A stretch of 64,000 nt of DNA from Rhodospirillaceae bacterium (GTDB taxonomy: Bacteria; Pseudomonadota; Alphaproteobacteria; Reyranellales; Reyranellaceae). Each line of letters begins with the position of its first letter. Position 1 is the first letter of the stretch. A program made the position numbers and the translations under genes. Below, piece after piece: positions 1 to 64,000 of this stretch. The notes below the pieces were generated by a model that saw nothing but the letters and a program-made list of their open reading frames with translations, had not been told where the DNA came from and searched no databases. The DNA lies in the NCBI GenBank assembly GCA_009772935.1, contig WOUR01000016.1, forward strand, positions 1 through 64,000. The letters run 5' to 3'.

Positions 1-1
1 C

Positions 2-847
2 TGGATCGCCGCGGCGCTGGGCCTGGTCGCCGTCGCCGTCGCGATCGCCGCCTTCCCGGTGGTGCGCGGCCTCGGCCGGCGGCTGGAGCGGCTCAAGGCC
101 GGCGTCGACCGGCTGGGCGGCGGCGATCTCGGCGCCCGCGTGAAGGTCGAAGGCCGCGACGAGGTGGCAGCACTTGCCGCGAGCTTCAACCGTTCGGCCG
201 AGCGTATCGAGGCGCTGGTGGCGGCCCACCGGCTGCTGCTGGCCAATGCCAGTCACGAGCTGCGCACACCGCTCACCCGCATCTCCGTCGCCGCTTCGCT
301 GCTGGGCGACGCCGCCGATCCCCGGACACGCGAATCGCTGAAGCGCGACGTGGCCGAACTCAACGAGCTGATCGAGCAGATCCTGCTGGCGAGCCGACTC
401 GAGGCTGTGCCTGCGCTGGAGCAGCACGAGCCGGTCGACCTGCTGGCGCTCGCCGCCGAAGAAGCCTCGCACTACGACGTCGAGGTGAGCGGCGAGCCGG
501 TGACCGTCAATGGCGACCGCACCCTGCTGCGCCGCCTGGTGCGCAACCTGGTCGAGAACGCGCAGCGCTATGGCGGCGGCACCCCGATCGACGTTTCCGT
601 GACGCGCGAGGCCGACCGTGCGGTGCTCGAAGTACTCGATCACGGCCCCGGCGTGCCGGAGGCCGAACGCCAGCGCATCTTCGAACCCTTCTATCGCCTG
701 GCCGGCGCTGCCGAGACCGGTCGCGGCAGCGGCCTCGGTCTCGCCCTCGTCCTCGACATCGCCCGCCGCCACGGCGGCGACGCGATGTGTCTGGCGGCAG
801 AGGGTGGCGGCAGCCGGTTCAGGATGGAGTTGCCGGCGAATCCGTAG
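2..847 (+). CDS. Sensor histidine kinase, 3' part (5' end outside window)
   Basis: The reading frame is open from the first bases, so the gene begins left of the window; an internal GTG at 59 is not the true start. About 281 residues are visible. They comprise a hydrophobic transmembrane helix (first 20 residues), a HAMP linker (about 22-72), a HisKA dimerisation helix with the phospho-accepting His in ASHELRTP, and an ATP-binding domain with an N box (NLVENAQRYG), a G1 box (DHGPGVP) and a G2 box (GRGSGLGLAL). It is an inner-membrane kinase of the CpxA/RstB/EnvZ-like class that phosphorylates a response regulator. The regulator gene is presumably upstream and not visible, so the signal is unknown. 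All catalytic boxes are intact. Confidence 0.93.
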   Translation, partial: WIAAALGLVAVAVAIAAFPVVRGLGRRLERLKAGVDRLGGGDLGARVKVEGRDEVAALAASFNRSAERIEALVAAHRLLLANASHELRTPLTRISVAASLLGDAADPRTRESLKRDVAELNELIEQILLASRLEAVPALEQHEPVDLLALAAEEASHYDVEVSGEPVTVNGDRTLLRRLVRNLVENAQRYGGGTPIDVSVTREADRAVLEVLDHGPGVPEAERQRIFEPFYRLAGAAETGRGSGLGLALVLDIARRHGGDAMCLAAEGGGSRFRMELPANP

Positions 848-940
848 CTGGCAGTGTCTGCGCGCAGCTGCAACCGTCGAATCACGCTCGAAACAGCCAT
901 GACTGCCGCTTTTCGCCGTTCCTCCCTCCACGCGTACAAC

Positions 941-964
941 CCGTCGCAATGATGGTTGCGACGG
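941..964. terminator. Hairpin downstream of the sensor kinase gene
   Basis: There is a 9-bp perfect stem (CCGTCGCAA / TTGCGACGG) with a 6-nt loop, about 95 nt after the kinase stop codon. No T-tract follows on either strand, so it could be a processed 3' structure or an operator-like palindrome rather than an intrinsic terminator. Confidence 0.35.
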
Positions 965-985
965 CGCATCGACACCTCCTATAGT
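956..985 (+). promoter_or_regulatory. Possible sigma-70 promoter for the amidase gene
   Basis: TTGCGA at 956-961 and TATAGT at 980-985 are separated by 18 nt and lie about 65 nt before the amidase start. The -35 element overlaps the right arm of the hairpin at 941-964. This is a weak pattern match. Confidence 0.25.
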
Positions 986-1050
986 TTAGGTGGGATGGGT
1001 TCTACACAACCCACTTCTCCTGGCGATTGACACTGCGCGCGGAGGCAAAA

Positions 1051-1869
1051 ATGCCATTCACGGCCAAAGTCATTAGCACCGCCGAATGGGGCGCCAGGCC
1101 ACCTTTGCACCTCTTCGCATTGCGTACTCCAAAGTATGTGATCATTCATCACACAGACGATCAGAATCCCCCGAACAACCCCTCGCGCAGCACCCGCGAC
1201 GGCGCCATCAAACTGGCTCAGAGAATTCAGAAGGATCACTTCAGTCGCGGATGGTCCGACTCCGGGCACAACTTCCTCAATACAACCGGGGGCTTCGTCC
1301 TGGAGGGGCGGACTGGCACACTAAGCGCCGTAAATCAGGGCCTGTGTCTGCAATCCGCCCATGCCGCACAAGATCCCGGTCTTCTGGCCAATGGCAACGA
1401 TTCACCCGGAATCGAAAACGAAGGCAACTTCATGAATTTCGCCATGGGTAGCGTCCAATGGGCCAGTCTTGTCGATCTTTGTGCATCCCTGTGCGATGCG
1501 TGCAGCATCAGCCCCAACAATATCCGCGGACATCGGGAGTTCAGCAGTACGCTGTGCCCCGGCGACTGGCTCTTTGGACAGCTTCCGCGCTTGCGCCAGG
1601 ATGTGGCTACGAAGCTGGGCATCGCCTTGACCGCGGCGCAAGCCTTCGACAAGCCGACGGCCGCCGATTCATTCAAACTGGGTGACGTCGGTCCCATGGT
1701 GCTGGTCCTGCAGAGGCTGTTGCTCGGAAAAGGGCATTCGGCCGGAGCACTCGACGGAATCTTCGGCGAAAATACAAAGGCGGCCATCGTAGCGTTTCAG
1801 AAGGCAAGCGGCATAAAGCCCGCCAACGGCGTAGTCGATCCCAAGACTCGCAAAGCGCTCGGCCTTTGA
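1051..1869 (+). CDS. N-acetylmuramoyl-L-alanine amidase with C-terminal peptidoglycan-binding domain
   Basis: This 272-residue protein should cleave the bond between MurNAc and the stem peptide. The amidase_2/PGRP fold covers about residues 8-180. Likely zinc ligands are His33 or His34 (VIIHHTDD), His161 (RGHREF) and Cys169 (STLCPGDW). A PG_binding_1 domain occupies about 208-270 (LGDVGPMVLVLQRLL to KTRKALGL). No signal peptide is seen, so export would need lysis, a dedicated secretion system or another route. The start is ATG 1051 because GGAGG lies at 1041-1045; an in-frame TTG at 1027 has no such site. Codon use is less GC-biased than in the housekeeping genes to the right, consistent with acquisition. 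It is followed at 57 nt by another cell-wall-hydrolase-like gene on the same strand. Confidence 0.9.
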   Translation: MPFTAKVISTAEWGARPPLHLFALRTPKYVIIHHTDDQNPPNNPSRSTRDGAIKLAQRIQKDHFSRGWSDSGHNFLNTTGGFVLEGRTGTLSAVNQGLCLQSAHAAQDPGLLANGNDSPGIENEGNFMNFAMGSVQWASLVDLCASLCDACSISPNNIRGHREFSSTLCPGDWLFGQLPRLRQDVATKLGIALTAAQAFDKPTAADSFKLGDVGPMVLVLQRLLLGKGHSAGALDGIFGENTKAAIVAFQKASGIKPANGVVDPKTRKALGL

Positions 1870-1926
1870 GGTCATTCAGATCACTGCATCAAGCTCGCCA
1901 GAGCGACCCGACGAGAGGAATCCGCC

Positions 1927-2484
1927 ATGGCTTTCCAAGCCACGAAGCAGAAAGTTCACAACAGGGGGGTCGCACCCGACAGCTTTCTTACCGAGCTCGT
2001 TGCCTGGGGCAAATCTGCCCCTGACGAGATTTTTGCGCCAAACAATGCTCAGGACATCTATTCGAATATCTTTGGGGCGCTCGGTCCCTGGCAAGACAAT
2101 CGGCATCGGCGGGCCGTCATGCTCGAGGTAATGCGAGTGCTTGCGGGCTTCGAATCTTCGTGGGACTGGAACGAAGGCGTTGATACGACCAACCCCGATT
2201 CCACGACGCCGGACACCATTGAAGCCGGTGCCTGGCAGGTCAGTGCGAACTCCATGGCCTTCGGGCAGGAACTCAAGGACCTCGTGCTCCGCAACGTCGG
2301 CTCGATGGATGGGGACGAATTCCAGAAAGCCATGAAGCGGGATCATCAGTTGGCGATGGAGTACGTCGCCCGTCTGCTGCGGCGTACCGTGAACCACCAT
2401 GGCCCCGTGAAGAGGCATGAAATCGATCCGTGGCTAAGAAAAGATGCCGTGGCCGAGTTTCAGGTATTTCTGGGCGCATCCTGA
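1927..2484 (+). CDS. Putative lysozyme-like protein
   Basis: This 185-residue soluble protein has no signal peptide. Residues 70-106 have the look of a lysozyme-like fold: an acidic residue after a hydrophobic helix (LAGFESSWDW, Glu76 as candidate general acid) and then a Gly-rich strand (EAGAWQVS, about 99-106) like the EaGa-Q-S motif of goose-type or soluble lytic transglycosylases. Peptidoglycan cleavage is inferred from this motif and from the amidase gene immediately upstream; no named family can be assigned with certainty. AGAGGA at about 1914-1919 sits before ATG 1927. The gene is convergent with the 516-residue peptidoglycan-binding protein gene to its right. Confidence 0.6.
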   Translation: MAFQATKQKVHNRGVAPDSFLTELVAWGKSAPDEIFAPNNAQDIYSNIFGALGPWQDNRHRRAVMLEVMRVLAGFESSWDWNEGVDTTNPDSTTPDTIEAGAWQVSANSMAFGQELKDLVLRNVGSMDGDEFQKAMKRDHQLAMEYVARLLRRTVNHHGPVKRHEIDPWLRKDAVAEFQVFLGAS

Positions 2485-2547
2485 TCGCCGGCACAGGTAT
2501 GATTTGCCCACTGCCGTATGCGGCCGGCCGGAATCATGACTATGTCC

Positions 2548-4098
2548 TCAGTACGGGGGTGGCGGCAGACCGGCGCTCTCGAATTTGAACGAGCCGCGGC
2601 TGATGTCGAGGCTGCCGATGGCAGGTGATAACTGGTAGCGGCGTGGGTTGGATCCTCCGGCCCAGGTCGGCCACGCATCGACTTGGCCGATCGTCTGAGG
2701 CAAGTCGCCGCCAGCCGTGGCGACGCGGAGCCGCAGGGCTTTCAGCAGCGCGTCCTCATGCCGCTGCGCCCAATGTTTGGGATTTGCCGGCCAACTGTCC
2801 ACGTAGCCTCGCGCCGTCGCATAGACCTCGCGCAGCGCCGACCCCGCTTTGCCGCCGGAGACGATGTGGCCAGGAAAGCGGATATGCCAGCGCTGCAGGA
2901 TCGCCATGGCGCGCTCCGAAGTGAAGACGTCGCCAATGGTGAGCTGGCCATCGATGCTGGCGGCGGCAATGTCGCGGAGCCGCATGCGCGCCATGGTCCA
3001 CATGGCACGACGGTAGCCCGGAAGCTGCCGGCCGGCTGCGACGAATCGATAGAACCAATGCCAGGTCTTGAAGTAGTTGCCGTCCTCTTCACGCTCGACC
3101 AGACGGCGCGGCTGGCCGGTCTCATCGACCATTGCAACCCAGCCCGTATATTTGCGCGAATCCGGATTGAAAAGTGACTTGCCGGTCGGCTGACCGGTCG
3201 CGTCTATCCATGTCTCGTCGATCTCGACGCCAAATTTCGTCATCAGACGATCGTAATCGGCACGATCCGCATGCTTGAGATAGGCAAGGAAGCCGCACAG
3301 CTCGCCCTCCGAGACGTTGCCGCCCGGACTGACGATACCAAGTGTCCAGTGGCAAGGGCCTGCCGACACGAAGGCGTTATCATAGGCGTTGACGCTGTCG
3401 TAGAACCCGATGCACTCGACCTCGGACACTGCCCGAACCACCTTGTAGGTCGAACGCTCCGCAGCCGAGAGATCCTCGAGGGGACGGCCGACCAGGCTCG
3501 ATGGCAGCATCTCGGCTTCCGGCACAGTGTGCGTGGGCGGCACCGAGCGGGGCCCGCTCCATTGAAGATACTTCTGAAAGTCGCCCAATACGATCCGGTC
3601 GCCGACCGACGTGTTCTCGGGATGGCCGAAATGATCGGACAGGTCGACCACGAACATGCGCGGGGTGCTGCTCGGGACATGGTCGTGGCGCCAGATATTC
3701 TCCGCAACCAGACTGGCTCGCTTGCCGCCGGCCATGGTCCAGGCCTCGACCACGACCGGGCAGCGCCATCGCGAGGCAAGCCAGATCTGCAGAGCCGCTC
3801 GCGTCGCCTGGTCGACTACGCCCGAGACATGCCCTTGGTAGCGCGCTGCCCCCGTAGCGGCGCGACCGAGCTGGTCGGCGTAGATGCTCGAACCCGGGCT
3901 GGCGACAACGGCAACGTGCTCCATCGCTGCGTAGGCCTGGAAGTCACGAACCGCCCAGTAGGTCAAGCGGCCGAACACACCGTCGGCTTTGTCGATACCG
4001 TTGAAGCCCAACTCTATCAGGTCGCGCTGCAATCGTTGAACCAGATCGTGGCGGCTGGAACCGCGACGCAAATCCACATCCTCGTAGCGATCGGGCAT
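2548..4098 (-). CDS. Peptidoglycan-binding-domain protein with lysozyme-like motif
   Basis: This is a 516-residue protein without a signal peptide. Residues about 15-105 form a PG_binding_1-type repeat (HDLVQRLQRDLIELGF to VVDQATRAALQIWLASR). A central segment at about 220-255 contains VSEVECIGFYDSVNAYDNAF, with Glu226/Glu228 and Asp234 spaced like the acidic pair of lysozyme-fold muramidases, then CHWT. The C-terminal 200 residues are rich in Trp/Arg/His and match no family I recognise. A strong Shine-Dalgarno, AAGGAGGG, precedes the ATG. It is last in a leftward run behind the 67-residue gene and three lipoprotein genes. A cell-wall hydrolase or an effector-like toxin are both possible; substrate and delivery route are unknown. 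Confidence 0.6.
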   Translation of the reverse strand: MPDRYEDVDLRRGSSRHDLVQRLQRDLIELGFNGIDKADGVFGRLTYWAVRDFQAYAAMEHVAVVASPGSSIYADQLGRAATGAARYQGHVSGVVDQATRAALQIWLASRWRCPVVVEAWTMAGGKRASLVAENIWRHDHVPSSTPRMFVVDLSDHFGHPENTSVGDRIVLGDFQKYLQWSGPRSVPPTHTVPEAEMLPSSLVGRPLEDLSAAERSTYKVVRAVSEVECIGFYDSVNAYDNAFVSAGPCHWTLGIVSPGGNVSEGELCGFLAYLKHADRADYDRLMTKFGVEIDETWIDATGQPTGKSLFNPDSRKYTGWVAMVDETGQPRRLVEREEDGNYFKTWHWFYRFVAAGRQLPGYRRAMWTMARMRLRDIAAASIDGQLTIGDVFTSERAMAILQRWHIRFPGHIVSGGKAGSALREVYATARGYVDSWPANPKHWAQRHEDALLKALRLRVATAGGDLPQTIGQVDAWPTWAGGSNPRRYQLSPAIGSLDISRGSFKFESAGLPPPPY

Positions 4099-4188
4099 GA
4101 CGCGATTCCCTCCTTTAGCGAATACGCCAGACCTGACTGCGGTGTCGTCCCTCGACCTGAAGAAGACTATCTTCAGGCCGCTCAGTAG

Positions 4189-4392
4189 TCACGGCTGCTT
4201 CTTGGCAATCAGCAGCCACTTGCCCCCGGGGGCATCGACGACGCCATCGCTCTTCGCTTTGGCATCGTACTGAATATCGTCACTGACCGATTTGATCTCC
4301 GTGTCGTAACCTGGACCAATATAACCAATGCGATCCTGCACATCGTCGAACGTATTGCAGACGTACAAAATGATATGAGGATGATCAGCCAT
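4189..4392 (-). CDS. Small hypothetical protein (67 aa)
   Basis: I do not recognise this family. The product is soluble, with no signal peptide or membrane segment. It starts MADHPHIILYVCNTFDD and ends in a beta-hairpin-like GGKWLLIAKKQP. A purine-rich AGGGGAG site lies 8-10 nt before the ATG, supporting translation. It lies 11 nt downstream of the 222-residue lipoprotein gene on the same strand and about 90 nt before the peptidoglycan-binding protein gene, so co-transcription is likely. A role as a partner or accessory of the neighbouring envelope proteins is only a guess. Confidence 0.55.
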   Translation of the reverse strand: MADHPHIILYVCNTFDDVQDRIGYIGPGYDTEIKSVSDDIQYDAKAKSDGVVDAPGGKWLLIAKKQP

Positions 4393-4403
4393 TGGTCACT
4401 CCC

Positions 4404-5072
4404 CTAGGTCTTCGCTTGTGCTGCCTTGAACAGCGCGTTGACGGTTGGCTCTATTCTGTAGAGGTAGTCACGGATTGCGCCGACCGTCTTCCTTTCCTTC
4501 AGCCTGGCATTCAGCCCTTTCGGAACGGCCGAAGGATCCTGTTCACGCGCGGCCGTGATAACCTTGTCGAGCGCCGCTTCATCCAAGCTCCCGTCAGGCT
4601 TGCTGATCACTTCCATGATCGTGTTGAGCTTAGTCACGACCTCCTTGCCGGCGGCAGCGCCGGCTGCGCGCGCCTCGGCGTTAACAAGAAGAGAAACGGT
4701 TCGGGGATGGCTGGCAACCGCTTTCGCCGCAACGCCAGAAGCAAACTGAGTCGAGATTTTCAAATCAGCCTTAAGCGGTGCCTCCTTAGCGTCGAGCGTA
4801 TTGTCGACCTGAAAACTGGCAAACATGCTCACGGCCTCACCGTCTGGCTTCCCGTTGCTCTCACCGACTGGGGGAACAATCGTCGCAATCGTCCGATTGA
4901 GCCCGAAATTCACTTCCAGCGGCGGCGTTGACGACGCATTTGAGCGAATCGCAAGGTTTACCCCGTCGCGTTCGGCGAAGACCAATGTCTTCCCGCAGCC
5001 GGCGACCATGACGGCGGGACTGAGCAACACGAGCAGCTTCACGAATCGGAGAGTGTGAGCCGGAAGGATCAT
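4404..5072 (-). CDS. Hypothetical lipoprotein (222 aa)
   Basis: A type II signal peptide with lipobox VAGC (Cys26) predicts a lipid-anchored envelope protein. The mature part starts with a beta-rich segment including NFGLNRTIATIVPPV, which resembles a segment of the next lipoprotein (VGYDRNFAAVIP). It then becomes helical and Ala/Lys-rich, with charged helices to the C terminus. Its start codon overlaps the stop of the 158-residue lipoprotein gene by 4 nt (ATGA), so the two are translationally coupled. Function is unknown. The three lipoproteins in a row upstream of a peptidoglycan-binding protein suggest a cell-envelope complex, or protection against the co-encoded wall enzymes. Confidence 0.7.
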   Translation of the reverse strand: MILPAHTLRFVKLLVLLSPAVMVAGCGKTLVFAERDGVNLAIRSNASSTPPLEVNFGLNRTIATIVPPVGESNGKPDGEAVSMFASFQVDNTLDAKEAPLKADLKISTQFASGVAAKAVASHPRTVSLLVNAEARAAGAAAGKEVVTKLNTIMEVISKPDGSLDEAALDKVITAAREQDPSAVPKGLNARLKERKTVGAIRDYLYRIEPTVNALFKAAQAKT

Positions 5073-5545
5073 GATCCGGTACTCTTAGTGGCAGTGGAGC
5101 TCTTTTCGGATTTTTCGTCGCTGTTTTTGAAGCAGACGAAGAAATCCTTGATCTTCCCTGGGTCCTTGTTCAGAGCATCGGCAAAGGCTTCCGCAGCCTG
5201 GCCTGTCGCAATTGATTCCGTGAATTTTCTTATCGTCACTCCATAGACCGCCATTTCCGAGCAAGCGATGGCAGCCATAGCATCTCGCTTCTGACCTGGC
5301 GCGGCACTACGCTGCTGATCGACACCTGCATCTTGCATCCGCTTGTACTCAGCGCTGCGCGGGATCACAGCTGCGAAGTTGCGGTCATAGCCAACGATCA
5401 GAGATCCAGTGCTCTGCTCGGGATTGATCGAAGCATTGATACCAACGACAGTTCGGCTGCCCATATAGAGTTGGTTGGGCTCGCACCCGGTAAGCACCGC
5501 TATTGCGCCTGCAGGAATCAAGGCCGCACAAAACGTCAACCGCAT
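5069..5545 (-). CDS. Hypothetical lipoprotein (158 aa)
   Basis: A lipobox, VLTGC (Cys21), follows a short hydrophobic signal. The mature domain begins with a beta-rich stretch (SRTVVGINASINPEQ, then GSLIVGYDRNFAAVIP), followed by a helical part with two isolated cysteines (IACSEMAV and FFVCFKN) and a Ser/Lys/Thr-rich tail. Family and function are not recognised. It overlaps the upstream lipoprotein gene by 10 nt and the downstream one by 4 nt, so all three are very probably one transcript. Confidence 0.7.
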   Translation of the reverse strand: MRLTFCAALIPAGAIAVLTGCEPNQLYMGSRTVVGINASINPEQSTGSLIVGYDRNFAAVIPRSAEYKRMQDAGVDQQRSAAPGQKRDAMAAIACSEMAVYGVTIRKFTESIATGQAAEAFADALNKDPGKIKDFFVCFKNSDEKSEKSSTATKSTGS

Positions 5546-6060
5546 CGGCTTTGCTCCGGGGTTTGATTGAGTTCGATTTGCGAGGGTTCATCTGGCGTCA
5601 AAATCAGATGCCGATTGATGGACTCGTCTCTAGAGATTTCACTCAAAAGTGCGTCCTCGGAAAAGCCGAGCATGACGCCGATCGTGCGGCGGTTGAGATC
5701 CAGCGCCAGGCCACCGGTCCGGCGAACGACGGCGATGGGGCGAAGGCCCTCCAGCGACACACCGAAACTGTATTTTCCAGCACGCGGCGCGGCGGCGCAG
5801 TCCGGGATCAACGCAAGTGTCCAGGAATAGCCGATCGTGATGCCGGCATCGGCCTCGCTGCGCAGAGCAACCCCATACGTCTCCGTGCGAACGACACGCG
5901 CGCCCTTTGCTTCGATGACCTCCGACGACGCAAAGCCCATGCCGTTGATCGAACACGCGGGCAGCATCAGCATGCTTCCGACGAGGAATGTCCGGGCGCC
6001 GAGCAGCCGGGCAACAGGGTTTGCACTTTTCGATGCTCTCGACAGTCGCCTGGATCGCAC
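5536..6060 (-). CDS. Hypothetical lipoprotein (174 aa), first gene of the operon
   Basis: The N terminus is Arg-rich, followed by a hydrophobic stretch and lipobox MLPAC (Cys36). The lipobox sits rather far in, so translation may begin at a later codon than the ATG used here. The mature protein alternates beta strands (RVVRTETYGVALRSEADAGITIGYSW, shown here only as a pattern of short strands), with a Cys at ALIPDCAA and a helical C terminus. No family is recognised. Its last 10 nt overlap the next lipoprotein gene. A plausible promoter lies about 90 nt upstream. Confidence 0.65.
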   Translation of the reverse strand: MRSRRLSRASKSANPVARLLGARTFLVGSMLMLPACSINGMGFASSEVIEAKGARVVRTETYGVALRSEADAGITIGYSWTLALIPDCAAAPRAGKYSFGVSLEGLRPIAVVRRTGGLALDLNRRTIGVMLGFSEDALLSEISRDESINRHLILTPDEPSQIELNQTPEQSRCG

Positions 6061-6365
6061 TCAGGAAGCCTGAATGCCCGAACGACCAGGACGCCGGTAT
6101 CGCGTGATTGCCCTCGCCAGCATGAAGCCTCCCCCGAAGCGCAACATCCTCGGTTGAACTATCATTCGATTGTGCACGGGAGTCAAATACACGCGCACGA
6201 TTCCTGCAAATTACTCCACACAAGATAGTGAAGCCTAAGAAAGCGGACGAGGAGCCTTGTCACCGGTTTCGCCTCGCGGGCGCACAGCCGCCATAGTCTG
6301 GGATGACCCGCATCCCGAGGGCAGTCTAAGGTGCGGTGAACAACCGTTTACCGAGGAAGCGCGAC
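6061..6365. other. 305-nt divergent intergenic region
   Basis: This lies between the leftward lipoprotein operon and the rightward acyl-CoA dehydrogenase. It is lower in GC in its central part (6150-6240) and contains one credible leftward promoter (6158-6186). No RNA gene or convincing ORF was found on either strand. Confidence 0.6.
6158..6186 (-). promoter_or_regulatory. Possible sigma-70 promoter of the lipoprotein operon
   Basis: On the minus strand, TTGACT (complement of 6181-6186) and GATAGT (complement of 6158-6163) are separated by 17 nt. This gives a start near 6151 and a leader of about 90 nt before the first lipoprotein gene. Confidence 0.4.
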
Positions 6366-7634
6366 ATGGATTTCAACATTCCCGCGGACATCGCGGCCTA
6401 TCTGGTCGAGCTCGACGAGTTCATCGAGCGCGAGATCCGGCCGCTGGAGCGCGAGAACGACAATATCCGCTTCTTCGACCATCGCCGCGAGCATGCGCGC
6501 ACCGACTGGGACAATGACGGCCAACCGCGGCACGAGTGGGAAGAGTTGCTGGCCGAGATGAAGCGTCGCGCCGACAGGGCCGGCCACCTGCGCTTCGGGC
6601 TGCCGAAGGCGCTGGGCGGCAAGGACGGGTCCAACCTCGCCATGGCGATCATCCGCGAGCATCTGGCCCACAAGGGGCTCGGCCTGCACAACGACCTGCA
6701 GAACGAGAGTTCGATCGTCGGCAACTTCCCGGTGGCCCTGCTGCTGCACCGCTTCGGCACGCAGGAGCAGAAAGACCGCTACATCGAGGGCATGTTCAAG
6801 GGCACCGAGCGCATCGGCTTCGGCCTCACCGAGCCGCTGCACGGCTCCGACGCCACGTTCATGGAGACCACCGCGACGAAGCAGGGCTCGGACTGGGTGA
6901 TCAACGGCATGAAGCGGTTCAACACCGGCATGCATACGGCCACGGTCGACCTCGTCTTCGCGCGCACCTCCGGCAAGGCCGGCGATGCGCGCGGTATCTC
7001 GGCGTTCCTGGTGCCGGTGAAGAGCCCGGGCTTCAAGATCGAGTACATGTGGTGGACGTTCAACATGCCGTCCGACCATGCCGAGGTGTCGCTCAGCAAC
7101 GTCACCGTACCGGGCTCGACCATGCTGGGCGAGGAAGGCCGCGGCCTCGACGTGGCGCAGACCTTCGTGCATGAGAACCGCATCCGCCAGGCCGCCTCGA
7201 GCCTCGGCGCGGCGCAATACTGCATCGACCTGTCGGTGGCGTACGCGAAGAACCGCAAGGTGTTCGGCAAGGCGCTGGCGACCAACCAGGCGATCCAGTT
7301 CCCGCTGGCGGAGCTGCACACCGAGGCGGAGATGACCCGCGGCCTGGTGCGCAAGACGGCGTGGCACCTCGACCGCGAGCACCACATGAACGTCAGCGAA
7401 TGGGTGGCGATGTCGAACTACCGCGCCAACCGCCTGGTCTGCGACGCCGCCGACCGTGCGATGCAGGTGCATGGCGGCGTCGGCTATTCGCGTCACACGC
7501 CGTTCGAGCACATCTACCGCCACCACCGCCGCTACCGCATCACCGAGGGCTCGGAGGAGATCCAGATCCGCCGCGTCGCCGGCGCCCTGTTCGGCTTCTG
7601 GGGCGCGCAGAAGACGGCGACGGCGGCGAAGTAG
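6366..7634 (+). CDS. Acyl-CoA dehydrogenase family protein
   Basis: This 422-residue FAD flavoenzyme should oxidise an acyl-CoA at the alpha-beta position and pass electrons to ETF. The N-terminal helical domain, the middle beta domain with the signature [13 protein letters not shown], and the C-terminal helical domain ([20 protein letters not shown]) are in the usual order. The Glu in ITEGSEEIQ lies where medium-chain enzymes have the catalytic base. The start is ATG 6366, behind GAGGA at 6353-6357; an upstream in-frame GTG at 6336 would add ten residues without a better site. The chain-length substrate cannot be read from sequence. No beta-oxidation partner genes are adjacent. Confidence 0.92.
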
Positions 7635-7652
7635 AAGAATCACTCTCCCCGC

Positions 7653-8573
7653 ATGACGGACGAGGCAAAGGGAGGTCGCCGCTACACCGGCGACCTCATC
7701 ATGTTCGGCACGGCGATGCTGATGGGATCGAGCTATCCCTTCGCCAAGGACGTGCTGCAGGTCATGAGCCCGCTGCTCTACAGCGGCTCGCGCTACCTGG
7801 TCGCCAGCCTCTTCCTGTTCGCCGTCATGGCCTTGATGCGCCGGCCGCTCGGCCTGGCGCAGCGCGACTGGCTGCCGCTGTTCCTGCTGTCGCTGATCGG
7901 CGTCACCCTGTTCCAGGCCTGCTGGGGTCTCGCCATGACGTACACGGCACCGAGCGTCGGCTCGATCGTCATGACCACCACCACCGCCTTCTCGGCGATC
8001 CTCGCCTGGTTCGGCGGCCGTCGGCTGCCCGCGCTGGGCTGGGCCGGCATCGGGCTGGCCTTCGCAGGGGTCGTGCTGGTGGTGAACAACAGCCTCACGG
8101 CGGTCACGCTGTCGTTCGGCAGCCTCGACGGCACCCTGCTCTGGATGCTCTCGGCCTTCGCCTGGGCCCTCTATGTCGAGCGCTGCGCGCCCTACAATCA
8201 ACGGCTGGGCGCCCTGCCCGTCATGGCTTGGACGACTTTGTTCGGCTCCGTCGTGCTGGTGCCGGTCGCCCTTCTCTTCGAATCGCCGGCCAAGTTCGCC
8301 CGGCTCGACGACCGGCTGCTGGGCTTCTGGCTCTACACCGCCATCTTTCCGGTGGGCGTCGCCTTCCTCGGCCTGACGGCCGGGCTCGACCGGCTGGGGG
8401 TCAGCCGGGTCATGGTCTACATGTACCTGATCCCGGTCGCCGGGGTGGGCCTGTCGGCTGCCTTCTTCGGCGATCCATTGACCGCAGCCCGCGTGCTGGG
8501 CGGACTGATCGTGCTGGCCGGCGTCATTCTGACGCGTGTGGCGCTCGACCGGGCCGCCCGCGTTCCTGTATGA
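7653..8573 (+). CDS. EamA/DMT-family transporter
   Basis: This 306-residue inner-membrane protein has ten predicted transmembrane helices in two EamA repeats ([17 protein letters not shown] in the first, [17 protein letters not shown] opening the second). Members export amino acids, nucleobases or other small metabolites. The stop codon overlaps the putative hisB start as ATGA, so the transporter and hisB are probably co-transcribed. That placement could hint at histidine-pathway metabolites but does not prove it. Confidence 0.88.
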
Positions 8574-9211
8574 ACCTGCCCATGGCCACGACCACCGCTC
8601 CCCTGACCACGCCCGGCACCGGCGGACGACGCGCGTCCGTGGACCGAGCGACCAAGGAAACCCGTATCTCCGCCGCCATCAACCTGGATGGCACCGGCGT
8701 CTACGACATCAAGACCGGCATCGGCTTCCTCGACCATATGCTCGAGCAGCTCTCGCGCCACAGCCTGATCGACATCACGCTGCGCGCCGAGGGCGACCTG
8801 CACATCGACTATCACCACACCACGGAAGACACCGGCATCGTGCTGGGCGAGTGCCTGTCCAAGGCGCTGGGCGACCGCAAGGGCATCCGGCGCTACGGCA
8901 GCGCCACCATCCCGATGGACGAGACGCTGACCGAGGTCGCGCTCGACGTGTCGAACCGACCGTATCTGATCTGGAAGGTGAATTTCACCCGCGACAAGCT
9001 CGGCACGATGGACACCGAGCTGTTCAAGGAGTGGTTCCAGGCCTTCGCCCAGCTGGGCGGCCTGACGCTGCACGTGTGGAACCATTACGGCGAGAACAAC
9101 CACCATATCGTCGAGACCTGCTTCAAGGGTATCGCCCGGGCGCTTCGCGTGGCCGTCGAGATCGACCCGCGCCAGACGACGGCCGTACCCAGCACCAAGG
9201 GCGTGCTGTAG
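8570..9211 (+). CDS. hisB: Imidazoleglycerol-phosphate dehydratase
   Basis: HisB catalyses the sixth step of histidine synthesis, converting imidazole glycerol phosphate to imidazole acetol phosphate. It is cytosolic and manganese-dependent. The metal-binding His/Glu clusters are present: [23 protein letters not shown] and [12 protein letters not shown]. It is a monofunctional dehydratase without the phosphatase domain of the E. coli fusion. ATG 8570 overlaps the preceding stop codon; ATG 8582 is an equally possible start and gives 209 instead of 213 residues. The N terminus before [12 protein letters not shown] is longer than in most relatives. hisH follows after 12 nt. Confidence 0.95.
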
Positions 9212-9223
9212 GCACCACGGATC

Positions 9224-9865
9224 ATGACCGTCGCCATCGTCGATTACGGGTCGGGCAACCTGCGCTCCGCCGCCAAGGCCTTCGAGCGCGCCGCGCGCGA
9301 GGCCGGCACGCATGAGCGCGTGCTGGTGACGTCGTCGCCGGACGAGGTCGCCACCGCCGACCGCATCGTGCTGCCCGGCGTCGGTGCCTTCGCCGACTGC
9401 CGCGCCGGTCTCTACGCCGTGCCGGGCATGGTCGACACGCTGCAGCGCGAGGTCATCGAGCGCGGCAAGCCGTTCCTCGGCATCTGCGTCGGCATGCAGC
9501 TGATGGCCACGCGCGGCGTCGAGTACGGCATCCATGCCGGGCTCGACTGGATCGCGGGCGATGTGGTGCGCATCGAACCCGGCAAGGATCATCTCAAGAT
9601 CCCGCACATGGGCTGGAACGAGCTGACGGACCTCAAGCCGCATGCATTGCTCGCCGGCATCGCACCGCGCGCCCATGCCTACTTCGTGCATTCCTACCAG
9701 CTTGCGGCCAGCAAGCCGGAGACGGTTCTGGCCCTGACCGACTATGGCGGACCGGTCACCGCGATCGTCGGACGCGACAATCTCGCCGGCACACAGTTCC
9801 ATCCCGAGAAGAGCCAGGCGACCGGACTTCGGCTGATCGCCAACTTCCTGCGCTGGAAGCCCTGA
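9224..9865 (+). CDS. hisH: Imidazole glycerol phosphate synthase, glutamine amidotransferase subunit
   Basis: This 213-residue class I glutamine amidotransferase feeds ammonia to HisF. It opens with [15 protein letters not shown]. The nucleophile Cys is in GICVGMQLM, and the His-Glu pair is in [10 protein letters not shown]. It is directly downstream of hisB, but hisA and hisF do not follow; the next gene encodes an unrelated membrane protein. The synthase partner must be encoded elsewhere in the genome. Confidence 0.95.
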
Positions 9866-9888
9866 GACCCAGCCTGGATATTCGGATC

Positions 9889-10713
9889 ATGTCCCTCGGC
9901 CCCTTCGACGCGTTGTTCGGCTTCCTGCAGGCGCACGCCAACGGCAACCTCCACCTCGCCGGCCTCTTCGTCCTGCTGTTGCTGCTGGCGTCCCTCGAGT
10001 TCGGAGTCCAGCTCGGCAAGTTCATCGCCCGCCGGCACGCTCCCACGGACGGCGAGAAATCATCGGTCAACTTCGCGACAGCGGGCATGATGGGCCTGCT
10101 GGCCTTCCTGCTCGGCGTCTCGCTTTCCATGGCATCGGATCGCTACCAGCAGCGACGTGACTCGGTCCTGGCCGAAGCCAACGCCATTGGGACGGCGTGG
10201 CTGCGTGCGACAGTGACGACCGGCGCTGAGGGCGAGGCGATGCAGCGCCTGCTGCGCGACTATACCGAGACCCGCATCGCCGTGGTGCGGGGCAGTTCCG
10301 ATCCGGCGGAGGTCGCCCGGCTCAACCAACGGACCAACAGGATCCAGAACGAACTCTGGCAGCTGGCGCGCACTGTCGCCGAGCGCTCGCCGACGCCGAT
10401 CTCGGGGCTGCTGCTTTCGTCGCTCAACGAAATGATCGACCTGTCGCTCACCAACCGGCGCAACTTCACCAGCCATGTGCCGGCCTACGTCCTGCGGCTG
10501 CTGCTGACCGTCTCGATCTTTGCCGTCGGAGCGGTGGGCTACGGATTCGGCCTGGTCGGCAGCCGCCAGCCGGGGCTTTCCGTGCTGCTGCTCGGTGTCT
10601 GGACGCTGGCCATCGTGCTGATCATCGACATCGACCGGCCGCAAAGCGGCGAGGTTCGCATCGACCCCGCCCCGCTCGTCTGGACGCTCCAGGGATTCGG
10701 GCCGGCGAAGTGA
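9889..10713 (+). CDS. DUF4239 (bestrophin-like domain) membrane protein
   Basis: The 274-residue protein has two N-terminal transmembrane helices (about residues 20-38 and 62-82), a central soluble helical region (about 85-200) and two or three C-terminal helices. The segment FLLGVSLSMASDRYQQRR followed by EANAIGTAWLRA is typical of the DUF4239/bestrophin-like family found in many proteobacteria. Its biochemical role is not established. It lies 23 nt after hisH in the same direction, occupying the place where hisA would be expected. Confidence 0.75.
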   Translation: MSLGPFDALFGFLQAHANGNLHLAGLFVLLLLLASLEFGVQLGKFIARRHAPTDGEKSSVNFATAGMMGLLAFLLGVSLSMASDRYQQRRDSVLAEANAIGTAWLRATVTTGAEGEAMQRLLRDYTETRIAVVRGSSDPAEVARLNQRTNRIQNELWQLARTVAERSPTPISGLLLSSLNEMIDLSLTNRRNFTSHVPAYVLRLLLTVSIFAVGAVGYGFGLVGSRQPGLSVLLLGVWTLAIVLIIDIDRPQSGEVRIDPAPLVWTLQGFGPAK

Positions 10714-10779
10714 CGACAGCCATCTCACCTGCTTGAAGCGAAACCCGCCCGGCCAATCGCGCCAGTCCGGACATCGCCT

Positions 10780-12144
10780 TCAACCGGGACTGACCGCCGC
10801 CAAGTTACCGTTGCGACTCGCCGCCGACGGCAGGGACTGCCGGTGCGGATTGCGCGCAGCGGCATCCCACATGAGACGCGGATCGAAGGCCTCGGCCGCA
10901 AAGATCGTGACGATCACCACGGCACAAAAGGCAAGGGCGCCCATGCCGGGATCGATCGTGACCGCGCGGCCGAACTGCACGAGCGCACCGAGCAGCGACT
11001 CCATGAAGATGTCGACCATCGACCAGCGGCCGATCCAGGCGACGACGAAATAGAGCTTGGTGCGCTGGCGCAGGAACACGCCGGCGGTCTCGGCCGTGCC
11101 GGGCAACGACGTCACCGAGATCATGCCGATCAGGCCGATGAGCTTGAACAGCGGCACCAGCACGCTGGCGAAGAACACCAGCAGCGCCAGCGGATACATC
11201 TTGGACGAGACCAGCTCCTCGACGCCGCCCATGATGGTGCTGGGCGCGCCGGAGCCCAACTGGATCACGGTCAGCACTGGATAGACGTTGGCCGGGATGT
11301 AAAGCACGGCGCCGGCGAGCGCGAGGGAAAGGGTACGGTTGAGACTGTCGGGCTTGCGTTCGTGCACGCGCGCACCGCAGCGCGGGCAACGCCCGTCATG
11401 CTCGGCCGGAACGCAGACGAGCTTGCACTCCTCGCAGCCGGCGGCACCCGGCCTGTACTCCAGCGGCGCGACCGGCGGCATCGGCGCATGGGTCTGGCCG
11501 CGGCGTTCGATCTCCTCCCAAACGGCCTGCGGGTCCAACGACAGCTCGGCCCAGACGATCACGACGGTGAGAACGGCCAGCGCATAGACCGCGGGTCCGA
11601 GCTGGATCGTCACGAGGTCGCCCAGCTTGGTGTAGGCCACGAACACGCCCAGCAGCAGTACCTCGAGCATCGCCCAGGTCCCCATGCGACGGGCGATGAT
11701 GAACACGCCGCGCAGGTTGGGAGGCAAGGTGCGCATGCGCAGGCCGACCAGCACGTAGAGCGTGCCGGCGAACTTGATCAAAGGCGCGAACGCCGTGGTG
11801 AAAGCGACGGCGATGGCCAGCGGCCACAGCCCATGCCGCACCAGTTCCAATGGGCCGGAGTGAATCGTGGTCTCGTGGACGATCCCCGCCGTCGAGACCT
11901 TCATCAGCATCGTGAGCCACAGGATGGCGAACAGGACCAGCGAGGCGAAGGTGAGCGCCAGGCAATGGCCGGTCGGGTCGGCGCGCGTCGAGCGCAGCCG
12001 CGTGCCGCAGCGCTCGCAGTCGGAACCCATGTTAGCCGCCATCGCCGGCACGATCTGGAACAGGCCGCAGCCATGGCATTCGCGCAGCTGCGGCGACGTG
12101 ACCAAAGGACCCGGGTCGCGTGGGACGGCGAAGGCCCGCAGCAT
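10780..12144 (-). CDS. pqiA: PqiA-family membrane protein
   Basis: This 454-residue inner-membrane protein has two homologous halves. Each half begins with a zinc-ribbon-like pair of Cys motifs (CHGCG/CERCG near residue 25 and CEECK/CPRCG near residue 240), followed by four hydrophobic helices. In E. coli PqiA works with PqiB and PqiC in lipid traffic between the membranes and in envelope stress tolerance. Here it is the last gene of the operon, 4 nt behind pqiC, the reverse of the usual PqiA-first order. The C-terminal tail of about 30 residues is polar. Confidence 0.9.
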   Translation of the reverse strand: MLRAFAVPRDPGPLVTSPQLRECHGCGLFQIVPAMAANMGSDCERCGTRLRSTRADPTGHCLALTFASLVLFAILWLTMLMKVSTAGIVHETTIHSGPLELVRHGLWPLAIAVAFTTAFAPLIKFAGTLYVLVGLRMRTLPPNLRGVFIIARRMGTWAMLEVLLLGVFVAYTKLGDLVTIQLGPAVYALAVLTVVIVWAELSLDPQAVWEEIERRGQTHAPMPPVAPLEYRPGAAGCEECKLVCVPAEHDGRCPRCGARVHERKPDSLNRTLSLALAGAVLYIPANVYPVLTVIQLGSGAPSTIMGGVEELVSSKMYPLALLVFFASVLVPLFKLIGLIGMISVTSLPGTAETAGVFLRQRTKLYFVVAWIGRWSMVDIFMESLLGALVQFGRAVTIDPGMGALAFCAVVIVTIFAAEAFDPRLMWDAAARNPHRQSLPSAASRNGNLAAVSPG

Positions 12145-12148
12145 GGCG

Positions 12149-12739
12149 CTACTGAAGCAGCGTCGCGATGCCGTCCGACAGTTCGCCGAGCGCGTCGCTC
12201 ATGGCGGCGACATGGCCCGGCGTGTCCTGTGTCGGAACGGGCTTCGAGATCGAGAAGTTACGCGCGGCCGTTCGCGTCGGCCGATTGAACTGGATGGCGA
12301 CCTGCGCCAGCAGGATGACGTTGCCCGCCTTGTCGGCGTCGAAGCGCTGGAAGTCGATGCCGACCGTGGCGTAGGGGTCCATCGTGATCGAACCGGCCTC
12401 GCTGTAGACTTGGCTGCCGGGCAGGCGCTGCGACAGATCGAGGACGATGGTGCGCGACAGCATCCCGCCCATCGGCTCGCCCCACCAGGCGTTGGCGCGC
12501 ACGTCGAGCTTGAAGTCCTCGGTCGAGCGGACGATCTCCTTGCGGTCGAGATAGCCCGGCAGGCCGATGTCGCGGACCTGCACGATCCGCGGTCCCCGCG
12601 TCAGCACCGGCCCCGGCCGCACCGCCAGCGTGTAGAGGACGGGTTCTGGCGAAGAACCGCAGGCCTGAAGCGCCGGCGCGGCGAGGGCCGGAAGGGCGAG
12701 GAGGCCGAAGCGGCGGCGGCCGAAGGGAGTGGTGATCAT
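12149..12739 (-). CDS. pqiC: PqiC/ABC-type auxiliary lipoprotein
   Basis: A 196-residue outer-membrane lipoprotein of the PqiC/YmbA family. A twin-arginine-like start (FGRRRFGLLALPALAAPA) precedes lipobox LQACG. The typical first strand YTLAVRPGP is followed by RIVQVRDIGLPGYLDRKEIV and, later, the conserved segment about the outer-membrane-facing domain. The ATG overlaps the pqiB stop as ATGA, so translation is coupled. In the family, PqiC forms an octameric ring that receives the PqiB tunnel at the outer membrane. Confidence 0.88.
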   Translation of the reverse strand: MITTPFGRRRFGLLALPALAAPALQACGSSPEPVLYTLAVRPGPVLTRGPRIVQVRDIGLPGYLDRKEIVRSTEDFKLDVRANAWWGEPMGGMLSRTIVLDLSQRLPGSQVYSEAGSITMDPYATVGIDFQRFDADKAGNVILLAQVAIQFNRPTRTAARNFSISKPVPTQDTPGHVAAMSDALGELSDGIATLLQ

Positions 12740-14472
12740 TCCTTGCCCGTGTTGGTGCGGCCCTTGATCAGGGCCTCGGGGTGACGCGACAGCAGGTCGG
12801 CCAGGGCGCGGATCGAGCGCGCCGCGTCGGTGATCTGGGGCAGAAGGCGGTCGAGGTCGCGATGGAACTTCGACGTGTCGCCGTATCCCTTGTCGACCGA
12901 GCCGATCAGGCGATTGGCCTTCGTCATGGCCTCCTGGAGCTGCAGCGCGATGTCGGGCAGGCGCTTCAACGCCGGAGTCCCGTCGACGTCGAGCTTCCGG
13001 GCGATGTCCTGGACGTCGACCATCGCCTTCTCGAGAGCCGCCAGGGTCGCCTTGATCTGCGGCCCGTTGACCATCTGGTCGATTCCAACGGAGGCGCTGA
13101 CCAGGCTGTTGCCGATCTTGTCGAAGTCGATGCGGTTGATCTTGCTCAACAGTTCGCTGGCCGATGCGGTGATGCTGTCGAAGCCGCCGACTTCGGCGGC
13201 CGGTATGACATAGTGGCCGCCTTCCTCGGTGAGTTCGCCCCCGGGCGCGCCGGGCACGACCTCCAGCGATATGACCTTCTGCGGGCTGATCAGGCTCGGC
13301 GCCTGCAGCGTCGCGCGCAGGCCGCGCTTGATCATCTCCTCGGCGACGTTGATGGGCTCCATGCCCTGCGCCTTTGCAAGGTTGCTGACCCTGCCGGCCT
13401 CGACCCGATAATGGACCGGCGCGACCACGCGGTCGGTCTTCGGATCGTAGACCAGCCCGACGCGCGTAACCTCGCCGATCTTGAGGCCGTGGAACCGGAC
13501 CTCGGCGCCTTCCGTCACCCCGGCGACCGAGCCCGGAAAATAGGAGATCAGCTTGATCTGCTGGCCGAATCCCGCCGACTTGGCTTCCTCGATGTTGGCG
13601 TATAGCTGGAAACGCTGGCCGGGCGGGCTGATCGGCGCGGTCGAATTGTGCGCCGTATCGAAGGCGATGCCGCCCAGCAGGATGGCGCGCAGCGATTCCA
13701 TCTCGATGTTGACGCCATTGGCGCCGAGCGAAATCGACAGGCCCGAGGCGTTCCAGAAGTTGGAGTCGTTGCGCACGTAGCGGTCGTACGGCGCGCGCAC
13801 GAAGGCATGGATCGCCACTCGGCTGGCGAGGTCGTGCAGGTCCCAGCCCAGCACGGTGCCGACCTCGATATCGCGGAAGAAGATCGGGGCGCCGAGGCTG
13901 ATCGAGCCCAGCCGGCGCGAATCGAGCCGGAACGTGGTGCCCTTCACCGAGGCTTGCAGGATCGGCGGATCCTCCTGTCCCACGAAGTCGCGCTTGTCGG
14001 CCCCCGGTTCGGTTGACGGACGCATGCCGATGTAGGAGCCGGACAGGATGGTCTCGAGACCGGAGATGTTGCCGGCGAAGAGCTGCGGCTTCACCACCCA
14101 GAAGATCGTCTTGTCGGTGAGCAGCGGCTCGGCTTCCTTCACCGTCTCGATCGTCACCAGCACCTTCGACAGGTCGGGCGGAATGGTGATGGTCTTCACC
14201 GTCCCCATGACGACGTTGCGGTACTTGAGCTGCGACTGACCGGCCGTGAGGCCGGCGGCCGTGTCGAAGGACACGGTGATCACCGGACCGCGCTTGGAGA
14301 AGGCGTCCCACGCCAGCCATCCGGCAATCAGCGCCGTCACGATGGGCACCAGCCAGACCAGCGGGAAACGGCGGCGGCGGCGAACCGACGCCGCCCCGAC
14401 GGCGCCTTGCACACCAGGAGTCTTCGCGGCCGGGGTCCCGGAAACCGATCCGGGCGGGGCTTGATCTGTCAT
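12736..14472 (-). CDS. pqiB: PqiB-like MlaD/MCE-domain protein
   Basis: A 578-residue periplasmic protein anchored by one N-terminal transmembrane helix (FPLVWLVPIVTALIAGWLAW, about 36-55). It has three MCE/MlaD repeats: VSFDTAAGLTAGQSQLKYR, then about residue 160 TFRLDSRRLGSISLGAPIFF, then QLYANIEEAKSAGFGQQIKL near 290. The C terminus is helical, as in PqiB, where it forms a needle-like coiled coil. It is probably part of a protein bridge moving lipids between inner and outer membrane. It is the first gene of pqiBCA, 34 nt after the ftsK stop. Confidence 0.92.
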   Translation of the reverse strand: MTDQAPPGSVSGTPAAKTPGVQGAVGAASVRRRRRFPLVWLVPIVTALIAGWLAWDAFSKRGPVITVSFDTAAGLTAGQSQLKYRNVVMGTVKTITIPPDLSKVLVTIETVKEAEPLLTDKTIFWVVKPQLFAGNISGLETILSGSYIGMRPSTEPGADKRDFVGQEDPPILQASVKGTTFRLDSRRLGSISLGAPIFFRDIEVGTVLGWDLHDLASRVAIHAFVRAPYDRYVRNDSNFWNASGLSISLGANGVNIEMESLRAILLGGIAFDTAHNSTAPISPPGQRFQLYANIEEAKSAGFGQQIKLISYFPGSVAGVTEGAEVRFHGLKIGEVTRVGLVYDPKTDRVVAPVHYRVEAGRVSNLAKAQGMEPINVAEEMIKRGLRATLQAPSLISPQKVISLEVVPGAPGGELTEEGGHYVIPAAEVGGFDSITASASELLSKINRIDFDKIGNSLVSASVGIDQMVNGPQIKATLAALEKAMVDVQDIARKLDVDGTPALKRLPDIALQLQEAMTKANRLIGSVDKGYGDTSKFHRDLDRLLPQITDAARSIRALADLLSRHPEALIKGRTNTGKE

Positions 14473-14506
14473 CCTACCTCGTTCGCCCCTCAGTCAGACG
14501 GGACGC

Positions 14507-17383
14507 TCAGCGTTCCCGATCGTCGATGTCCCGGGCCAGGACCTCGCGCTTGCCGACATGGTTCGCGGCGCTGACCACGCCCTCGCGCTCCATGCGCTCG
14601 ACAATGCGGGCGGCCCTGTTATAGCCGATCTGGAGATACCGTTGGATGAAAGACGTGCTGCACTTGCGCTCGCGGGCCACCAGCGCGATGGCCTGGTCGT
14701 AGAGCTGGTCGCTCTCGCTCTCCTCGGCATCACCCGGGAACCCGGCCCCCGAGCCCTCCGCGTCGGGATCGTCGGTGACCGACTCGATGTAGGCCGGCGC
14801 GCCCTGGGCCCGCAGGTGGCGGACCACCTCCTCGACCTCGCCGTCGCTGACGAAGGGGCCATGGACACGGGCGATCTTGCCGCCCCCGGCCATATAGAGC
14901 ATGTCGCCCTGGCCCAGCAGCTGCTCGCCGCCCTGCTCGCCCAAGATGGTGCGGCTGTCGATCTTCGACGTCACCTGGAAGGAGATGCGGGTCGGGAAGT
15001 TGGCCTTGATGGTGCCGGTGATGACGTCGACCGATGGCCGCTGCGTGGCCATCACCACATGGATGCCGGCGGCGCGCGCCATCTGCGCGAGACGCTGCAC
15101 GGTCGCCTCGATCTCCTTGCCCGCGACCAGCATCAGGTCCGCCATTTCGTCGATGATGACGACGATGAACGGCAGCGGCGTCAGGTCCATCTCCTCGTCC
15201 TCGAAGGTGGGCTTGCGCGTCTCGGGATCGATGCCGGTCTGGACCTTGCGGGTCAGCACCCCGCCCTTGCGCGCCGTCTCCGCGAGCTTCTCGTTGTAGC
15301 CGGCGATGTTGCGGACCGCGACAGCGCTCATGGCGCGATAGCGGTCTTCCATCTCGCGCACGACCCACTTCAGAGCGACGATGGCCTTGCGGGGTTCGGT
15401 AACGACGGGCGTGAGAAGGTGCGGGATGTCCTGGTAGACACTGAGTTCCAGCATCTTGGGGTCGATCATGATGAAGCGGCACTGATTCGGCGTAAGCCGG
15501 TAGAGCAGCGACAGGATCATGGTGTTGACCGCCACCGACTTGCCCGAGCCGGTGGTGCCGCCGATCAGCAGATGCGGCATGCGGGCGAGGTCGGCGATGA
15601 CCGGATCGCCGCCGATGTCCTTGCCCAGCGCCAACGGCAGGCCGAGGCGGCCATCCTCGTAGTGCTTGGTCGACAGCAGCTCGCGCAGGAACACCGTCTC
15701 GCGCTTGGCGTTGGGCAACTCGATGCCGATGACGTTGCGACCGGGCACGGTAGCGACGCGCGCCGAGACCGCGCTCATCGAGCGGGCGATGTCGTCGGCG
15801 AGACCGATGACCCGGCTCGATTTGGTGCCGGGCGCCGGTTCGAGCTCGTAGAGGGTCACGACCGGGCCTGGACGCACCTTCACGATCTGTCCCTTGACGC
15901 CGAAATCGTCGAGCACCGTCTCGAGCAGGCGCGCATTCTGCTCCAGCGCTTCCTCGTCGATCTTCGGCTGGGCGTTGACCCTCGAGGGCAGCGACAGGAT
16001 GTCGAGTGGCGGCAGCTGGTACTCGGCCCCGAGGGCCAGCTCGCGCTGTCCGGCCTTGGCGGCGCGCTTGCCCTGCGGCGCGGCCGTCTTGCGCGGCACG
16101 ATCTTCACGCCCGTGGCCACTGGCGGTGCGACCGCAGGCTGCTCGACGTCGAGCGCATTGTCGGGCGTGAACGGATTCTCGTCGGCCTCGTCGTCCGGTC
16201 CCTCTTGGGTGACAGGTGGGAGCGGGGGCGGCGGCGCGACCGCGACCGGCGGAGGCACCTCGAATTCCTCGTCGACACTCGGCTGCCGGTAGTGTGCCGG
16301 CGGGGGCGCTGCGTCGTAACCGCCGAAGCCCGGCTCGATTCGTTCCGCCGGGGCCGCGGCGGCCGTCGCCGGGCGCCGCATGAAGGGCTCGATGCGCAGG
16401 CCGCCAGTCAGGCGACTGAGGAAGGTGCGCTCCTGCATGCGGGAAGGTGCGGCCTCGTCCAGGACCGGCGGGTACATGCGCGGGCCGCCGGGCGCCTCGG
16501 GGATGTCGTCGGCCGGCCGTTCGATCGGGGCATAGGGCGCATCGACCATCAGCGAGTCGCGTGCTGGCAGGACCGCGCCTTCCTCGGGGATCTGCTCATA
16601 GCGATTCTCGAAGTGCGCCGGATCGTACTGACTGGCGTCGATCTCGCCCGGAATCTCGGCATAGCCGATGTGAGGCGCTGGCGGCTCGTTCTCCTCCTCC
16701 AGCGCCTGCGGCTTGCCGCGCCACAGGTCCATCGCCGCGCGCATGCCCCACACGACCCACAGGAACGGAGCGCGCAGGATGCGGAAGATCAGCGGCAGGT
16801 CGGTCCGGTTCATGCCCAGCGCCGGGGCCATCGCGATGAAGGCGAGGGCTGCCGCAGCAGGCTCGATGAAAGTGAGCGCGCCGCCGCTCGAATGAGTGAG
16901 AACCAGTTCGCGGAAGCGGCCGACCAGGGCCAGCCCGACCAGCCCGCCCGGTCCGGCATGGGTGGCCGCACCGCCCACGTCGCCCAGGCCCACGCAGGCC
17001 ACGCTCATCATCAGCAACGCCAGCAGCAGCAGCGAGAGACGCAGCCCGAAGAATCCGAGATGGTGGGTGCGCACCATGCGCACGCCCCAGGTAATGAAGG
17101 CGACCGGTGCGAGAATAATGGCGAGACCGAAGGTCTGGAGCAGCAAGTCCGAGATGTAGGCGCCGGGCAGGCCGAGCAGGTTGTTGGGCGCCCGCGCCGT
17201 GGCGTGGTTGAGCGAGGGATCGCCGGGGCTGTAGGTGAACAGCGCCATCATCAGCGCGAGGCCGAAGCCTGCCGTGGCAACGCCGACGATCTCCATCATG
17301 CGACGGCGCAGGAAATCGCGCCCGCCCTCCGGCAGGATGGAGGTCCTGGGCTGCAACGCTGAAGACAGGCTCAGCATGGCCAT
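14507..17383 (-). CDS. ftsK: DNA translocase FtsK
   Basis: This 958-residue septal DNA pump segregates chromosome termini and activates XerCD at dif. It has four to five N-terminal transmembrane helices (first at about 32-52), a Pro/Ala-rich linker (about 220-460) and an alpha/beta motor with Walker A GTTGSGKS near residue 612 and Walker [12 protein letters not shown] near 745. A C-terminal gamma winged helix that reads KOPS ends at about 945 ([20 protein letters not shown]). The linker is short compared with E. coli FtsK but normal for alphaproteobacteria. It lies 15 nt downstream of the aminotransferase gene on the same strand. Confidence 0.97.
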
Positions 17384-17398
17384 GCGCGGTCGCGCTCC

Positions 17399-18604
17399 CT
17401 ACAGAACGGCCGCGAGGCGCTGGAGCCCCTCGCGGGTGGTCTTCTCGTCATGCACCAGCGCCACGCGGATGTAGCGCTGGGAGATGTTGATGCCGTTGGT
17501 TTCGCGGCAGGCATAGGCACCCGGCAGCACCTTGACGTGCGCCTCGCCCCACAGCCTGCGCGTGGCCTCCTCGCCGTCGCCGACGTCGAGCCACAGGAAG
17601 AACCCGCCGCCCGGCGTGTAGTAGGAGAAGCGGTTGTGCAGGATCTGCTCGGCGATCCGGAAGTTCTTCACGTACCATTCGCGCGTCTGGACGGGATGCG
17701 TCTCCTCGCGCCACAGCGCGGCCGACGCCTTCTGGACGGCAAAGGGAATCTGCGGGCCGCCATAGCTGCGCCAGCGCAGCACCAACGCGACCAGCTTCGG
17801 GTCGCCGGCCATGAAGCCCGAGCGAAGACCCGCCGCGTTCGACCGCTTCGACAGCGAGTGGAACACCGCGAGATTGCGGAAAGGGTCCTTGGCCCCGGTC
17901 TCGTCGATCTCGAGGGCGGCCTCGAGCGCACCCGTCGGCGGGGCGCCGGTGTAGATCTCGGCGTAGCACTCGTCGACCGCAAGTACGGTGTCGTACTTCC
18001 GGCAGAGCCTCAGCAGCTTCTGCAGGTACTCCTTGCTGGCGATCGCGCCCTGCGGATTGGCCGGCGAGCAGAGATAGACCACCGACATCCGCCGCCAGGT
18101 CGCTTCGTCGAGGCTCTCATAGTCCGGCAGGAAACCGTTCGAGGCTTCGGCGTTGACCAGCAGCGGCTCGCCGCCCGACAGGACCGCACCGCCGAGATAG
18201 GCCTGGTAGAAAGGGTTGGGCAGCGCGACGATCGGCTTGCCCCCGCCCTTCTCCTGCGGCGTCGCCACGGTGGAGATGATGTAGACACCTTCCTTGCTGC
18301 CGGCCGTCGGATGGACGTGCAGGTTCGGATCGAGCAGGCCCTGGGGCAGCTTGTAGCGGCGCGTCAGCCATTCGCAGATCGCGAGGTTGAGGTCGGGCAG
18401 GCCCTGGTTGGGCGGATAGCGATTCCAGCCATCGACTTCGTCGATCACGATCTGCCGCGCGAACGCCGGCATCGCGCCCTGCGGCTCGCCCACCGACATG
18501 TTGATCATCGAGAGATGCGCCGGCGGCGCGATGGGAGCAATGAGGGCGTTCAACCGCGCAAATGGGAAATCGGTCAGCGTCTCGGTCAGGCGCGGATTGA
18601 ACAT
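17399..18604 (-). CDS. dapC: Class I/II aminotransferase, DapC-like
   Basis: This 401-residue PLP enzyme of fold type I most resembles N-succinyldiaminopimelate aminotransferases of the lysine/peptidoglycan precursor pathway. The PLP lysine is in HSLSKRSNAAGLR, and the cofactor Asp-x-x-Tyr is in AVDECYAEIY. The glycine-rich FYTPGGGFFLWL-like segment (YYTPGGGFFLWLDV) and the phosphate-binding Arg near RYIRVALV are present. Start ATG 18604 is preceded by GGGAACGAGA; an in-frame TTG at 18616 is less likely. Substrate assignment is by family resemblance only. It is transcribed toward ftsK with a 15-nt gap. Confidence 0.8.
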   Translation of the reverse strand: MFNPRLTETLTDFPFARLNALIAPIAPPAHLSMINMSVGEPQGAMPAFARQIVIDEVDGWNRYPPNQGLPDLNLAICEWLTRRYKLPQGLLDPNLHVHPTAGSKEGVYIISTVATPQEKGGGKPIVALPNPFYQAYLGGAVLSGGEPLLVNAEASNGFLPDYESLDEATWRRMSVVYLCSPANPQGAIASKEYLQKLLRLCRKYDTVLAVDECYAEIYTGAPPTGALEAALEIDETGAKDPFRNLAVFHSLSKRSNAAGLRSGFMAGDPKLVALVLRWRSYGGPQIPFAVQKASAALWREETHPVQTREWYVKNFRIAEQILHNRFSYYTPGGGFFLWLDVGDGEEATRRLWGEAHVKVLPGAYACRETNGINISQRYIRVALVHDEKTTREGLQRLAAVL

Positions 18605-18677
18605 TCTCGTTCCCAATGGGCCAAAGCGGCCGGAAAAATGCCACGGTGCCGGCCAAGGACGACCAGCCTATCGCCAC

Positions 18678-18706
18678 ATTCTATGGAACAAATTAGCCAA
18701 TCACAA
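18678..18706 (-). promoter_or_regulatory. Probable sigma-70 promoter for dapC-ftsK
   Basis: On the minus strand, TTGTGA (complement of 18701-18706) and TAGAAT (complement of 18678-18683) are separated by exactly 17 nt in a locally AT-rich stretch. Transcription would start near 18671, about 67 nt before the aminotransferase ATG. Confidence 0.5.
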
Positions 18707-18836
18707 CAAGGGAATAGGCTTGTTTCTTGAGATGAAGGAAGGGCTTGCGGCCCCTGTCCCGCCAACCACAAGCACTAGTCCGGGCATGGCGCCGCAGGCG
18801 CGCCGGAATGCCTATCCCGCGATCAGCCGCTTCGGC

Positions 18837-19235
<399 letters not shown>

Positions 19236-19254
19236 TCAAACGCCGGACAGAAAG

Positions 19255-19283
19255 CGGGCCCGGCGAGAGGCTCGCCGGGCCCG
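19255..19283 (-). terminator. Strong hairpin between amtB and the downstream PII gene
   Basis: A 13-bp perfect GC stem (arms 19255-19267 and 19271-19283) has a 3-nt loop, AGG. On the minus strand it is followed by GCTTTCTG, a short T-rich stretch. It lies 82 nt past the amtB stop and could terminate or attenuate transcription into the second PII gene, or stabilise the amtB 3' end. Confidence 0.6.
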
Positions 19284-19364
19284 AGGGTCCGCCGCGACAC
19301 GGTGCGGCGGATGAGAGGGAACCAGGAGGAGAGAGGGGTTCCCGATCTCTAGGAGGAGACGGTC

Positions 19365-20702
19365 CTAGTGGATCGTCTCGCCGTGCAGGTTGATGTCGAG
19401 ACCCTCGATCTCTTCCTCGGTCGTCACGCGCAGCCCGATCAGGGCATCGACGATCTTGAGGATGATGAAGGTGGCGACCGCGCACCAAGCGATGCAGACC
19501 AGCGAGCCCCAGAGCTGCGTCAGGACCTGGCCGGCGTTGCCGTCGATCAGCCCCTTCTTGCCCTCGCCGCCGATCACTTCCACGGCGAAGACGCCGGTCA
19601 GGATGGCGCCGACGAAGCCGCCGATGCCGTGCACGCCGAACGCGTCGAGCGAGTCGTCGTAGCCCATCGCCTTCTTGAGGCCGGTGGCGCCCCAGAAACA
19701 GACCAGGCCGGCGATGATGCCGATGGCCAGCGCGCCCATCGGCGTCACGAAGCCCGAGGCCGGGGTGATGGCGACGAGACCGCCGACGGCACCCGAGATG
19801 ATGCCGAGGACCGACGGCTTGCCGCGCGTCACCCACTCCGCGAACATCCAGGCCAGAGCGGCCGCGGCCGAGGCGAACTGGGTGACCGCCATCGCCATGC
19901 CGGCATTGGGGCTGGCGCCGACGGCGGAGCCGGCGTTGAAGCCGAACCAGCCGACCCACAGCAGGGCGGCGCCGATCACGGAGTAGACGAGGTTGTGCGG
20001 CGCCATGTTCTCGGTGCCGAAGCCCTTGCGCTTGCCGATGACGAGGGCGCAGACGAGGCCCGCCACGCCGGCGTTGATGTGCACCACGGTGCCGCCGGCA
20101 TAGTCGAGAACACCCCAGTCGCCGAGGAAGCCGCCGCCCCACACCCAGTGGGCGATGGGCGCATAGACGATCAGCGACCACAGCGCCATGAACCACATCA
20201 TGGCCGAGAACTTCATGCGCTCGGCGAAGGCGCCGGCGATCAGTGCGGGCGTGATGATGGCAAAGGTGAGCTGGAAGCACATGAAGACGGTCTCGGGAAC
20301 CGTCTTGGCGAGGTCATGCACGCTGTCGAGCCCGAGGCCAGCCATGAAGATGCGGCCGAGCCCACCAACGATCGAGCTGCCCGGCGTGAAGGCCAGACTG
20401 TAGCCGACGATCAGCCACAGTACGGAAATCATGCAGGTGATGGCGAAGCTCTGCATCACCGTCGACAGCACGTTCTTCTTGCGAACCATTCCACCGTAGA
20501 ACAGGGCGAGGCCCGGAATGGTCATCATCAGCACCAGCGCCGTCGAGGTGAGCATCCACGCCGTATCACCGGTATCGAGCTTGGGCGCGGCCGCCGCCGG
20601 AGCCGGCGTCGCGGCAGCCTGGGCCAGCGCCAACGCCGGCAGGAGCAGCACTGCGGCCGCCCCCGCGCCGGCAAGCACCGAGTTGGTCTTGAACTTCATC
20701 AT
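19365..20702 (-). CDS. amtB: Ammonium transporter AmtB
   Basis: A 445-residue inner-membrane ammonium channel with an N-terminal signal sequence (residues 1-24, ending ALALAQ) and eleven transmembrane helices. Recognisable parts are TGDTAWMLTSTALVLMM and FYGGMVRKKNVLS. The first pore His is in VVHINAGVAG and the second in FGVHGIGGFVGA. It acts as a trimer gated by PII. Start ATG 20702 has AGGGGA upstream; ATG 20699 is the alternative. A PII gene lies 35 nt upstream, the classical glnK-amtB pair, and a second PII gene follows. Confidence 0.96.
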   Translation of the reverse strand: MMKFKTNSVLAGAGAAAVLLLPALALAQAAATPAPAAAAPKLDTGDTAWMLTSTALVLMMTIPGLALFYGGMVRKKNVLSTVMQSFAITCMISVLWLIVGYSLAFTPGSSIVGGLGRIFMAGLGLDSVHDLAKTVPETVFMCFQLTFAIITPALIAGAFAERMKFSAMMWFMALWSLIVYAPIAHWVWGGGFLGDWGVLDYAGGTVVHINAGVAGLVCALVIGKRKGFGTENMAPHNLVYSVIGAALLWVGWFGFNAGSAVGASPNAGMAMAVTQFASAAAALAWMFAEWVTRGKPSVLGIISGAVGGLVAITPASGFVTPMGALAIGIIAGLVCFWGATGLKKAMGYDDSLDAFGVHGIGGFVGAILTGVFAVEVIGGEGKKGLIDGNAGQVLTQLWGSLVCIAWCAVATFIILKIVDALIGLRVTTEEEIEGLDINLHGETIH

Positions 20703-20737
20703 CGTCCCCTGGTTCTCGAGTTGATTGTGGTGTCGGA

Positions 20738-21118
<381 letters not shown>

Positions 21119-21131
21119 TCAATTCGACGCG

Positions 21132-21148
21132 AGCAAAGGTCGTGCCAA
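21132..21148 (-). promoter_or_regulatory. Sigma-54 promoter of glnK-amtB
   Basis: Read on the minus strand this is TTGGCACGACCTTTGCT. It matches the -24/-12 consensus, with GG and GC the correct 10 bp apart. Transcription would start near 21121, about 45 nt upstream of the glnK ATG. Confidence 0.85.
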
Positions 21149-21175
21149 ACCGCGCCCGACAAATTGCATCCTCGC

Positions 21176-21192
21176 TTGGCACGCCCCTTGCA
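21176..21192 (+). promoter_or_regulatory. Sigma-54 promoter of the TorF-family porin gene
   Basis: TTGGCACGCCCCTTGCA matches the -24/-12 consensus. The invariant GG is at 21178-21179 and GC at 21190-21191. Transcription would start near 21203, a leader of about 30 nt. It is arranged back to back with the glnK promoter, 27 bp apart. Confidence 0.85.
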
Positions 21193-21234
21193 CGGATTGG
21201 GGCGGAAACAAGTCATAAGTCTTTGGGGGTGGTC

Positions 21235-22122
21235 GTGTTGCTTAAAAAAACCGCTGTTCTGGCTACGTCGCTGATCACATTCTATGCATCCAGCGCTGCC
21301 TATGCACAGGGTACGCCAGATCCGCAGACCGTTACGGTCACGCAGGATCAGCAGGTAGCGCAGGGAACGCCCGATCCGGCCACCACGCCGGCGGCGCCGG
21401 AGAAGGAGACCTGGAAGGCTCCGTTCGGTGGCACCTTCACCGCCGGCTTCGCGGTTCTCAACGACTACTCCTATCGCGGCATCTCGCAGACCCAGCGCCA
21501 GATCGCCGTCCAGGCCGCCCTCGGCTACGAGACCCCCACCGTCAGCGAGAAGATCCCGCTCAGCGCCTATGTCGGCGCCTGGGGCTCCAACGTGAACTTC
21601 CCCGGCACCGGCACGACCGCCGAGATCGACCTTCTCACCGGCCTGAAGCTCAAGCTCCTCGACGACAAGCTCACCTTCGACCTGGGCTACATCCGCTACA
21701 ACTATCTCAGCGCCCCCTCGAACCTGTTCTACGACTTCAGTGAGTTCGGCCTCGTCGCCGGATACGATTTCGGCGTCGCCCAGGTCAGCGCCGCCGTCCG
21801 CTACAGCCCCAACTTCTTCGCCAACTCGGGCAACGCCTGGTACAAGTGGGCCTCGGTCACCGTTCCCATGCCGTTCCTCCACGTCAACGACAACGTGGCG
21901 TTCAAGGCCTTCGGCACCATCGGCAACCAGTATGTCGAGCGCTTCGTCAACTACGGCATTCCCAACGACAACTACTGGGACTGGCAGCTCGGCCTCGTCG
22001 TCTCCGTCTACGGCTTCGACCTCTCCGCCGTCTATACGGGCACCAATCTCAGCGTCCAGGACTGCCTCGGCACCCAGAACTGCGCCAGCCGCGTCATCCT
22101 CGGCATCGCCAAGGCGTTCTGA
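21235..22122 (+). CDS. TorF-family putative porin (Gcw_chp domain)
   Basis: A 295-residue outer-membrane beta-barrel candidate. The signal peptide ends SSAAYA-Q near residue 22, followed by a low-complexity linker with two copies of QGTPDP. The barrel begins at GGTFTAGFAVLNDYSYRGISQTQ, a hallmark start of this family, and ends with an aromatic C-terminal residue (AKAF) as outer-membrane proteins do. A possible disulfide lies in QDCLGTQNCAS. Start GTG 21235 follows GGGGG; GTG 21229 and TTG 21238 are alternatives. The sigma-54 promoter implies nitrogen-regulated expression, so the pore may admit ammonium or organic nitrogen; that is inferred from position only. Confidence 0.85.
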   Translation: MLLKKTAVLATSLITFYASSAAYAQGTPDPQTVTVTQDQQVAQGTPDPATTPAAPEKETWKAPFGGTFTAGFAVLNDYSYRGISQTQRQIAVQAALGYETPTVSEKIPLSAYVGAWGSNVNFPGTGTTAEIDLLTGLKLKLLDDKLTFDLGYIRYNYLSAPSNLFYDFSEFGLVAGYDFGVAQVSAAVRYSPNFFANSGNAWYKWASVTVPMPFLHVNDNVAFKAFGTIGNQYVERFVNYGIPNDNYWDWQLGLVVSVYGFDLSAVYTGTNLSVQDCLGTQNCASRVILGIAKAF

Positions 22123-22134
22123 GCCCGCTTCCGG

Positions 22135-22156
22135 CGCGGCCCCATCCGGGGCCGCG
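22135..22156 (+). terminator. Hairpin after the porin gene
   Basis: A 9-bp perfect stem (CGCGGCCCC / GGGGCCGCG) with loop ATCC begins 12 nt past the stop codon. Only a weak T stretch follows, but position and stability suit a transcription end before ubiH. Confidence 0.55.
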
Positions 22157-22210
22157 TCGCATTGACCATGGAGGGTTGCCGCCCTTCGGAGCGGCTGCCA
22201 TCTATGGCCA

Positions 22211-23485
22211 ATGGATAGTCGTCCTTCCGGCAGCTCCCCCTTCGACCTTGCCATCGCAGGCGCGGGCCTCAACGGCAGCCTTCTCGCCCTGGCGGCCGGT
22301 GAAGCAGGCCTTTCGACCGCCCTCATCGACCGCGTCCCGCTCGCCACGCTGGCCCAGCCCGGTTCCGACGGTCGCACCACCGCCCTCGCCTTCACCAGCC
22401 AGCGCATGTTCGCCGCGCTCGGCGCCTGGGACGAGATTGCCCCCGAAGCCGAGCCGATCCGCGACATCCGGATCTCCGATGCCGGCCATGACGGACGCGC
22501 GAGCCCGCTCTTCCTCCATTTCGACCACCGCGAGGCCGCCGAAGGCGGCGACGCCGCGGCGCCAATGGGCTGGATCGTCGAGAACCGCTTCCTCCGCGCG
22601 GCCTTGCTGCGCCGGCTCGCCGCCTGCCCCAAGGTCGAACTCATCTCGCCCGACGAGGTGGTCGAGAGCGAGCGCGGGCCGGATCGCGCCGGCCTGGTGC
22701 TGAAGAGCGGCCGGCGCGTCGCCACCCGCCTGATCGCCTCCGCCGAAGGCCGTCTCGGCTCGATGCGCGAGGAGGCCGGCATCGGCGCGCGCAACTGGTC
22801 CTACAACCAGATTGCCATCGTCCTGGTGGCCCACCATGCCGAACCACATCGAGGCATCGCGCAGGAAAGGTTCCTGCCCAGCGGCCCCTTCGCCATCCTG
22901 CCGATGACGGACGGCCCCGCGGGCGAGCATCGCTCGTCGATCGTGTGGACCGAACGGTCCGATCTCGCGCCCCGTCTGCTCGAACTCGACGAGCCGCGCT
23001 TCCAGGCGGAATTCGCGCGGCGGTTCGGCGATCATCTCGGGCCGGTCGTCGCGGTGGGACCCCGCTGGTCCTATCCGCTGCGCCTCGTCCATGCCGAGCG
23101 CTACATCGATACCCGCCTGGTGCTGGTGGGCGATGCCGCGCACGGCATCCACCCCATCGCGGGCCAGGGCTACAATCTCGGCGTTCGCGACATCGCGGCC
23201 CTGGTCGAGGTGATGGTCGACGCCAAGCGGCTGGGCCTCGACGTCGGCGGCGCCGATACGCTGGAGCGCTACGCGCAATGGCGCCGGGCGGACAACCTCA
23301 CCATGGTCGCCGCCACCGACCTGCTGACCCGCCTGTTCTCCAACGACGTCGCGCCGCTCAGGCTGGTGCGCGACGCGGGCCTCGCCGCCGTCAACCGCGT
23401 GCCGGCGCTGCGCAAGTTCTTCGTCCGCCACGCCATGGGCCTGGTCGGCGACCTGCCCAAGCTGCTCCGGGGCGAGCAGCCTTAG
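22211..23485 (+). CDS. UbiH/UbiF/VisC-family FAD-dependent hydroxylase
   Basis: A 424-residue flavoprotein monooxygenase that probably hydroxylates the ring of a ubiquinone precursor. The N-terminal FAD-binding motif is IAGAGLNGS (residues 15-23). The second FAD motif, LVGDAAHGIHPIAGQGYNLG, starts near residue 305 and is typical of the ubiquinone hydroxylases. Which ring position is modified (C1, C5 or C6) is not clear because alphaproteobacterial enzymes vary. It overlaps the oppositely oriented membrane-protein gene by 4 nt at the 3' ends. Confidence 0.88.
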   Translation: MDSRPSGSSPFDLAIAGAGLNGSLLALAAGEAGLSTALIDRVPLATLAQPGSDGRTTALAFTSQRMFAALGAWDEIAPEAEPIRDIRISDAGHDGRASPLFLHFDHREAAEGGDAAAPMGWIVENRFLRAALLRRLAACPKVELISPDEVVESERGPDRAGLVLKSGRRVATRLIASAEGRLGSMREEAGIGARNWSYNQIAIVLVAHHAEPHRGIAQERFLPSGPFAILPMTDGPAGEHRSSIVWTERSDLAPRLLELDEPRFQAEFARRFGDHLGPVVAVGPRWSYPLRLVHAERYIDTRLVLVGDAAHGIHPIAGQGYNLGVRDIAALVEVMVDAKRLGLDVGGADTLERYAQWRRADNLTMVAATDLLTRLFSNDVAPLRLVRDAGLAAVNRVPALRKFFVRHAMGLVGDLPKLLRGEQP

Positions 23486-23946
23486 TATCCAAGATATCTC
23501 GGCAGGCTCGTACATCCGACAAGCATCACGCCCAACGGTATGGCCGACGCTAAGCACCAGGAAACACACGCCATCAGAAACAGCTGGTCGAAGTGTATCA
23601 TGCGCGGCGCAGCCATATTGCCAAAGCCAAACATCGATGGCCGAGGATTGACGATGCTGTCGTAAATCCTCGCTGAGAACGTCTGGTCCCAGCGCAGCGC
23701 GACGTAGCATATCCAGGCGGTCGGCAGCCCTGTGACTAGCCCTACCATTGCCCATAGCGAATCCGCCGCGTCCCGAGGCGGCACTATCCATTCCGGGCAG
23801 CGGCTGGTGCTTGGATCGACGATAAGGAGAATGAGCGTCTCGAAGACGAGGACGACCAAGCATGCGGCGGCCGTCCGACGCACGATCCTGCGGCAGTAGT
23901 CAGAATCATAGTTGGAAGGACCTCTGTAGAGGGGCGCGTCCGGCAA
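23482..23946 (-). CDS. Hypothetical membrane protein (154 aa)
   Basis: The family is not recognised. Three hydrophobic helices are visible at about 26-43, 63-84 and 120-145 (FLMACVSWCLASAIPLGVML). The N terminus is charged and carries YDSDYCRRIVRR. Codon use is less GC-rich than in flanking genes, which suggests later acquisition or weak selection. It is transcribed away from the CobW gene and converges on ubiH with a 4-nt overlap. Confidence 0.55.
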   Translation of the reverse strand: MPDAPLYRGPSNYDSDYCRRIVRRTAAACLVVLVFETLILLIVDPSTSRCPEWIVPPRDAADSLWAMVGLVTGLPTAWICYVALRWDQTFSARIYDSIVNPRPSMFGFGNMAAPRMIHFDQLFLMACVSWCLASAIPLGVMLVGCTSLPRYLGY

Positions 23947-24046
23947 GCTTGCAACCTACGTGAACAGGCACATGCTAGCGGGGGAGCCGCAGTTGCGCAG
24001 CCCCGTTGAACACCCTATTTCAAGGGCCATTATTCGAGGTTTTTCA

Positions 24047-25012
24047 ATGGCGCAGCCGCAAGTTCCCGTCACCGTGCTCACCGGCTATCTCGGCGCCGGC
24101 AAGACCACCCTCCTCAACCGCATCCTGAGCGAGCAACACGGCAAGAAATACGCCGTCATCGTGAACGAATTCGGCGAGCTGGGTGTCGACAACGACCTCG
24201 TGGTGAACGCCGACGAGGAAGTCTTCGAGATGAACAACGGCTGCATCTGCTGCACCGTGCGCGGCGACCTGATCCGCATCATCGAAGGCCTGATGAAGCG
24301 CAAGGACAAGTTCGACGGCATCCTGGTCGAAACGACCGGCCTCGCCGATCCCGGTCCCGTCGCGCAGACCTTCTTCACCGACGAGGACGTGAAGGCGAAG
24401 ACGCGCCTCGACGCCATCGTCACCGTGATCGACGCCAAGCACTTCTTCGGCCAGCTCGAACAGGGCAGCGAGGCCGAGCAGCAGGTGGCGTTCGCCGACG
24501 TCATCCTGCTCAACAAGACCGACCTGGTGAGCGCCGACGAACTCGCGAAGGTCGAAGACAGGATCCGCGGCATCAACCGCTACGCCCGCATCTTCCACAC
24601 GCAGAAGAGCCAGATCGAGCTCGAGGCCATCCTCGACAAGGGTGCGTTCGATCTCGGCCGCATCCTCGAATTCGAGCCCGATTTCCTGCACAGTGGCCAC
24701 GACCATCACCACGAGGACGAGGTCCGCAGCCTGTCGATCACCGCCGACCGGCCAGTCGACCCCGACAAGTTCCAGAAGTGGATGGGCGCGCTGCTGCAGA
24801 TCAAGGGCGCCGACATCTTCCGCAGCAAGGGCATCCTTGCCATCGACGGTGCGCCACGGCGCTACGTCTACCAGGGCGTCCACATGATGATGGACAGCGC
24901 CTGGGGCACGCCGTGGAAGGACGGCGAGACGCGGTCGAGCAAGCTGGTGTTCATCGGGCGCAACCTCGACGGCGACAACCTGCAGCGCGGCTTCGAAGAC
25001 TGCCTGAAGTAG
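24047..25012 (+). CDS. CobW/COG0523-family GTPase metallochaperone
   Basis: A 321-residue cytosolic GTPase. Walker A is GYLGAGKT (13-20), the invariant metal-binding CxCC is in GCICCTVR (66-69), the NKTD guanine motif is near 157, and a His-rich linker HSGHDHHHEDE lies near 220-230 before the C-terminal CobW_C domain. Such proteins insert zinc or cobalt into target proteins. ATG 24047 has GAGG 9 nt upstream and gives the normal N terminus; an in-frame start at 23960 would add 29 unusual residues. No Zur-type palindrome was found upstream, so zinc control is not evident. A WD40 protein gene follows at 4 nt. Confidence 0.92.
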   Translation: MAQPQVPVTVLTGYLGAGKTTLLNRILSEQHGKKYAVIVNEFGELGVDNDLVVNADEEVFEMNNGCICCTVRGDLIRIIEGLMKRKDKFDGILVETTGLADPGPVAQTFFTDEDVKAKTRLDAIVTVIDAKHFFGQLEQGSEAEQQVAFADVILLNKTDLVSADELAKVEDRIRGINRYARIFHTQKSQIELEAILDKGAFDLGRILEFEPDFLHSGHDHHHEDEVRSLSITADRPVDPDKFQKWMGALLQIKGADIFRSKGILAIDGAPRRYVYQGVHMMMDSAWGTPWKDGETRSSKLVFIGRNLDGDNLQRGFEDCLK

Positions 25013-25016
25013 TCCT

Positions 25017-26063
25017 GTGAAGATCGATCTCGCCAACCCGGCCTGGCAGCAGACGCTGCCGCCGGCCCGCTCCCTCGCCGCCGACGCGCCCGTCGCCGCC
25101 TGCGCCTTCAATCGCGACGGCTCGACCGTGGCCTTTGCCCTGGGTGACGGCCAGGTCCGCCGCCTGCCCGCCGACATCGCGGCACCGGCCCCCGACGCGG
25201 CGCCACCCGTTCACAGCGGTGTCGTTCTGGCACTGGTCGGCGACCCGACGGGCGACGGCTTCGTGAGCGGTGGCGACGACGGCCGCGTGCTGCGCATCGC
25301 CGCCGACGGTTCCGCGACGGAGCTGCTGGCGCAGAAGGGCAAGTGGATCGAGCATCTCGTTACCCATAGGACAACGGGTGCGGTCGCCGCCTCGGCCGGC
25401 AAGACCATGTTCCTGTTCCGCGACGGCGAGGTCCGCGAGTTCGGCCCGCATCCCAGCACCGTTGCCGGTCTCGATTTCAGCAAGGACGGCAGCCGCGTCG
25501 CCTGCGCGCATTACGGCGGCATCACCGTGTGGAGCCTGAGCAAGGACGTCGCCCTGCCGCCGCGCCGCTTCGCCTGGCAGGGCAGCCACGTGGCGCTGCG
25601 CTGGAGTACCGACGGCAAGTTCATCGCCACCGGCACGCAGGAGAACGACATCCATGTCTGGCGCGTGGCGCAGGCCACCGACATGCGCATGCAGGGCTAT
25701 CCCGCCAAGGTGAAGTCGCTGTCGTGGACCGCCGACGCGCGCTTCCTCTACACCTCCTCGCAACCGGTGTTCACCGCCTGGCCGTTCTCCGGCAAGGGTC
25801 CCGAGGGCAAGCCGCCGCTGCAGTTCGGCGACGAGGGCGCCGGCCTCATGACGGTTGTCGCCGCTCATCCGGCGGCCGAATTCGTGGCCGGCGGCTACGA
25901 TTCCGGTGAGTTGCAACTCGGCGACATCCGGACAAAACGCTCGGTCGTGCTGAAGATGGCTGACGGCGCGTCCATCACCTGCCTCGCCTGGTCGCCGGAT
26001 GGATTCAAGCTGGCGGTCGGCAACGACCGCGGCGATCTGCTGACGGTCGATCTGCGGCGCTGA
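25017..26063 (+). CDS. WD40-repeat protein paired with CobW
   Basis: This 348-residue protein is predicted to form a beta-propeller. Repeated blocks such as VAACAFNRDGSTVAFAL, VALRWSTDGKFIATGTQ and ITCLAWSPDGFKLAVGN each contain the S/N-x-D-G turn of WD40 blades; six to seven blades are likely. There is no signal peptide. It starts with GTG 25017, only 4 nt after the CobW stop, so it should be co-translated with it. WD40 propellers are scaffolds, so it may dock the GTPase to a client enzyme. The client is unknown. Confidence 0.8.
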   Translation: MKIDLANPAWQQTLPPARSLAADAPVAACAFNRDGSTVAFALGDGQVRRLPADIAAPAPDAAPPVHSGVVLALVGDPTGDGFVSGGDDGRVLRIAADGSATELLAQKGKWIEHLVTHRTTGAVAASAGKTMFLFRDGEVREFGPHPSTVAGLDFSKDGSRVACAHYGGITVWSLSKDVALPPRRFAWQGSHVALRWSTDGKFIATGTQENDIHVWRVAQATDMRMQGYPAKVKSLSWTADARFLYTSSQPVFTAWPFSGKGPEGKPPLQFGDEGAGLMTVVAAHPAAEFVAGGYDSGELQLGDIRTKRSVVLKMADGASITCLAWSPDGFKLAVGNDRGDLLTVDLRR

Positions 26064-26064
26064 G

Positions 26065-27215
26065 TTACCCCCGCCGCACCAGCGCACGGTGCGAGATCAG
26101 GCAGAGGATGCCCGCGATGCCCATGGCGGTCGTCATCGGCGCGATGGTGCCATCGAAGGTCTGCCCGACGATCGCGCCGAAGATCGCGCCGGCCCCGAAC
26201 GTCATGACGCCCATCAGCGACGACGCGGTGCCCGCCATGTGCGGGTAGTGCTGCATCGCCATCGCCGTCGAATTCGGCGCGATCAGGCTCAGCGTCGCGA
26301 TCTGGAAGACCATGCAAACCAGGAAGGGCCACAGGCCGAACGTGCCGTACCGAGCCTCGATCCAGCCCATGACCATCGCCGCCGTGCCGGACAAGGCCGG
26401 AACGATCACCGCGAAGCGCAGGATGCGCCCGGCGCCCAGGAGGCGCACGAACCGCGCATTGAACAGGCTGCCGATGGTCATGAAGATCACCATGCCACCG
26501 AACACCACGCCGTAGAAACGGGGCGAGATCCCGTAGCGCTCGATGAACACGAACGGCGATCCCGAGATGTACGAGAACAGGGCGGCGAACATGAAGGACG
26601 AGGTCAGGGCATAGCCCATGAAGGTGCGCGTGCTCAGCAACTCGCCGAACCGCTTCAGGATCTGGGTGAAGACCAGCGGCTGGCGATACTCCGGCTTCAG
26701 CGTCTCGGGGAGCTGGAACCACGCGACGACGAAGGCAATCACACCGGCGGACGCCAGCACCCAGAAAATGGCGCGCCAACCGGCAAACCACATCACCTGG
26801 CCCCCGATCACAGGCGCCAGCATCGGCGCAATGGAGGTGCAGGCCATCATGAGCGACATGGCGCGCGCGGCGTGATCCTTTTCAGCCAGGTCGCGTACCA
26901 TCGTGCGCGCCAGCACGACGCCGCCGCAAACGCACAGCCGATGCTCGTCAGCACGTAGATCACCAGGCCGATCAGGATGACCGGGCGGCGGCCGAACCGG
27001 TCTCCCGCGGGGCCGTAGAAGACCTGCCCCACGCCGAAGGCGATCATGAAGGCCGACAGTGTGAGCTGGATGTCGCCGGCCGAGGATTGGAGGTCGACCG
27101 CGATCACCGGCAGGGCCGGCAGGTACATGTCGATCGAAAGCGGGGTGAAGGCCGACAACAGCGCGAGCACCGCCAGGAGGAGCGGCGACAGGGTCGGACG
27201 AGTCTTGGTGTTCAT
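26065..27215 (-). pseudogene. Bcr/CflA-type MFS efflux transporter, frameshifted with internal deletion
   Basis: The N-terminal part (from ATG 27215; MNTKTRPTLSPLLLAVLALL, TM1-TM3 up to IYVLTSIGCAFA) lies in one frame. The rest (GGVVLARTMVRDLAEKDHAA to the stop at 26065; TM4-TM12) lies in another. The break falls at about 26918-26940. In intact Bcr/CflA proteins about 18-20 residues (the end of TM3, the loop and the start of TM4 with RFLQALG) separate these segments, so a deletion of about 50-60 nt not divisible by three explains both the gap and the frame change. A single-base sequencing error would not. The remaining sequence looks well conserved, so inactivation is probably recent. The family exports drugs such as bicyclomycin, or sulfonamides and Cys derivatives. 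Confidence 0.85.
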
Positions 27216-27268
27216 TGCGCGGTGGCTCTACAGGCATCCATGGCATCTCGCCATGCTATAAGCGGACC

Positions 27269-28057
27269 ATGACATCGCTGCCTGACCTGTCAGAAACGCA
27301 GATCCGCCGTTACGCGCGACATATCGTGCTGGCGGAGATCGGCGGCGTTGGCCAGTCGAAGCTGATTGCGGCGAAAGTCCTGGTCGTCGGTGCCGGCGGC
27401 CTCGGCGCACCCCTCCTGCAGTATCTGGCCGCGGCCGGTATCGGCACGCTGGGTGTGATCGACCACGACACGGTTGATCTCTCCAATCTGCAACGCCAGG
27501 TGATTCACCGCACGTCCGACGTGGGTGTTTCCAAGGTCGAAAGCGCACGCCGCGCGCTGGAAGAGATCAATCCCGAAGTGGGCGTGCTCACCCATGACGA
27601 GCGCCTGACGGCGGACAATGCCGACCGCATCCTCGCCGACTACGACCTCGTAGCCGACGGCAGCGACAACTTCGCCACGCGCTACCTGCTGAACGACGTC
27701 TGCTTCCGCCTGCGCAAGACGCTGGTCTCGGCGGCGATCCTGCGCTTCGACGGCCAGATCTCGACCTACAAGGCATGGCAGGGCGCGGGACATCCCTGCC
27801 TGCGCTGCCTCTTTCCCGAGGCGCCGTCGGAAGACGCCGTGCCGAGCTGCGCGCAGGCCGGCGTGCTGGGGGCGCTGGCCGGCACCCTGGGCACGCTGCA
27901 GGCCACCGAAGTGGTGAAGGAGATCCTGGGCGTCGGGCGTTCGCTCTCGGGGTCGCTCCTGATGTACGACGCGCTCAACGCCTCCTTCGAAACGCTGGCG
28001 GTCACCAAGCGACCCGGGTGCCCGACCTGCGGCACCTCAGCGGGAGCAGCGCCGTGA
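27269..28057 (+). CDS. HesA/MoeB/ThiF-family adenylyltransferase
   Basis: A 262-residue E1-like enzyme that adenylates the C-terminal Gly of a ubiquitin-like sulfur carrier such as MoaD or ThiS. The nucleotide loop is VVGAGGLGAPLLQYL (39-53), followed by IDHDTVDLSNLQRQ and the catalytic region ADGSDNFATRYLLND. Zinc-binding Cys pairs are CLRC (about 177-180) and CPTC (about 252-255). No rhodanese domain is attached. The stop overlaps the next start as GTGA, coupling it to the DsrE-family gene, so a sulfur-relay role is plausible. Choosing between molybdopterin and thiamine pathways is not possible here. Confidence 0.9.
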   Translation: MTSLPDLSETQIRRYARHIVLAEIGGVGQSKLIAAKVLVVGAGGLGAPLLQYLAAAGIGTLGVIDHDTVDLSNLQRQVIHRTSDVGVSKVESARRALEEINPEVGVLTHDERLTADNADRILADYDLVADGSDNFATRYLLNDVCFRLRKTLVSAAILRFDGQISTYKAWQGAGHPCLRCLFPEAPSEDAVPSCAQAGVLGALAGTLGTLQATEVVKEILGVGRSLSGSLLMYDALNASFETLAVTKRPGCPTCGTSAGAAP

Positions 28058-28443
28058 ACGAAGGCGGCATTTCGGTCATCCTGCGCTCCGACGACTACGA
28101 GAGCGTCCACTACGGCCTTGCCCTCGCCGCGGCGGCGCTGGCCGTCAACAAGCCAGCCGTGCTGTTCTTCACCATGGGTGGCATCCGCGCCCTGCAGGGT
28201 TCTCCCCCGGCGCTGCGCGCCTGGGAGCGCGACGCCCTCAATCGCGCGCGCGGCGTCGGCGACTTCGAGACGCTGCTGCAGGCCTGCGTCGAGCTTGGCG
28301 CGCGCCTGATCGTGTGCGAAATGGGCCTGCGGTCGCTCGACATCGATCGCGCGAGCCTGCGGGCCGACGTACCCTTCACGGTCGCCGGCATCGTGACCTT
28401 GCTGGAAGAGACCAAGCCGGGCATGCACCTGGTTTCACTGTGA
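28054..28443 (+). CDS. DsrE/DsrF-like family protein
   Basis: This 129-residue cytosolic protein has the Rossmann-like DsrE fold: ISVILRSDDYESVHYGLALA at the first strand-helix, PAVLFFTMGGI at the second, and LIVCEMGLRSL with a Cys near residue 90 where sulfur-relay members carry the active Cys. It starts with GTG 28054, which overlaps the ThiF/MoeB stop, and has CGGGAG upstream. Pairing with an E1-like sulfur-carrier activator suggests sulfur trafficking; a peroxiredoxin-like role is an alternative. Confidence 0.75.
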   Translation: MNEGGISVILRSDDYESVHYGLALAAAALAVNKPAVLFFTMGGIRALQGSPPALRAWERDALNRARGVGDFETLLQACVELGARLIVCEMGLRSLDIDRASLRADVPFTVAGIVTLLEETKPGMHLVSL

Positions 28444-28459
28444 CCTTGTGGGAGACTTC

Positions 28460-29437
28460 ATGACATCCGCCCCCTTCGACGTGCTGGGAATCGGCAACGC
28501 CATCGTCGACGTCATCTCGCGCTCCGACGAAGCCTTCCTCGGCAGGCACGGCCTGGTGAAGGGCAGCATGATGCTGATCGACGAGGCGCGCGCCGAACAG
28601 CTCTATGCCGGAATGGGTCCCGGCATTGAGGTGTCCGGCGGCTCCTGCGGCAACACGATGGCCGGCATCGCCTCGTTCGGCGGCAAGGGCGCCTATATCG
28701 GCAAGGTGCGCAACGATCAGCTCGGCGGCGTATTCGGCCACGATCTCAAGGCGACGGGCGTGTCCTTCGAGACGCCGCCCGCGACGGAAGGCCCGGCAAC
28801 CGCGCGCTGCCTGATCCTGGTCACGCCCGACGCGCAGCGGACGATGAACACCTACCTCGGTGCCTGCACCGGCCTCGGGCCGGCCGACATCGACACGAAG
28901 CTCGTCGCCTCGGCCCAGGTCACCTATGTCGAGGGCTACCTCTGGGACGCGCCGGCCGCCAAGCAGGCGGTGCTCAAGGCCTTCGACGCCGCCCGCGCCG
29001 CCGGCCGCAAGGTCTCGATCACGCTGTCGGATTCCTTCTGCGTCCATCGTTATCGCGACGAGTTCCGCGACCTGATCCGCAACAAGGTCGACATCCTGTT
29101 CGGCAACGAGGCCGAGATCAAAGCGCTCTACGAGGTCGAGACCTTCGAGCAGGCGCTCGCCGAAGTGCGCAAGGAAGCCAGGATCGCCGCCCTCACCCGC
29201 AGCGAGAAGGGCTCGGTCGTGATCAAGGGCGACGAGACCCATGAGGTCCCGGCGGCGCCCGTCGCCAAGGTCGTCGACACGACCGGCGCCGGCGATCTCT
29301 ACGCCGCGGGCTTCCTGTTCGGCCTCACCCACGGCAAGCCGCTGGCCGAATGCGCGCGGCTGGGCGGCATTGCCGCCGCCGAGGTGATCTCCCATGTCGG
29401 CGCGCGGCCGGAGCAGGCGCTGAAGGGCCTCATTTGA
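28460..29437 (+). CDS. Adenosine kinase / PfkB-family sugar kinase
   Basis: A 325-residue ribokinase-fold enzyme. The start has the PfkB first signature (VLGIGNAIVDVI, GGSCGNTMAGIASFGG). The C-terminal signature DTTGAGDLYAAGFLFG near residues 272-287 contains the anion hole and catalytic Asp. Sequence character is that of the alphaproteobacterial adenosine-kinase branch, which makes AMP from adenosine. GGGAG lies 6-10 nt before ATG 28460. It is 16 nt after the DsrE-like gene and overlaps ampG by 4 nt. Confidence 0.88.
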   Translation: MTSAPFDVLGIGNAIVDVISRSDEAFLGRHGLVKGSMMLIDEARAEQLYAGMGPGIEVSGGSCGNTMAGIASFGGKGAYIGKVRNDQLGGVFGHDLKATGVSFETPPATEGPATARCLILVTPDAQRTMNTYLGACTGLGPADIDTKLVASAQVTYVEGYLWDAPAAKQAVLKAFDAARAAGRKVSITLSDSFCVHRYRDEFRDLIRNKVDILFGNEAEIKALYEVETFEQALAEVRKEARIAALTRSEKGSVVIKGDETHEVPAAPVAKVVDTTGAGDLYAAGFLFGLTHGKPLAECARLGGIAAAEVISHVGARPEQALKGLI

Positions 29438-30825
29438 GCGCTGACGCCCCCGCCAAGAGCTGGCGCGAGACGGCGGCGATCTATACGCATCCACGCGTAA
29501 TCAGCCTGCTGTTCCTGGGCTTTTCGGCCGGACTGCCGCTCCTGCTGGTGTTCTCAACCCTGTCGTACTGGGTGCGCGAGGCGAACGTCAGTCTGACCAC
29601 GATTGGCTTTCTGAGCTGGATCGGCGTCACCTACTCCACCAAGTTCGTTTGGTCGCCCATTGTCGATCGTATGCCCTTGCCGTTCCTCACGCGCTGGCTG
29701 GGGCGGCGGCGGGCGTGGATGCTGCTGGCGCAGGTCGGCATAGCGGGCGGTCTGTTCGCGATGGCGCGTTACGACCCCGCCGTCGACTTGTGGTGGATCG
29801 TGGCTTTCGCCGTCCTCGTGGCCTTTTCCTCGGCCACGCAAGACATCGCACTCGATGCCTTCCGTATCGAAGCGACTGACGAGACACTGCAGGGTGCGAC
29901 GGCGGCGACCTATCAATTGGGCTACCGCATCGCCATGCTCGCGGCCGGCGCGGGGACTTTGTATATCGCCGCCTTCGCCTCCTGGACGGTGGCTTACCAG
30001 GCGATGGCCGCGTTGGCGCTCGTCGGCATCGTCACCACGCTGTTGATCTCGGAACCCGACAAACGGATGGCACCCGGCACGGTCGAACGCGAGGACAAGA
30101 TCGCGGTGTTTGCACAGCGCCATGCTGGCTTGCCGTCATGGCTTCTCGATGCGCTGGTCTGGATTTACGGCGCGATCGTCTGTCCTTTCGTCGACTTCTT
30201 TGTGCGCTATCGATGGATGGCGGTCGTGATGCTCGCCTTCATCAGCCTGTTTCGCCTCAGCGACATCGCCATGGGAGTGATGGCCAACCCGTTTTACGTC
30301 GACATCGGCTTCACAAAGGAGCAAGTCGCCAACATCAGCAAGATATACGGCGTGCTGGCGTCGATGGCGGGCGCGCTGCTGGGTGGCGTACTCGTCTTCC
30401 GCTGGGGAGCCGCTCGGCTTCTCGCCCTGTCGGTCCTGCTGCTCGCTGTGTCGAATCTCACTTTCGCCGGGATGGCCTATATGGGCCAAGCCGACGTGCT
30501 GATGCTTACGGCGGCAATCAGCGTCGACAACGTATCAAGTGGTATCGCGGGCACGGTCTTCATCGCCTTCCTGTCAGGCCTCACCAACACCGCCTATACA
30601 GCAACGCAGTACGCCTTGTTCACGTCGATCATGTTGTTGCCCGGCAAGCTGATCGGTGGCTTCTCCGGCTTGATCGTCGACTGGCTACAGGCGGACCTCC
30701 CACCCACAGTCAAGTTCGGCGGCTACGCGATCTTCTTCGTCTATACCGCGCTGCTCGGCCTGCCCGCGCTGGTGCTGGCGGCGATCGTGCGCCGTCACTT
30801 CGAAAAAGAAACCCCTCCTTCCTGA
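29434..30825 (+). CDS. ampG: AmpG-family MFS permease
   Basis: A 463-residue transporter with twelve or more transmembrane helices. The segment SLLFLGFSAGLPLLLVFSTL is the AmpG signature start, followed by KFVWSPIVDRMPLP and SSATQDIALDAFRIE, all typical of muropeptide (GlcNAc-anhydroMurNAc) permeases for cell-wall recycling. The start is TTG 29434, overlapping the adenosine kinase stop as TTGA; no ATG fits the known N terminus. Relatives may carry other substrates, so the recycling role is likely but not certain. The stop codon lies in the loop of a hairpin terminator. Confidence 0.85.
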   Translation: MSADAPAKSWRETAAIYTHPRVISLLFLGFSAGLPLLLVFSTLSYWVREANVSLTTIGFLSWIGVTYSTKFVWSPIVDRMPLPFLTRWLGRRRAWMLLAQVGIAGGLFAMARYDPAVDLWWIVAFAVLVAFSSATQDIALDAFRIEATDETLQGATAATYQLGYRIAMLAAGAGTLYIAAFASWTVAYQAMAALALVGIVTTLLISEPDKRMAPGTVEREDKIAVFAQRHAGLPSWLLDALVWIYGAIVCPFVDFFVRYRWMAVVMLAFISLFRLSDIAMGVMANPFYVDIGFTKEQVANISKIYGVLASMAGALLGGVLVFRWGAARLLALSVLLLAVSNLTFAGMAYMGQADVLMLTAAISVDNVSSGIAGTVFIAFLSGLTNTAYTATQYALFTSIMLLPGKLIGGFSGLIVDWLQADLPPTVKFGGYAIFFVYTALLGLPALVLAAIVRRHFEKETPPS

Positions 30826-30838
30826 CGGAAGGAGGGGT
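30811..30838. terminator. Hairpin terminator between convergent ampG and phoB
   Basis: A 12-bp perfect stem (arms 30811-30822 and 30827-30838) with a TGAC loop contains the ampG stop. The A-rich stretch just before it (GAAAAAGAAA) becomes a T-tract for leftward transcription, so it is a good intrinsic terminator for the pst-phoU-phoB operon and weaker for ampG. Confidence 0.7.
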
Positions 30839-31014
30839 CAGTGGCTCGGCTGCGGTATTCGTCTCCGAGCCGGGGAACCGGCCCGTCCCGGGGAGCGGGG
30901 CGTGGGATGCCTGCAAGGAACGGGCGGAGCCTGTCTAGGCCCCCGACGCTACAAAACCGTTACTGGGCGTGTGGAAAACCCGGCGGCACAACTGGCGCGT
31001 CACGAGATGGCGGC

Positions 31015-31707
31015 TCAGCCCGGCGTCGAATCGAGAGCGTAGCCGGCGGCGCGGACCGTGCGGATCACGTCTGTGTGGTTGTCGCCGTTCAGCGCGATGC
31101 GCAGGCGCCGGATATGGACATCGACGGTACGGGCCTCGACATAGACGTCCTTGCCCCACACCGAGTCGAGCAGCTGCTCGCGCGAGAAGACGCGGCCGGG
31201 ATGCTCCATGAAGTGCCGCAGCAGGCGGAACTCGGTGGGACCAAGATGGAGCGGCTTGCCGCCGCGCGTCACGCGGTGCGCCACCAGGTCCATGACGATG
31301 TCGGCATAGGACAGCGCCTCGTCGGCCAGCGCCGGGCGGATGCGCCGCAGCACGGCGCGGATGCGCGCCACCAGCTCGGTCGGCGAGAACGGCTTCGGGA
31401 CATAATCGTCGGCGCCGGCGTCGAGACCGCGCACGCGATCGCCCTCCTCGCCACGCGCCGTCAGCATGATGATCGGCACGTTGGCGGTCGACGTCTGCCG
31501 GCGAAGCTGGCGGCAGACCTCGATGCCGGACATCAGGGGTAGCATCCAGTCAAGCAGGATGAGGTCGGGCACGTCCTCCTGCACGGCGCGCAACGCCTCC
31601 TCACCGTCATAGGCGACGGCGACCCGGAAGCCCGACTGCTCGAGATTGTAGCGCAGCAGCTCGACCAGCGCCGTCTCGTCCTCGACGACCAGCACATGAG
31701 GCTTCAT
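31015..31707 (-). CDS. phoB: Phosphate regulon response regulator PhoB
   Basis: A 230-residue OmpR-type regulator. The receiver domain (MKPHVLVVEDE at the start) has phospho-acceptor Asp53 in LILLDWMLP and Lys in YVPKPFSP. The C-terminal winged helix includes GPTEFRLLRHFMEHPGRVFSREQLLD and VDVHIRRLR. It binds PHO boxes when phosphorylated by PhoR. ATG 31707 matches the usual PhoB N terminus; ATG 31752, 3 nt after phoU, would add 15 residues. It is the last gene of pstSCAB-phoUB. Its kinase gene is 16 kb away on the same strand. Confidence 0.95.
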   Translation of the reverse strand: MKPHVLVVEDETALVELLRYNLEQSGFRVAVAYDGEEALRAVQEDVPDLILLDWMLPLMSGIEVCRQLRRQTSTANVPIIMLTARGEEGDRVRGLDAGADDYVPKPFSPTELVARIRAVLRRIRPALADEALSYADIVMDLVAHRVTRGGKPLHLGPTEFRLLRHFMEHPGRVFSREQLLDSVWGKDVYVEARTVDVHIRRLRIALNGDNHTDVIRTVRAAGYALDSTPG

Positions 31708-31754
31708 CGAAGAAGTGTGCGCGTCGCGCCGCGCGGGGCTGGTGGCGACCATCG

Positions 31755-32480
31755 TCACGGCGTCGGACCCGCCGCAGCGCCGGTCGTGGCGTACATCGCG
31801 GCGCTGCCCTTCGGCCGGTCCTCCTCGAAGCCGTGTCCGGTGGCGCGGAAACTCACCAGCTCGGCGATGTTGGTGACATGATCGCCGGCGCGCTCGATGT
31901 TCTTGGCCATGAACATGAGATGGGTGCATCCGGTGATCGTGCGCGGATCCTCCATCATGTAGGTGAGCAGCTCGCGGAACAGGCCGGTGTAGACCTGGTC
32001 AATCTCCTCGTCCCGTTCCCACACGTCGCGGGCCTTGGCGACGTCGCCCTGGGCGAATGCATCGAGCACGTCCTTGAGCGCCGTGCGCACCAGCCGGCCC
32101 AGCCGGTCGATCCCGGCGACGGCCGAAGTCGGTGCCGCGGTCTGGCTCAGCACGATGCTGCGCTTGGCGGTGTTCTTGGCATAGTCGGCGATGCGCTCGA
32201 GCGCCGCGGCGATCTTGATCGAGGACAGGATGACGCGCAGGTCGACCGCCATCGGCTGGCGCAGGGCCAGCAGCCGCACGGTCTGCTCCTGCACCGCGTC
32301 GTCGAGCGCGTCGACGCGGGGATCGTCGACGATCACCTTCTCGGCGATCTCGGTGTCGCGCTCGCGCAGCGCCCGCAGCGCCTGGGCGAGCTGGCTTTCC
32401 GTCAGTCCGCCCATTTCGCTGATCGTGGCGCTCAGCCGTTCCAGCTCCTCGTCGAAGCGCTTCAGGGTATGTTCGGGCAT
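31755..32480 (-). CDS. phoU: Phosphate transport accessory protein PhoU
   Basis: A 241-residue all-helical protein made of two three-helix bundles, each with the E/D-x3-D metal-binding pattern (RQPMAVDLRVILSSIKIA in the first, MEDPRTITGCTHLMFMAKN in the second). It links PstB transport activity to PhoR, keeping the Pho regulon off when phosphate is plentiful. The start follows AAGAAGGGA. It lies 32 nt downstream of pstB. A Gly/Ala-rich C-terminal tail of about 25 residues is longer than in E. coli. Confidence 0.95.
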   Translation of the reverse strand: MPEHTLKRFDEELERLSATISEMGGLTESQLAQALRALRERDTEIAEKVIVDDPRVDALDDAVQEQTVRLLALRQPMAVDLRVILSSIKIAAALERIADYAKNTAKRSIVLSQTAAPTSAVAGIDRLGRLVRTALKDVLDAFAQGDVAKARDVWERDEEIDQVYTGLFRELLTYMMEDPRTITGCTHLMFMAKNIERAGDHVTNIAELVSFRATGHGFEEDRPKGSAAMYATTGAAAGPTP

Positions 32481-32512
32481 CGTTTGTCCCTTCTTCTCGT
32501 TCTGGTCGCCGC

Positions 32513-33343
32513 TCAGCCGAACCGGCCGGTGATGTAGGCCTGGGTACGCTTGTCGGTCGGGGTGGTGAACAGCGTGGCCGTTGCGCCGAACTCGACCAGC
32601 TCGCCGAGATACATGAAGGCGGTGAAGTCGGAGACGCGAGCGGCCTGCTGCATGTTGTGGGTCACGATGACGATCGTGTAGTCCTGCTTCAGCTCGTCGA
32701 TCAGCTCCTCGATCTTGGCCGTCGAGATCGGATCGAGCGCCGAGCAGGGTTCGTCGAAGAGAATGACCTCGGGCTTCACGGCCACGGTGCGGGCAATGCA
32801 CAGGCGCTGCTGCTGGCCGCCCGACAGGCTGAGGCCGCTGGCGTTCAGCTTGTCCTTGACCTCGTCCCACAGGGCGCCGCGGCGCAGCGCCTGCTCGACC
32901 CGGCCATCGATCTCCGACTTGGGCAGGCTCTCGTAGAGGCGGATGCCGAAGGCGATGTTCTCGTAGATCGACATGGGGAACGGCGTCGGCTTCTGGAACA
33001 CCATGCCGATGCGCGCGCGCAGGAGATTGATGTCCTGTCCTTCGCGCAGGAGATTGTCGCCGTCGAACATCACTTCGCCGGTGGCGCGCTGGCCGGGATA
33101 GAGGTCGTACATGCGGTTCAGGATACGCAGCAGGGTGGACTTGCCGCAGCCCGACGGCCCGATGAACGCCGTCGCCTTGTTGGCGTAGAGCGACAGGGAG
33201 ATGCCCTTGAGCGCCCGGCTGTCGCCGTAGAAGAACTCGAGGTTCTTGATCGAGATCTTCGGCGTGAGCTTGGAGACGTCGAGCTTCGCATGCGTCGCGA
33301 CGGGAACGGCGACGCTGGGAGCGTCGGTGGATTGCATGGACAT
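32513..33343 (-). CDS. pstB: Phosphate ABC transporter ATPase PstB
   Basis: A 276-residue ATPase. Walker A is GPSGCGKS (62-69), the Q-loop is [13 protein letters not shown], the signature is [14 protein letters not shown], and Walker B is [13 protein letters not shown], the PstB-specific form. Its ATG overlaps the pstA stop by 1 nt (TGATG). About 27 residues precede the ABC domain, a little more than in E. coli. Confidence 0.96.
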
Positions 33344-34215
33344 CAGGATTTCCTCGCAGAGGTGAGCGAACGGGCCAGGATGCTGAGACCCAGCACGGTG
33401 ACGGTGATCAGGAGCGCGCCGGTCCAGGCGAGTTTCTGCCATTCGGCGTAGGGCGACAGGGCGAACTGGAAGATGACCACCGGCAGGCTGGGCATCGGCG
33501 CATTCATGTTCATGCTGAAGAACTGATTGTTGAGGGCGGTGAACAGAAGCGGTGCCGTCTCGCCGCTGATGCGCGCGATGGCCAGCAGGATGCCGGTGAC
33601 GATGCCCGCCTGCGCCGCGCGATAGGCGATGCGGACGATCATGTGGGCGCGTGGCAGGCCGATCGATGCCGCCGCCTCGCGCAGTGTGTCGGGCACCAGG
33701 CTGAGCATGTCCTCGGTCGTGCGGACGACGACGGGGATCACGATCACGGCCAGGGCGACCGCGCCGGCCCAGCCCGAGAAGTGGCCCATCGGCGCGACCA
33801 GGATCTCGTAGACGAACAGGCCGATCACGATCGACGGTGCGCTGAGCAGGATGTCGTTGATGAAGCGCACGACGCTCGAGAGCTTGTCGTGACGACCGTA
33901 CTCCGCGAGGTAGGTGCCAGCCAGGACGCCGATCGGCGTGCCGATCACCACCGCCAGCACGGTCATCACGATGCTGCCCATGATTGCGTTGAGCAGGCCG
34001 CCCGCGGCGCCCGGCGGCGGCGTGTTCTCGGTGAACACCGCGAGCGAGAGCCCGCCGAGGCCCTTGTACAGCAGCACCCCCAGGATCAGGACCAGCCAGC
34101 CCAGTCCAAAAATGGTCGCGGCGTACGCCAGGCCCTTGGCGATGGTGTTGCGGCGGCGGCGGCCCGCGTACAGCGGACTGTCCATGGCGGCCGTCTTCGA
34201 TGCAGTCGTAGCCAT
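33343..34215 (-). CDS. pstA: Phosphate ABC transporter permease PstA
   Basis: A 290-residue permease with six transmembrane helices. A cytoplasmic N terminus precedes the first helix at about 33-52. The permease EAA loop is recognisable as [22 protein letters not shown], and [15 protein letters not shown] is a conserved PstA segment. It starts 4 nt after the pstC stop. It pairs with PstC to form the pore. Confidence 0.95.
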
Positions 34216-34219
34216 TGTC

Positions 34220-35236
34220 TTACTTCCCTCCCTGCCGCTGCAGGCGCATCAGCATGTAGCGCGCCATCGCCAGCACGCAGAAGGTGATGAAGAAGAGGAT
34301 GAGGCCGAGTGCGACCAGCGACGATGTGTAGAGGTCGCCCACGGCTTCGGTGAACTCGTTGGCGATCGAGGCCGAGATCGTCGTACCGGGCGCGAACAGC
34401 GAGGCCGAGACGTGATGGGCGTTGCCGATCACGAAGGTGACGGCCATCGTCTCGCCCAGCGCGCGACCGAGGCCCAGCATGAAGCCGCCGATGACGCCGA
34501 CCCGGGTGAACGGCAGGACGACGTAGCGGAACACTTCCCAGGTCGTGCAGCCGACGCCGTAGGCCGCTTCCTTGAGAACCGGCGGCACCGCGTCGAACAC
34601 GTCGCGTGAGATCGAGGTCACGAAGGGCAGCACCATGATCGCCAGGATGAGCCCGGCGGTGAACATGCCGATGCCATAGGGCGGGCCCGCGAACAGCGTC
34701 GACAGGATCGGCACGTTGGCGAAGGTATCGATGAAGAAGGGCTGCACGTATTGCTGCAGGAAGGGCGCGAACACGAACAGGCCCCAGATGCCGTAGATGA
34801 TGCTGGGAATGCCCGCGAGCAGCTCGATGGCGATGCCGATGGGGCGGCGCAGCACCTTGGGGCAGAGCTCGGTCAGGAAGAAGGCGACCATCAGGCCGAC
34901 GGGCACCGCGATCAGCATGGCGATGAACGACGTGACAAGGGTGCCGAAGATCGGCGCCAGGGCACCGAACCGCTCGGTCACCGGGTTCCATGATTCATCG
35001 AACAGGAAGCCGAAGCCGAAGGTGCTCAGTGCGGGAGCCGCGCCATAGATAAGGGCGATGATGACGCCGCTCAGCAAGGCGAGCACGGCGAGCGAGGCGC
35101 CGCGCGTCAACCCGTGGAATATGGAGTCCGTCAGCCTCAGGCGTCGCAGCACCGCCGCGCGCGAGGCGGATGCCGCCGCCGGCAGGCTTGCGCCTTTCAA
35201 TGCAACTTCACTCACGTCACGCTCCCCCGAAGCCAT
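34220..35236 (-). CDS. pstC: Phosphate ABC transporter permease PstC
   Basis: A 338-residue permease with six transmembrane helices. The EAA-type loop is [22 protein letters not shown], and [16 protein letters not shown] is a strongly conserved PstC motif. ATG 35236 is used here; GTG 35215, preceded by GGGGGAG at good spacing, is an equally good start. A terminator-like hairpin lies just upstream, between pstS and pstC. Confidence 0.95.
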
Positions 35237-35253
35237 GCGCCCCCCAAGAAAGA

Positions 35254-35277
35254 GGGGCGGGTGTCTCCACCCGCCCC
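35254..35277 (-). terminator. Attenuator-like hairpin between pstS and pstC
   Basis: A 10-bp perfect stem (GGGGCGGGTG / CACCCGCCCC) with loop TCTC. On the minus strand it is followed by TCTTTCTTGG. It begins 9 nt past the pstS stop and should leave pstS mRNA in excess over the downstream transporter mRNA. Confidence 0.75.
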
Positions 35278-35285
35278 GTCACCAT

Positions 35286-36329
35286 TCAGTTCGTCGGCGA
35301 GTAGAGCGGCTTGCCGTCCGCGCCCTTGATCTCGGCCTGCCACATCTTCTGGATGTCGCTCACGACGTTGGCCGGCATCGGCACGTAGTCGAGCGAGTCG
35401 GCCATCTTGTCGCCCTTGGCGTAGGCCCAGGCGAAGAACTTCAGCGCTTCGGCCGACTCAGCCGGCTTCTCCGGCTTCTTGTACATCAGGATCCAGGTCG
35501 CGGCCGCCATCGGCCAGGACTGGTCGCCCGGCTGGTTGGCCAGGATCACGCCGAACCCCGGCTTGGAGCTCCAGTCGGCGTTCGCAGCGGCGGCCTGCAC
35601 CGTATCCGAGCCCGGGGCGACGGCCTTGCCCGCCTTGTTGATCATCTTGGTGAAGGTCATCTTGTTTTCTTTGGCGTAGGCGTACTCGACATAGCCGATC
35701 GAGCCCTTGGTCTGCGCCACGTTGCCGGCGACGCCTTCGTTGCCCTTGGCGCCGATGCCCACCGGCCACTGCAGCGCCGTGCTGACGCCGACCTTCGCCT
35801 TCCAGTCCGGGCTGACCTCGGCCAGGTAATAGGCGAAGTTGTAGGTCGTGCCCGACCCGTCCGAGCGACGCACCGGCACGATGGCCTGCTTCGGCAGCTT
35901 GACGTTGGGGTTGAGCTTGGCGATCGCCGCATCGTCCCAGCTCTTGATCTGGCCGAGATAGATATTCGCCAGCGTCGGCCCGTCGAGCACCAGCTCGCCC
36001 GGCTTGACGCCCTCGAGATTAACGACAGGCGTCACCGAACCCATCACCATCGGAAACTGGACGAGACCCGACTCCTCGAGGTCCTTGCCCGTGAGCGGCG
36101 CGTCGGTGGCGCCGAAGGTCACGGTCTTGGCCTTGATCTGCTTGATGCCGCCGCCCGAGCCGATCGACTGGTAGTTGAGACCGTTGCCGGTCTCCTTCTT
36201 GTAGGTGTCGGCCCACTTGGCATAGACGGGATAGGGGAAGGTAGCGCCGGCGCCGGAAATGTCGATGGCATAGGCAGCCGCCGGGGAAAGCGCGAAAGCT
36301 GTCGCGAGGACGATCTTGGAAATTTTCAC
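35286..36329 (-). CDS. pstS: Phosphate-binding periplasmic protein PstS
   Basis: This is a 347-residue high-affinity phosphate receptor. The signal peptide ends PAAAYA near residue 21. The mature start [16 protein letters not shown] is diagnostic, and phosphate is bound by residues of [20 protein letters not shown] and GATDAPL. It starts with GTG 36329 behind GGAGAA. It is the first gene of the pst-pho operon, with a triple PHO-box-like repeat upstream and a terminator-like hairpin after it. Confidence 0.96.
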
Positions 36330-36391
36330 GGGGTTTCTCCTTCGGTGAATTTCGAAGCGCCCGTCATCTAGGAGCCGTACGTCTCCCTCAT

Positions 36392-36420
36392 ATGACGGAT
36401 ATATGACAATCCGGTTACAG
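36392..36420 (-). promoter_or_regulatory. PHO box array for pstS
   Basis: On the minus strand three 7-mers recur every 11 bp: CTGTAAC (36420-36414), TTGTCAT (36409-36403) and CCGTCAT (36398-36392). The last two, with the spacer ATAT, form a near-consensus 18-bp PHO box for PhoB. Confidence 0.85.
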
Positions 36421-36464
36421 AGGCGGCCTGCCGCGCAGGATAGATGCGCGTCGATCCTGAATAT

Positions 36465-36478
36465 TTGACCTAAATCAA
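36465..36478. promoter_or_regulatory. FNR/FixK-like palindrome between pstS and phnG
   Basis: TTGACCTAAATCAA fits the CRP/FNR-family pattern TTGAY-N4-RTCAA. It is centred about 116 nt before the phnG start and 142 nt before pstS. It may instead be a chance match, and TTGACC could also serve as a -35 element. Confidence 0.45.
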
Positions 36479-36509
36479 CGGGTTGGACTCCCGGGGCCGA
36501 GACGTCGGA

Positions 36510-36527
36510 CCGTCACACGAATTTAAC
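36510..36527 (+). promoter_or_regulatory. Weak PHO box candidate for phnG
   Basis: CCGTCAC (36510-36516) and ATTTAAC (36521-36527) have the 11-bp period of PHO half-sites, but the second unit is degenerate. It lies about 60 nt before the phnG start on the coding strand. Confidence 0.45.
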
Positions 36528-36587
36528 GCTGGTCCCTCGGAACGGTAACGCACCCCCCCGATGGTGCGCCTCTTTCGAGAGCGCCCC

Positions 36588-37046
36588 ATGCCTTCCAGTC
36601 CCTCCATCGAGCGCCGTCGCCGGTGGCTTTCAATCCTCGCGAAAGCGCCCGGCGCGCGGCTCGCTTCCCTCTGGCAGGCGCTCGGCCCAACTCCCGCTTA
36701 CCTCGTCCTGCGCCGCCCCGAGATCGGCCTCGTGATGGTGCAGGGCCGCATCTCGGGCACCGGTGCCCCCTTCTGCGCGGGCGAAATGACGGTGACGCGC
36801 GCTGCGGTACGCCTCGACAGCGGCGAGATGGGCTTCGGCTATGTCCGTGGCCGCGATGCACGGCATGCCGAGATTGTCGCCGCCATCGATGCGCTGGGGC
36901 AGCGCCCGGAATGGGACGAGAAGCTCGAAGCCGCGATCGTGACGCCGCTCGCCCACGAGGCCGAGGCCCGTCACCGCCTGATCGCCGCCCGCGCCGCCGC
37001 CACCCGGGTGGATTTCTTCACCGTCGCGCGTGAGGCCGGCGCATGA
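36588..37046 (+). CDS. phnG: C-P lyase subunit PhnG
   Basis: A 152-residue subunit of the PhnGHIJ core complex, which together with PhnI transfers the phosphonate onto ATP with loss of adenine. MVQGRISGTGAPFCAGEMTVTRA is the conserved core stretch. The second in-frame ATG (36588) gives the family length of about 150; ATG 36561 would add nine residues. It is the first gene of the phnGHIJKLMN operon and overlaps phnH by 4 nt. A phnF regulator gene is not present in front of it. Confidence 0.93.
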   Translation: MPSSPSIERRRRWLSILAKAPGARLASLWQALGPTPAYLVLRRPEIGLVMVQGRISGTGAPFCAGEMTVTRAAVRLDSGEMGFGYVRGRDARHAEIVAAIDALGQRPEWDEKLEAAIVTPLAHEAEARHRLIAARAAATRVDFFTVAREAGA

Positions 37047-37633
37047 GCACGACGCTCCTCGCTCCCGGCCTCGCCGATCTGTCGCACGATGCGCAGCGCC
37101 TGTTCCGCGGCGTGCTCGACGCCTTTTCCCATCCCGGCCGCATCGTCGAGTTGCGGGATGCGCCGGCCGGACCGGGCACGCTCAGCCCGGCGGCCGTGGC
37201 TTTCCTGCTCACCTTCGCCGATCGCGAGACGCCGCTGTGGCTCGAAGCCGGGGTCGACAAGCAGGAGGTCCGCGACTTCCTGCGCTTCCATGCCGGTACG
37301 CCGATCGTCCAGGCCCGCGAGGCCGCGACTTTCGCCGTGATCATCGGCGGCGGCGGCGAACCCTTTGCCGGGTTCGCCATCGGCACCGACACCTACCCCG
37401 ACCGCGCCGCGACCCTGGTGATCGAGGTGCCGGCACTCGACGGCGGGCGGGACACCACCTGGCGCGGGCCGGGCATCGACGGCGCGGTCCGCGTCGCGAT
37501 CGACGGGCTGGGCGAGGGCTTCTGGCCGGCCTGGGCCGCCAACCATGCGCTCTTTCCCTGCGGCGTCGATCTCGTCTTCGCCTCGGGGTCCCGACTCATC
37601 GCGCTGCCCCGCAGCGTCGCCGTGGAGGCCTGA
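37043..37633 (+). CDS. phnH: C-P lyase subunit PhnH
   Basis: A 196-residue PLP-transferase-like fold subunit of the C-P lyase core. The conserved start DAQRLFRGVLDAFSHPGRI is clear, and the C terminus (LFPCGVDLVFASGSRLIALPR) is family-typical. It overlaps phnG by 4 nt and is 2 nt from phnI. Confidence 0.93.
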   Translation: MSTTLLAPGLADLSHDAQRLFRGVLDAFSHPGRIVELRDAPAGPGTLSPAAVAFLLTFADRETPLWLEAGVDKQEVRDFLRFHAGTPIVQAREAATFAVIIGGGGEPFAGFAIGTDTYPDRAATLVIEVPALDGGRDTTWRGPGIDGAVRVAIDGLGEGFWPAWAANHALFPCGVDLVFASGSRLIALPRSVAVEA

Positions 37634-37635
37634 CC

Positions 37636-38739
37636 ATGTATGTCGCGGTCAAGGGCGGCGAGACCGCCATCGCCCATTCGCTCGATCTCGTGGCCGACAA
37701 GCGTCGCGGCGACCGCGACGTTCCCGAGCTGTCGCTCGACCAGATCGACCAGCAGCTCGGCCTCGCGGTCGACCGCGTCATGACCGAAGGCTCCTGCTAC
37801 GACCGCACCCTGGCGGCACTCGCCATCAAGCAGGCACGCGGCGATCTCATCGAAGCGATCTTCCTGCTGCGCGCCTATCGCACCACCCTGCCGCGCTTCG
37901 GCGCATCCGAGCCGCTCGACACCACCCGCATGGTGGCGGAGCGCCGCATCTCCTCCACCTTCAAGGACGTGCCGGGTGGCCAGGTGCTGGGACCGACCTA
38001 TGACTACACGCACCGCCTGCTCGACTTCTCGCTGGCCGCTGCGGGCGAACGCGCCGAAGCACCGATCGCGCCGGCGGATGCCACCCACGCCCTGCCGAGG
38101 GTCGGCGACATCCTGCAGCGCGACGGCCTGCTCGAACCGCCGCCGTCCCGCAACCACGGCGAAGCGCGCGACCTGACGCGGGACCCGCTGGTGCTGCCGG
38201 CCAGCCGGCCGCTGCGCCTGCAGAACCTGGCGCGCGGCGACGAGGGCTTCCTGCTGGCGCTTGGCTATTCGACGCAGCGCGGCTACGGCAACAACCATCC
38301 CTTCGTCGGCGAGATCCGCTACGGCCATGTGCCGGTCTCGTTCGTGCCCGAGGAGCTGGGCTTCGCCATCGAGATCGGCGAGATCGACGTGACCGAGTGC
38401 GACATGGTCAACCAGTTCGCCGGCTCGCACGACGTGCCGCCGCAGTTCACGCGCGGCTATGGCCTGGCCTTCGGCCATGCAGAGCGCAAGGCGATGGCGA
38501 TGGCCCTGGTCGACCGTGCGCTGCGCGCCGAGGAGCTGGGCGAGGCCGTGACGTCGCCCGCCCAGGACGAGGAATTCGTGCTGGCCCACAGTGACAATGT
38601 CGAGGCCTCGGGCTTCGTGCAGCACCTCAAGCTGCCGCACTATGTCGACTTCCAGTCCGAGCTGGTGGTGGTGCGGGCGTTGCGCGCCGAGGTCGAGAAG
38701 CGCCTCGAGCAGGCCGCCCTCGCCCAGGCGGCGGAGTGA
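37636..38739 (+). CDS. phnI: C-P lyase subunit PhnI
   Basis: A 367-residue nucleosidase subunit: alone it hydrolyses purine nucleotides, and with PhnG, PhnH and PhnL it forms the ribose 1-phosphonate triphosphate. Clear family blocks are MYVAVKGGETAIAHSL, MTEGSCYDRTLAALAIKQA and GYSTQRGYGNNHPFVGEIR. The start is fixed by position, 2 nt after phnH. Confidence 0.95.
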   Translation: MYVAVKGGETAIAHSLDLVADKRRGDRDVPELSLDQIDQQLGLAVDRVMTEGSCYDRTLAALAIKQARGDLIEAIFLLRAYRTTLPRFGASEPLDTTRMVAERRISSTFKDVPGGQVLGPTYDYTHRLLDFSLAAAGERAEAPIAPADATHALPRVGDILQRDGLLEPPPSRNHGEARDLTRDPLVLPASRPLRLQNLARGDEGFLLALGYSTQRGYGNNHPFVGEIRYGHVPVSFVPEELGFAIEIGEIDVTECDMVNQFAGSHDVPPQFTRGYGLAFGHAERKAMAMALVDRALRAEELGEAVTSPAQDEEFVLAHSDNVEASGFVQHLKLPHYVDFQSELVVVRALRAEVEKRLEQAALAQAAE

Positions 38740-38742
38740 ACC

Positions 38743-39600
38743 ATGCCTGACACGACGATCCGGGACACGTCCTCGCAGGACGCTGCCTACAACTACGCCT
38801 ATCTCGACGAGCAGACCAAGCGGATGATCCGCCGCGCCATCCTCAAGGCGGTGGCGGTGCCGGGTTATCAGGTGCCGTTCGGCGGCCGCGAGATGCCGTT
38901 GCCCTATGGCTGGGGCACCGGCGGCATCCAGGTGACTGCCGCCCTGATCGGCCGCGACGACACGTTGAAGGTGATCGACCAGGGCGCCGACGACACGACC
39001 AACGCGGTCTCGATCCGCCGCTTCTTCGCGCGGGTGGCGCAGGTCGCCACCACGACGCACACCGGGGAAGCCACCATCATCCAGACGCGGCACCGCGTGC
39101 CCGAGACGCCGCTGACGGACGGACAGATCCTGGTCTTCCAGGTGCCGATCCCCGAGCCGCTGCGCATGCTCGAGCCGCGCGAGACCGAGACGCGGACCCT
39201 GCATGCGCTGTCGGAGTACGGCGTCATGCAGGTGAGCCTCTACGAGAGCATCGCCCGCCACGGCCGCATCGCCAAGACCTACAACTACCCGGTGATGGTG
39301 AACGGGCGCTACATCATGAGCCCCTCGCCGATCCCGAAGTTCGACAATCCCAAGCTCGATCGCAGTCCCGCGCTGCAGCTCTACGGCGCGGGCCGCGAGA
39401 AGCGCATCTATGCGGTGCCACCGCACACGCCGGTGAAAAGCCTCGACTTCGACGACCATCCCTTCGAGATCGAGACCTGGACCGAATGCTGCGCGCTGTG
39501 CGGCTCGACCGAGAGCTTCCTCGACGAGATGATCGTCGACGACACCGGCAAGCGCCTGTTCGTCTGTTCCGACACCGACTATTGCGAGAGCCGGCGATGA
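38743..39600 (+). CDS. phnJ: C-P lyase radical SAM subunit PhnJ
   Basis: A 285-residue iron-sulfur radical SAM enzyme that cleaves the carbon-phosphorus bond, releasing the alkane and 5-phosphoribosyl 1,2-cyclic phosphate. The cysteines are Cys250, Cys253, Cys275 and Cys281 (CALCGS and VCSDTDYC). Gly41 in VPGYQVPFGGRE aligns with the glycyl-radical Gly32 of E. coli. It has about nine more N-terminal residues than the E. coli protein before YAYLDEQTKRMIRR. The stop overlaps phnK as ATGA. Confidence 0.97.
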   Translation: MPDTTIRDTSSQDAAYNYAYLDEQTKRMIRRAILKAVAVPGYQVPFGGREMPLPYGWGTGGIQVTAALIGRDDTLKVIDQGADDTTNAVSIRRFFARVAQVATTTHTGEATIIQTRHRVPETPLTDGQILVFQVPIPEPLRMLEPRETETRTLHALSEYGVMQVSLYESIARHGRIAKTYNYPVMVNGRYIMSPSPIPKFDNPKLDRSPALQLYGAGREKRIYAVPPHTPVKSLDFDDHPFEIETWTECCALCGSTESFLDEMIVDDTGKRLFVCSDTDYCESRR

Positions 39601-40370
39601 GCGCCCCGCTCCTCTCCGCCCGGGACGTCGGCAAGCGCTTCGGCGGCAGGATCGCCTGCCGCGACGTGAGCTTCGACCTGTGGCCTGGCGAGGTGCTGGG
39701 CATCGTGGGTGAGTCGGGCTCCGGCAAGACGACCCTGCTCAACTGCCTGGCCGGCCGCCTCGTCCCCGACAGCGGCTCCGTCACCTACGAGACACGGTCG
39801 GCCGGCAGCGTCGACGTGCACCGCCTCTCGGAAGCCCGCCGCCGGCTGCTGGCGCGGACCGAATGGGGATTCGTGAACCAGGATGCCCGCGAGGGCCTGC
39901 GCATGGGCGTCAGCGCCGGCGCCAACATCGGCGAGCGGCTGATGGCGGTGGGCGCGCGCCACTATGGCGAGATCCGTGGCCAGGCCGCCGACTGGATGGC
40001 GCGGGTCGAGATCGACATCGAACGGCTCGACGACCGGCCGACCTCCTATTCCGGCGGCATGCGCCAGCGCCTGCAGATCGCCCGCAACCTGGTGAGCCGT
40101 CCGCGACTGGTCTTCATGGACGAGCCGACCGGCGGCCTCGACGTGTCGGTGCAGGCCCGCATCCTCGACCTGCTGCGCGGCCTGGTCGAAGGGCTGCACC
40201 TGTCGGTGGTGCTGGTGACCCACGACCTCGGCGTCGCACGGCTGCTGACGCATCGGTTGATGGTGATGCAGGGCGGCAGCGTCGTGGAGCAAGGGCTCAC
40301 CGACCAGGTGCTCGACGATCCGCAGCATCCCTACACCCAGATGCTCGTCTCCTCGATCCTGCCGGTGTAA
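39597..40370 (+). CDS. phnK: C-P lyase ABC-type ATPase PhnK
   Basis: A 257-residue ABC ATPase that docks on the PhnGHIJ core. Walker A is GESGSGKT, the signature is YSGGMRQRLQIARN, and Walker B is LVFMDEPTGGLDV. There is no transmembrane partner, as usual for PhnK. Its ATG overlaps the phnJ stop. Confidence 0.93.
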   Translation: MSAPLLSARDVGKRFGGRIACRDVSFDLWPGEVLGIVGESGSGKTTLLNCLAGRLVPDSGSVTYETRSAGSVDVHRLSEARRRLLARTEWGFVNQDAREGLRMGVSAGANIGERLMAVGARHYGEIRGQAADWMARVEIDIERLDDRPTSYSGGMRQRLQIARNLVSRPRLVFMDEPTGGLDVSVQARILDLLRGLVEGLHLSVVLVTHDLGVARLLTHRLMVMQGGSVVEQGLTDQVLDDPQHPYTQMLVSSILPV

Positions 40371-40375
40371 CGGAT

Positions 40376-41095
40376 ATGACTTGCTCTCAACCCGCCCTCC
40401 GGGTCTCCGGCCTCGCCAAGTCGTTCACCGTCCATGCCCAGGGGGGCATGGCGCTTCCCGTGCTGCGCGACGTGTCGCTGGCAGTGTCGCCCGGCGAATG
40501 CCTGGCGCTGGTCGGCCCGTCGGGCGCCGGCAAGAGCACCCTGTTGCGCTCGCTCTACGGCAACTATCGCGCCGACAGCGGCTCGATCCGCGTACGCCAG
40601 GACGATGCCTGGACCGAGCTTGTCGGCGCCGAGCCGCGCACCGTACTCGACGTGCGCCACCGCACCATGGGCTTCGTCAGCCAGTTCCTGCGAGTGATCC
40701 CGCGGGTTTCCGCCGTCGATATCGTGGCCGAGCCACTGCGGCGACGCGGCACCGATCCTCTCGAGGCGCTGCAACGCGCGGAGTTCCTACTGGCCATGCT
40801 CGGCATTCCCCCGCGGCTGTGGGCGTTGCCGCCCGCGACCTTCTCCGGCGGCGAACAGCAGCGGGTCAACATCGCCCGCTCGCTGATCGTCGACTATCCG
40901 ATCCTCCTGCTCGACGAACCGACCGCCTCGCTCGACGCCGCCAATCGCGACGGTGTTGTCGAGCTCATTTGCCGGCGGCGCGACGCCGGCGCCGCCATCG
41001 TCGGCATCTTCCACGATACCGACGTGCGCGATGCCGTGGCGACCCGGGTGCATGAAGTCGTTCCCCCCGCCTCATCGGCCGGAGTTTCCCCATGA
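40376..41095 (+). CDS. phnL: C-P lyase ABC-type ATPase PhnL
   Basis: A 239-residue ABC ATPase needed for the nucleophilic first step and shown in E. coli to associate with PhnK. Walker A is GPSGAGKS, the signature is FSGGEQQRVNIARS, and Walker B is LLLDEPTASLD. It starts 5 nt after phnK and overlaps phnM by 4 nt. Confidence 0.92.
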   Translation: MTCSQPALRVSGLAKSFTVHAQGGMALPVLRDVSLAVSPGECLALVGPSGAGKSTLLRSLYGNYRADSGSIRVRQDDAWTELVGAEPRTVLDVRHRTMGFVSQFLRVIPRVSAVDIVAEPLRRRGTDPLEALQRAEFLLAMLGIPPRLWALPPATFSGGEQQRVNIARSLIVDYPILLLDEPTASLDAANRDGVVELICRRRDAGAAIVGIFHDTDVRDAVATRVHEVVPPASSAGVSP

Positions 41096-42237
41096 GCCTC
41101 GAGACCATCCTGACCAATGCGCGCGTCGTCACCGCCGACGCGGAGTTCGACGGCACCGTCGTCGTCCGCGCCGGGCGCATCGTCGAGATCGCCACGGAAC
41201 GTTCCCACGTCGCGGGCGCCCTCGACCTCGAAGGCGACTATCTCGTGCCAGGCCTGGTCGAGCTGCACACCGACAACATGGAGAAGCACTTCGCCCCGCG
41301 ACCGGGCGTGAAATGGCCGAGCGTTTCGGCGGTGATGGCGCATGACACCCAGGTCAGCGCCGCCGGCATCACGACGGTGTTCGATTCGCTGGCCCTGGGC
41401 GACGTCCACGGCAAGTCTGATCGCGTGGAGAACCGCGAGCGCATGATCGAGGCGGTCTGCATGGCCGCCGACCGGCGCATGACCCGTGCCGAGCACCGCA
41501 TCCACCTGCGCTGCGAGATCACGGCCGACGATGCCGTCGAGGCCGTCGACAAGTGGATCGACCTGCCGCTGGTCGGCCTGGTGTCGATCAACGACCATAC
41601 GCCCGGTCAGCGCCAGTTCCTCGATCCGGAGAAGCTGAAGCAATACTACAAGGGCAAGCACGCGATGACCGACGAGCAGTTCGAGGAGTTCTCGATCCGC
41701 GTCACCGCGCTTCACCATCGCAATGCCGCGAGACATCGCCGGGAGATCGTGAGTCGCGCCCAGGCCCGCGCCCTGCCGATCGCCAGCCATGACGACGCGA
41801 CCCACGGCCATGTCCAGGAAGCCGTCGCCAACGGCATGACCATCGCCGAATTCCCAACCACGCACGAGGCCGCCAGCGCTTCGCGCGAGGCCGGCCTCGC
41901 CGTGCTGATGGGAGCGCCGAACCTGGTGCTCGGTGGTTCGCATTCCGGCAACATCGCCGCCATCGACCTGCTGCGTGCCGGCCACGTCGACATCCTGTCG
42001 TCGGACTACGTGCCGGCCAGCCTGATGGAGAGCGTGTTCAGGCTGCCGTCGTCCGGCATCGGGATTTCGCTGCCACAGGCCGTGCGGCTGGCAACGCTCA
42101 ATCCGGCGCGCGCGGTCGGCCTCGGCGACCGCGGCGAGATCGCTCCCGAGCGCCGCGCCGACCTCGTGAGGGTGCGCACGGTCGATGGCGCCGCCGTCGT
42201 CCGCGCCGTGTGGCGCGAAGGCGACCGCGTCGTTTGA
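41092..42237 (+). CDS. phnM: alpha-D-ribose 1-methylphosphonate 5-triphosphate diphosphatase PhnM
   Basis: A 381-residue amidohydrolase that removes pyrophosphate from the ribose 1-phosphonate triphosphate before PhnJ acts. Metal ligands are in ELHTDNMEKH (His59-Thr-Asp61), with further His in SHDDATHGH and the catalytic Asp in ILSSDYVPASLM. Start ATG 41092 overlaps phnL. Confidence 0.95.
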   Translation: MSLETILTNARVVTADAEFDGTVVVRAGRIVEIATERSHVAGALDLEGDYLVPGLVELHTDNMEKHFAPRPGVKWPSVSAVMAHDTQVSAAGITTVFDSLALGDVHGKSDRVENRERMIEAVCMAADRRMTRAEHRIHLRCEITADDAVEAVDKWIDLPLVGLVSINDHTPGQRQFLDPEKLKQYYKGKHAMTDEQFEEFSIRVTALHHRNAARHRREIVSRAQARALPIASHDDATHGHVQEAVANGMTIAEFPTTHEAASASREAGLAVLMGAPNLVLGGSHSGNIAAIDLLRAGHVDILSSDYVPASLMESVFRLPSSGIGISLPQAVRLATLNPARAVGLGDRGEIAPERRADLVRVRTVDGAAVVRAVWREGDRVV

Positions 42238-42251
42238 CGCGGGAGACGGTA

Positions 42252-42827
42252 ATGGAAGGCTCGCTGGTGTATGTCATGGGTCCGTCGGGGGCCGGCAAGG
42301 ATTCGGTCCTCGAACGGGCCCGGGCCCTGTTGCCGCCCGGAGCCCCCGTGGTCTTCGCGCACCGCTACATCACCCGGCCGGCCGAGGTCGGTGGTGAGAA
42401 CCATGTCGCGCTGACGCGCGAGGAGTTCGCGACCCGTCGCGCTTACGGTCTGTTCGCCTATCACTGGAACGCGCATGGCAACGACTACGGCGTGGGGCGC
42501 GAAATCCACGACTGGCGCGCCGCCGGCCTGACCGTCGTGGTGAGCGGCTCGCGCGACCATTTCCTGCGGACCGGCGGCCTCGACTCACAGGCCCGTCCGG
42601 TCCTGATCACCGCGCCCGCCGAGCGCCTGAGGCAGCGCCTCGCCGGCCGCGGTCGCGAATCCGCCGTCGAGGCCGCAGAGCGCCTGGAGCGTGCCGATGC
42701 CTACGAGATCAACGACCCGCGGCTCGTGACGATCGTGAACGACGCCACGATCGAAGACGCCGCCTCTTCCTTCGTCACGCTGCTCGCCAGACCTGGGTGG
42801 CCAGACGCCGCCCTCCGCCGAGCCTGA
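42252..42827 (+). CDS. phnN: Ribose 1,5-bisphosphate phosphokinase PhnN
   Basis: A 191-residue guanylate-kinase-like enzyme that converts ribose 1,5-bisphosphate to PRPP, closing the C-P lyase pathway. The P-loop is GPSGAGKDS (10-18), and the substrate lobe contains RYITRPAEVGGENHVAL. GGGAGA at 42241-42246 precedes the ATG. Its last 53 nt are antisense to the 3' end of the DUF1045 gene. Confidence 0.93.
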   Translation: MEGSLVYVMGPSGAGKDSVLERARALLPPGAPVVFAHRYITRPAEVGGENHVALTREEFATRRAYGLFAYHWNAHGNDYGVGREIHDWRAAGLTVVVSGSRDHFLRTGGLDSQARPVLITAPAERLRQRLAGRGRESAVEAAERLERADAYEINDPRLVTIVNDATIEDAASSFVTLLARPGWPDAALRRA

Positions 42828-43533
42828 ACCGCGCCAGAACCGTGAAGGGTCGGCCCGGCGCCGGCTGACGGAAGACGCAAAGGTCGCGGACCGCCAAGGG
42901 CCGGTCGACGAAGGCCGTGAAGCGCCGGCGCAGCTCATCGAGGATCACGGCGCGTTCGCGGGACTCGTTCACCCTCCCGGTGAGGGTCAGGTGGAAGCGT
43001 CCCTGCTCGAGGACGTAGGGATAGCCCCAGCGCAGCAGCAGATCCTCCTGCCTCTGCGTCAGGCCTGCGGCGCGCCGGCGCGCCAGTTCGGCCTCGTCGG
43101 CGGGACGACGGAACTCGTCGAACTCCACGACGCAGCGATCCGAGAAGTCCTGCAGCGCAGCGCACCGCCCGGCCGGCACCAGCGCCAGGAAATCCTGCAG
43201 CTCGGACAGGGTCAGGGCCGGCACGTCGATCTGGCGCTCCGTCGCGGCGAAGGCGCCTACGGCTTCGATGAAGTCGCGCTCGGTCGCGCCCTCGGCCAGA
43301 GCGATCGGAGGTTTCAGCGTGCCGTGGAAGCCATAGAGCCGCGGAGCGGCGACGACCGCCGACAGGCGCTCGTGAGAAACGCCGCTCATCGGGACGAGGT
43401 CGCGCGACTCGCCCGTCTCCGCATTGCGGCCGAGCCATCGGCTGGCCGCCACGGCCAGACCTTCCTCCGCGCGCGGCGCGTAATAGAGAGCGTAGCGGGA
43501 CAGCGCCGACGTCTCGCGCATGCAATTGCTCAT
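42775..43533 (-). CDS. DUF1045 protein, 2H-phosphoesterase-like, phn-associated
   Basis: A 252-residue cytosolic protein of the DUF1045 family, which is found almost only in alphaproteobacterial phn loci. Two H-x-T-L motifs (HGTL at 70-73 and HLTL at 181-184) are those of the 2H phosphoesterase superfamily, which opens 2',3'-cyclic or similar cyclic phosphates. No phnP is seen in the cluster, so it may open 5-phosphoribosyl 1,2-cyclic phosphate; this is inference. ATG 43533 overlaps the upstream phnE stop (ATGA), making it the last gene of phnCDEE-DUF1045. Its 3' end overlaps phnN, which faces it, by 53 nt. Confidence 0.85.
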   Translation of the reverse strand: MSNCMRETSALSRYALYYAPRAEEGLAVAASRWLGRNAETGESRDLVPMSGVSHERLSAVVAAPRLYGFHGTLKPPIALAEGATERDFIEAVGAFAATERQIDVPALTLSELQDFLALVPAGRCAALQDFSDRCVVEFDEFRRPADEAELARRRAAGLTQRQEDLLLRWGYPYVLEQGRFHLTLTGRVNESRERAVILDELRRRFTAFVDRPLAVRDLCVFRQPAPGRPFTVLARFRLGGGRRLATQVWRAA

Positions 43534-44405
43534 GCGGTTGCTCCCGCACGACGACCGATCATGGCGAGACGGAGCTTGCTCGAGACCCAGTCGATGGCGG
43601 AGACCGTAACCAGGATCATCAGGATGATGAAAGCCACCCTTTGCCACTCCGCCTGGGCGATCTCGTTGGCAAGGTAGAGACCGATGCCGCCCGCGCCCAC
43701 GATTCCGATAATGGTGGCGGAGCGCGTGTTGCTTTCGAAGTAATAAAGGACCTGGCTCATGAGCACCGGCATCACCTGCGGCAGAATGCCAAAGCGGAAG
43801 CTGTGCAGTTCCGATCCACCGGCGGACAGGACGCCGTCGACCGGCCTGCGATCCGACGCTTCGATCGCTTCCGAGAACAGCTTCCCGAACGAGCCGAAGT
43901 CCGAAGTCATGATGGCCAGGATGCCCGCGAAGGGTCCGAGACCGACAACGTTGATCCAGATGAGAGCCCAGATCAGCGTATCGACACCGCGTATCGTATC
44001 GAGAAACCGTCGGCTCGCGAAATGCAGGATGCGATTGGCGACGACGTTCTTCGCCGCAAGCATGCTCATGGGAAGGGCGAGGATCGCGGCACCCAGCGTG
44101 CCGAGAAATGCGATGGCAAGGGTTTCGGCCAGGGCCGAGGCGTAGTGCCAGAGCTGGCTGCCGGGATCAGGAGGCATCATCAGCACAACAACGATTCCCA
44201 GCTTGTCCAGCCCGTCGACGAACTTCGCCGGCGAGAAACCGAAGCGCCACAGCGTGTAGATCGCGAGAGCGGCTCCGCCGACGACGATCGCCAGTGAAAG
44301 ACACCGCTCGACGACCGGCGCCCGGAACGCTTGCGGATAACGTCGCCTCATTTCGGACCTGTCAGCCTCTGCGAGGCCGCGGTTCGTTCTTGCAGGTTCG
44401 CTCAC
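43530..44405 (-). CDS. phnE: Phosphonate ABC transporter permease PhnE (second copy)
   Basis: A 291-residue permease with about six transmembrane helices. The first helix lies near 35-55, and the EAA-type loop region reads SGGSELHSFRFGILPQVMPVL. GIVGAGGIGLYLANEIAQ is typical of PhnE. Its start overlaps the first phnE by 4 nt, and its stop overlaps the DUF1045 start. It probably forms a heterodimeric channel with the first copy. Confidence 0.93.
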   Translation of the reverse strand: MSEPARTNRGLAEADRSEMRRRYPQAFRAPVVERCLSLAIVVGGAALAIYTLWRFGFSPAKFVDGLDKLGIVVVLMMPPDPGSQLWHYASALAETLAIAFLGTLGAAILALPMSMLAAKNVVANRILHFASRRFLDTIRGVDTLIWALIWINVVGLGPFAGILAIMTSDFGSFGKLFSEAIEASDRRPVDGVLSAGGSELHSFRFGILPQVMPVLMSQVLYYFESNTRSATIIGIVGAGGIGLYLANEIAQAEWQRVAFIILMILVTVSAIDWVSSKLRLAMIGRRAGATA

Positions 44406-45289
44406 CGGGTGTCTCCTACGATGCCGAGCAGCCGATGACGCAGGATCTCGGTCAGCCAGTCGATCAGAAAGACCGTGCCGATGATGATGACCAGAATCGC
44501 GCTCACATCGGCGTAGTAGAACTGCCGGATGGATGAGATCAACTCCTTGCCGATTCCACCGGCGCCGACGAACCCGAGCACGGTCGCGCCGCGCACGTTG
44601 ATCTCGAACCGCAGCAGCGAATAGCTGACAAAGTTCGACAGCACCTGCGGCACCACGCCGAAACGGATGGCTTCGACATAGTTTGCACCGCTCGCCGTCA
44701 GGCCTTCGACCGGGTGCATGTCGACATTCTCGACGACTTCCGAGAACTGCTTGCCCAGCGCGCCCGCGGTGTGGATCGCGATGGCGAGAACCCCAGGCAT
44801 CGGACCGAAACCGAAGGCGTAGACGAACATCAGGGCGAAGACGATCTCAGGGAAAGTCCGGCAGAACTCGAGCGAGCGCCGCGCGATGAACCGCACAGGC
44901 GTCGACTTCGTCAGGTTTGCGGAAGCCAGGAAGCAGAGGATGAATCCCGCCATTGCCCCGGCCAGCGTGCCGACGTAGGCGACCAGCAGCGTGTCCCACA
45001 GAAGCGCAAGCCATCCATCGAAGTTCCAGAACCACTCGGCCATGTCGGCGGCGAACGTCTCGAACCGCAGACGTGGCACGATGTCGCTCAAGTAGCTGGC
45101 GAACCGCGGTAACCCCGTCCAGAACTTCACGATATCGACCTGACCGGCCCATACCGACAACAATGTACAGACCGCCAACACCGCGAGACCGCCGATGGTC
45201 CAGCGTCGCTTGACCGCCATCGCGGCACGATAGGCTTCGGCCAGCGGCGCCAGCTGCGCCGGCGGCAGGATCGCCAGGGTCTTCGCCAT
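44402..45289 (-). CDS. phnE: Phosphonate ABC transporter permease PhnE (first copy)
   Basis: A 295-residue permease. The segments LWDTLLVAYVGTLAGAMAGF, the loop ASGANYVEAIRFGVVPQVLSN and GFVGAGGIGKELISSIRQFY identify it. ATG 45289 has GGAG upstream; GTG 45301 would add four residues. It is 30 nt after phnD and overlaps the second phnE. The two copies are clearly homologous but diverged, indicating an old duplication. Confidence 0.93.
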   Translation of the reverse strand: MAKTLAILPPAQLAPLAEAYRAAMAVKRRWTIGGLAVLAVCTLLSVWAGQVDIVKFWTGLPRFASYLSDIVPRLRFETFAADMAEWFWNFDGWLALLWDTLLVAYVGTLAGAMAGFILCFLASANLTKSTPVRFIARRSLEFCRTFPEIVFALMFVYAFGFGPMPGVLAIAIHTAGALGKQFSEVVENVDMHPVEGLTASGANYVEAIRFGVVPQVLSNFVSYSLLRFEINVRGATVLGFVGAGGIGKELISSIRQFYYADVSAILVIIIGTVFLIDWLTEILRHRLLGIVGDTR

Positions 45290-45319
45290 CTGCTCCGTCA
45301 CACCTCGGTCGACGAACGA

Positions 45320-46258
45320 TCAGCCCTTCTTGCGGCGCAGTTCCTCGAGGTACTTGTTGAGTTCGATGAACTCGAGATAGTCCTTGTGACCCACCGGGAC
45401 GAAGGCGAGGTCCTTGCCGTCCGACAGCTTGTCGAACGCAGCCTTGTCCTTCTTGTTGGCGTTGTAGAAAGCGTCCGCGATCGCCTTCTTGAGATCGGCG
45501 GGCATGTCGTTGAGATAGGCGAAGGGAGAGCCTGCAAGCAGCGGCGACTTCCAGACGATGCGGAAGTCCTCGTACTTCATCGGCGAACCGTCGGCCTTCT
45601 TGAGCATGCCCTTGTTGAGCATGCGCGTAAGGTTGGAGTCGGTGTCGGAGTTCCACCAGTTGGTCGCCGCATCGACAGTACCCTGGGTCATGGCGAGCAC
45701 CGCGTTCTCGTGGCTGCCGGTCACCTGGGCCACCGAGAAGAACTTGTCGGGCGCCTTGCCTTCCCTGTTCATGAAGAAGACCGGCGCCTTGTAGCCGGAT
45801 GTCGACTCGACATCGACCAGCCCGAGCTTCTTGCCCTTCAGGTCGTCGAGATTCTTGTAGGGACTGTCTGCCTTCACATAGACGACCGAATAGTAGCCGA
45901 TCGAGCCGTCCTGGTTCTGCGTGGTTCCGAAAGCCACCGTGTTGCCGCCGGAGACGGCATAGGCCCGTGCATAGGAGCCAGGACCGTAGAAGCCGATGTG
46001 GATCTGGCGGTTCTTTTGACCTTCGATCACCGCAGTATAGTCGTTGGCGACGCGCAGGGTGACCTTCGTGCCCAGTTCCTTCTCAAGATATTTGACGAAC
46101 GGACCGAAGCGGTCGACGACGCCGCCCGCATTCTCGGCGGGAACGATGGCCATGACGATCTCGGGATACTTGGCTTTCCACTCCTGCGCATTCGCGGCGA
46201 AGGGCACGGCGAGAAGCACACCCGCCGTGGAGGCGAGAACTGAACGACGCTTGATCAT
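45320..46258 (-). CDS. phnD: Phosphonate-binding periplasmic protein PhnD
   Basis: A 312-residue receptor. The signal peptide ends PFAANA near residue 24. The mature domain shows IVPAENAGGVVDRFGPFVKYLE and QIHIGFYGPGSYARAY, the latter lining the phosphonate site in this family. GGAG lies 8 nt before ATG 46258. The ligand may be 2-aminoethylphosphonate or other phosphonates. Confidence 0.94.
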   Translation of the reverse strand: MIKRRSVLASTAGVLLAVPFAANAQEWKAKYPEIVMAIVPAENAGGVVDRFGPFVKYLEKELGTKVTLRVANDYTAVIEGQKNRQIHIGFYGPGSYARAYAVSGGNTVAFGTTQNQDGSIGYYSVVYVKADSPYKNLDDLKGKKLGLVDVESTSGYKAPVFFMNREGKAPDKFFSVAQVTGSHENAVLAMTQGTVDAATNWWNSDTDSNLTRMLNKGMLKKADGSPMKYEDFRIVWKSPLLAGSPFAYLNDMPADLKKAIADAFYNANKKDKAAFDKLSDGKDLAFVPVGHKDYLEFIELNKYLEELRRKKG

Positions 46259-46304
46259 GATGTTACTCCGTCTGGATGGCGTGATTTGGCGCGGTGTCCC
46301 GGCT

Positions 46305-47117
46305 TCAGGCGACCGCGAGCGAGGGCTGGTAGGGGGCGGCGGGAGCGGGCAACGCTGTGCCCGCCGTGTCCATGATTTCCCCGGCATCCAGCCCGTACAG
46401 TCCGCGGGCAACCTCGTCGGTGAGGGCCTGCGGCACGTCGTCGAACACCACGCGGCCCTGAGCCATGCCGATCAGCCGATTGCAGTAGGCACGCGCCGTG
46501 TCGAGCGAGTGCAGGTTGCAGATCACTGTGATGCCAAACTGCTTGTTGATGCGCTGCAGCGCATCCATGACCATCCTGGTGTTGCGTGGATCGAGAGAGG
46601 CGATGGGCTCGTCTGCCAGGATCATGTCGGGTTCCTGCACCAGCGCCCGCGCGATGGCGACGCGCTGCTGCTGGCCGCCCGAGAGTGTGTCGGTCCTCTG
46701 GGCCGCGAGACCCGCCATGTCGAACTGATCGAGACTGGAGAGCGCAACCGCGCGGTCGTGCTCGCTCCAGAGATTGAGGAGGGCCGGCAACGTGCTGACG
46801 TAGCTGAGGCGCCCCATCATGACGTTGGTCAGCACGTCGAGACGGCCGGCGAGGTTGAACTGCTGGAAGATCATGGCGCAACGCGCGCGCCAGGCCCGCA
46901 GCGGGCGGCCGCTCAATGCGGTCACGTCGGTGTCGCCGAACAGGATGCGGCCCGAGGTCGGGTCGCCCAGGCGGTTGATCATGCGCAGCAGAGTCGACTT
47001 GCCGGCGCCGGATCGACCGATCACGCCGACCATCTGGCCCGTCGGCACGACGAGCGAGACGCTGTCGACGGCCTTCTTGCCGCCAAAGCTCTTGGTAACG
47101 CCTTCCAGTCGAAGCAT
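46305..47117 (-). CDS. phnC: Phosphonate ABC transporter ATPase PhnC
   Basis: A 270-residue ATPase. Walker A is GRSGAGKS (34-41), the signature is [14 protein letters not shown], and Walker B is [34 protein letters not shown] is a PhnC-specific stretch. ATG 47117 starts at the domain boundary; 13 more in-frame residues upstream lack support. It is the first gene of phnCDEE-DUF1045, with a PHO box 64 nt upstream. Confidence 0.94.
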
Positions 47118-47180
47118 CCGGCCTCCGGTCCCCACTGGAGGCTCGGTACCGGCCACAGGCTTCTTCCGTGCGACGTTTGA

Positions 47181-47198
47181 GTTACAGACGAAAGACAG
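47181..47198 (-). promoter_or_regulatory. PHO box for phnCDE
   Basis: On the minus strand CTGTCTT-TCGT-CTGTAAC (47198 to 47181) has two PHO half-sites with an 11-bp period. It ends 64 nt before the phnC ATG, a normal spacing for PhoB activation. Confidence 0.75.
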
Positions 47199-47242
47199 TG
47201 GTGGAGAAGAACGTCACACTCCGTGAGCCTGCCGATCGTCGC

Positions 47243-47455
47243 CTATTTGTGACCGAGCATCCGCAGGGCCTGCAGCATCGTCGGCGTCGGCATGCCGAGG
47301 CTTTCGGGAGGCGCCGCCGCCGCCATGGCCCGGTAGGCCATGGCCAGCGCCTCGCCGTCGGCGAGCGACGGCCACGATTTCACGACTTCGAGCCCGGCCC
47401 GGATCATCTGGGCCGTCACCACGATTTCGCTCGGTTCGCTGGCTTTGGACGTCAT
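47243..47455 (-). CDS. Small hypothetical protein between phoR and phnC (70 aa)
   Basis: The family is not recognised. It starts MTSKASEPSEIVVTAQMIRAG, is helical throughout, and contains an Ala-rich run (AMAYRAMAAAAP) and a Met-rich C terminus. There is no signal peptide or membrane helix. Codon bias resembles neighbours, and the frame is more protein-like than the overlapping alternatives. A weak purine stretch lies before the ATG. It is oriented with phnC and phoR, and its stop lies 45 nt before the phnC PHO box. Confidence 0.5.
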   Translation of the reverse strand: MTSKASEPSEIVVTAQMIRAGLEVVKSWPSLADGEALAMAYRAMAAAAPPESLGMPTPTMLQALRMLGHK

Positions 47456-47533
47456 GGGCCTGCACTCGCACTCGGTGCCGGTGACTATGCGACGGAATCC
47501 TTACAATGCGCTTTCGCCGGGACCGTGGCCGCT

Positions 47534-48928
47534 TCAGGCGACGTCCGAGGCCGGCAGCGTCACCGTGAAAGTCGAGCCCTTTCCCGGCACACTCTGGATG
47601 TCGAGCCGGCCGCGGTGGCGATTGACCACATGCTTCACGATGGCGAGGCCCAGGCCCGTTCCGCCGAGCTGGCGCGAGCGGGCCGTGTCGACGCGGTAGA
47701 AGCGCTCGGTGAGCCGCGGCAGGTGCGCGGCGGGAATGCCGTCGCCCTCGTCCTTCACCGCGACCGCGACGCGGTCCTTGCCCGACGGACGCGCCTCGAC
47801 GCGGACCGACGTGGCCGGGCGCGCATACTTCACCGCATTGTCGATCAGGTTCTGGAAAACGATGATCAGTTCGTCGTGGTCGCCGACGGCTCGCGGCAGC
47901 TCGGGCGGCAGGTCGAGTTCGATCTTCACCTTGCGCGAGGAGGCCTTGAGCTGCAGCAGGTCGAGCACCGAACGCAGCACCTTGCCGAGGTCGACGGCGG
48001 CGGCCGGCCGCGCATGCTCGTGCTGCTCGATCCGCGACAGCATCAGCAGGTCGTCGACCAGGCGGCGCATGCGGTCGGCCTGATCGGCCATGATTCCCAG
48101 GAAGCGCTCGCGCGCCGCCGTATCCTCCCGCGCGGGGCCGCGCAGCGTCTCGATGAAGCCCGCCAGACCCGCGATCGGCGTCTTAAGCTCGTGGCTGGCA
48201 TTGGCCACGAAATCGGCGCGCATGCGCTCGGCGCGGCGCAGCGCCGTCGTGTCGTGCAGCACGATCAGCGCCAGCGAGCCGTCGGCGGCGGCCCGCGGCA
48301 AGCGCCGCAGATGGGCCACCATGTCGAGCTCCGGCGGCCCGGCCAGCACCAGCTCGACCACGCTCTGGTCGGGCCGCGCGAAGTTGCCGTCGGGGCCGGT
48401 CTCGAGCAGCGCATCGATGGCCGTCAGGAGCTGCGGCTGGCGTAGCACCGTCGAGACGTCGCGTTCGGAGCCGCCGGGGCTGCCCAGCAGCAGGGCGGCG
48501 GCGAGATTGGTACGCACGATGCGGCGCTGCCGGTCGAGGCACACGAGGGGATCGGGAAGACCGTCGACGATCGCCTGGGCAGAGGCGGCCAGATTGTCGA
48601 TCGACGCCCGCTGGCGCCGCCAGCCGATCGAGAGAGTCGCTGCCGCGCTCGCCAGTTCCTCGGTCGCCGGCGCAAAGGAGAGCCGCGGCATCACCGGCTC
48701 GCGCTCGTCGGAGAGCTCGCCGACGAAACGGGCGAAACTCGCCAGCGAGCTGAGATAGCGCTGGACCAGGAGGGTCGTGACGGCGGCGATGCCTGCCATC
48801 GCGATCAACGTCGTCCGGCCCGACAGTTCGCCGAGGCCAAAGAGAATGGCGAGCGCGCCCCAGGACGGCGCCAACGCCACGGCGTTGGCGACGAGCGTGC
48901 GACGGAAGGGGATCGCGTTGTCGGCCAT
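47534..48928 (-). CDS. phoR: Phosphate regulon sensor histidine kinase PhoR
   Basis: A 464-residue kinase with two N-terminal transmembrane helices (about 10-32 and 38-55), a PAS domain (about 105-210, IDNLAASAQAIVDGLPDP at the start), HisKA with the phospho-His in NASHELKTPIAGL near 244, and an ATPase domain with NLIDNAVKYA and GGTGLGLAIV. It has almost no periplasmic loop, fitting PhoR, which senses phosphate through PstB and PhoU. It points the same way as the pst-phoUB genes but is separated from them by the phn cluster. The upstream gene is rhomboid, 17 nt away. Confidence 0.92.
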   Translation of the reverse strand: MADNAIPFRRTLVANAVALAPSWGALAILFGLGELSGRTTLIAMAGIAAVTTLLVQRYLSSLASFARFVGELSDEREPVMPRLSFAPATEELASAAATLSIGWRRQRASIDNLAASAQAIVDGLPDPLVCLDRQRRIVRTNLAAALLLGSPGGSERDVSTVLRQPQLLTAIDALLETGPDGNFARPDQSVVELVLAGPPELDMVAHLRRLPRAAADGSLALIVLHDTTALRRAERMRADFVANASHELKTPIAGLAGFIETLRGPAREDTAARERFLGIMADQADRMRRLVDDLLMLSRIEQHEHARPAAAVDLGKVLRSVLDLLQLKASSRKVKIELDLPPELPRAVGDHDELIIVFQNLIDNAVKYARPATSVRVEARPSGKDRVAVAVKDEGDGIPAAHLPRLTERFYRVDTARSRQLGGTGLGLAIVKHVVNRHRGRLDIQSVPGKGSTFTVTLPASDVA

Positions 48929-48945
48929 GTGCCGACTATAGCGAC

Positions 48946-49605
48946 TTAGCTCATCCGTGGTGTGAAGAAGCGAATACTCGCCATGCCGAACACGAAGCCC
49001 GCGATGTGCGCAACCCAGGCGACCGATTCGCCGCCGGCGCCCGGCGTGCCGCCGAAGATGCCGAAGAAGACGTTGAGGCCGATCCAGATGCCGGCAACCG
49101 GCAGCAGCGACGTCAGGCTGCCGACATAGCGCATCAGCATCAACACGGCGCCGAAGACGCCGCTGATCGCGCCCGACGCGCCGACCACGGGGTCGGGCGA
49201 ATCGGGATAGACGAGGATATGCACGAGGCCGGCGACGACGCCACACAGGAGGTAGAAGAGCACGAAGCGGCGCACGCCCAGCAGCCGCTCGACCGGCGCG
49301 CCGAAGGCCGCCAGGGTCAGCATGTTGATGCCGAGATGCATCCAGCCACCATGGAGGAACTGGTAGGTGACCGGCGCCACGAGCAAGGAGAAGAGATCCC
49401 GGCCGCTGTCGGTCGTGTAGGCGGCGGGCACCAGGCCGAACTGCAGGATGATCTCCAGGTCGGCCTGCTCGCCGAGCATCTGGCGCAGCAGATGGACGGC
49501 GACGTTGATGCCGATCAGCCACAGCACGGCGGGCGGCAGGTTGATCGCCCGCTCCCCCGTTCCGCGTCCTCCGGGGAGGCGACGCTCGTCATCGTCGAAT
49601 GGCAT
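48946..49605 (-). CDS. Rhomboid-family intramembrane serine protease
   Basis: A 219-residue protein with six transmembrane helices. The catalytic Ser is in GASGAISG (near 145), the His in WVAHIAGFVFG (near 198), and the oxyanion Asn in GWMHLGINMLTL. No extra transmembrane helix or soluble domain is attached. Its substrate is unknown. It lies between argG and phoR on the same strand. Confidence 0.9.
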   Translation of the reverse strand: MPFDDDERRLPGGRGTGERAINLPPAVLWLIGINVAVHLLRQMLGEQADLEIILQFGLVPAAYTTDSGRDLFSLLVAPVTYQFLHGGWMHLGINMLTLAAFGAPVERLLGVRRFVLFYLLCGVVAGLVHILVYPDSPDPVVGASGAISGVFGAVLMLMRYVGSLTSLLPVAGIWIGLNVFFGIFGGTPGAGGESVAWVAHIAGFVFGMASIRFFTPRMS

Positions 49606-49647
49606 GCGCCGTTCCCGTCAGGTCAGGTGGATCAGCTCTTCGGGCCG

Positions 49648-50904
<1,257 letters not shown>

Positions 50905-51012
50905 GCTGGCCGCTTTCGTGTCCGTTCGGTGAAGGCGCGCGAATATAGCGGTCGACCCCACCGGGGCAAGCGCGCCGCAAAGACGCTATAATCGGGGCGA
51001 GGATAGCATCCC

Positions 51013-52041
51013 ATGGTTTCCGCCCTCGATCGCCTCTCCTACGCCGCCCGCCAGACCGCCCGGGTCGCCTGGTATGCCGGCCACTATGCCGCGGGCCGCC
51101 GCCTGCTGAAGCCCATGCCCAAGCCCGATTTTGCCATCGGGCCGACGCCCGGCCGGCCCGAGCTGACCGCCGACATGCGCGCTCTGTTCCGGCGCGAATG
51201 GCGGGACGTCGCCGCCGGCCTGTTTCCCGCGCCCCGCCTGCTGGGACCGGAACCCGCCGAATTCCTGCGCCGCAGCCTGCTCTATTTCCGCGACCTGCCG
51301 CAGGTCGACGCGCGGCGGCACGGCGCGCTGGACGACGAGTTGCCGCCCGGCACCCAGGCCGATGGCCTGCCCGACTACTACCGCCAGAACTTCCACTTCC
51401 AGAGCGATGGCTGGCTCTCCGACCACTCCGCGGTGCTTTACGACACGCAGGTCGAAGTCCTGTTCACCGGCGCGGCCGACGTCATGCGCCGCCGGGCCCT
51501 GGCGCCGATCGCCGCCTGGCTCGCCGGCCGCAACCAGCGCGAGGTCCGGGGGCTCGACGTCGCCTGCGGCACCGGCCGCCTGCTCGCCGCCGTGCATGGC
51601 GCCTGGCCGGGGATGAAGCTCACCGGGATCGACCTCAGCCGCCCCTACCTCGACGAGGCGCGCCGCCTGATCGGCCGCACCGCCCGGGTGAAGCTCGAGG
51701 AGGCCGCGGCCGAATCGCTGCCCTTCGCCGAGGCCAGTCTCGACCTGGTCGTCTCGTCGTTCCTGCTGCACGAACTGCCCAGGGAGATCCGCGCCAAGGC
51801 GATCGCGGAGATGGCGCGGGTCGTAAAGCCCGGCGGGCTGGTCGTGATCGTCGACTCGCTGCAGAAGGCCGACCGTCCCGAGTGGAACGGCCTGCTCGAC
51901 CTCTTCCCGCATTACTTCCACGAGCCCTATTACGCGGAGTACACCGCCGGCAGCCTGGAAGAGTGGTTCGGCGCGGCCGGGCTTCAGCCCGTTTCGACGG
52001 AACTCGCCTTCCTGTCGAAGGTCGCCGCCTTCAGGAAGTAG
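51013..52041 (+). CDS. Class I SAM-dependent methyltransferase
   Basis: A 342-residue protein. The N-terminal 170 residues are helical and do not match a family I know. The methyltransferase domain starts near 178 with motif I LDVACGTGRLL, then GIDLSRPYLDEAR, LPFAEASLDLVVSSFLLHEL and VKPGGLVVIVDS, close to UbiE/Methyltransf_11. The substrate is unknown; a quinone or lipid is possible. It is convergent with rlmN, whose stop codon it abuts. Confidence 0.82.
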   Translation: MVSALDRLSYAARQTARVAWYAGHYAAGRRLLKPMPKPDFAIGPTPGRPELTADMRALFRREWRDVAAGLFPAPRLLGPEPAEFLRRSLLYFRDLPQVDARRHGALDDELPPGTQADGLPDYYRQNFHFQSDGWLSDHSAVLYDTQVEVLFTGAADVMRRRALAPIAAWLAGRNQREVRGLDVACGTGRLLAAVHGAWPGMKLTGIDLSRPYLDEARRLIGRTARVKLEEAAAESLPFAEASLDLVVSSFLLHELPREIRAKAIAEMARVVKPGGLVVIVDSLQKADRPEWNGLLDLFPHYFHEPYYAEYTAGSLEEWFGAAGLQPVSTELAFLSKVAAFRK

Positions 52042-53190
52042 CTACAGCGCGACCTTGACGCCGCGCTGGCGCAGGCTGGCGCTCTTCAGCTGGCCGCAGG
52101 CGGCGGAGATGTCGCGGCCGCGCGGCGTACGCACGGGCGCGCTCAGGCCGCCATCGTTCACGATCTCGGCGAAGCGGTGGATGCGGTTGTTCGAGCTGCA
52201 CTCATAGGGTGCGCCCGGCCAGGGATTGAACGGGATCAGGTTCACCTTGGCGTGGATCGGCGTCAGGATGCGCACCAGCTCGCGCGCGTCGGCATCGCTG
52301 TCATTGACGCCCTTCAGCATCGCGTATTCGAAGGTGATTCGTCGGCTGTTGCGCGCGCCGGGATAGTCGGCACAGGCACGCAGCAGCTCGGCGATCGGCC
52401 ACTTCCTGTTGATCGGCACCAGCGTGTCGCGCACCTCGTCGTTCACCGCATGCAGCGACACCGCGAGGTTGACGTCGAGCGCCTCGCCCACCTTCGGGAT
52501 CATCGGCACGACGCCGGAGGTCGAGAGCGTGATGCGGCGGCGGCTGAGGGCGATGCCCTGATCGTCCATGACGATCTTCAGCGCCGTGACGACATTGTCG
52601 AAGTTGTAGAGCGGCTCGCCCATGCCCATCATGACGATGTTGCTGAGCATGCGCTGGGCATCGGCGGTCGGCGTCGGCCATTCGCCGTAGCTGTCGCGCG
52701 CCACCATGAACTGGCCGACGATCTCGTCAGGCGTGAGGTTGCGCACCAGCGGCTGGGTGCCGGTGTGGCAGAAGGTGCAGGTGAGCGTGCAGCCGACCTG
52801 GCTGGAGACGCAGACCGATCCGCGATCGGTCTCCGGGATGTTGACCGTCTCGGCCTCGTTGCCATCGGCGAAGCGCAGCAGCCATTTGCGCGTGCCGTCG
52901 ACCGAGCGCTGCTCGGTCACGATCGAGGGCCGCTCGATCACGAACTGGTCGGCCAGGCGATCGCGCGCCTTCTTGGCGATGTTGGTCATGCGACCGAAAT
53001 CGGTGACGCCGTGCCAATAGATCCACTGCCAGATCTGGGCGGCGCGGAACGGCTCCAGCCCGGCCTCGGCCAGCGCCGCCTTCAGCCCGTCGCGCGACAG
53101 GCCGATCAGGTTGCGGCGCAGATCGTTGCGGCCGTGCGTGGGGGCGCCGGGCTCGAGGATCTGCAGCGGTTCGGTGGGCAGGACGGACAT
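52042..53190 (-). CDS. rlmN: Dual-specificity 23S rRNA/tRNA methyltransferase RlmN
   Basis: A 382-residue radical SAM enzyme that makes 2-methyladenosine at A2503 of 23S rRNA and A37 of some tRNAs. The cluster motif is [11 protein letters not shown] (C-x3-C-x2-C, near 130-138), the methyl-carrying Cys is in ISAACGQL near the C terminus, and [14 protein letters not shown] is a family signature. Start ATG 53190 gives the normal N terminus. It lies 53 nt after the SpoU-type methyltransferase gene on the same strand, forming an RNA-modification pair. Confidence 0.95.
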
Positions 53191-53243
53191 GGAGCGCCCG
53201 AGATAGTCGTCGCACTCGCTCTGCGCAACCGGGCCGGCGCAAT

Positions 53244-53810
53244 CTATTGTTTTGATTGCTCTTTTTGCCGCAGCCGCTGCCGCTGCTTGCGCTTGTAGAG
53301 CGGCTCGCCGAACACCGGCAGTTCCAGCGCCTCGGTGGGGGCGCCCTCGCCGACCGGCCGCGGGGCGTGGCGTCCGAGGCTGATCAGCCGGTCGTACATG
53401 ACCAGTGCCCCGGCGGTGCCCAGGTTGACCGAGAACCGTGTCGGGATCTTCACGACATAGTCGCAGGTCGACTGAACCTCGGGCGACAGGCCTTCCCGCT
53501 CGGAGCCCAGGATATAGGCGCACTGGCGCGGATGCCGGAAGCTCGGCAGCTCGATGGCATCGTCGGTGATCTCGATGCCGACCAGCCGGCAGCCCAGCGG
53601 CAGGCGGAAGCTCTCCAGGTCGGCAAACCGGTAGGTCGGCACCGACAGCGGCGTGTCCGAGGTGTCGGCGAGTGCGCCGGCGCGTGCGTCATACTGGGCA
53701 CGCAGGGTGAAGACGAACGAGGCGCCGAACGCATGGGCCGTCCGGAACAAGGTGCCGACGTTCATCGACTTGCTCGGACCCTCGATGCCGATGCCGAAAT
53801 AGCCTTTCAT
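53244..53810 (-). CDS. TrmH/SpoU-family RNA methyltransferase
   Basis: A 188-residue trefoil-knot (SPOUT) methyltransferase. Motif 1 is [14 protein letters not shown], motif 2 is [10 protein letters not shown], and motif 3 is [21 protein letters not shown]. No N-terminal RNA-binding domain is present. A Lys/Arg/Gln-rich tail ([16 protein letters not shown]) may bind RNA instead. The likely target is a tRNA or rRNA ribose 2'-OH; which one is unclear. The start is ATG 53810; an in-frame extension to 53882 does not resemble the family. Confidence 0.9.
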
Positions 53811-53893
53811 GGCCCTTCGATTTGTTGCAGAAATGATTGGCAGGTGTTGCCATCCCTCCGGTAGCGCCCAGCCTGCCGTCAAACAAGGCCCTG

Positions 53894-55144
53894 ATGACCG
53901 TTTCCTCGCCGTTGGACAGTGTTCGCGCCCAGTACGAGGCGCTTCCCTATCCTTCCCGAGACCCGCGCGACGAGGCGATCCGCCTGATCACGGGCACGCC
54001 GAGCCACGTCCTCGAGATCAACCACTACCTGTACGCCGGCCGGCTGAACTTCATCCGGCCGTTCCGCGCGCTGGTCGCCGGCGGCGGCACGGGCGATGCC
54101 TGCATCATGCTGGCCCAGCAGCTGGTCGATCGCCGGTGCCCCGGCGAGGTCTTCTATCTCGACCTCTCCTCTGCCTCCCGACAGATCTGCGAGGCGCGCG
54201 CCAAGGCGCGCGGCCTGCGCAACATCACGTTCCTGACCGGCTCGCTGCTCGACCTGCCGACCATGAACATCGGCCAGTTCGACTACATCGACTGCACCGG
54301 CGTACTGCATCACCTGCCCGACCCGACGGCCGGCATGCAGGCGCTGGCGAGCGTGCTGCACAACGAGGGCGGCATGGGCGTCATGCTCTACGGCGAATAC
54401 GGCCGCAGCGGCGTCTATCCCCTGCAGGAGATGCTGCAGACCCTGGCGCCGCCGTCGATGGCGATCGAAGACCGGCTGGCGATGGCCAAGCGCCTGATCC
54501 GCTTCCTGCCGACGACCAACCTGTTCCGCCGCAATCCCTACCTCAACGACCATGTGACGGGCGGCGACGCCGGTCTCTACGACCTGCTGCTGCACAGCTG
54601 CGACCGCGCCTTCACGGTGCCGCAGATCGGCAAGATGGCCGCCGCCTCCGGCCTGAGGGTCGTCGCCTTCCTCGAGCCGGTGCGCTACGAGCCCGCGACC
54701 TACATGAGCGATCCCGTGATCGCGCGCCAGATGAGCTCGCTGCCGCTGCTAGAGCGGGCGGCCTTCGCCGAACGCCTGGCCGGCAACCTGCGCACCCACG
54801 TCTTCTATGCCACGCGCGCCGGCTTCGACACGGTGGCGCGGCCCGAGGACACGTCGGCCATCCCGGTGCTGCGCGAGATGGATGCGCAGAAGTTCGCCGC
54901 CGGCCTGCAGCCCGGCGCGCCGCTGGTCGCCAATCTCGACGGCTTTCCCTGGCGCGCCCAGCTGCCGCCGCTGGCGCCGCGCATCATCTCGCAGATCGAC
55001 GGCCGCCGGACGGTCGCGGAAATCTACACCTCGCTCGGCAGCCAGGGCGGCCTGCCGCGATGGGAGGATTTCTACACGCAGTTCGAGGACCTCTACGTCA
55101 AGCTGAACGGCGTCAATCACCTGCTGCTGCGCTTCCGCACCTGA
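53894..55144 (+). CDS. Class I SAM-dependent methyltransferase with C-terminal extra domain
   Basis: A 416-residue protein. The methyltransferase fold includes the glycine-rich loop LVAGGGTGDACIMLA, FYLDLSSASRQIC, and IDCTGVLHHLPDP with motif-IV-like acidic residues. The first 45 residues (RAQYEALPYPSRDPRDE) are characteristic of a proteobacterial subfamily with this start. The last 100 residues form a separate region ending IDGRRTVAEIYTSLG, similar in style to PqqD-like or regulator-like domains. The substrate is unknown. ATG 53894 is used, as the upstream in-frame TTG lacks support. An EamA transporter gene follows at 22 nt. Confidence 0.78.
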   Translation: MTVSSPLDSVRAQYEALPYPSRDPRDEAIRLITGTPSHVLEINHYLYAGRLNFIRPFRALVAGGGTGDACIMLAQQLVDRRCPGEVFYLDLSSASRQICEARAKARGLRNITFLTGSLLDLPTMNIGQFDYIDCTGVLHHLPDPTAGMQALASVLHNEGGMGVMLYGEYGRSGVYPLQEMLQTLAPPSMAIEDRLAMAKRLIRFLPTTNLFRRNPYLNDHVTGGDAGLYDLLLHSCDRAFTVPQIGKMAAASGLRVVAFLEPVRYEPATYMSDPVIARQMSSLPLLERAAFAERLAGNLRTHVFYATRAGFDTVARPEDTSAIPVLREMDAQKFAAGLQPGAPLVANLDGFPWRAQLPPLAPRIISQIDGRRTVAEIYTSLGSQGGLPRWEDFYTQFEDLYVKLNGVNHLLLRFRT

Positions 55145-55166
55145 AACCAAGCCCGCAGGATCCGCC

Positions 55167-56096
55167 ATGAGCGGCCACGTCCTGACCATTGCGCTCGGCA
55201 ACTCCCTCCTCTGGTCGGTCTATCTGCTGCTGACGCGCCATGTCGTGAGCGGCGCGCAGCTCGATGCCTGGGCCTACACGCTGGTACAGCTGCTGAGCGC
55301 GGGCCTCGCCATGCTCTGGGCCGGCCGCCGCACGCCCGGCAGCTGGGCCGACCTGCTGGTCCCCTGGACCGTCTGCTACGCCTTCATGCGCGTGATCATC
55401 AACGGCTGCACGGCCGCCGCCATCGTCTGGCTGGCCGTCACCCAGAGCACGCTGCTGTCGACGATGAGCGTGCTGATCGGCGCGGGCTCGGGCTGGGCGC
55501 TGACGCGCCAGGCGCCGTCACGGCGCGACTGGCCGGGCCTCGCGTTGCTGGCGCTGGGCATCGCCGCCTTCGCCGCCGCGCTGGGATCGGAAACGGCCTG
55601 GCGCGGTGTCGGCTGGCTGGTCGCCTCGGAGGCGGTCGCGGTCGCGGCCTCGTGGATGATCGCCTGGCACCCGCGCAACCGCGCGGCCGATCCGGCGGCG
55701 CGCAGCCGTTTCACCGGCGAGATCCTGGTCGCCGCGTCCCTGGCGCTGATCCTCGTCTGGACGCTGGCCGGCCTGGTGGGCGCCATGGCCTCCCCCTGGG
55801 CCGGCGGCGGCGACGCCTTCGGCCGGATCGAGCTCTGGCTCTATGCGATCCTGGCCGGCCTGCTGTTCCGCGCGCCGGGCACCTGGCTCGGCTTCTGGAC
55901 CATCAACCATTCGGGCGTGCAGACCTACCTGATCGCCCTCACCGCGATGCCCTTCTTCGCCATCGCGCTGGAAGCCGTGTTCGCCCGCTTGGGCTGGCTC
56001 ACGCCCGCGAGCCTCACCACGCCGGAATGGCTGGCCGCCGGCGTGATCCTCGCCGGCGCCGTCTGGCTGATCGTGGCGCGCGTGCGCACGAAATAG
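55167..56096 (+). CDS. EamA/DMT-like transporter
   Basis: A 309-residue inner-membrane protein with ten predicted helices. The first half starts ALGNSLLWSVYLLLTRHVV; each half ends with a helix pair typical of drug/metabolite transporters. GCAG-rich GCAGGA lies before ATG 55167. It is 22 nt after the methyltransferase gene and may export a methylated product of that enzyme; this is only a positional inference. Confidence 0.8.
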   Translation: MSGHVLTIALGNSLLWSVYLLLTRHVVSGAQLDAWAYTLVQLLSAGLAMLWAGRRTPGSWADLLVPWTVCYAFMRVIINGCTAAAIVWLAVTQSTLLSTMSVLIGAGSGWALTRQAPSRRDWPGLALLALGIAAFAAALGSETAWRGVGWLVASEAVAVAASWMIAWHPRNRAADPAARSRFTGEILVAASLALILVWTLAGLVGAMASPWAGGGDAFGRIELWLYAILAGLLFRAPGTWLGFWTINHSGVQTYLIALTAMPFFAIALEAVFARLGWLTPASLTTPEWLAAGVILAGAVWLIVARVRTK

Positions 56097-56117
56097 GCAG
56101 TTCAGACACACCAAGAA

Positions 56118-56209
56118 GCAACATTGTTGCGGCCGGTCGCCGGCACGGGGTCCGGGGGTGCGACATCCGTTTCAATTGTTTTGTTTATTTCGTTCGTTTC
56201 GTTTATTCG
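56118..56209 (+). terminator. Tandem small hairpins followed by a T-rich tract
   Basis: GCAAC-ATT-GTTGC (56118-56130) and GCCGG-TCG-CCGGC (56132-56144) are followed from 56169 by about 40 nt very rich in T on the plus strand. The T-tract sits too far from the stems for a textbook terminator, but the region probably ends transcription of the upstream exporter gene. Confidence 0.4.
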
Positions 56210-56238
56210 CCCCGACTCCGGCTTTTTTCAGCGGCCTG

Positions 56239-57234
56239 TCAGGCTTTCTTCAGCGCGTCCGGGTTGAGGACGTTGATCGGCTGGCCGTCCAGCCAGGCCT
56301 CGATGTCCTTGACCGTGCCCTCGTAGAAGTGCCGGTAGCTCTCCTCGACGACATAGCCAAGGTGGGGAATCAGCGTGACGTTGTCGAGTCTCGTGAGCGG
56401 ATGGTCGGCGGGCAGCGGCTCCCGGTCGTAGACGTCGAGGCCGGCATGCAGGATCGTGCGGTTCTTCAGCGCCTCGATCAGCGCCGCCTCGTCGACGATC
56501 GGCCCGCGCGACGTGTTCACCAGGATCGCGGTCTTCTTCATCCTGGCGAGTTCGGCGGCGCCGATCAGGCCGCGCGTGCGATCCGACAAAGCGAGATGGA
56601 TCGACACGAAGTCCGAGGTCGCCAGCAGCTCGTCCTTGCTGACGTACTTCGCGCCACCCGCCTCCGCCTTCTCCGGCGTGAGATTCTGGCTCCAGGCCAC
56701 GACCTCCATGCCGAACGCCTTGGCGTAGTGCGCGGCGCGGCTGCCCAGCTTGCCGAGGCCCAGGATGCCCAGCCGCTTGCCCTCGAGCACGACCATCTGC
56801 TCGATGCCGTCGTGCCACTTGCCCTGGCGTGCCAGCCGCTCGGCCTTGGCGAGATCACGCGCGCACATCATCAGGAGCGCCCAGCCGAGTTCCGCGGTCG
56901 GCGCATTGGAGGTGCCGCCCGGCGTCGTCGAGATCGGGATGCCGCGCTCGGCCGCCGCCTTGTCGTCGAGGCTGGCGGCGCGGGCGCCGGTCAGCACCAT
57001 GAACTTGAGGTTGGGCAGCTTCTCGATCAGCGCGCGCGGGAAGGCGGTTCGCTCGCGCAGCAATCCCAGCATGTCGAAGGGCGCCAGTTTCTGCGCCGCC
57101 TCTTCGACCGAGGCGAACGGCTCGTGGAAGACCGTGATCTCGACGCCGCGCTTCCGGAGACGGTCCCAGTCGGCCATGCGCAGCGCAACCTTCTGGTAGT
57201 CGTCGAGCAAAGCGAGCTTCATGGTTTGCGGCAT
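56239..57234 (-). CDS. D-2-hydroxyacid dehydrogenase family protein
   Basis: A 331-residue NAD(P)-dependent dehydrogenase. The Rossmann motif is LGILGLGKLGSRAA. The catalytic triad is Arg in NTSRGPIVDE, Glu in DVYDREPLP and His in IPHLGYV (here HLG rather than the common HxG/A). It is transcribed divergently from the TauD-family gene 54 nt away, so the two may share control. The substrate is not clear from sequence. Confidence 0.92.
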   Translation of the reverse strand: MPQTMKLALLDDYQKVALRMADWDRLRKRGVEITVFHEPFASVEEAAQKLAPFDMLGLLRERTAFPRALIEKLPNLKFMVLTGARAASLDDKAAAERGIPISTTPGGTSNAPTAELGWALLMMCARDLAKAERLARQGKWHDGIEQMVVLEGKRLGILGLGKLGSRAAHYAKAFGMEVVAWSQNLTPEKAEAGGAKYVSKDELLATSDFVSIHLALSDRTRGLIGAAELARMKKTAILVNTSRGPIVDEAALIEALKNRTILHAGLDVYDREPLPADHPLTRLDNVTLIPHLGYVVEESYRHFYEGTVKDIEAWLDGQPINVLNPDALKKA

Positions 57235-57288
57235 GGCGTTTCCTGGGGGACAATGATTGGAAACGCACTATAGCCGCGGGAGGCGGTC

Positions 57289-58173
57289 ATGAGCATCACC
57301 GTTACGCCAGTGCATCCCGAATTCGTCGCCGAGATCTCCGGCGTCGACGTGGCAAAGCCGCTCGAGCCCACCGACCGCCAGACCATCGAGGACGCCATCA
57401 ACCGCTACGCGGTCGTGGTGTTCCGCGGGCAGGCGCTCGACGACGAGAAGCAGGTCGCCTTCGCCGCCAATTTCGGCCCGATCGAATCCTCGGCGCTGAA
57501 GCTCCGGCATCGCGACATCAAGCACCGGATCGCGTCCAGCCAGGTGGCCGACATCTCGAACCTCGACGGCGACGGCAACGTGATGAAGCCCGATGCACGC
57601 CGCCGGCTCGACGGACTCGCCAACCGGCTGTGGCATACCGATGCCTCGTTCCGCGCCGTGCCCGGCGCCCTCTCGATGCTCTACGCGCATGTCATTCCCG
57701 AGGAAGGCGGCGACACCGAATTCGCCGACATGCGCGCGGCCTACGATGCGCTGCCCGAGGCGAAGAAGAAGGAGCTGGAAGGGCTGGTCGCCGAACATTC
57801 GATCTGGCGCTCGCGCGAGCAGCTCGGCGTGGTGCAGTACACCGACGAGGAACGCGCCTCGCTGCCGCCGGTGCCGCAGCGCGTGGTGCGCACGCATCCC
57901 GGCTCGCACCGCAAGACGCTCTACCTCGCCGCCCACGCCTCGCACATCCTCGGCCTGCCGGTGGCCGACGGACGCCTGATCATCCTCGACCTGATCGAGC
58001 ACGCCACGCAGCCGCGCTTCGTGCATGCCCATCGCTGGGCGAAGGGCGACCTCGTGATCTGGGACAATCGCTGCACCATGCACCGCGCCCGGCCGTTCGA
58101 CACGACCAGGGTTCGCGATCTGCGCCGCGTGACGACGCGCGACGTCGCCTCGACGCTGGAACAGGCGGCCTGA
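57289..58173 (+). CDS. TauD/TfdA-family Fe(II)/2-oxoglutarate-dependent dioxygenase
   Basis: A 294-residue non-haem iron enzyme. The iron facial triad is His and Asp in LWHTDASF (near 116-118) and a distal His in CTMHRARPFD (near 264). The 2-oxoglutarate-binding Arg is in DLRRVTTRD. It resembles the TfdA (phenoxyacetate) branch slightly more than TauD, but the substrate cannot be fixed. GGGAGG lies 6-11 nt before ATG 57289. Confidence 0.9.
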   Translation: MSITVTPVHPEFVAEISGVDVAKPLEPTDRQTIEDAINRYAVVVFRGQALDDEKQVAFAANFGPIESSALKLRHRDIKHRIASSQVADISNLDGDGNVMKPDARRRLDGLANRLWHTDASFRAVPGALSMLYAHVIPEEGGDTEFADMRAAYDALPEAKKKELEGLVAEHSIWRSREQLGVVQYTDEERASLPPVPQRVVRTHPGSHRKTLYLAAHASHILGLPVADGRLIILDLIEHATQPRFVHAHRWAKGDLVIWDNRCTMHRARPFDTTRVRDLRRVTTRDVASTLEQAA

Positions 58174-58191
58174 CGTTCCCGTCGCGCCCGG

Positions 58192-59076
58192 TCAGACCGC
58201 GAGATTGTCGATCAGGCGCGTGCGTCCGAGGCGGGCGGCGGCGATGACGCGCGCCGGGCCCGCGACGCGTTCGAGCGGCTTCAGGCTCTCGGCATCGACC
58301 ACGGTGAAATACTCGACGATGTCGAAGCCGCCGTCGCGCAGCGCCTGGGATGCCACCGCCGTGGCTTCGGCGCAGGAGCTCTTCCCGTCGCGCACCGTGT
58401 CGGCGACCGTCACGAGCTGCCGGTACATGCCCAGCGCCTGGAGGCGCTCGTCCGCGCTCATGTAGCGGTTGCGCGACGACATCGCGAGACCGTCCTTCTC
58501 GCGCACCGTCGGCATGCCCACGATCTCGAACGGCATCGCGAGGTCGCGCACCATGCGCTTGATCACCTGGAGCTGCTGGTAATCCTTCTCGCCGAAATAG
58601 GCGCGGTCGGGCATCGCCATCAGCAGAAGTTTGCTCACCACCGTGGCGACGCCCTGAAAATGGCCGGGTCGCAGCGGGCCGCACAGGCCGTCGGTGATGC
58701 CGGCGACCGTCACGGTCGTGAGCTGCTCGCCGGGATACATCTCCTCCTTGCTGGGCGCGTAGGCGATGCGGCAGCCCGCCTCGCGCAGCTTGGCGAAGTC
58801 GCCCTCCTCGTCGCGCGGATAGGCGGAGAAATCCTCCTTCGGGCCGAACTGCGTCGGATTAACGAAGATGCTGGTCACCGGCACGTCGCCGCGATCGAGC
58901 GCACCCTTCACCAGGCTGACATGGCCCTCGTGCAACGCGCCCATGGTCGGCACCAGCCCGATGGTGCGGCCCGCCTTGCGGAAGCCGGCGACGGCGCGGC
59001 GCAGGTCCGCCACCGTGCGGACGACGAGAAGGCCCGTGTCTTCGATCGGGTTGCTTGAAGTCTTCACTTTGTACAC
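58192..59076 (-). CDS. panC: Pantothenate synthetase
   Basis: A 294-residue enzyme that condenses pantoate and beta-alanine with ATP. The HIGH-like motif is VPTMGALHEGH (42-52), followed by FVNPTQFGPKEDF, RPGHFQGVATVV, FGEKDYQQL and the KMSKS-like LAMSSRNRY. Start GTG 59076 precedes an N-terminal extension of about 18 residues; GTG 59067 is an alternative. panB is not adjacent. A short intergenic stretch separates it from the sulfotransferase gene. Confidence 0.95.
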   Translation of the reverse strand: MYKVKTSSNPIEDTGLLVVRTVADLRRAVAGFRKAGRTIGLVPTMGALHEGHVSLVKGALDRGDVPVTSIFVNPTQFGPKEDFSAYPRDEEGDFAKLREAGCRIAYAPSKEEMYPGEQLTTVTVAGITDGLCGPLRPGHFQGVATVVSKLLLMAMPDRAYFGEKDYQQLQVIKRMVRDLAMPFEIVGMPTVREKDGLAMSSRNRYMSADERLQALGMYRQLVTVADTVRDGKSSCAEATAVASQALRDGGFDIVEYFTVVDAESLKPLERVAGPARVIAAARLGRTRLIDNLAV

Positions 59077-59153
59077 CGCACCCCAATGCCCCTGACCGGT
59101 TCAAATTAGCGGGAATCCACTGGGGATCAATGTGAACGAGGCGCCGTGCGCGG

Positions 59154-59960
59154 TCAGGCTCGCTGCCCCCGGGACGTCACGCGTTTCCAGATGACGTCGT
59201 CGAGACGCGTCATCTCCTCGAGGCGATCGAAGGTCCGCCTCGTCGCGCCAAGTGACTTCAGGTCGGCGATGCGCGACGCGTGATTGCCGCTGCCCCGGTT
59301 CAGGTTCAGGGTGCGCAGCGGCGAGAAGCGCGCACGCAGCGCGCCCCAACGCCCGACGATGCCGCGGGCGCACGCCGCGACGAGATCCTCCTCCACCGCA
59401 GCCAGATCGTCGATCGAGTAAAGTCCATCGAGCGCGCCCAGGTTTCGGTTCGCCTTTGCGAGGAGTTCCGTCTCGGAAATGGAGGCGCCGACCCGGAGGC
59501 GCCTTCGCGCGTCGAACGATCTCTCGGCGAAATAGTAGGCGTAGAAATTGTCGAAGAGGGCATCGAGATGCCGGCGCACTTCGCGGGTACCGCCGTCACA
59601 AAAGAACGCGTCGGGCGACAATGTCAGCGCGGCGTGAAATCCGCGATTCTCGTCGAGAGCAAGACTACGCCCATCCAGCCTGGCGCCCTCGGCCCGCATA
59701 TAGAAATAGTAGGAGACCAGGCGATCCTGCGGCCGACGCAGGGTGCTGAAGGTGAAGCACTCGCCTTCGATCTGATCGAGATAGGTCCAGTCGAAATGGC
59801 CGGTGAAAAGACGATAGGACCTCAGCTGCTCCGCCGACAAGGCCAGGAACTCGAGGTTGTTGGTCGCCGGACAGACATGTCGGGAAAGAAAGAACTGCTG
59901 AAGAAAGATCCGGATGCTCGTTCCTGCCGTCTTTGGAACATGCAAAAACTTGATCTTCAT
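59154..59960 (-). CDS. Sulfotransferase-family protein
   Basis: A 268-residue protein of the Sulfotransfer_2-like group. The 5'-phosphosulfate loop is HVPKTAGTSI (7-16), and the 3'-phosphate-binding Arg/Ser are in STLRRPQDRLVSYYF (73-87). His55 in FTGHFDWTYL may be catalytic. Bacterial members sulfate glycans, lipids or small metabolites; the acceptor is unknown and no PAPS-making genes are adjacent. Codon use is less GC-biased than panC, and it lies next to a tRNA gene, which together suggest transfer. Confidence 0.82.
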   Translation of the reverse strand: MKIKFLHVPKTAGTSIRIFLQQFFLSRHVCPATNNLEFLALSAEQLRSYRLFTGHFDWTYLDQIEGECFTFSTLRRPQDRLVSYYFYMRAEGARLDGRSLALDENRGFHAALTLSPDAFFCDGGTREVRRHLDALFDNFYAYYFAERSFDARRRLRVGASISETELLAKANRNLGALDGLYSIDDLAAVEEDLVAACARGIVGRWGALRARFSPLRTLNLNRGSGNHASRIADLKSLGATRRTFDRLEEMTRLDDVIWKRVTSRGQRA

Positions 59961-60052
59961 CCACGGCTCTCCGACGCCCGAAGGCCGGCCGGAACTCGGC
60001 CATCAGCATGGAGCGCCGTTACGCTCCTGCTGCCAGATGGACCGGTAGAAAT

Positions 60053-60127
<75 letters not shown>

Positions 60128-60238
60128 GCTCCAGATCCGGCCGGGTAGGTTGCCGGAAGGCGGCGTTGATAGGGCTTTTCCGATCCCTTGGCAAGGGCTG
60201 GCGAACCGCTCTTTTCGTCGGTAGAGCCCTCACCCACC

Positions 60239-60733
60239 ATGCTCGATCCGCACCAACTGCTCTCCCGCCTCGACGCGCTCGGCATCGCCCACCGCACCGT
60301 CGAACATCCCCCCGTGTTCACGGTCGAGGAGGCCAAGGCGCTGCGCGGCGACCTACCCGGCCATCACATCAAGAACCTCTTCCTGCGCAACCGGAAGGAG
60401 GAGATGTGGCTGGTGGTGGCGCTCGAGGACCGCGCCATCGACCTGAAGCGGCTCGGCGAGCGGCTGGGCGCGGGCAAGTTCTCGTTCGGCAGCCCGGACC
60501 GGCTGCGCCGCCATCTCGGGGTGGAGCCGGGCTCGGTCACGCCGCTCGCCGTCGTCAACGACCCGGAGCATCAGGTCCGGCTGGTGCTCGACCGCGGCCT
60601 CGCCGACGGCGAGGGTCCGATCAATGCCCACCCGCTGGTCAACACCATGACCACGGCGCTCGCCCTCTCCGACCTGCTGCGCTTCTTCGAAGCGACGGGG
60701 CACGCGCCGGAGTGGCTCGACTTTCCCCTGTAG
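60239..60733 (+). CDS. Prolyl-tRNA editing protein (YbaK/ProXp family)
   Basis: A 164-residue stand-alone deacylase that should clear mischarged tRNA-Pro. The family blocks HPPVFTVEEA, HIKNLFLRNRK (catalytic Lys), LGVEPGSVTPLAVVND and HPLVNTMTTAL are those of the PrdX/ProXp-ala type rather than YbaK/ProXp-cys, so Ala-tRNA-Pro is the likelier substrate. ATG 60239 matches the usual start. It is 32 nt from the znuA start and shares its direction. Confidence 0.88.
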   Translation: MLDPHQLLSRLDALGIAHRTVEHPPVFTVEEAKALRGDLPGHHIKNLFLRNRKEEMWLVVALEDRAIDLKRLGERLGAGKFSFGSPDRLRRHLGVEPGSVTPLAVVNDPEHQVRLVLDRGLADGEGPINAHPLVNTMTTALALSDLLRFFEATGHAPEWLDFPL

Positions 60734-60748
60734 CGTTACGTCGTGTGG

Positions 60749-60763
60749 CGTTATATTATAACG
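60749..60763. promoter_or_regulatory. Zur-like palindrome abutting the znuA start codon
   Basis: CGTTATATTATAACG is a perfect 7-1-7 palindrome in an otherwise GC-rich region. Its core GTTATA-N-TATAAC resembles proteobacterial Zur boxes. It ends 2 nt before the znuA ATG, so repressor binding would cover the start region. Confidence 0.75.
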
Positions 60764-60765
60764 GA

Positions 60766-61677
60766 ATGCTTCGTCGTGCATTCCTCCTGACACCCGCTCT
60801 CCTCGCCGTCGCCCCGCCCGCCTCGGCGCAGGCGCCGATCAAGGCCGTGGCGACCTTCTCGATCCTGGGCGACCTGCTGGCCGAGGTGGCCGGCGACAAG
60901 GTCGAACTGTCGGTCGTGGTCGGTCCCGACATCGACGCGCATGCCTACCAGCCCCGCCCCACCGACGCGCGCGCACTGGCCGACGCGAAGGTGCTGGTGA
61001 GCAACGGGCTGGGCTTCGAAGGCTGGATCGACCGGCTGGCCAAGGCGGCGCCCTTCAAGGGCAAGGCGATCGTGGCGACCGCTGGCGTCGCGACCCTCAA
61101 GGCCGGCGCGGACCACGGTCATTCCCATGGACACTCGCATGGGCAGGGGCCCGACCCGCATTGCTGGCAGGACGTCCAGCGGGTCCGCACCTACGTCGCC
61201 AACATCGCCAAGGGGCTCGCCGAAGCCGATCCGCCGAATGCCGCCTCCTACCGCGAGCGGGCGCAGGACTTCGATCGCCGGCTGGTCGCCCTGGACGCCT
61301 GGGTGAAGGCCGAGATCGCCAGCGTGCCGGCCGACAAGAGGCGGGCGATCACCGGGCACGATTCCTTCCGCTACTTCGCGAGCGCCTACGGCGTGAAGTT
61401 CCAGTCGCCGCGCGGCTACAACACCAGCAGCGAGCCTTCGGCGCGCGACGTCGCGACGCTGATCCGCGAGGTGCGCGAGCAGCGCATCAAGGCGCTGTTC
61501 GTCGAGAACATGACCAACCCCGGCCTGATCGACCAGATCGCGAAGGAATCCGGCGGCGTGGTCGGCCCGCGCCTCTATACCGACGCCCTGTCAGGACCGG
61601 ACGGGCCGGCGCCGACCTACGAGAAGATGATGCGCCACAACGTGACCGCGCTGGTCGCGGGCATGCTGAAGAACTAG
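60766..61677 (+). CDS. znuA: Zinc/manganese ABC transporter substrate-binding protein (ZnuA-like)
   Basis: A 303-residue periplasmic metal receptor. The signal peptide ends PPASAQ near residue 21. Family blocks are AVATFSILGDLLAEVAGDKVEL, DIDAHAYQPRPTDA with a metal His, a His-rich loop HGHSHGHSHG typical of zinc-specific members, GHDSFRYFA with a metal His, and LFVENMTNP. The start codon lies 2 nt after the Zur-like palindrome, with no space for a normal leader, so a leaderless or very short-leader transcript is possible. No znuB or znuC is adjacent; they must be elsewhere. Confidence 0.92.
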   Translation: MLRRAFLLTPALLAVAPPASAQAPIKAVATFSILGDLLAEVAGDKVELSVVVGPDIDAHAYQPRPTDARALADAKVLVSNGLGFEGWIDRLAKAAPFKGKAIVATAGVATLKAGADHGHSHGHSHGQGPDPHCWQDVQRVRTYVANIAKGLAEADPPNAASYRERAQDFDRRLVALDAWVKAEIASVPADKRRAITGHDSFRYFASAYGVKFQSPRGYNTSSEPSARDVATLIREVREQRIKALFVENMTNPGLIDQIAKESGGVVGPRLYTDALSGPDGPAPTYEKMMRHNVTALVAGMLKN

Positions 61678-61722
61678 GGTCTCCCCGACTGAGCCGGAAT
61701 CAACTCGGACCTTCCAAAAGCA

Positions 61723-61830
61723 CCTCACCCTGAGGACCGCGACGCTGGAGCGCGTCTCGAAGGGTGGGCACGAGCACCACGTCTGTTGCCCATCCTTCGA
61801 GACGGCCCTTCGGGCCTCCTCAGGATGAGG
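61723..61830. repeat. Extragenic palindromic repeat, 108 bp
   Basis: Two nested inverted repeats: CCTCACCCTGAGGA (61723-61736) with TCCTCAGGATGAGG (61817-61830), and GTCTCGAAGGGTGGGC (61754-61769) with GCCCATCCTTCGAGAC (61788-61803), each with one mismatch. This architecture and wording recur as an intergenic repeat in several alphaproteobacterial genomes. It lies between convergent znuA and folD and could also stop transcription from both sides. Confidence 0.8.
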
Positions 61831-61862
61831 CAGTGGGTCAACTCGAAGCGGAAAGATTCTGA

Positions 61863-62765
61863 TCAGACAGCGACGAACGGCAGGCCGGCGACCCGCCGGG
61901 CCGCCTGCAGGGTGTTGTACATCAGGCAGGCCACCGTCATCGGGCCGACGCCGCCCGGCACGGGCGTGATGTATCCCGCCACCTTCTGCGCCTCGGCGAA
62001 GGCCACGTCGCCGACCAGCCGGCTCTTGCCCTCCTGCGTCGGGATGCGGTTGATGCCGACGTCGATCACCGCCGCGCCCGGCTTGATCCAGTCGCCCTTC
62101 ACGAACTCGGTCCGGCCGATCGCCACGACGAGGATATCGGCCTGGCGGCAGAGGCCCGGCAGGTCGCGCGTGCGCGAATGGGTGATGGTGACCGTGCAAT
62201 CGGCACGCAGCAGAAGTTGCGCCACCGGCCGGCCGACGAGGTTGGACCGGCCGACGATCACCGCATTGAGGCCCGACAGCGAGCCCAGCGCGTCCTGCAG
62301 CAGCATCGAGACGCCGAGCGGCGTGCAGGGCACCGGGAAGTCGAGCGGAGCGCCCGGCGCGATCGAGCCGAGGCGTCCGACATTCACCGGGTGGAAGCCA
62401 TCGACGTCCTTGGCGGGATCGATGGCGATCAGGACCTGGGCCGTGTCGAGATGCTTCGGCAGCGGCAGCTGGACCAGGATGCCGTTGACCGCGGGATCGG
62501 TATTGAGACGCCCGATCAGTTCCAGCAGCTCGGCCTGCGTCGTGTCCTCGGGCAGCTGGTGGTCGAAGCTCGCCATGCCCAGTTCGACGGCGAGCTTGCC
62601 CTTGCTGCGGACATAGACCTGGCTCGCCGGATCGTCGCCGACCAGCACCGTGGCCAGGCCGGGCTTCGACCCACCCTTGGCCACGAAGCCGGCAACCTCG
62701 GCGCCCACGCGCTGGCGCAGCCCGCCCGCGAAGGCCTTTCCATCGATCAGTTTCGCATCAGCCAT
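61863..62765 (-). CDS. folD: Bifunctional methylenetetrahydrofolate dehydrogenase/cyclohydrolase
   Basis: A 300-residue enzyme of one-carbon metabolism. Substrate residues are in VYVRSKGK (Tyr and catalytic Lys), [11 protein letters not shown] and DGFHPVNVG. The NADP site is [17 protein letters not shown], with PCTPLGV before it. ATG 62765 overlaps the DUF167 stop by 8 nt. It is the last of a leftward FHA-YggT-DUF167-folD series. Confidence 0.96.
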
Positions 62766-63111
62766 TCTTGCGCATCCATTCGGCAATCCGGTCGGCGAGC
62801 ACGGCAGGGTCGCCCGCGACCATGAGGGTCTTCTCTCGCGCCGTCCCGCCGCGCACGATCTCGAAGGTCGATTTCGGAAGGCGCCAGGCCTGCGACAGCA
62901 GCGCGACGACGGCGTCGTTGGCTTTGCCATCCTCGGGCGCCGCCGTCACTGCGGCCTTGAGCGCCCCTTCGGGCGTGCGCTCGAGCGCCGTACGGCGCGC
63001 CCGCGGCTGGACGCGCAGCTGGATGGTGACGCCGCCGGGGTTCCGGCGCAGGAAGACGGGATCGGCCGGCGGCGGGCTCAGTGCACGAAGGCCGGCCAGA
63101 CATACTCCCAC
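62758..63111 (-). CDS. DUF167/YggU-family protein
   Basis: A small (about 90-117 residue) conserved cytosolic protein of unknown role. The fold signature is [41 protein letters not shown] and REKTLMVAG. There is no ATG or TTG at the family N terminus; GTG 63111, inside the end of yggT, is the nearest standard start and adds about 25 residues. A CTG start closer to the domain is possible. It is translationally linked to YggT, as in many proteobacteria. Confidence 0.8.
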
Positions 63112-63371
63112 AGCAGGCTGCGGATGAAGAACAGGCCGAGCAGGAGGATGACGGGCGAGATGTCGACGCCGCCGAGGTTCGGCAGCACGCGACGGATCGG
63201 GCGCAGGACCGGCTCGGTCAACTTGTAGAGCATGTCGACCACGACATTGATGAAGCGGTTGCGGACATTCACCACGCCGAACGCCACCAGCCAGCTCATG
63301 ATCGCGCTCGCGATCACGATCCAGGTGTAGATGTCGATCACCTTGTCGATCAGCACCGCCAGCGACAGCAT
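63078..63371 (-). CDS. YggT-family membrane protein
   Basis: A 97-residue protein with two transmembrane helices (about 12-33 and 72-92) and the conserved stretch LTEPVLRPIRRVLPNLGGVDISPV. ATG 63371 is preceded by GAGGCGGGG; an in-frame ATG at 63398 would add nine residues. The family has been linked to osmotic stress tolerance and, in other bacteria, to cell-division proteins; the exact role is not known. The DUF167 gene overlaps its 3' end. Confidence 0.88.
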   Translation of the reverse strand: MLSLAVLIDKVIDIYTWIVIASAIMSWLVAFGVVNVRNRFINVVVDMLYKLTEPVLRPIRRVLPNLGGVDISPVILLLGLFFIRSLLWEYVWPAFVH

Positions 63372-63449
63372 CGAATCCCCGCCTCTTGAGACCGGCACCG
63401 CGCCGGCCGCGGCACCCTACTCGGCGGGCATTGCCGATCACAAGCCCAT

Positions 63450-64000
63450 TCAGGCCCGCGAAAGCACGAGTTCCACGCTGCCGAGGCGGATCGAGCGCAC
63501 CGCGCTGATGTCGCGCGGTCCATGCTCGGGCAGAAGCCGGGCGCCGTCGATGAAGGTCCCGCCCGGGCTGCCGAGATCCTCGAGGCCCAGACGCTGGCCC
63601 GAGAGCATCAGCCGGGCATGGGGCCGGCCGACCGAGGGATCGGGAACGCTGAGATCCGTCGGCGCGCCGCCCGGGGCGCCGGTCAGCGCATAGGTGCCCG
63701 AGGTGCCGGAGACCGCGAGCGAGACCGTGCCGCCAGTGCCGAGCGTGCCGGAGAGCCGCCAGCCGCGCCCATCGGGCAGGGCCATGGAGGGGCCACCCAG
63801 AGCGACCGGCCCGGTCGCCGGCGCGGGCCCCGGCGGAGGCGCAAAGCCGTAGCCCGCCCCGCCCCCGGCCACGGGTTCGTCGCGCGGCCAGCGCATGAAG
63901 GCGAATATCCAGAGCAGGATCAGGGGCACGATCGTGCCCACGCCGGTCAGCGTGAGCAGGATGGCGCCGAGGCCGGTCCATCCCGGCAGGCCGGCCTTCT
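63450..64000 (-). CDS. FHA-domain membrane protein (5' end outside window)
   Basis: The frame is open to the right edge, so the gene begins beyond the window; an internal GTG at 63941 is not the true start. Visible are two hydrophobic segments at the N-terminal side (LGAILLTLTGVGTIVPLILL), a Gly/Pro/Ala-rich linker, and an FHA domain with a pSer/pThr-binding set (SVGRPHARLML, then GSPGGTFIDGARL with the usual G-T-x-x-N/D-G form). It may bind a phosphorylated partner at the inner membrane. The partner kinase is not visible. Confidence 0.75.
   Translation of the reverse strand, partial: KAGLPGWTGLGAILLTLTGVGTIVPLILLWIFAFMRWPRDEPVAGGGAGYGFAPPPGPAPATGPVALGGPSMALPDGRGWRLSGTLGTGGTVSLAVSGTSGTYALTGAPGGAPTDLSVPDPSVGRPHARLMLSGQRLGLEDLGSPGGTFIDGARLLPEHGPRDISAVRSIRLGSVELVLSRA

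Follow-up and report, generated by a model that had tools for sequence, protein, structure and literature searches.

Between the glnK-amtB genes of an ammonium-uptake cluster and a divergently transcribed gene for a TorF-family porin, two sigma-54-type promoter elements are placed back to back. We consider this arrangement probably to be a compact bidirectional sigma-54 promoter, activated by NtrC under nitrogen scarcity and producing GlnK-AmtB together with a TorF channel for a scarce nitrogen source. Under a shortage of fixed nitrogen, the phosphorylated form of NtrC would most likely activate sigma-54 polymerase at both -24/-12 elements, with the leftward output supplying GlnK-AmtB and the rightward output supplying TorF, a predicted 12-strand outer-membrane channel. 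TorF would then widen the outer membrane for that source, for which ammonium or a small organic cation is the most plausible candidate, such that supply to AmtB, or to other inner-membrane uptake, would not be limiting. On this basis, a widespread porin family would gain a likely physiological context in nitrogen scavenging. The locus also offers a natural system in which two sigma-54 promoters lie ~32 bp apart with no visible enhancer, which suits tests of enhancer need and sharing.

Two exact sigma-54 elements between glnK1 and torF

The window, i.e., the whole 64-kb stretch of DNA that was analyzed, had been described in a sequence-only reading as carrying two -24/-12 elements that face away from each other, 27 bp apart. 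Examination of the DNA confirmed two exact elements, back to back, with 27 bp between the TTGG starts. The features of the region are:

21132..21148, minus strand: sigma-54 (-24/-12) element of glnK1-amtB-glnK2, TTGGCACGACCTTTGCT, read from 21148 down to 21132
21149..21175, no strand: spacer separating both -24 elements, 27 bp from TTGG to TTGG (29 counted between the TGG triplets)
21176..21192, plus strand: sigma-54 (-24/-12) element of torF, TTGGCACGCCCCTTGCA
21095..21111, minus strand: GC hairpin in the glnK1 leader, directly before the Shine-Dalgarno sequence, kept in 15 aligned leaders
20738..21076, minus strand: glnK1, PII protein (PF00543, 1.6e-32)
19365..20702, minus strand: amtB, ammonium transporter (PF00909, 2.1e-124; TIGR00836 above cut-off)
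18837..19175, minus strand: glnK2, second PII gene (PF00543, 1.4e-32)
~21235..22122, plus strand: torF, TorF-family putative porin (PF09694, 8.1e-23; TIGR02001, 5.6e-33; both above cut-off)

Both elements carry the GG and GC dinucleotides and the TGGCAC-N5-TTGC spacing by which sigma-54 promoters are recognized, and the transcription starts predicted from these motifs would lie ~45 nt upstream of the glnK start codon (ATG) and ~30 nt upstream of torF. The genes glnK1-amtB-glnK2 extend leftward of the pair, with torF and then a ubiH-type gene rightward. The start codon of torF is uncertain (GTG at 21229 or 21235, or TTG at 21238), and the encoded protein scores 114.5 bits vs. a cut-off of 47.15 for TIGR02001 and 82 vs. 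24 for PF09694.

Within the window, the exact motif TGGCACG-N4-TTGC occurs only at 21133-21147 (minus strand) and 21177-21191 (plus strand). Allowing up to two mismatches gave 19 matches vs. 28.9 expected and, because these looser matches do not exceed expectation, the exact pair alone is meaningful in the window. Across the 6.01-Mb genome, TGGCACN5TTGCW has eight sites (two in the reversed control), two of which constitute the glnK1/torF pair. Strict pairs would arise by chance at ~2e-4 per 6 Mb, according to a composition calculation that assumed a GC content of 65.5% and a spacer of 15-45 bp.

The hairpin of the glnK1 leader was considered as a candidate riboregulator and rejected: it is conserved, yet none of its six pairs is doubly changed among the 15 aligned leaders, i.e., no double-sided covariation was detected. 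The sequence CTTTGGGGG is common to both leaders. Further leftward (17399-19175), the gene after glnK2 is dapC-like, an order likewise found at loci L020, L021, L029 and L048, and a second amtB (62-71% identical) lies downstream of glnK2 in 13 related loci.

Retention of the promoter pair in relatives

Judged by the TorF protein, Reyranella and Rhodospirillales metagenome bins come nearest (95-88%), and Reyranella aquatilis stands at 86%; the glnK upstream region of a further locus from the genus of the window's genome (L002) is identical to that of R. aquatilis (L024). Of 75 family genomes, 17 carry a strict back-to-back pattern (spacer 15-45), against none in the reversed control. In all 17 loci glnK1 adjoins the pair, with torF opposite in the 15 whose fetched stretch extends there. 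A relaxed pattern matched 43 of the 75 family genomes, every one within the genus, while spacers of 46-76 bp were matched in two genomes, both again at glnK/torF loci. In a class-wide sample, the pair pattern occurred in 5 of 289 genomes, three of them in the genus.

The sequence-only reading had made its case depend on both motifs being kept in relatives that share the gene order, and it holds up well on this point: of 35 distinct glnK1 upstream regions retrieved by way of torF, 28 contain both elements. Three of the other seven come from other genera of the family (L158, L159 and L172) and two from distant bacteria (L054 and L058), while L048 is a second glnK copy and L049 retains the left element only. 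All seven regions fetched by the pair pattern also carry both elements, which is no test of conservation because they were retrieved through that pattern itself. Over 42 distinct glnK1 upstream regions, both elements score at least 10/13 in 35 and at least 11 in 32. The maintenance of the back-to-back arrangement across many relatives points to a role of the channel in nitrogen scavenging.

The barrel encoded opposite glnK1 can be of another type. In three genomes of the genus without a TIGR02001 match (G035, G040 and G051), the pair is retained with a 28-bp spacer; their divergent gene encodes a BBP2 barrel (PF07642, 9.2e-72 in L211). The contigs of G035 and G040 end within the barrel gene, and the order of the BBP2 gene followed by ubiH was read on another contig (L299). 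PF07642 is present in 10 of 65 genus genomes, and in a fourth genome lacking torF, G039, a close BBP2 gene was found, with glnK absent from the 4.5 kb fetched; G041, G058 and G063 are further examples of genomes with no torF. When TorF was aligned with BBP2 by blastp, the best match scored 25 bits across 79 residues (E 0.002, computed against this one sequence), and the two proteins appear to have no clear relation by this measure, though that is not proof of none.

The TorF family and its link to sigma-54

The tie between porin and nitrogen regulon proposed in the earlier reading is partly borne out beyond the genus, as the TorF family is linked to sigma-54 and, in part, to glnK-amtB. TIGR02001 was matched in 62 of 289 alphaproteobacterial genomes and in 207 of 397 genomes of a phylum sample. 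From the alphaproteobacterial set 63 matches were fetched, leaving out the weakest and the window's own, and 62 loci were retained once L135, with its match at a contig start, had been removed. In the 260 bp upstream of these genes, a sigma-54 score of at least 11/13 was reached at 16 of 62 loci, vs. 0.25 (Markov) or 0.5 (other windows) expected and one on the reverse strand; at a threshold of 10/13 the count was 29 of 62, vs. 2.4-2.6 expected and three on the reverse strand. Most sigma-54-type alphaproteobacterial TorF genes are not beside glnK, since glnK or amtB lies inside the fetched stretch in only 8 of 63 rows.

A second set comprised 60 non-alphaproteobacterial loci, high-scoring, one per genome and not random, with at least one eligible genome (G581) skipped. 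Scores of at least 11/13 were found at 15 of these 60 loci (0-0.3 expected; none on the reverse strand) and of at least 10/13 at 27 (~2 expected). At 17 of the 60, glnK lies within 1.5 kb of torF—as torF-glnK-amtB on one strand in 16 cases and as glnK-amtB-torF in one (L279)—and 14 of these glnK-linked loci score at least 10, 11 of them at least 11. Sigma-54-like promoters thus precede a sizeable minority of TorF genes, many more than chance would give, yet they are not a universal feature, because 33 of 62 alphaproteobacterial and 33 of 60 non-alphaproteobacterial loci score below 10.

Predicted structure and possible substrate of TorF

Structure prediction from 29 related sequences gave TorF 12 strands; pLDDT is mostly above 90 in the barrel and below 50 for residues 1-56. 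This suggests that the protein is an outer-membrane beta-barrel. Its closest structural matches were KdgM and NanC (4pr7: Z 16.7, rmsd 2.4, 168 aligned; 2wjq: Z 15.9, rmsd 3.0, 187 aligned), along with VhGalP, and identity to the KdgM/NanC structures is 6-12%. Other barrels are nearly equal (Z 14-15.7) and, because they score so close behind, the likeness to KdgM/NanC is better taken as one of fold class than of family. A sequence profile search of the PDB returned no convincing TorF relative (best E 0.13), and the two chains with E of 1 or below are neither KdgM nor NanC.

Among the residues that face inward and are kept in at least 85% of rows, seven are acidic (E130, D132, D149, E170, D178, D249 and D262) and five aromatic (Y112, W116, Y155, Y157 and Y247); the conserved inward basic residues are K140 and R286. 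Inward or outward parity was judged by hydropathy, and the assignment is a sequence-based estimate rather than a computed pore. A cation path is favored because the conserved lumen residues are mostly acidic or aromatic; such a lumen would fit ammonium or organic cations and proves neither. KdgM and NanC pass anionic sugars, whereas the conserved lumen charges of TorF are mostly acidic, despite the 12-strand barrel that is predicted for TorF and shared with these porins. A Shewanella gene named torF is annotated as a porin of the TMAO reductase system (PMC5955497), a link with a small nitrogen compound that goes no further than the name.

When every inward strand residue of the window's TorF is counted, acidic residues outnumber basic ones by 8 to 5, a mild bias only. 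Together with the absence of glnK or amtB near most TorF loci examined, and with the BBP2 replacement, which suggests that a generic barrel may suffice, this leaves appreciable room for a different reading—that TorF is co-induced with nitrogen genes yet is no nitrogen channel, acting instead as a general porin or as an envelope-adjustment protein of starved cells. We regard this as a real, if lesser, possibility, given that the glnK-amtB linkage of torF recurs in distant classes, that the conserved inward charges stand at seven acidic vs. two basic and that the Shewanella annotation involves a small nitrogen compound, albeit by name.

Relation to known nitrogen-regulated systems

A published precedent exists for the link to the nitrogen regulon. 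In Herbaspirillum seropedicae, expression of the nlmA(orf1)-glnK-amtB operon depends on NtrC and is switched on when nitrogen is limiting (PMC3023670); NlmA, a nitrogen-limitation membrane protein, is placed by the authors most probably in the periplasm. This gene order resembles the torF-glnK-amtB order of 16 of the 60 non-alphaproteobacterial loci and, on gene order only, NlmA may be a TorF-family (TIGR02001) protein; its periplasmic placement does not favor an outer-membrane barrel. The two systems also differ in layout, with one operon in H. seropedicae and divergent units with two back-to-back promoters in Reyranella. The promoter region that serves glnK and an amtB-type neighbor is bound by NtrC in Caulobacter (PMC10274813). 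Because the Herbaspirillum operon is NtrC-dependent and Caulobacter NtrC binds at glnK, the regulon link is an extension of what is known. Nitrogen limitation would probably induce the pair in the window's organism.

Additionally, several porins are lowered in an ntrC mutant of Burkholderia cenocepacia (PMC5491218), and one paper lists a 'TorF family putative porin' among the proteins recovered from gold particles. The open-licence literature yielded nothing under TIGR02001 or Gcw_chp, and the part of it that was searched held no description matching back-to-back sigma-54 promoters, nor any of so tight a divergent geometry, of an exchange of the porin or of a promoter link across the family.

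Candidate activators of the pair

The window's genome encodes RpoN (TIGR02395, 7.8e-119) and an NtrB-NtrC type pair, in which a PF00158 protein with GAFTGA (read by eye) lies beside an NtrB-type kinase. Also present are an NtrX-like protein without GAFTGA and a second possible activator, a regulator with a GSFTGA loop; these names were assigned by reading the sequences and by PF00158 matches, of which the fourth is weak. A sigma-54-like site ~63 bp before the rpoN start codon (L313, ~1548, reversed strand) suggests that rpoN may be autoregulated in this genome.

Since glnK-amtB is a classical NtrC target, NtrC is the likely activator at the pair, and the sequence-only reading had placed its enhancers inside or beyond the transcribed regions. 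This proposal has so far found no support. In the 2 kb around the pair, no TGCACY-N5-RGTGCA site was detected at 9/12 or better, vs. 2.46 expected, which leaves a weak or diverged site possible; a search around the pair and in relatives likewise returned nothing consistent. Weak NtrC-like matches at -122 in several relatives apparently fall in torF signal-peptide codons, as read from sequence. The 5' codons of glnK1 show no reduced synonymous variation among 40 sequences, and a hidden enhancer in this gene was rejected as codons 17-40 are its most variable part. As the sequence-only reading also suggested, the two promoters may share an enhancer or compete for one.

Across the TorF family, NtrC-like sites were counted 20-220 bp upstream of promoters scoring at least 10 (28 alphaproteobacterial and 27 non-alphaproteobacterial). 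At 10/12 or better, they occur at 13 of 27 non-alphaproteobacterial promoters (0.98 expected; in-gene control 0) and at only 1 of 28 alphaproteobacterial ones (0.74 expected), while at 9/12 or better the alphaproteobacterial count was 11, vs. 5.1 expected and four in the in-gene control. Elsewhere in the window's genome, a gene that by its start resembles one for a transporter binding protein (L311) is preceded by a sigma-54-like site, and an NtrC-like site, TGCACAAAAAGAATGCA, lies at -99.

The promoters could thus be real sigma-54 promoters served by something other than enhancer-bound NtrC, namely the genome's other response regulator of the GAFTGA type (L291) or NtrC that works from solution. 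The lack of an NtrC site near the pair, the regulator with GSFTGA, the missing GAFTGA of the NtrX-like protein and the little enrichment of NtrC sites at alphaproteobacterial TorF promoters all fit such a scheme. We nevertheless consider it unlikely, in view of the classical standing of glnK-amtB as an NtrC target, the binding of Caulobacter NtrC at glnK, the NtrC-like sites at non-alphaproteobacterial torF promoters and the site at -99 within the same genome.

Spacing of the pair and other tight sigma-54 pairs

The geometry of the pair is narrowly confined. Among the 28 torF-found regions that carry both elements, 27 have a spacer of 25-31 bp, as do 34 of all 35 two-element regions, the remaining one having 49 bp; beyond this set, longer spacers of 38 bp (G054) and 48 bp (G048) were observed. 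The spacer sequence varies freely between relatives and, because it drifts while its length is near fixed, spacing rather than the sequence of a protein-binding site appears to be constrained. Although the -24 halves do constitute an inverted repeat, CGTGCCAA-N27-TTGGCACG, it is highly improbable that this repeat serves some DNA-binding protein as a symmetric operator and does not represent two promoters, as the outer TTGC stands at the correct distance on both sides in 35 of 35 two-element regions (selected on GG and GC, not on TT), the spacer is variable in length, from 25 to 31 bp and beyond, and single sigma-54-like elements precede torF elsewhere.

Twelve further back-to-back pairs, not beside glnK and with spacers of 21-24 bp, were found in 11 other genomes of the genus (L213-L220, L222-L224 and L226), near the middle of most loci. 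By Pfam, which was applied to seven flanking proteins at four loci with the remainder read by eye, these pairs are flanked by NMT1-type, SBP_bac_6 or DctP solute-binding proteins together with an FAD/NAD(P)-type oxidoreductase or 2OG-Fe(II) oxygenases. The mean GG-to-GG distance is 31.7 bp at glnK (the 49-bp case left out) and 26.6 bp at the non-glnK pairs—~3.0 and ~2.5 helical turns of 10.5 bp, respectively—with pair counts that are not independent because the genomes are related. We tentatively put forward, as a rather doubtful generalization, that in Reyranella a fixed-geometry, enhancer-poor bidirectional sigma-54 promoter may be a reusable module. Two holoenzymes would sit back to back, ~3.0 turns apart for glnK/porin and ~2.5 turns for the unrelated transporter/oxygenase loci, and one activation would fire both directions, pairing an envelope or transport protein with a cytoplasmic partner; the porin would be swappable (TorF for BBP2) and the geometry constant.

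Divergent sigma-54 units are also said to occur in Caulobacter, where a 1993 study by Mullin and Newton reportedly concerns the flagellar units flaN/flbG and names downstream elements ftr2 and ftr3 in its title. Like glnK/torF, these are divergent units with a sigma-54 promoter, but they differ in being flagellar and in having FlbD as activator. Finally, in another alphaproteobacterium (L320, G297) a pair with a 40-bp spacer lies between two flagellar-looking genes, of hook and hook-length type as judged by eye.
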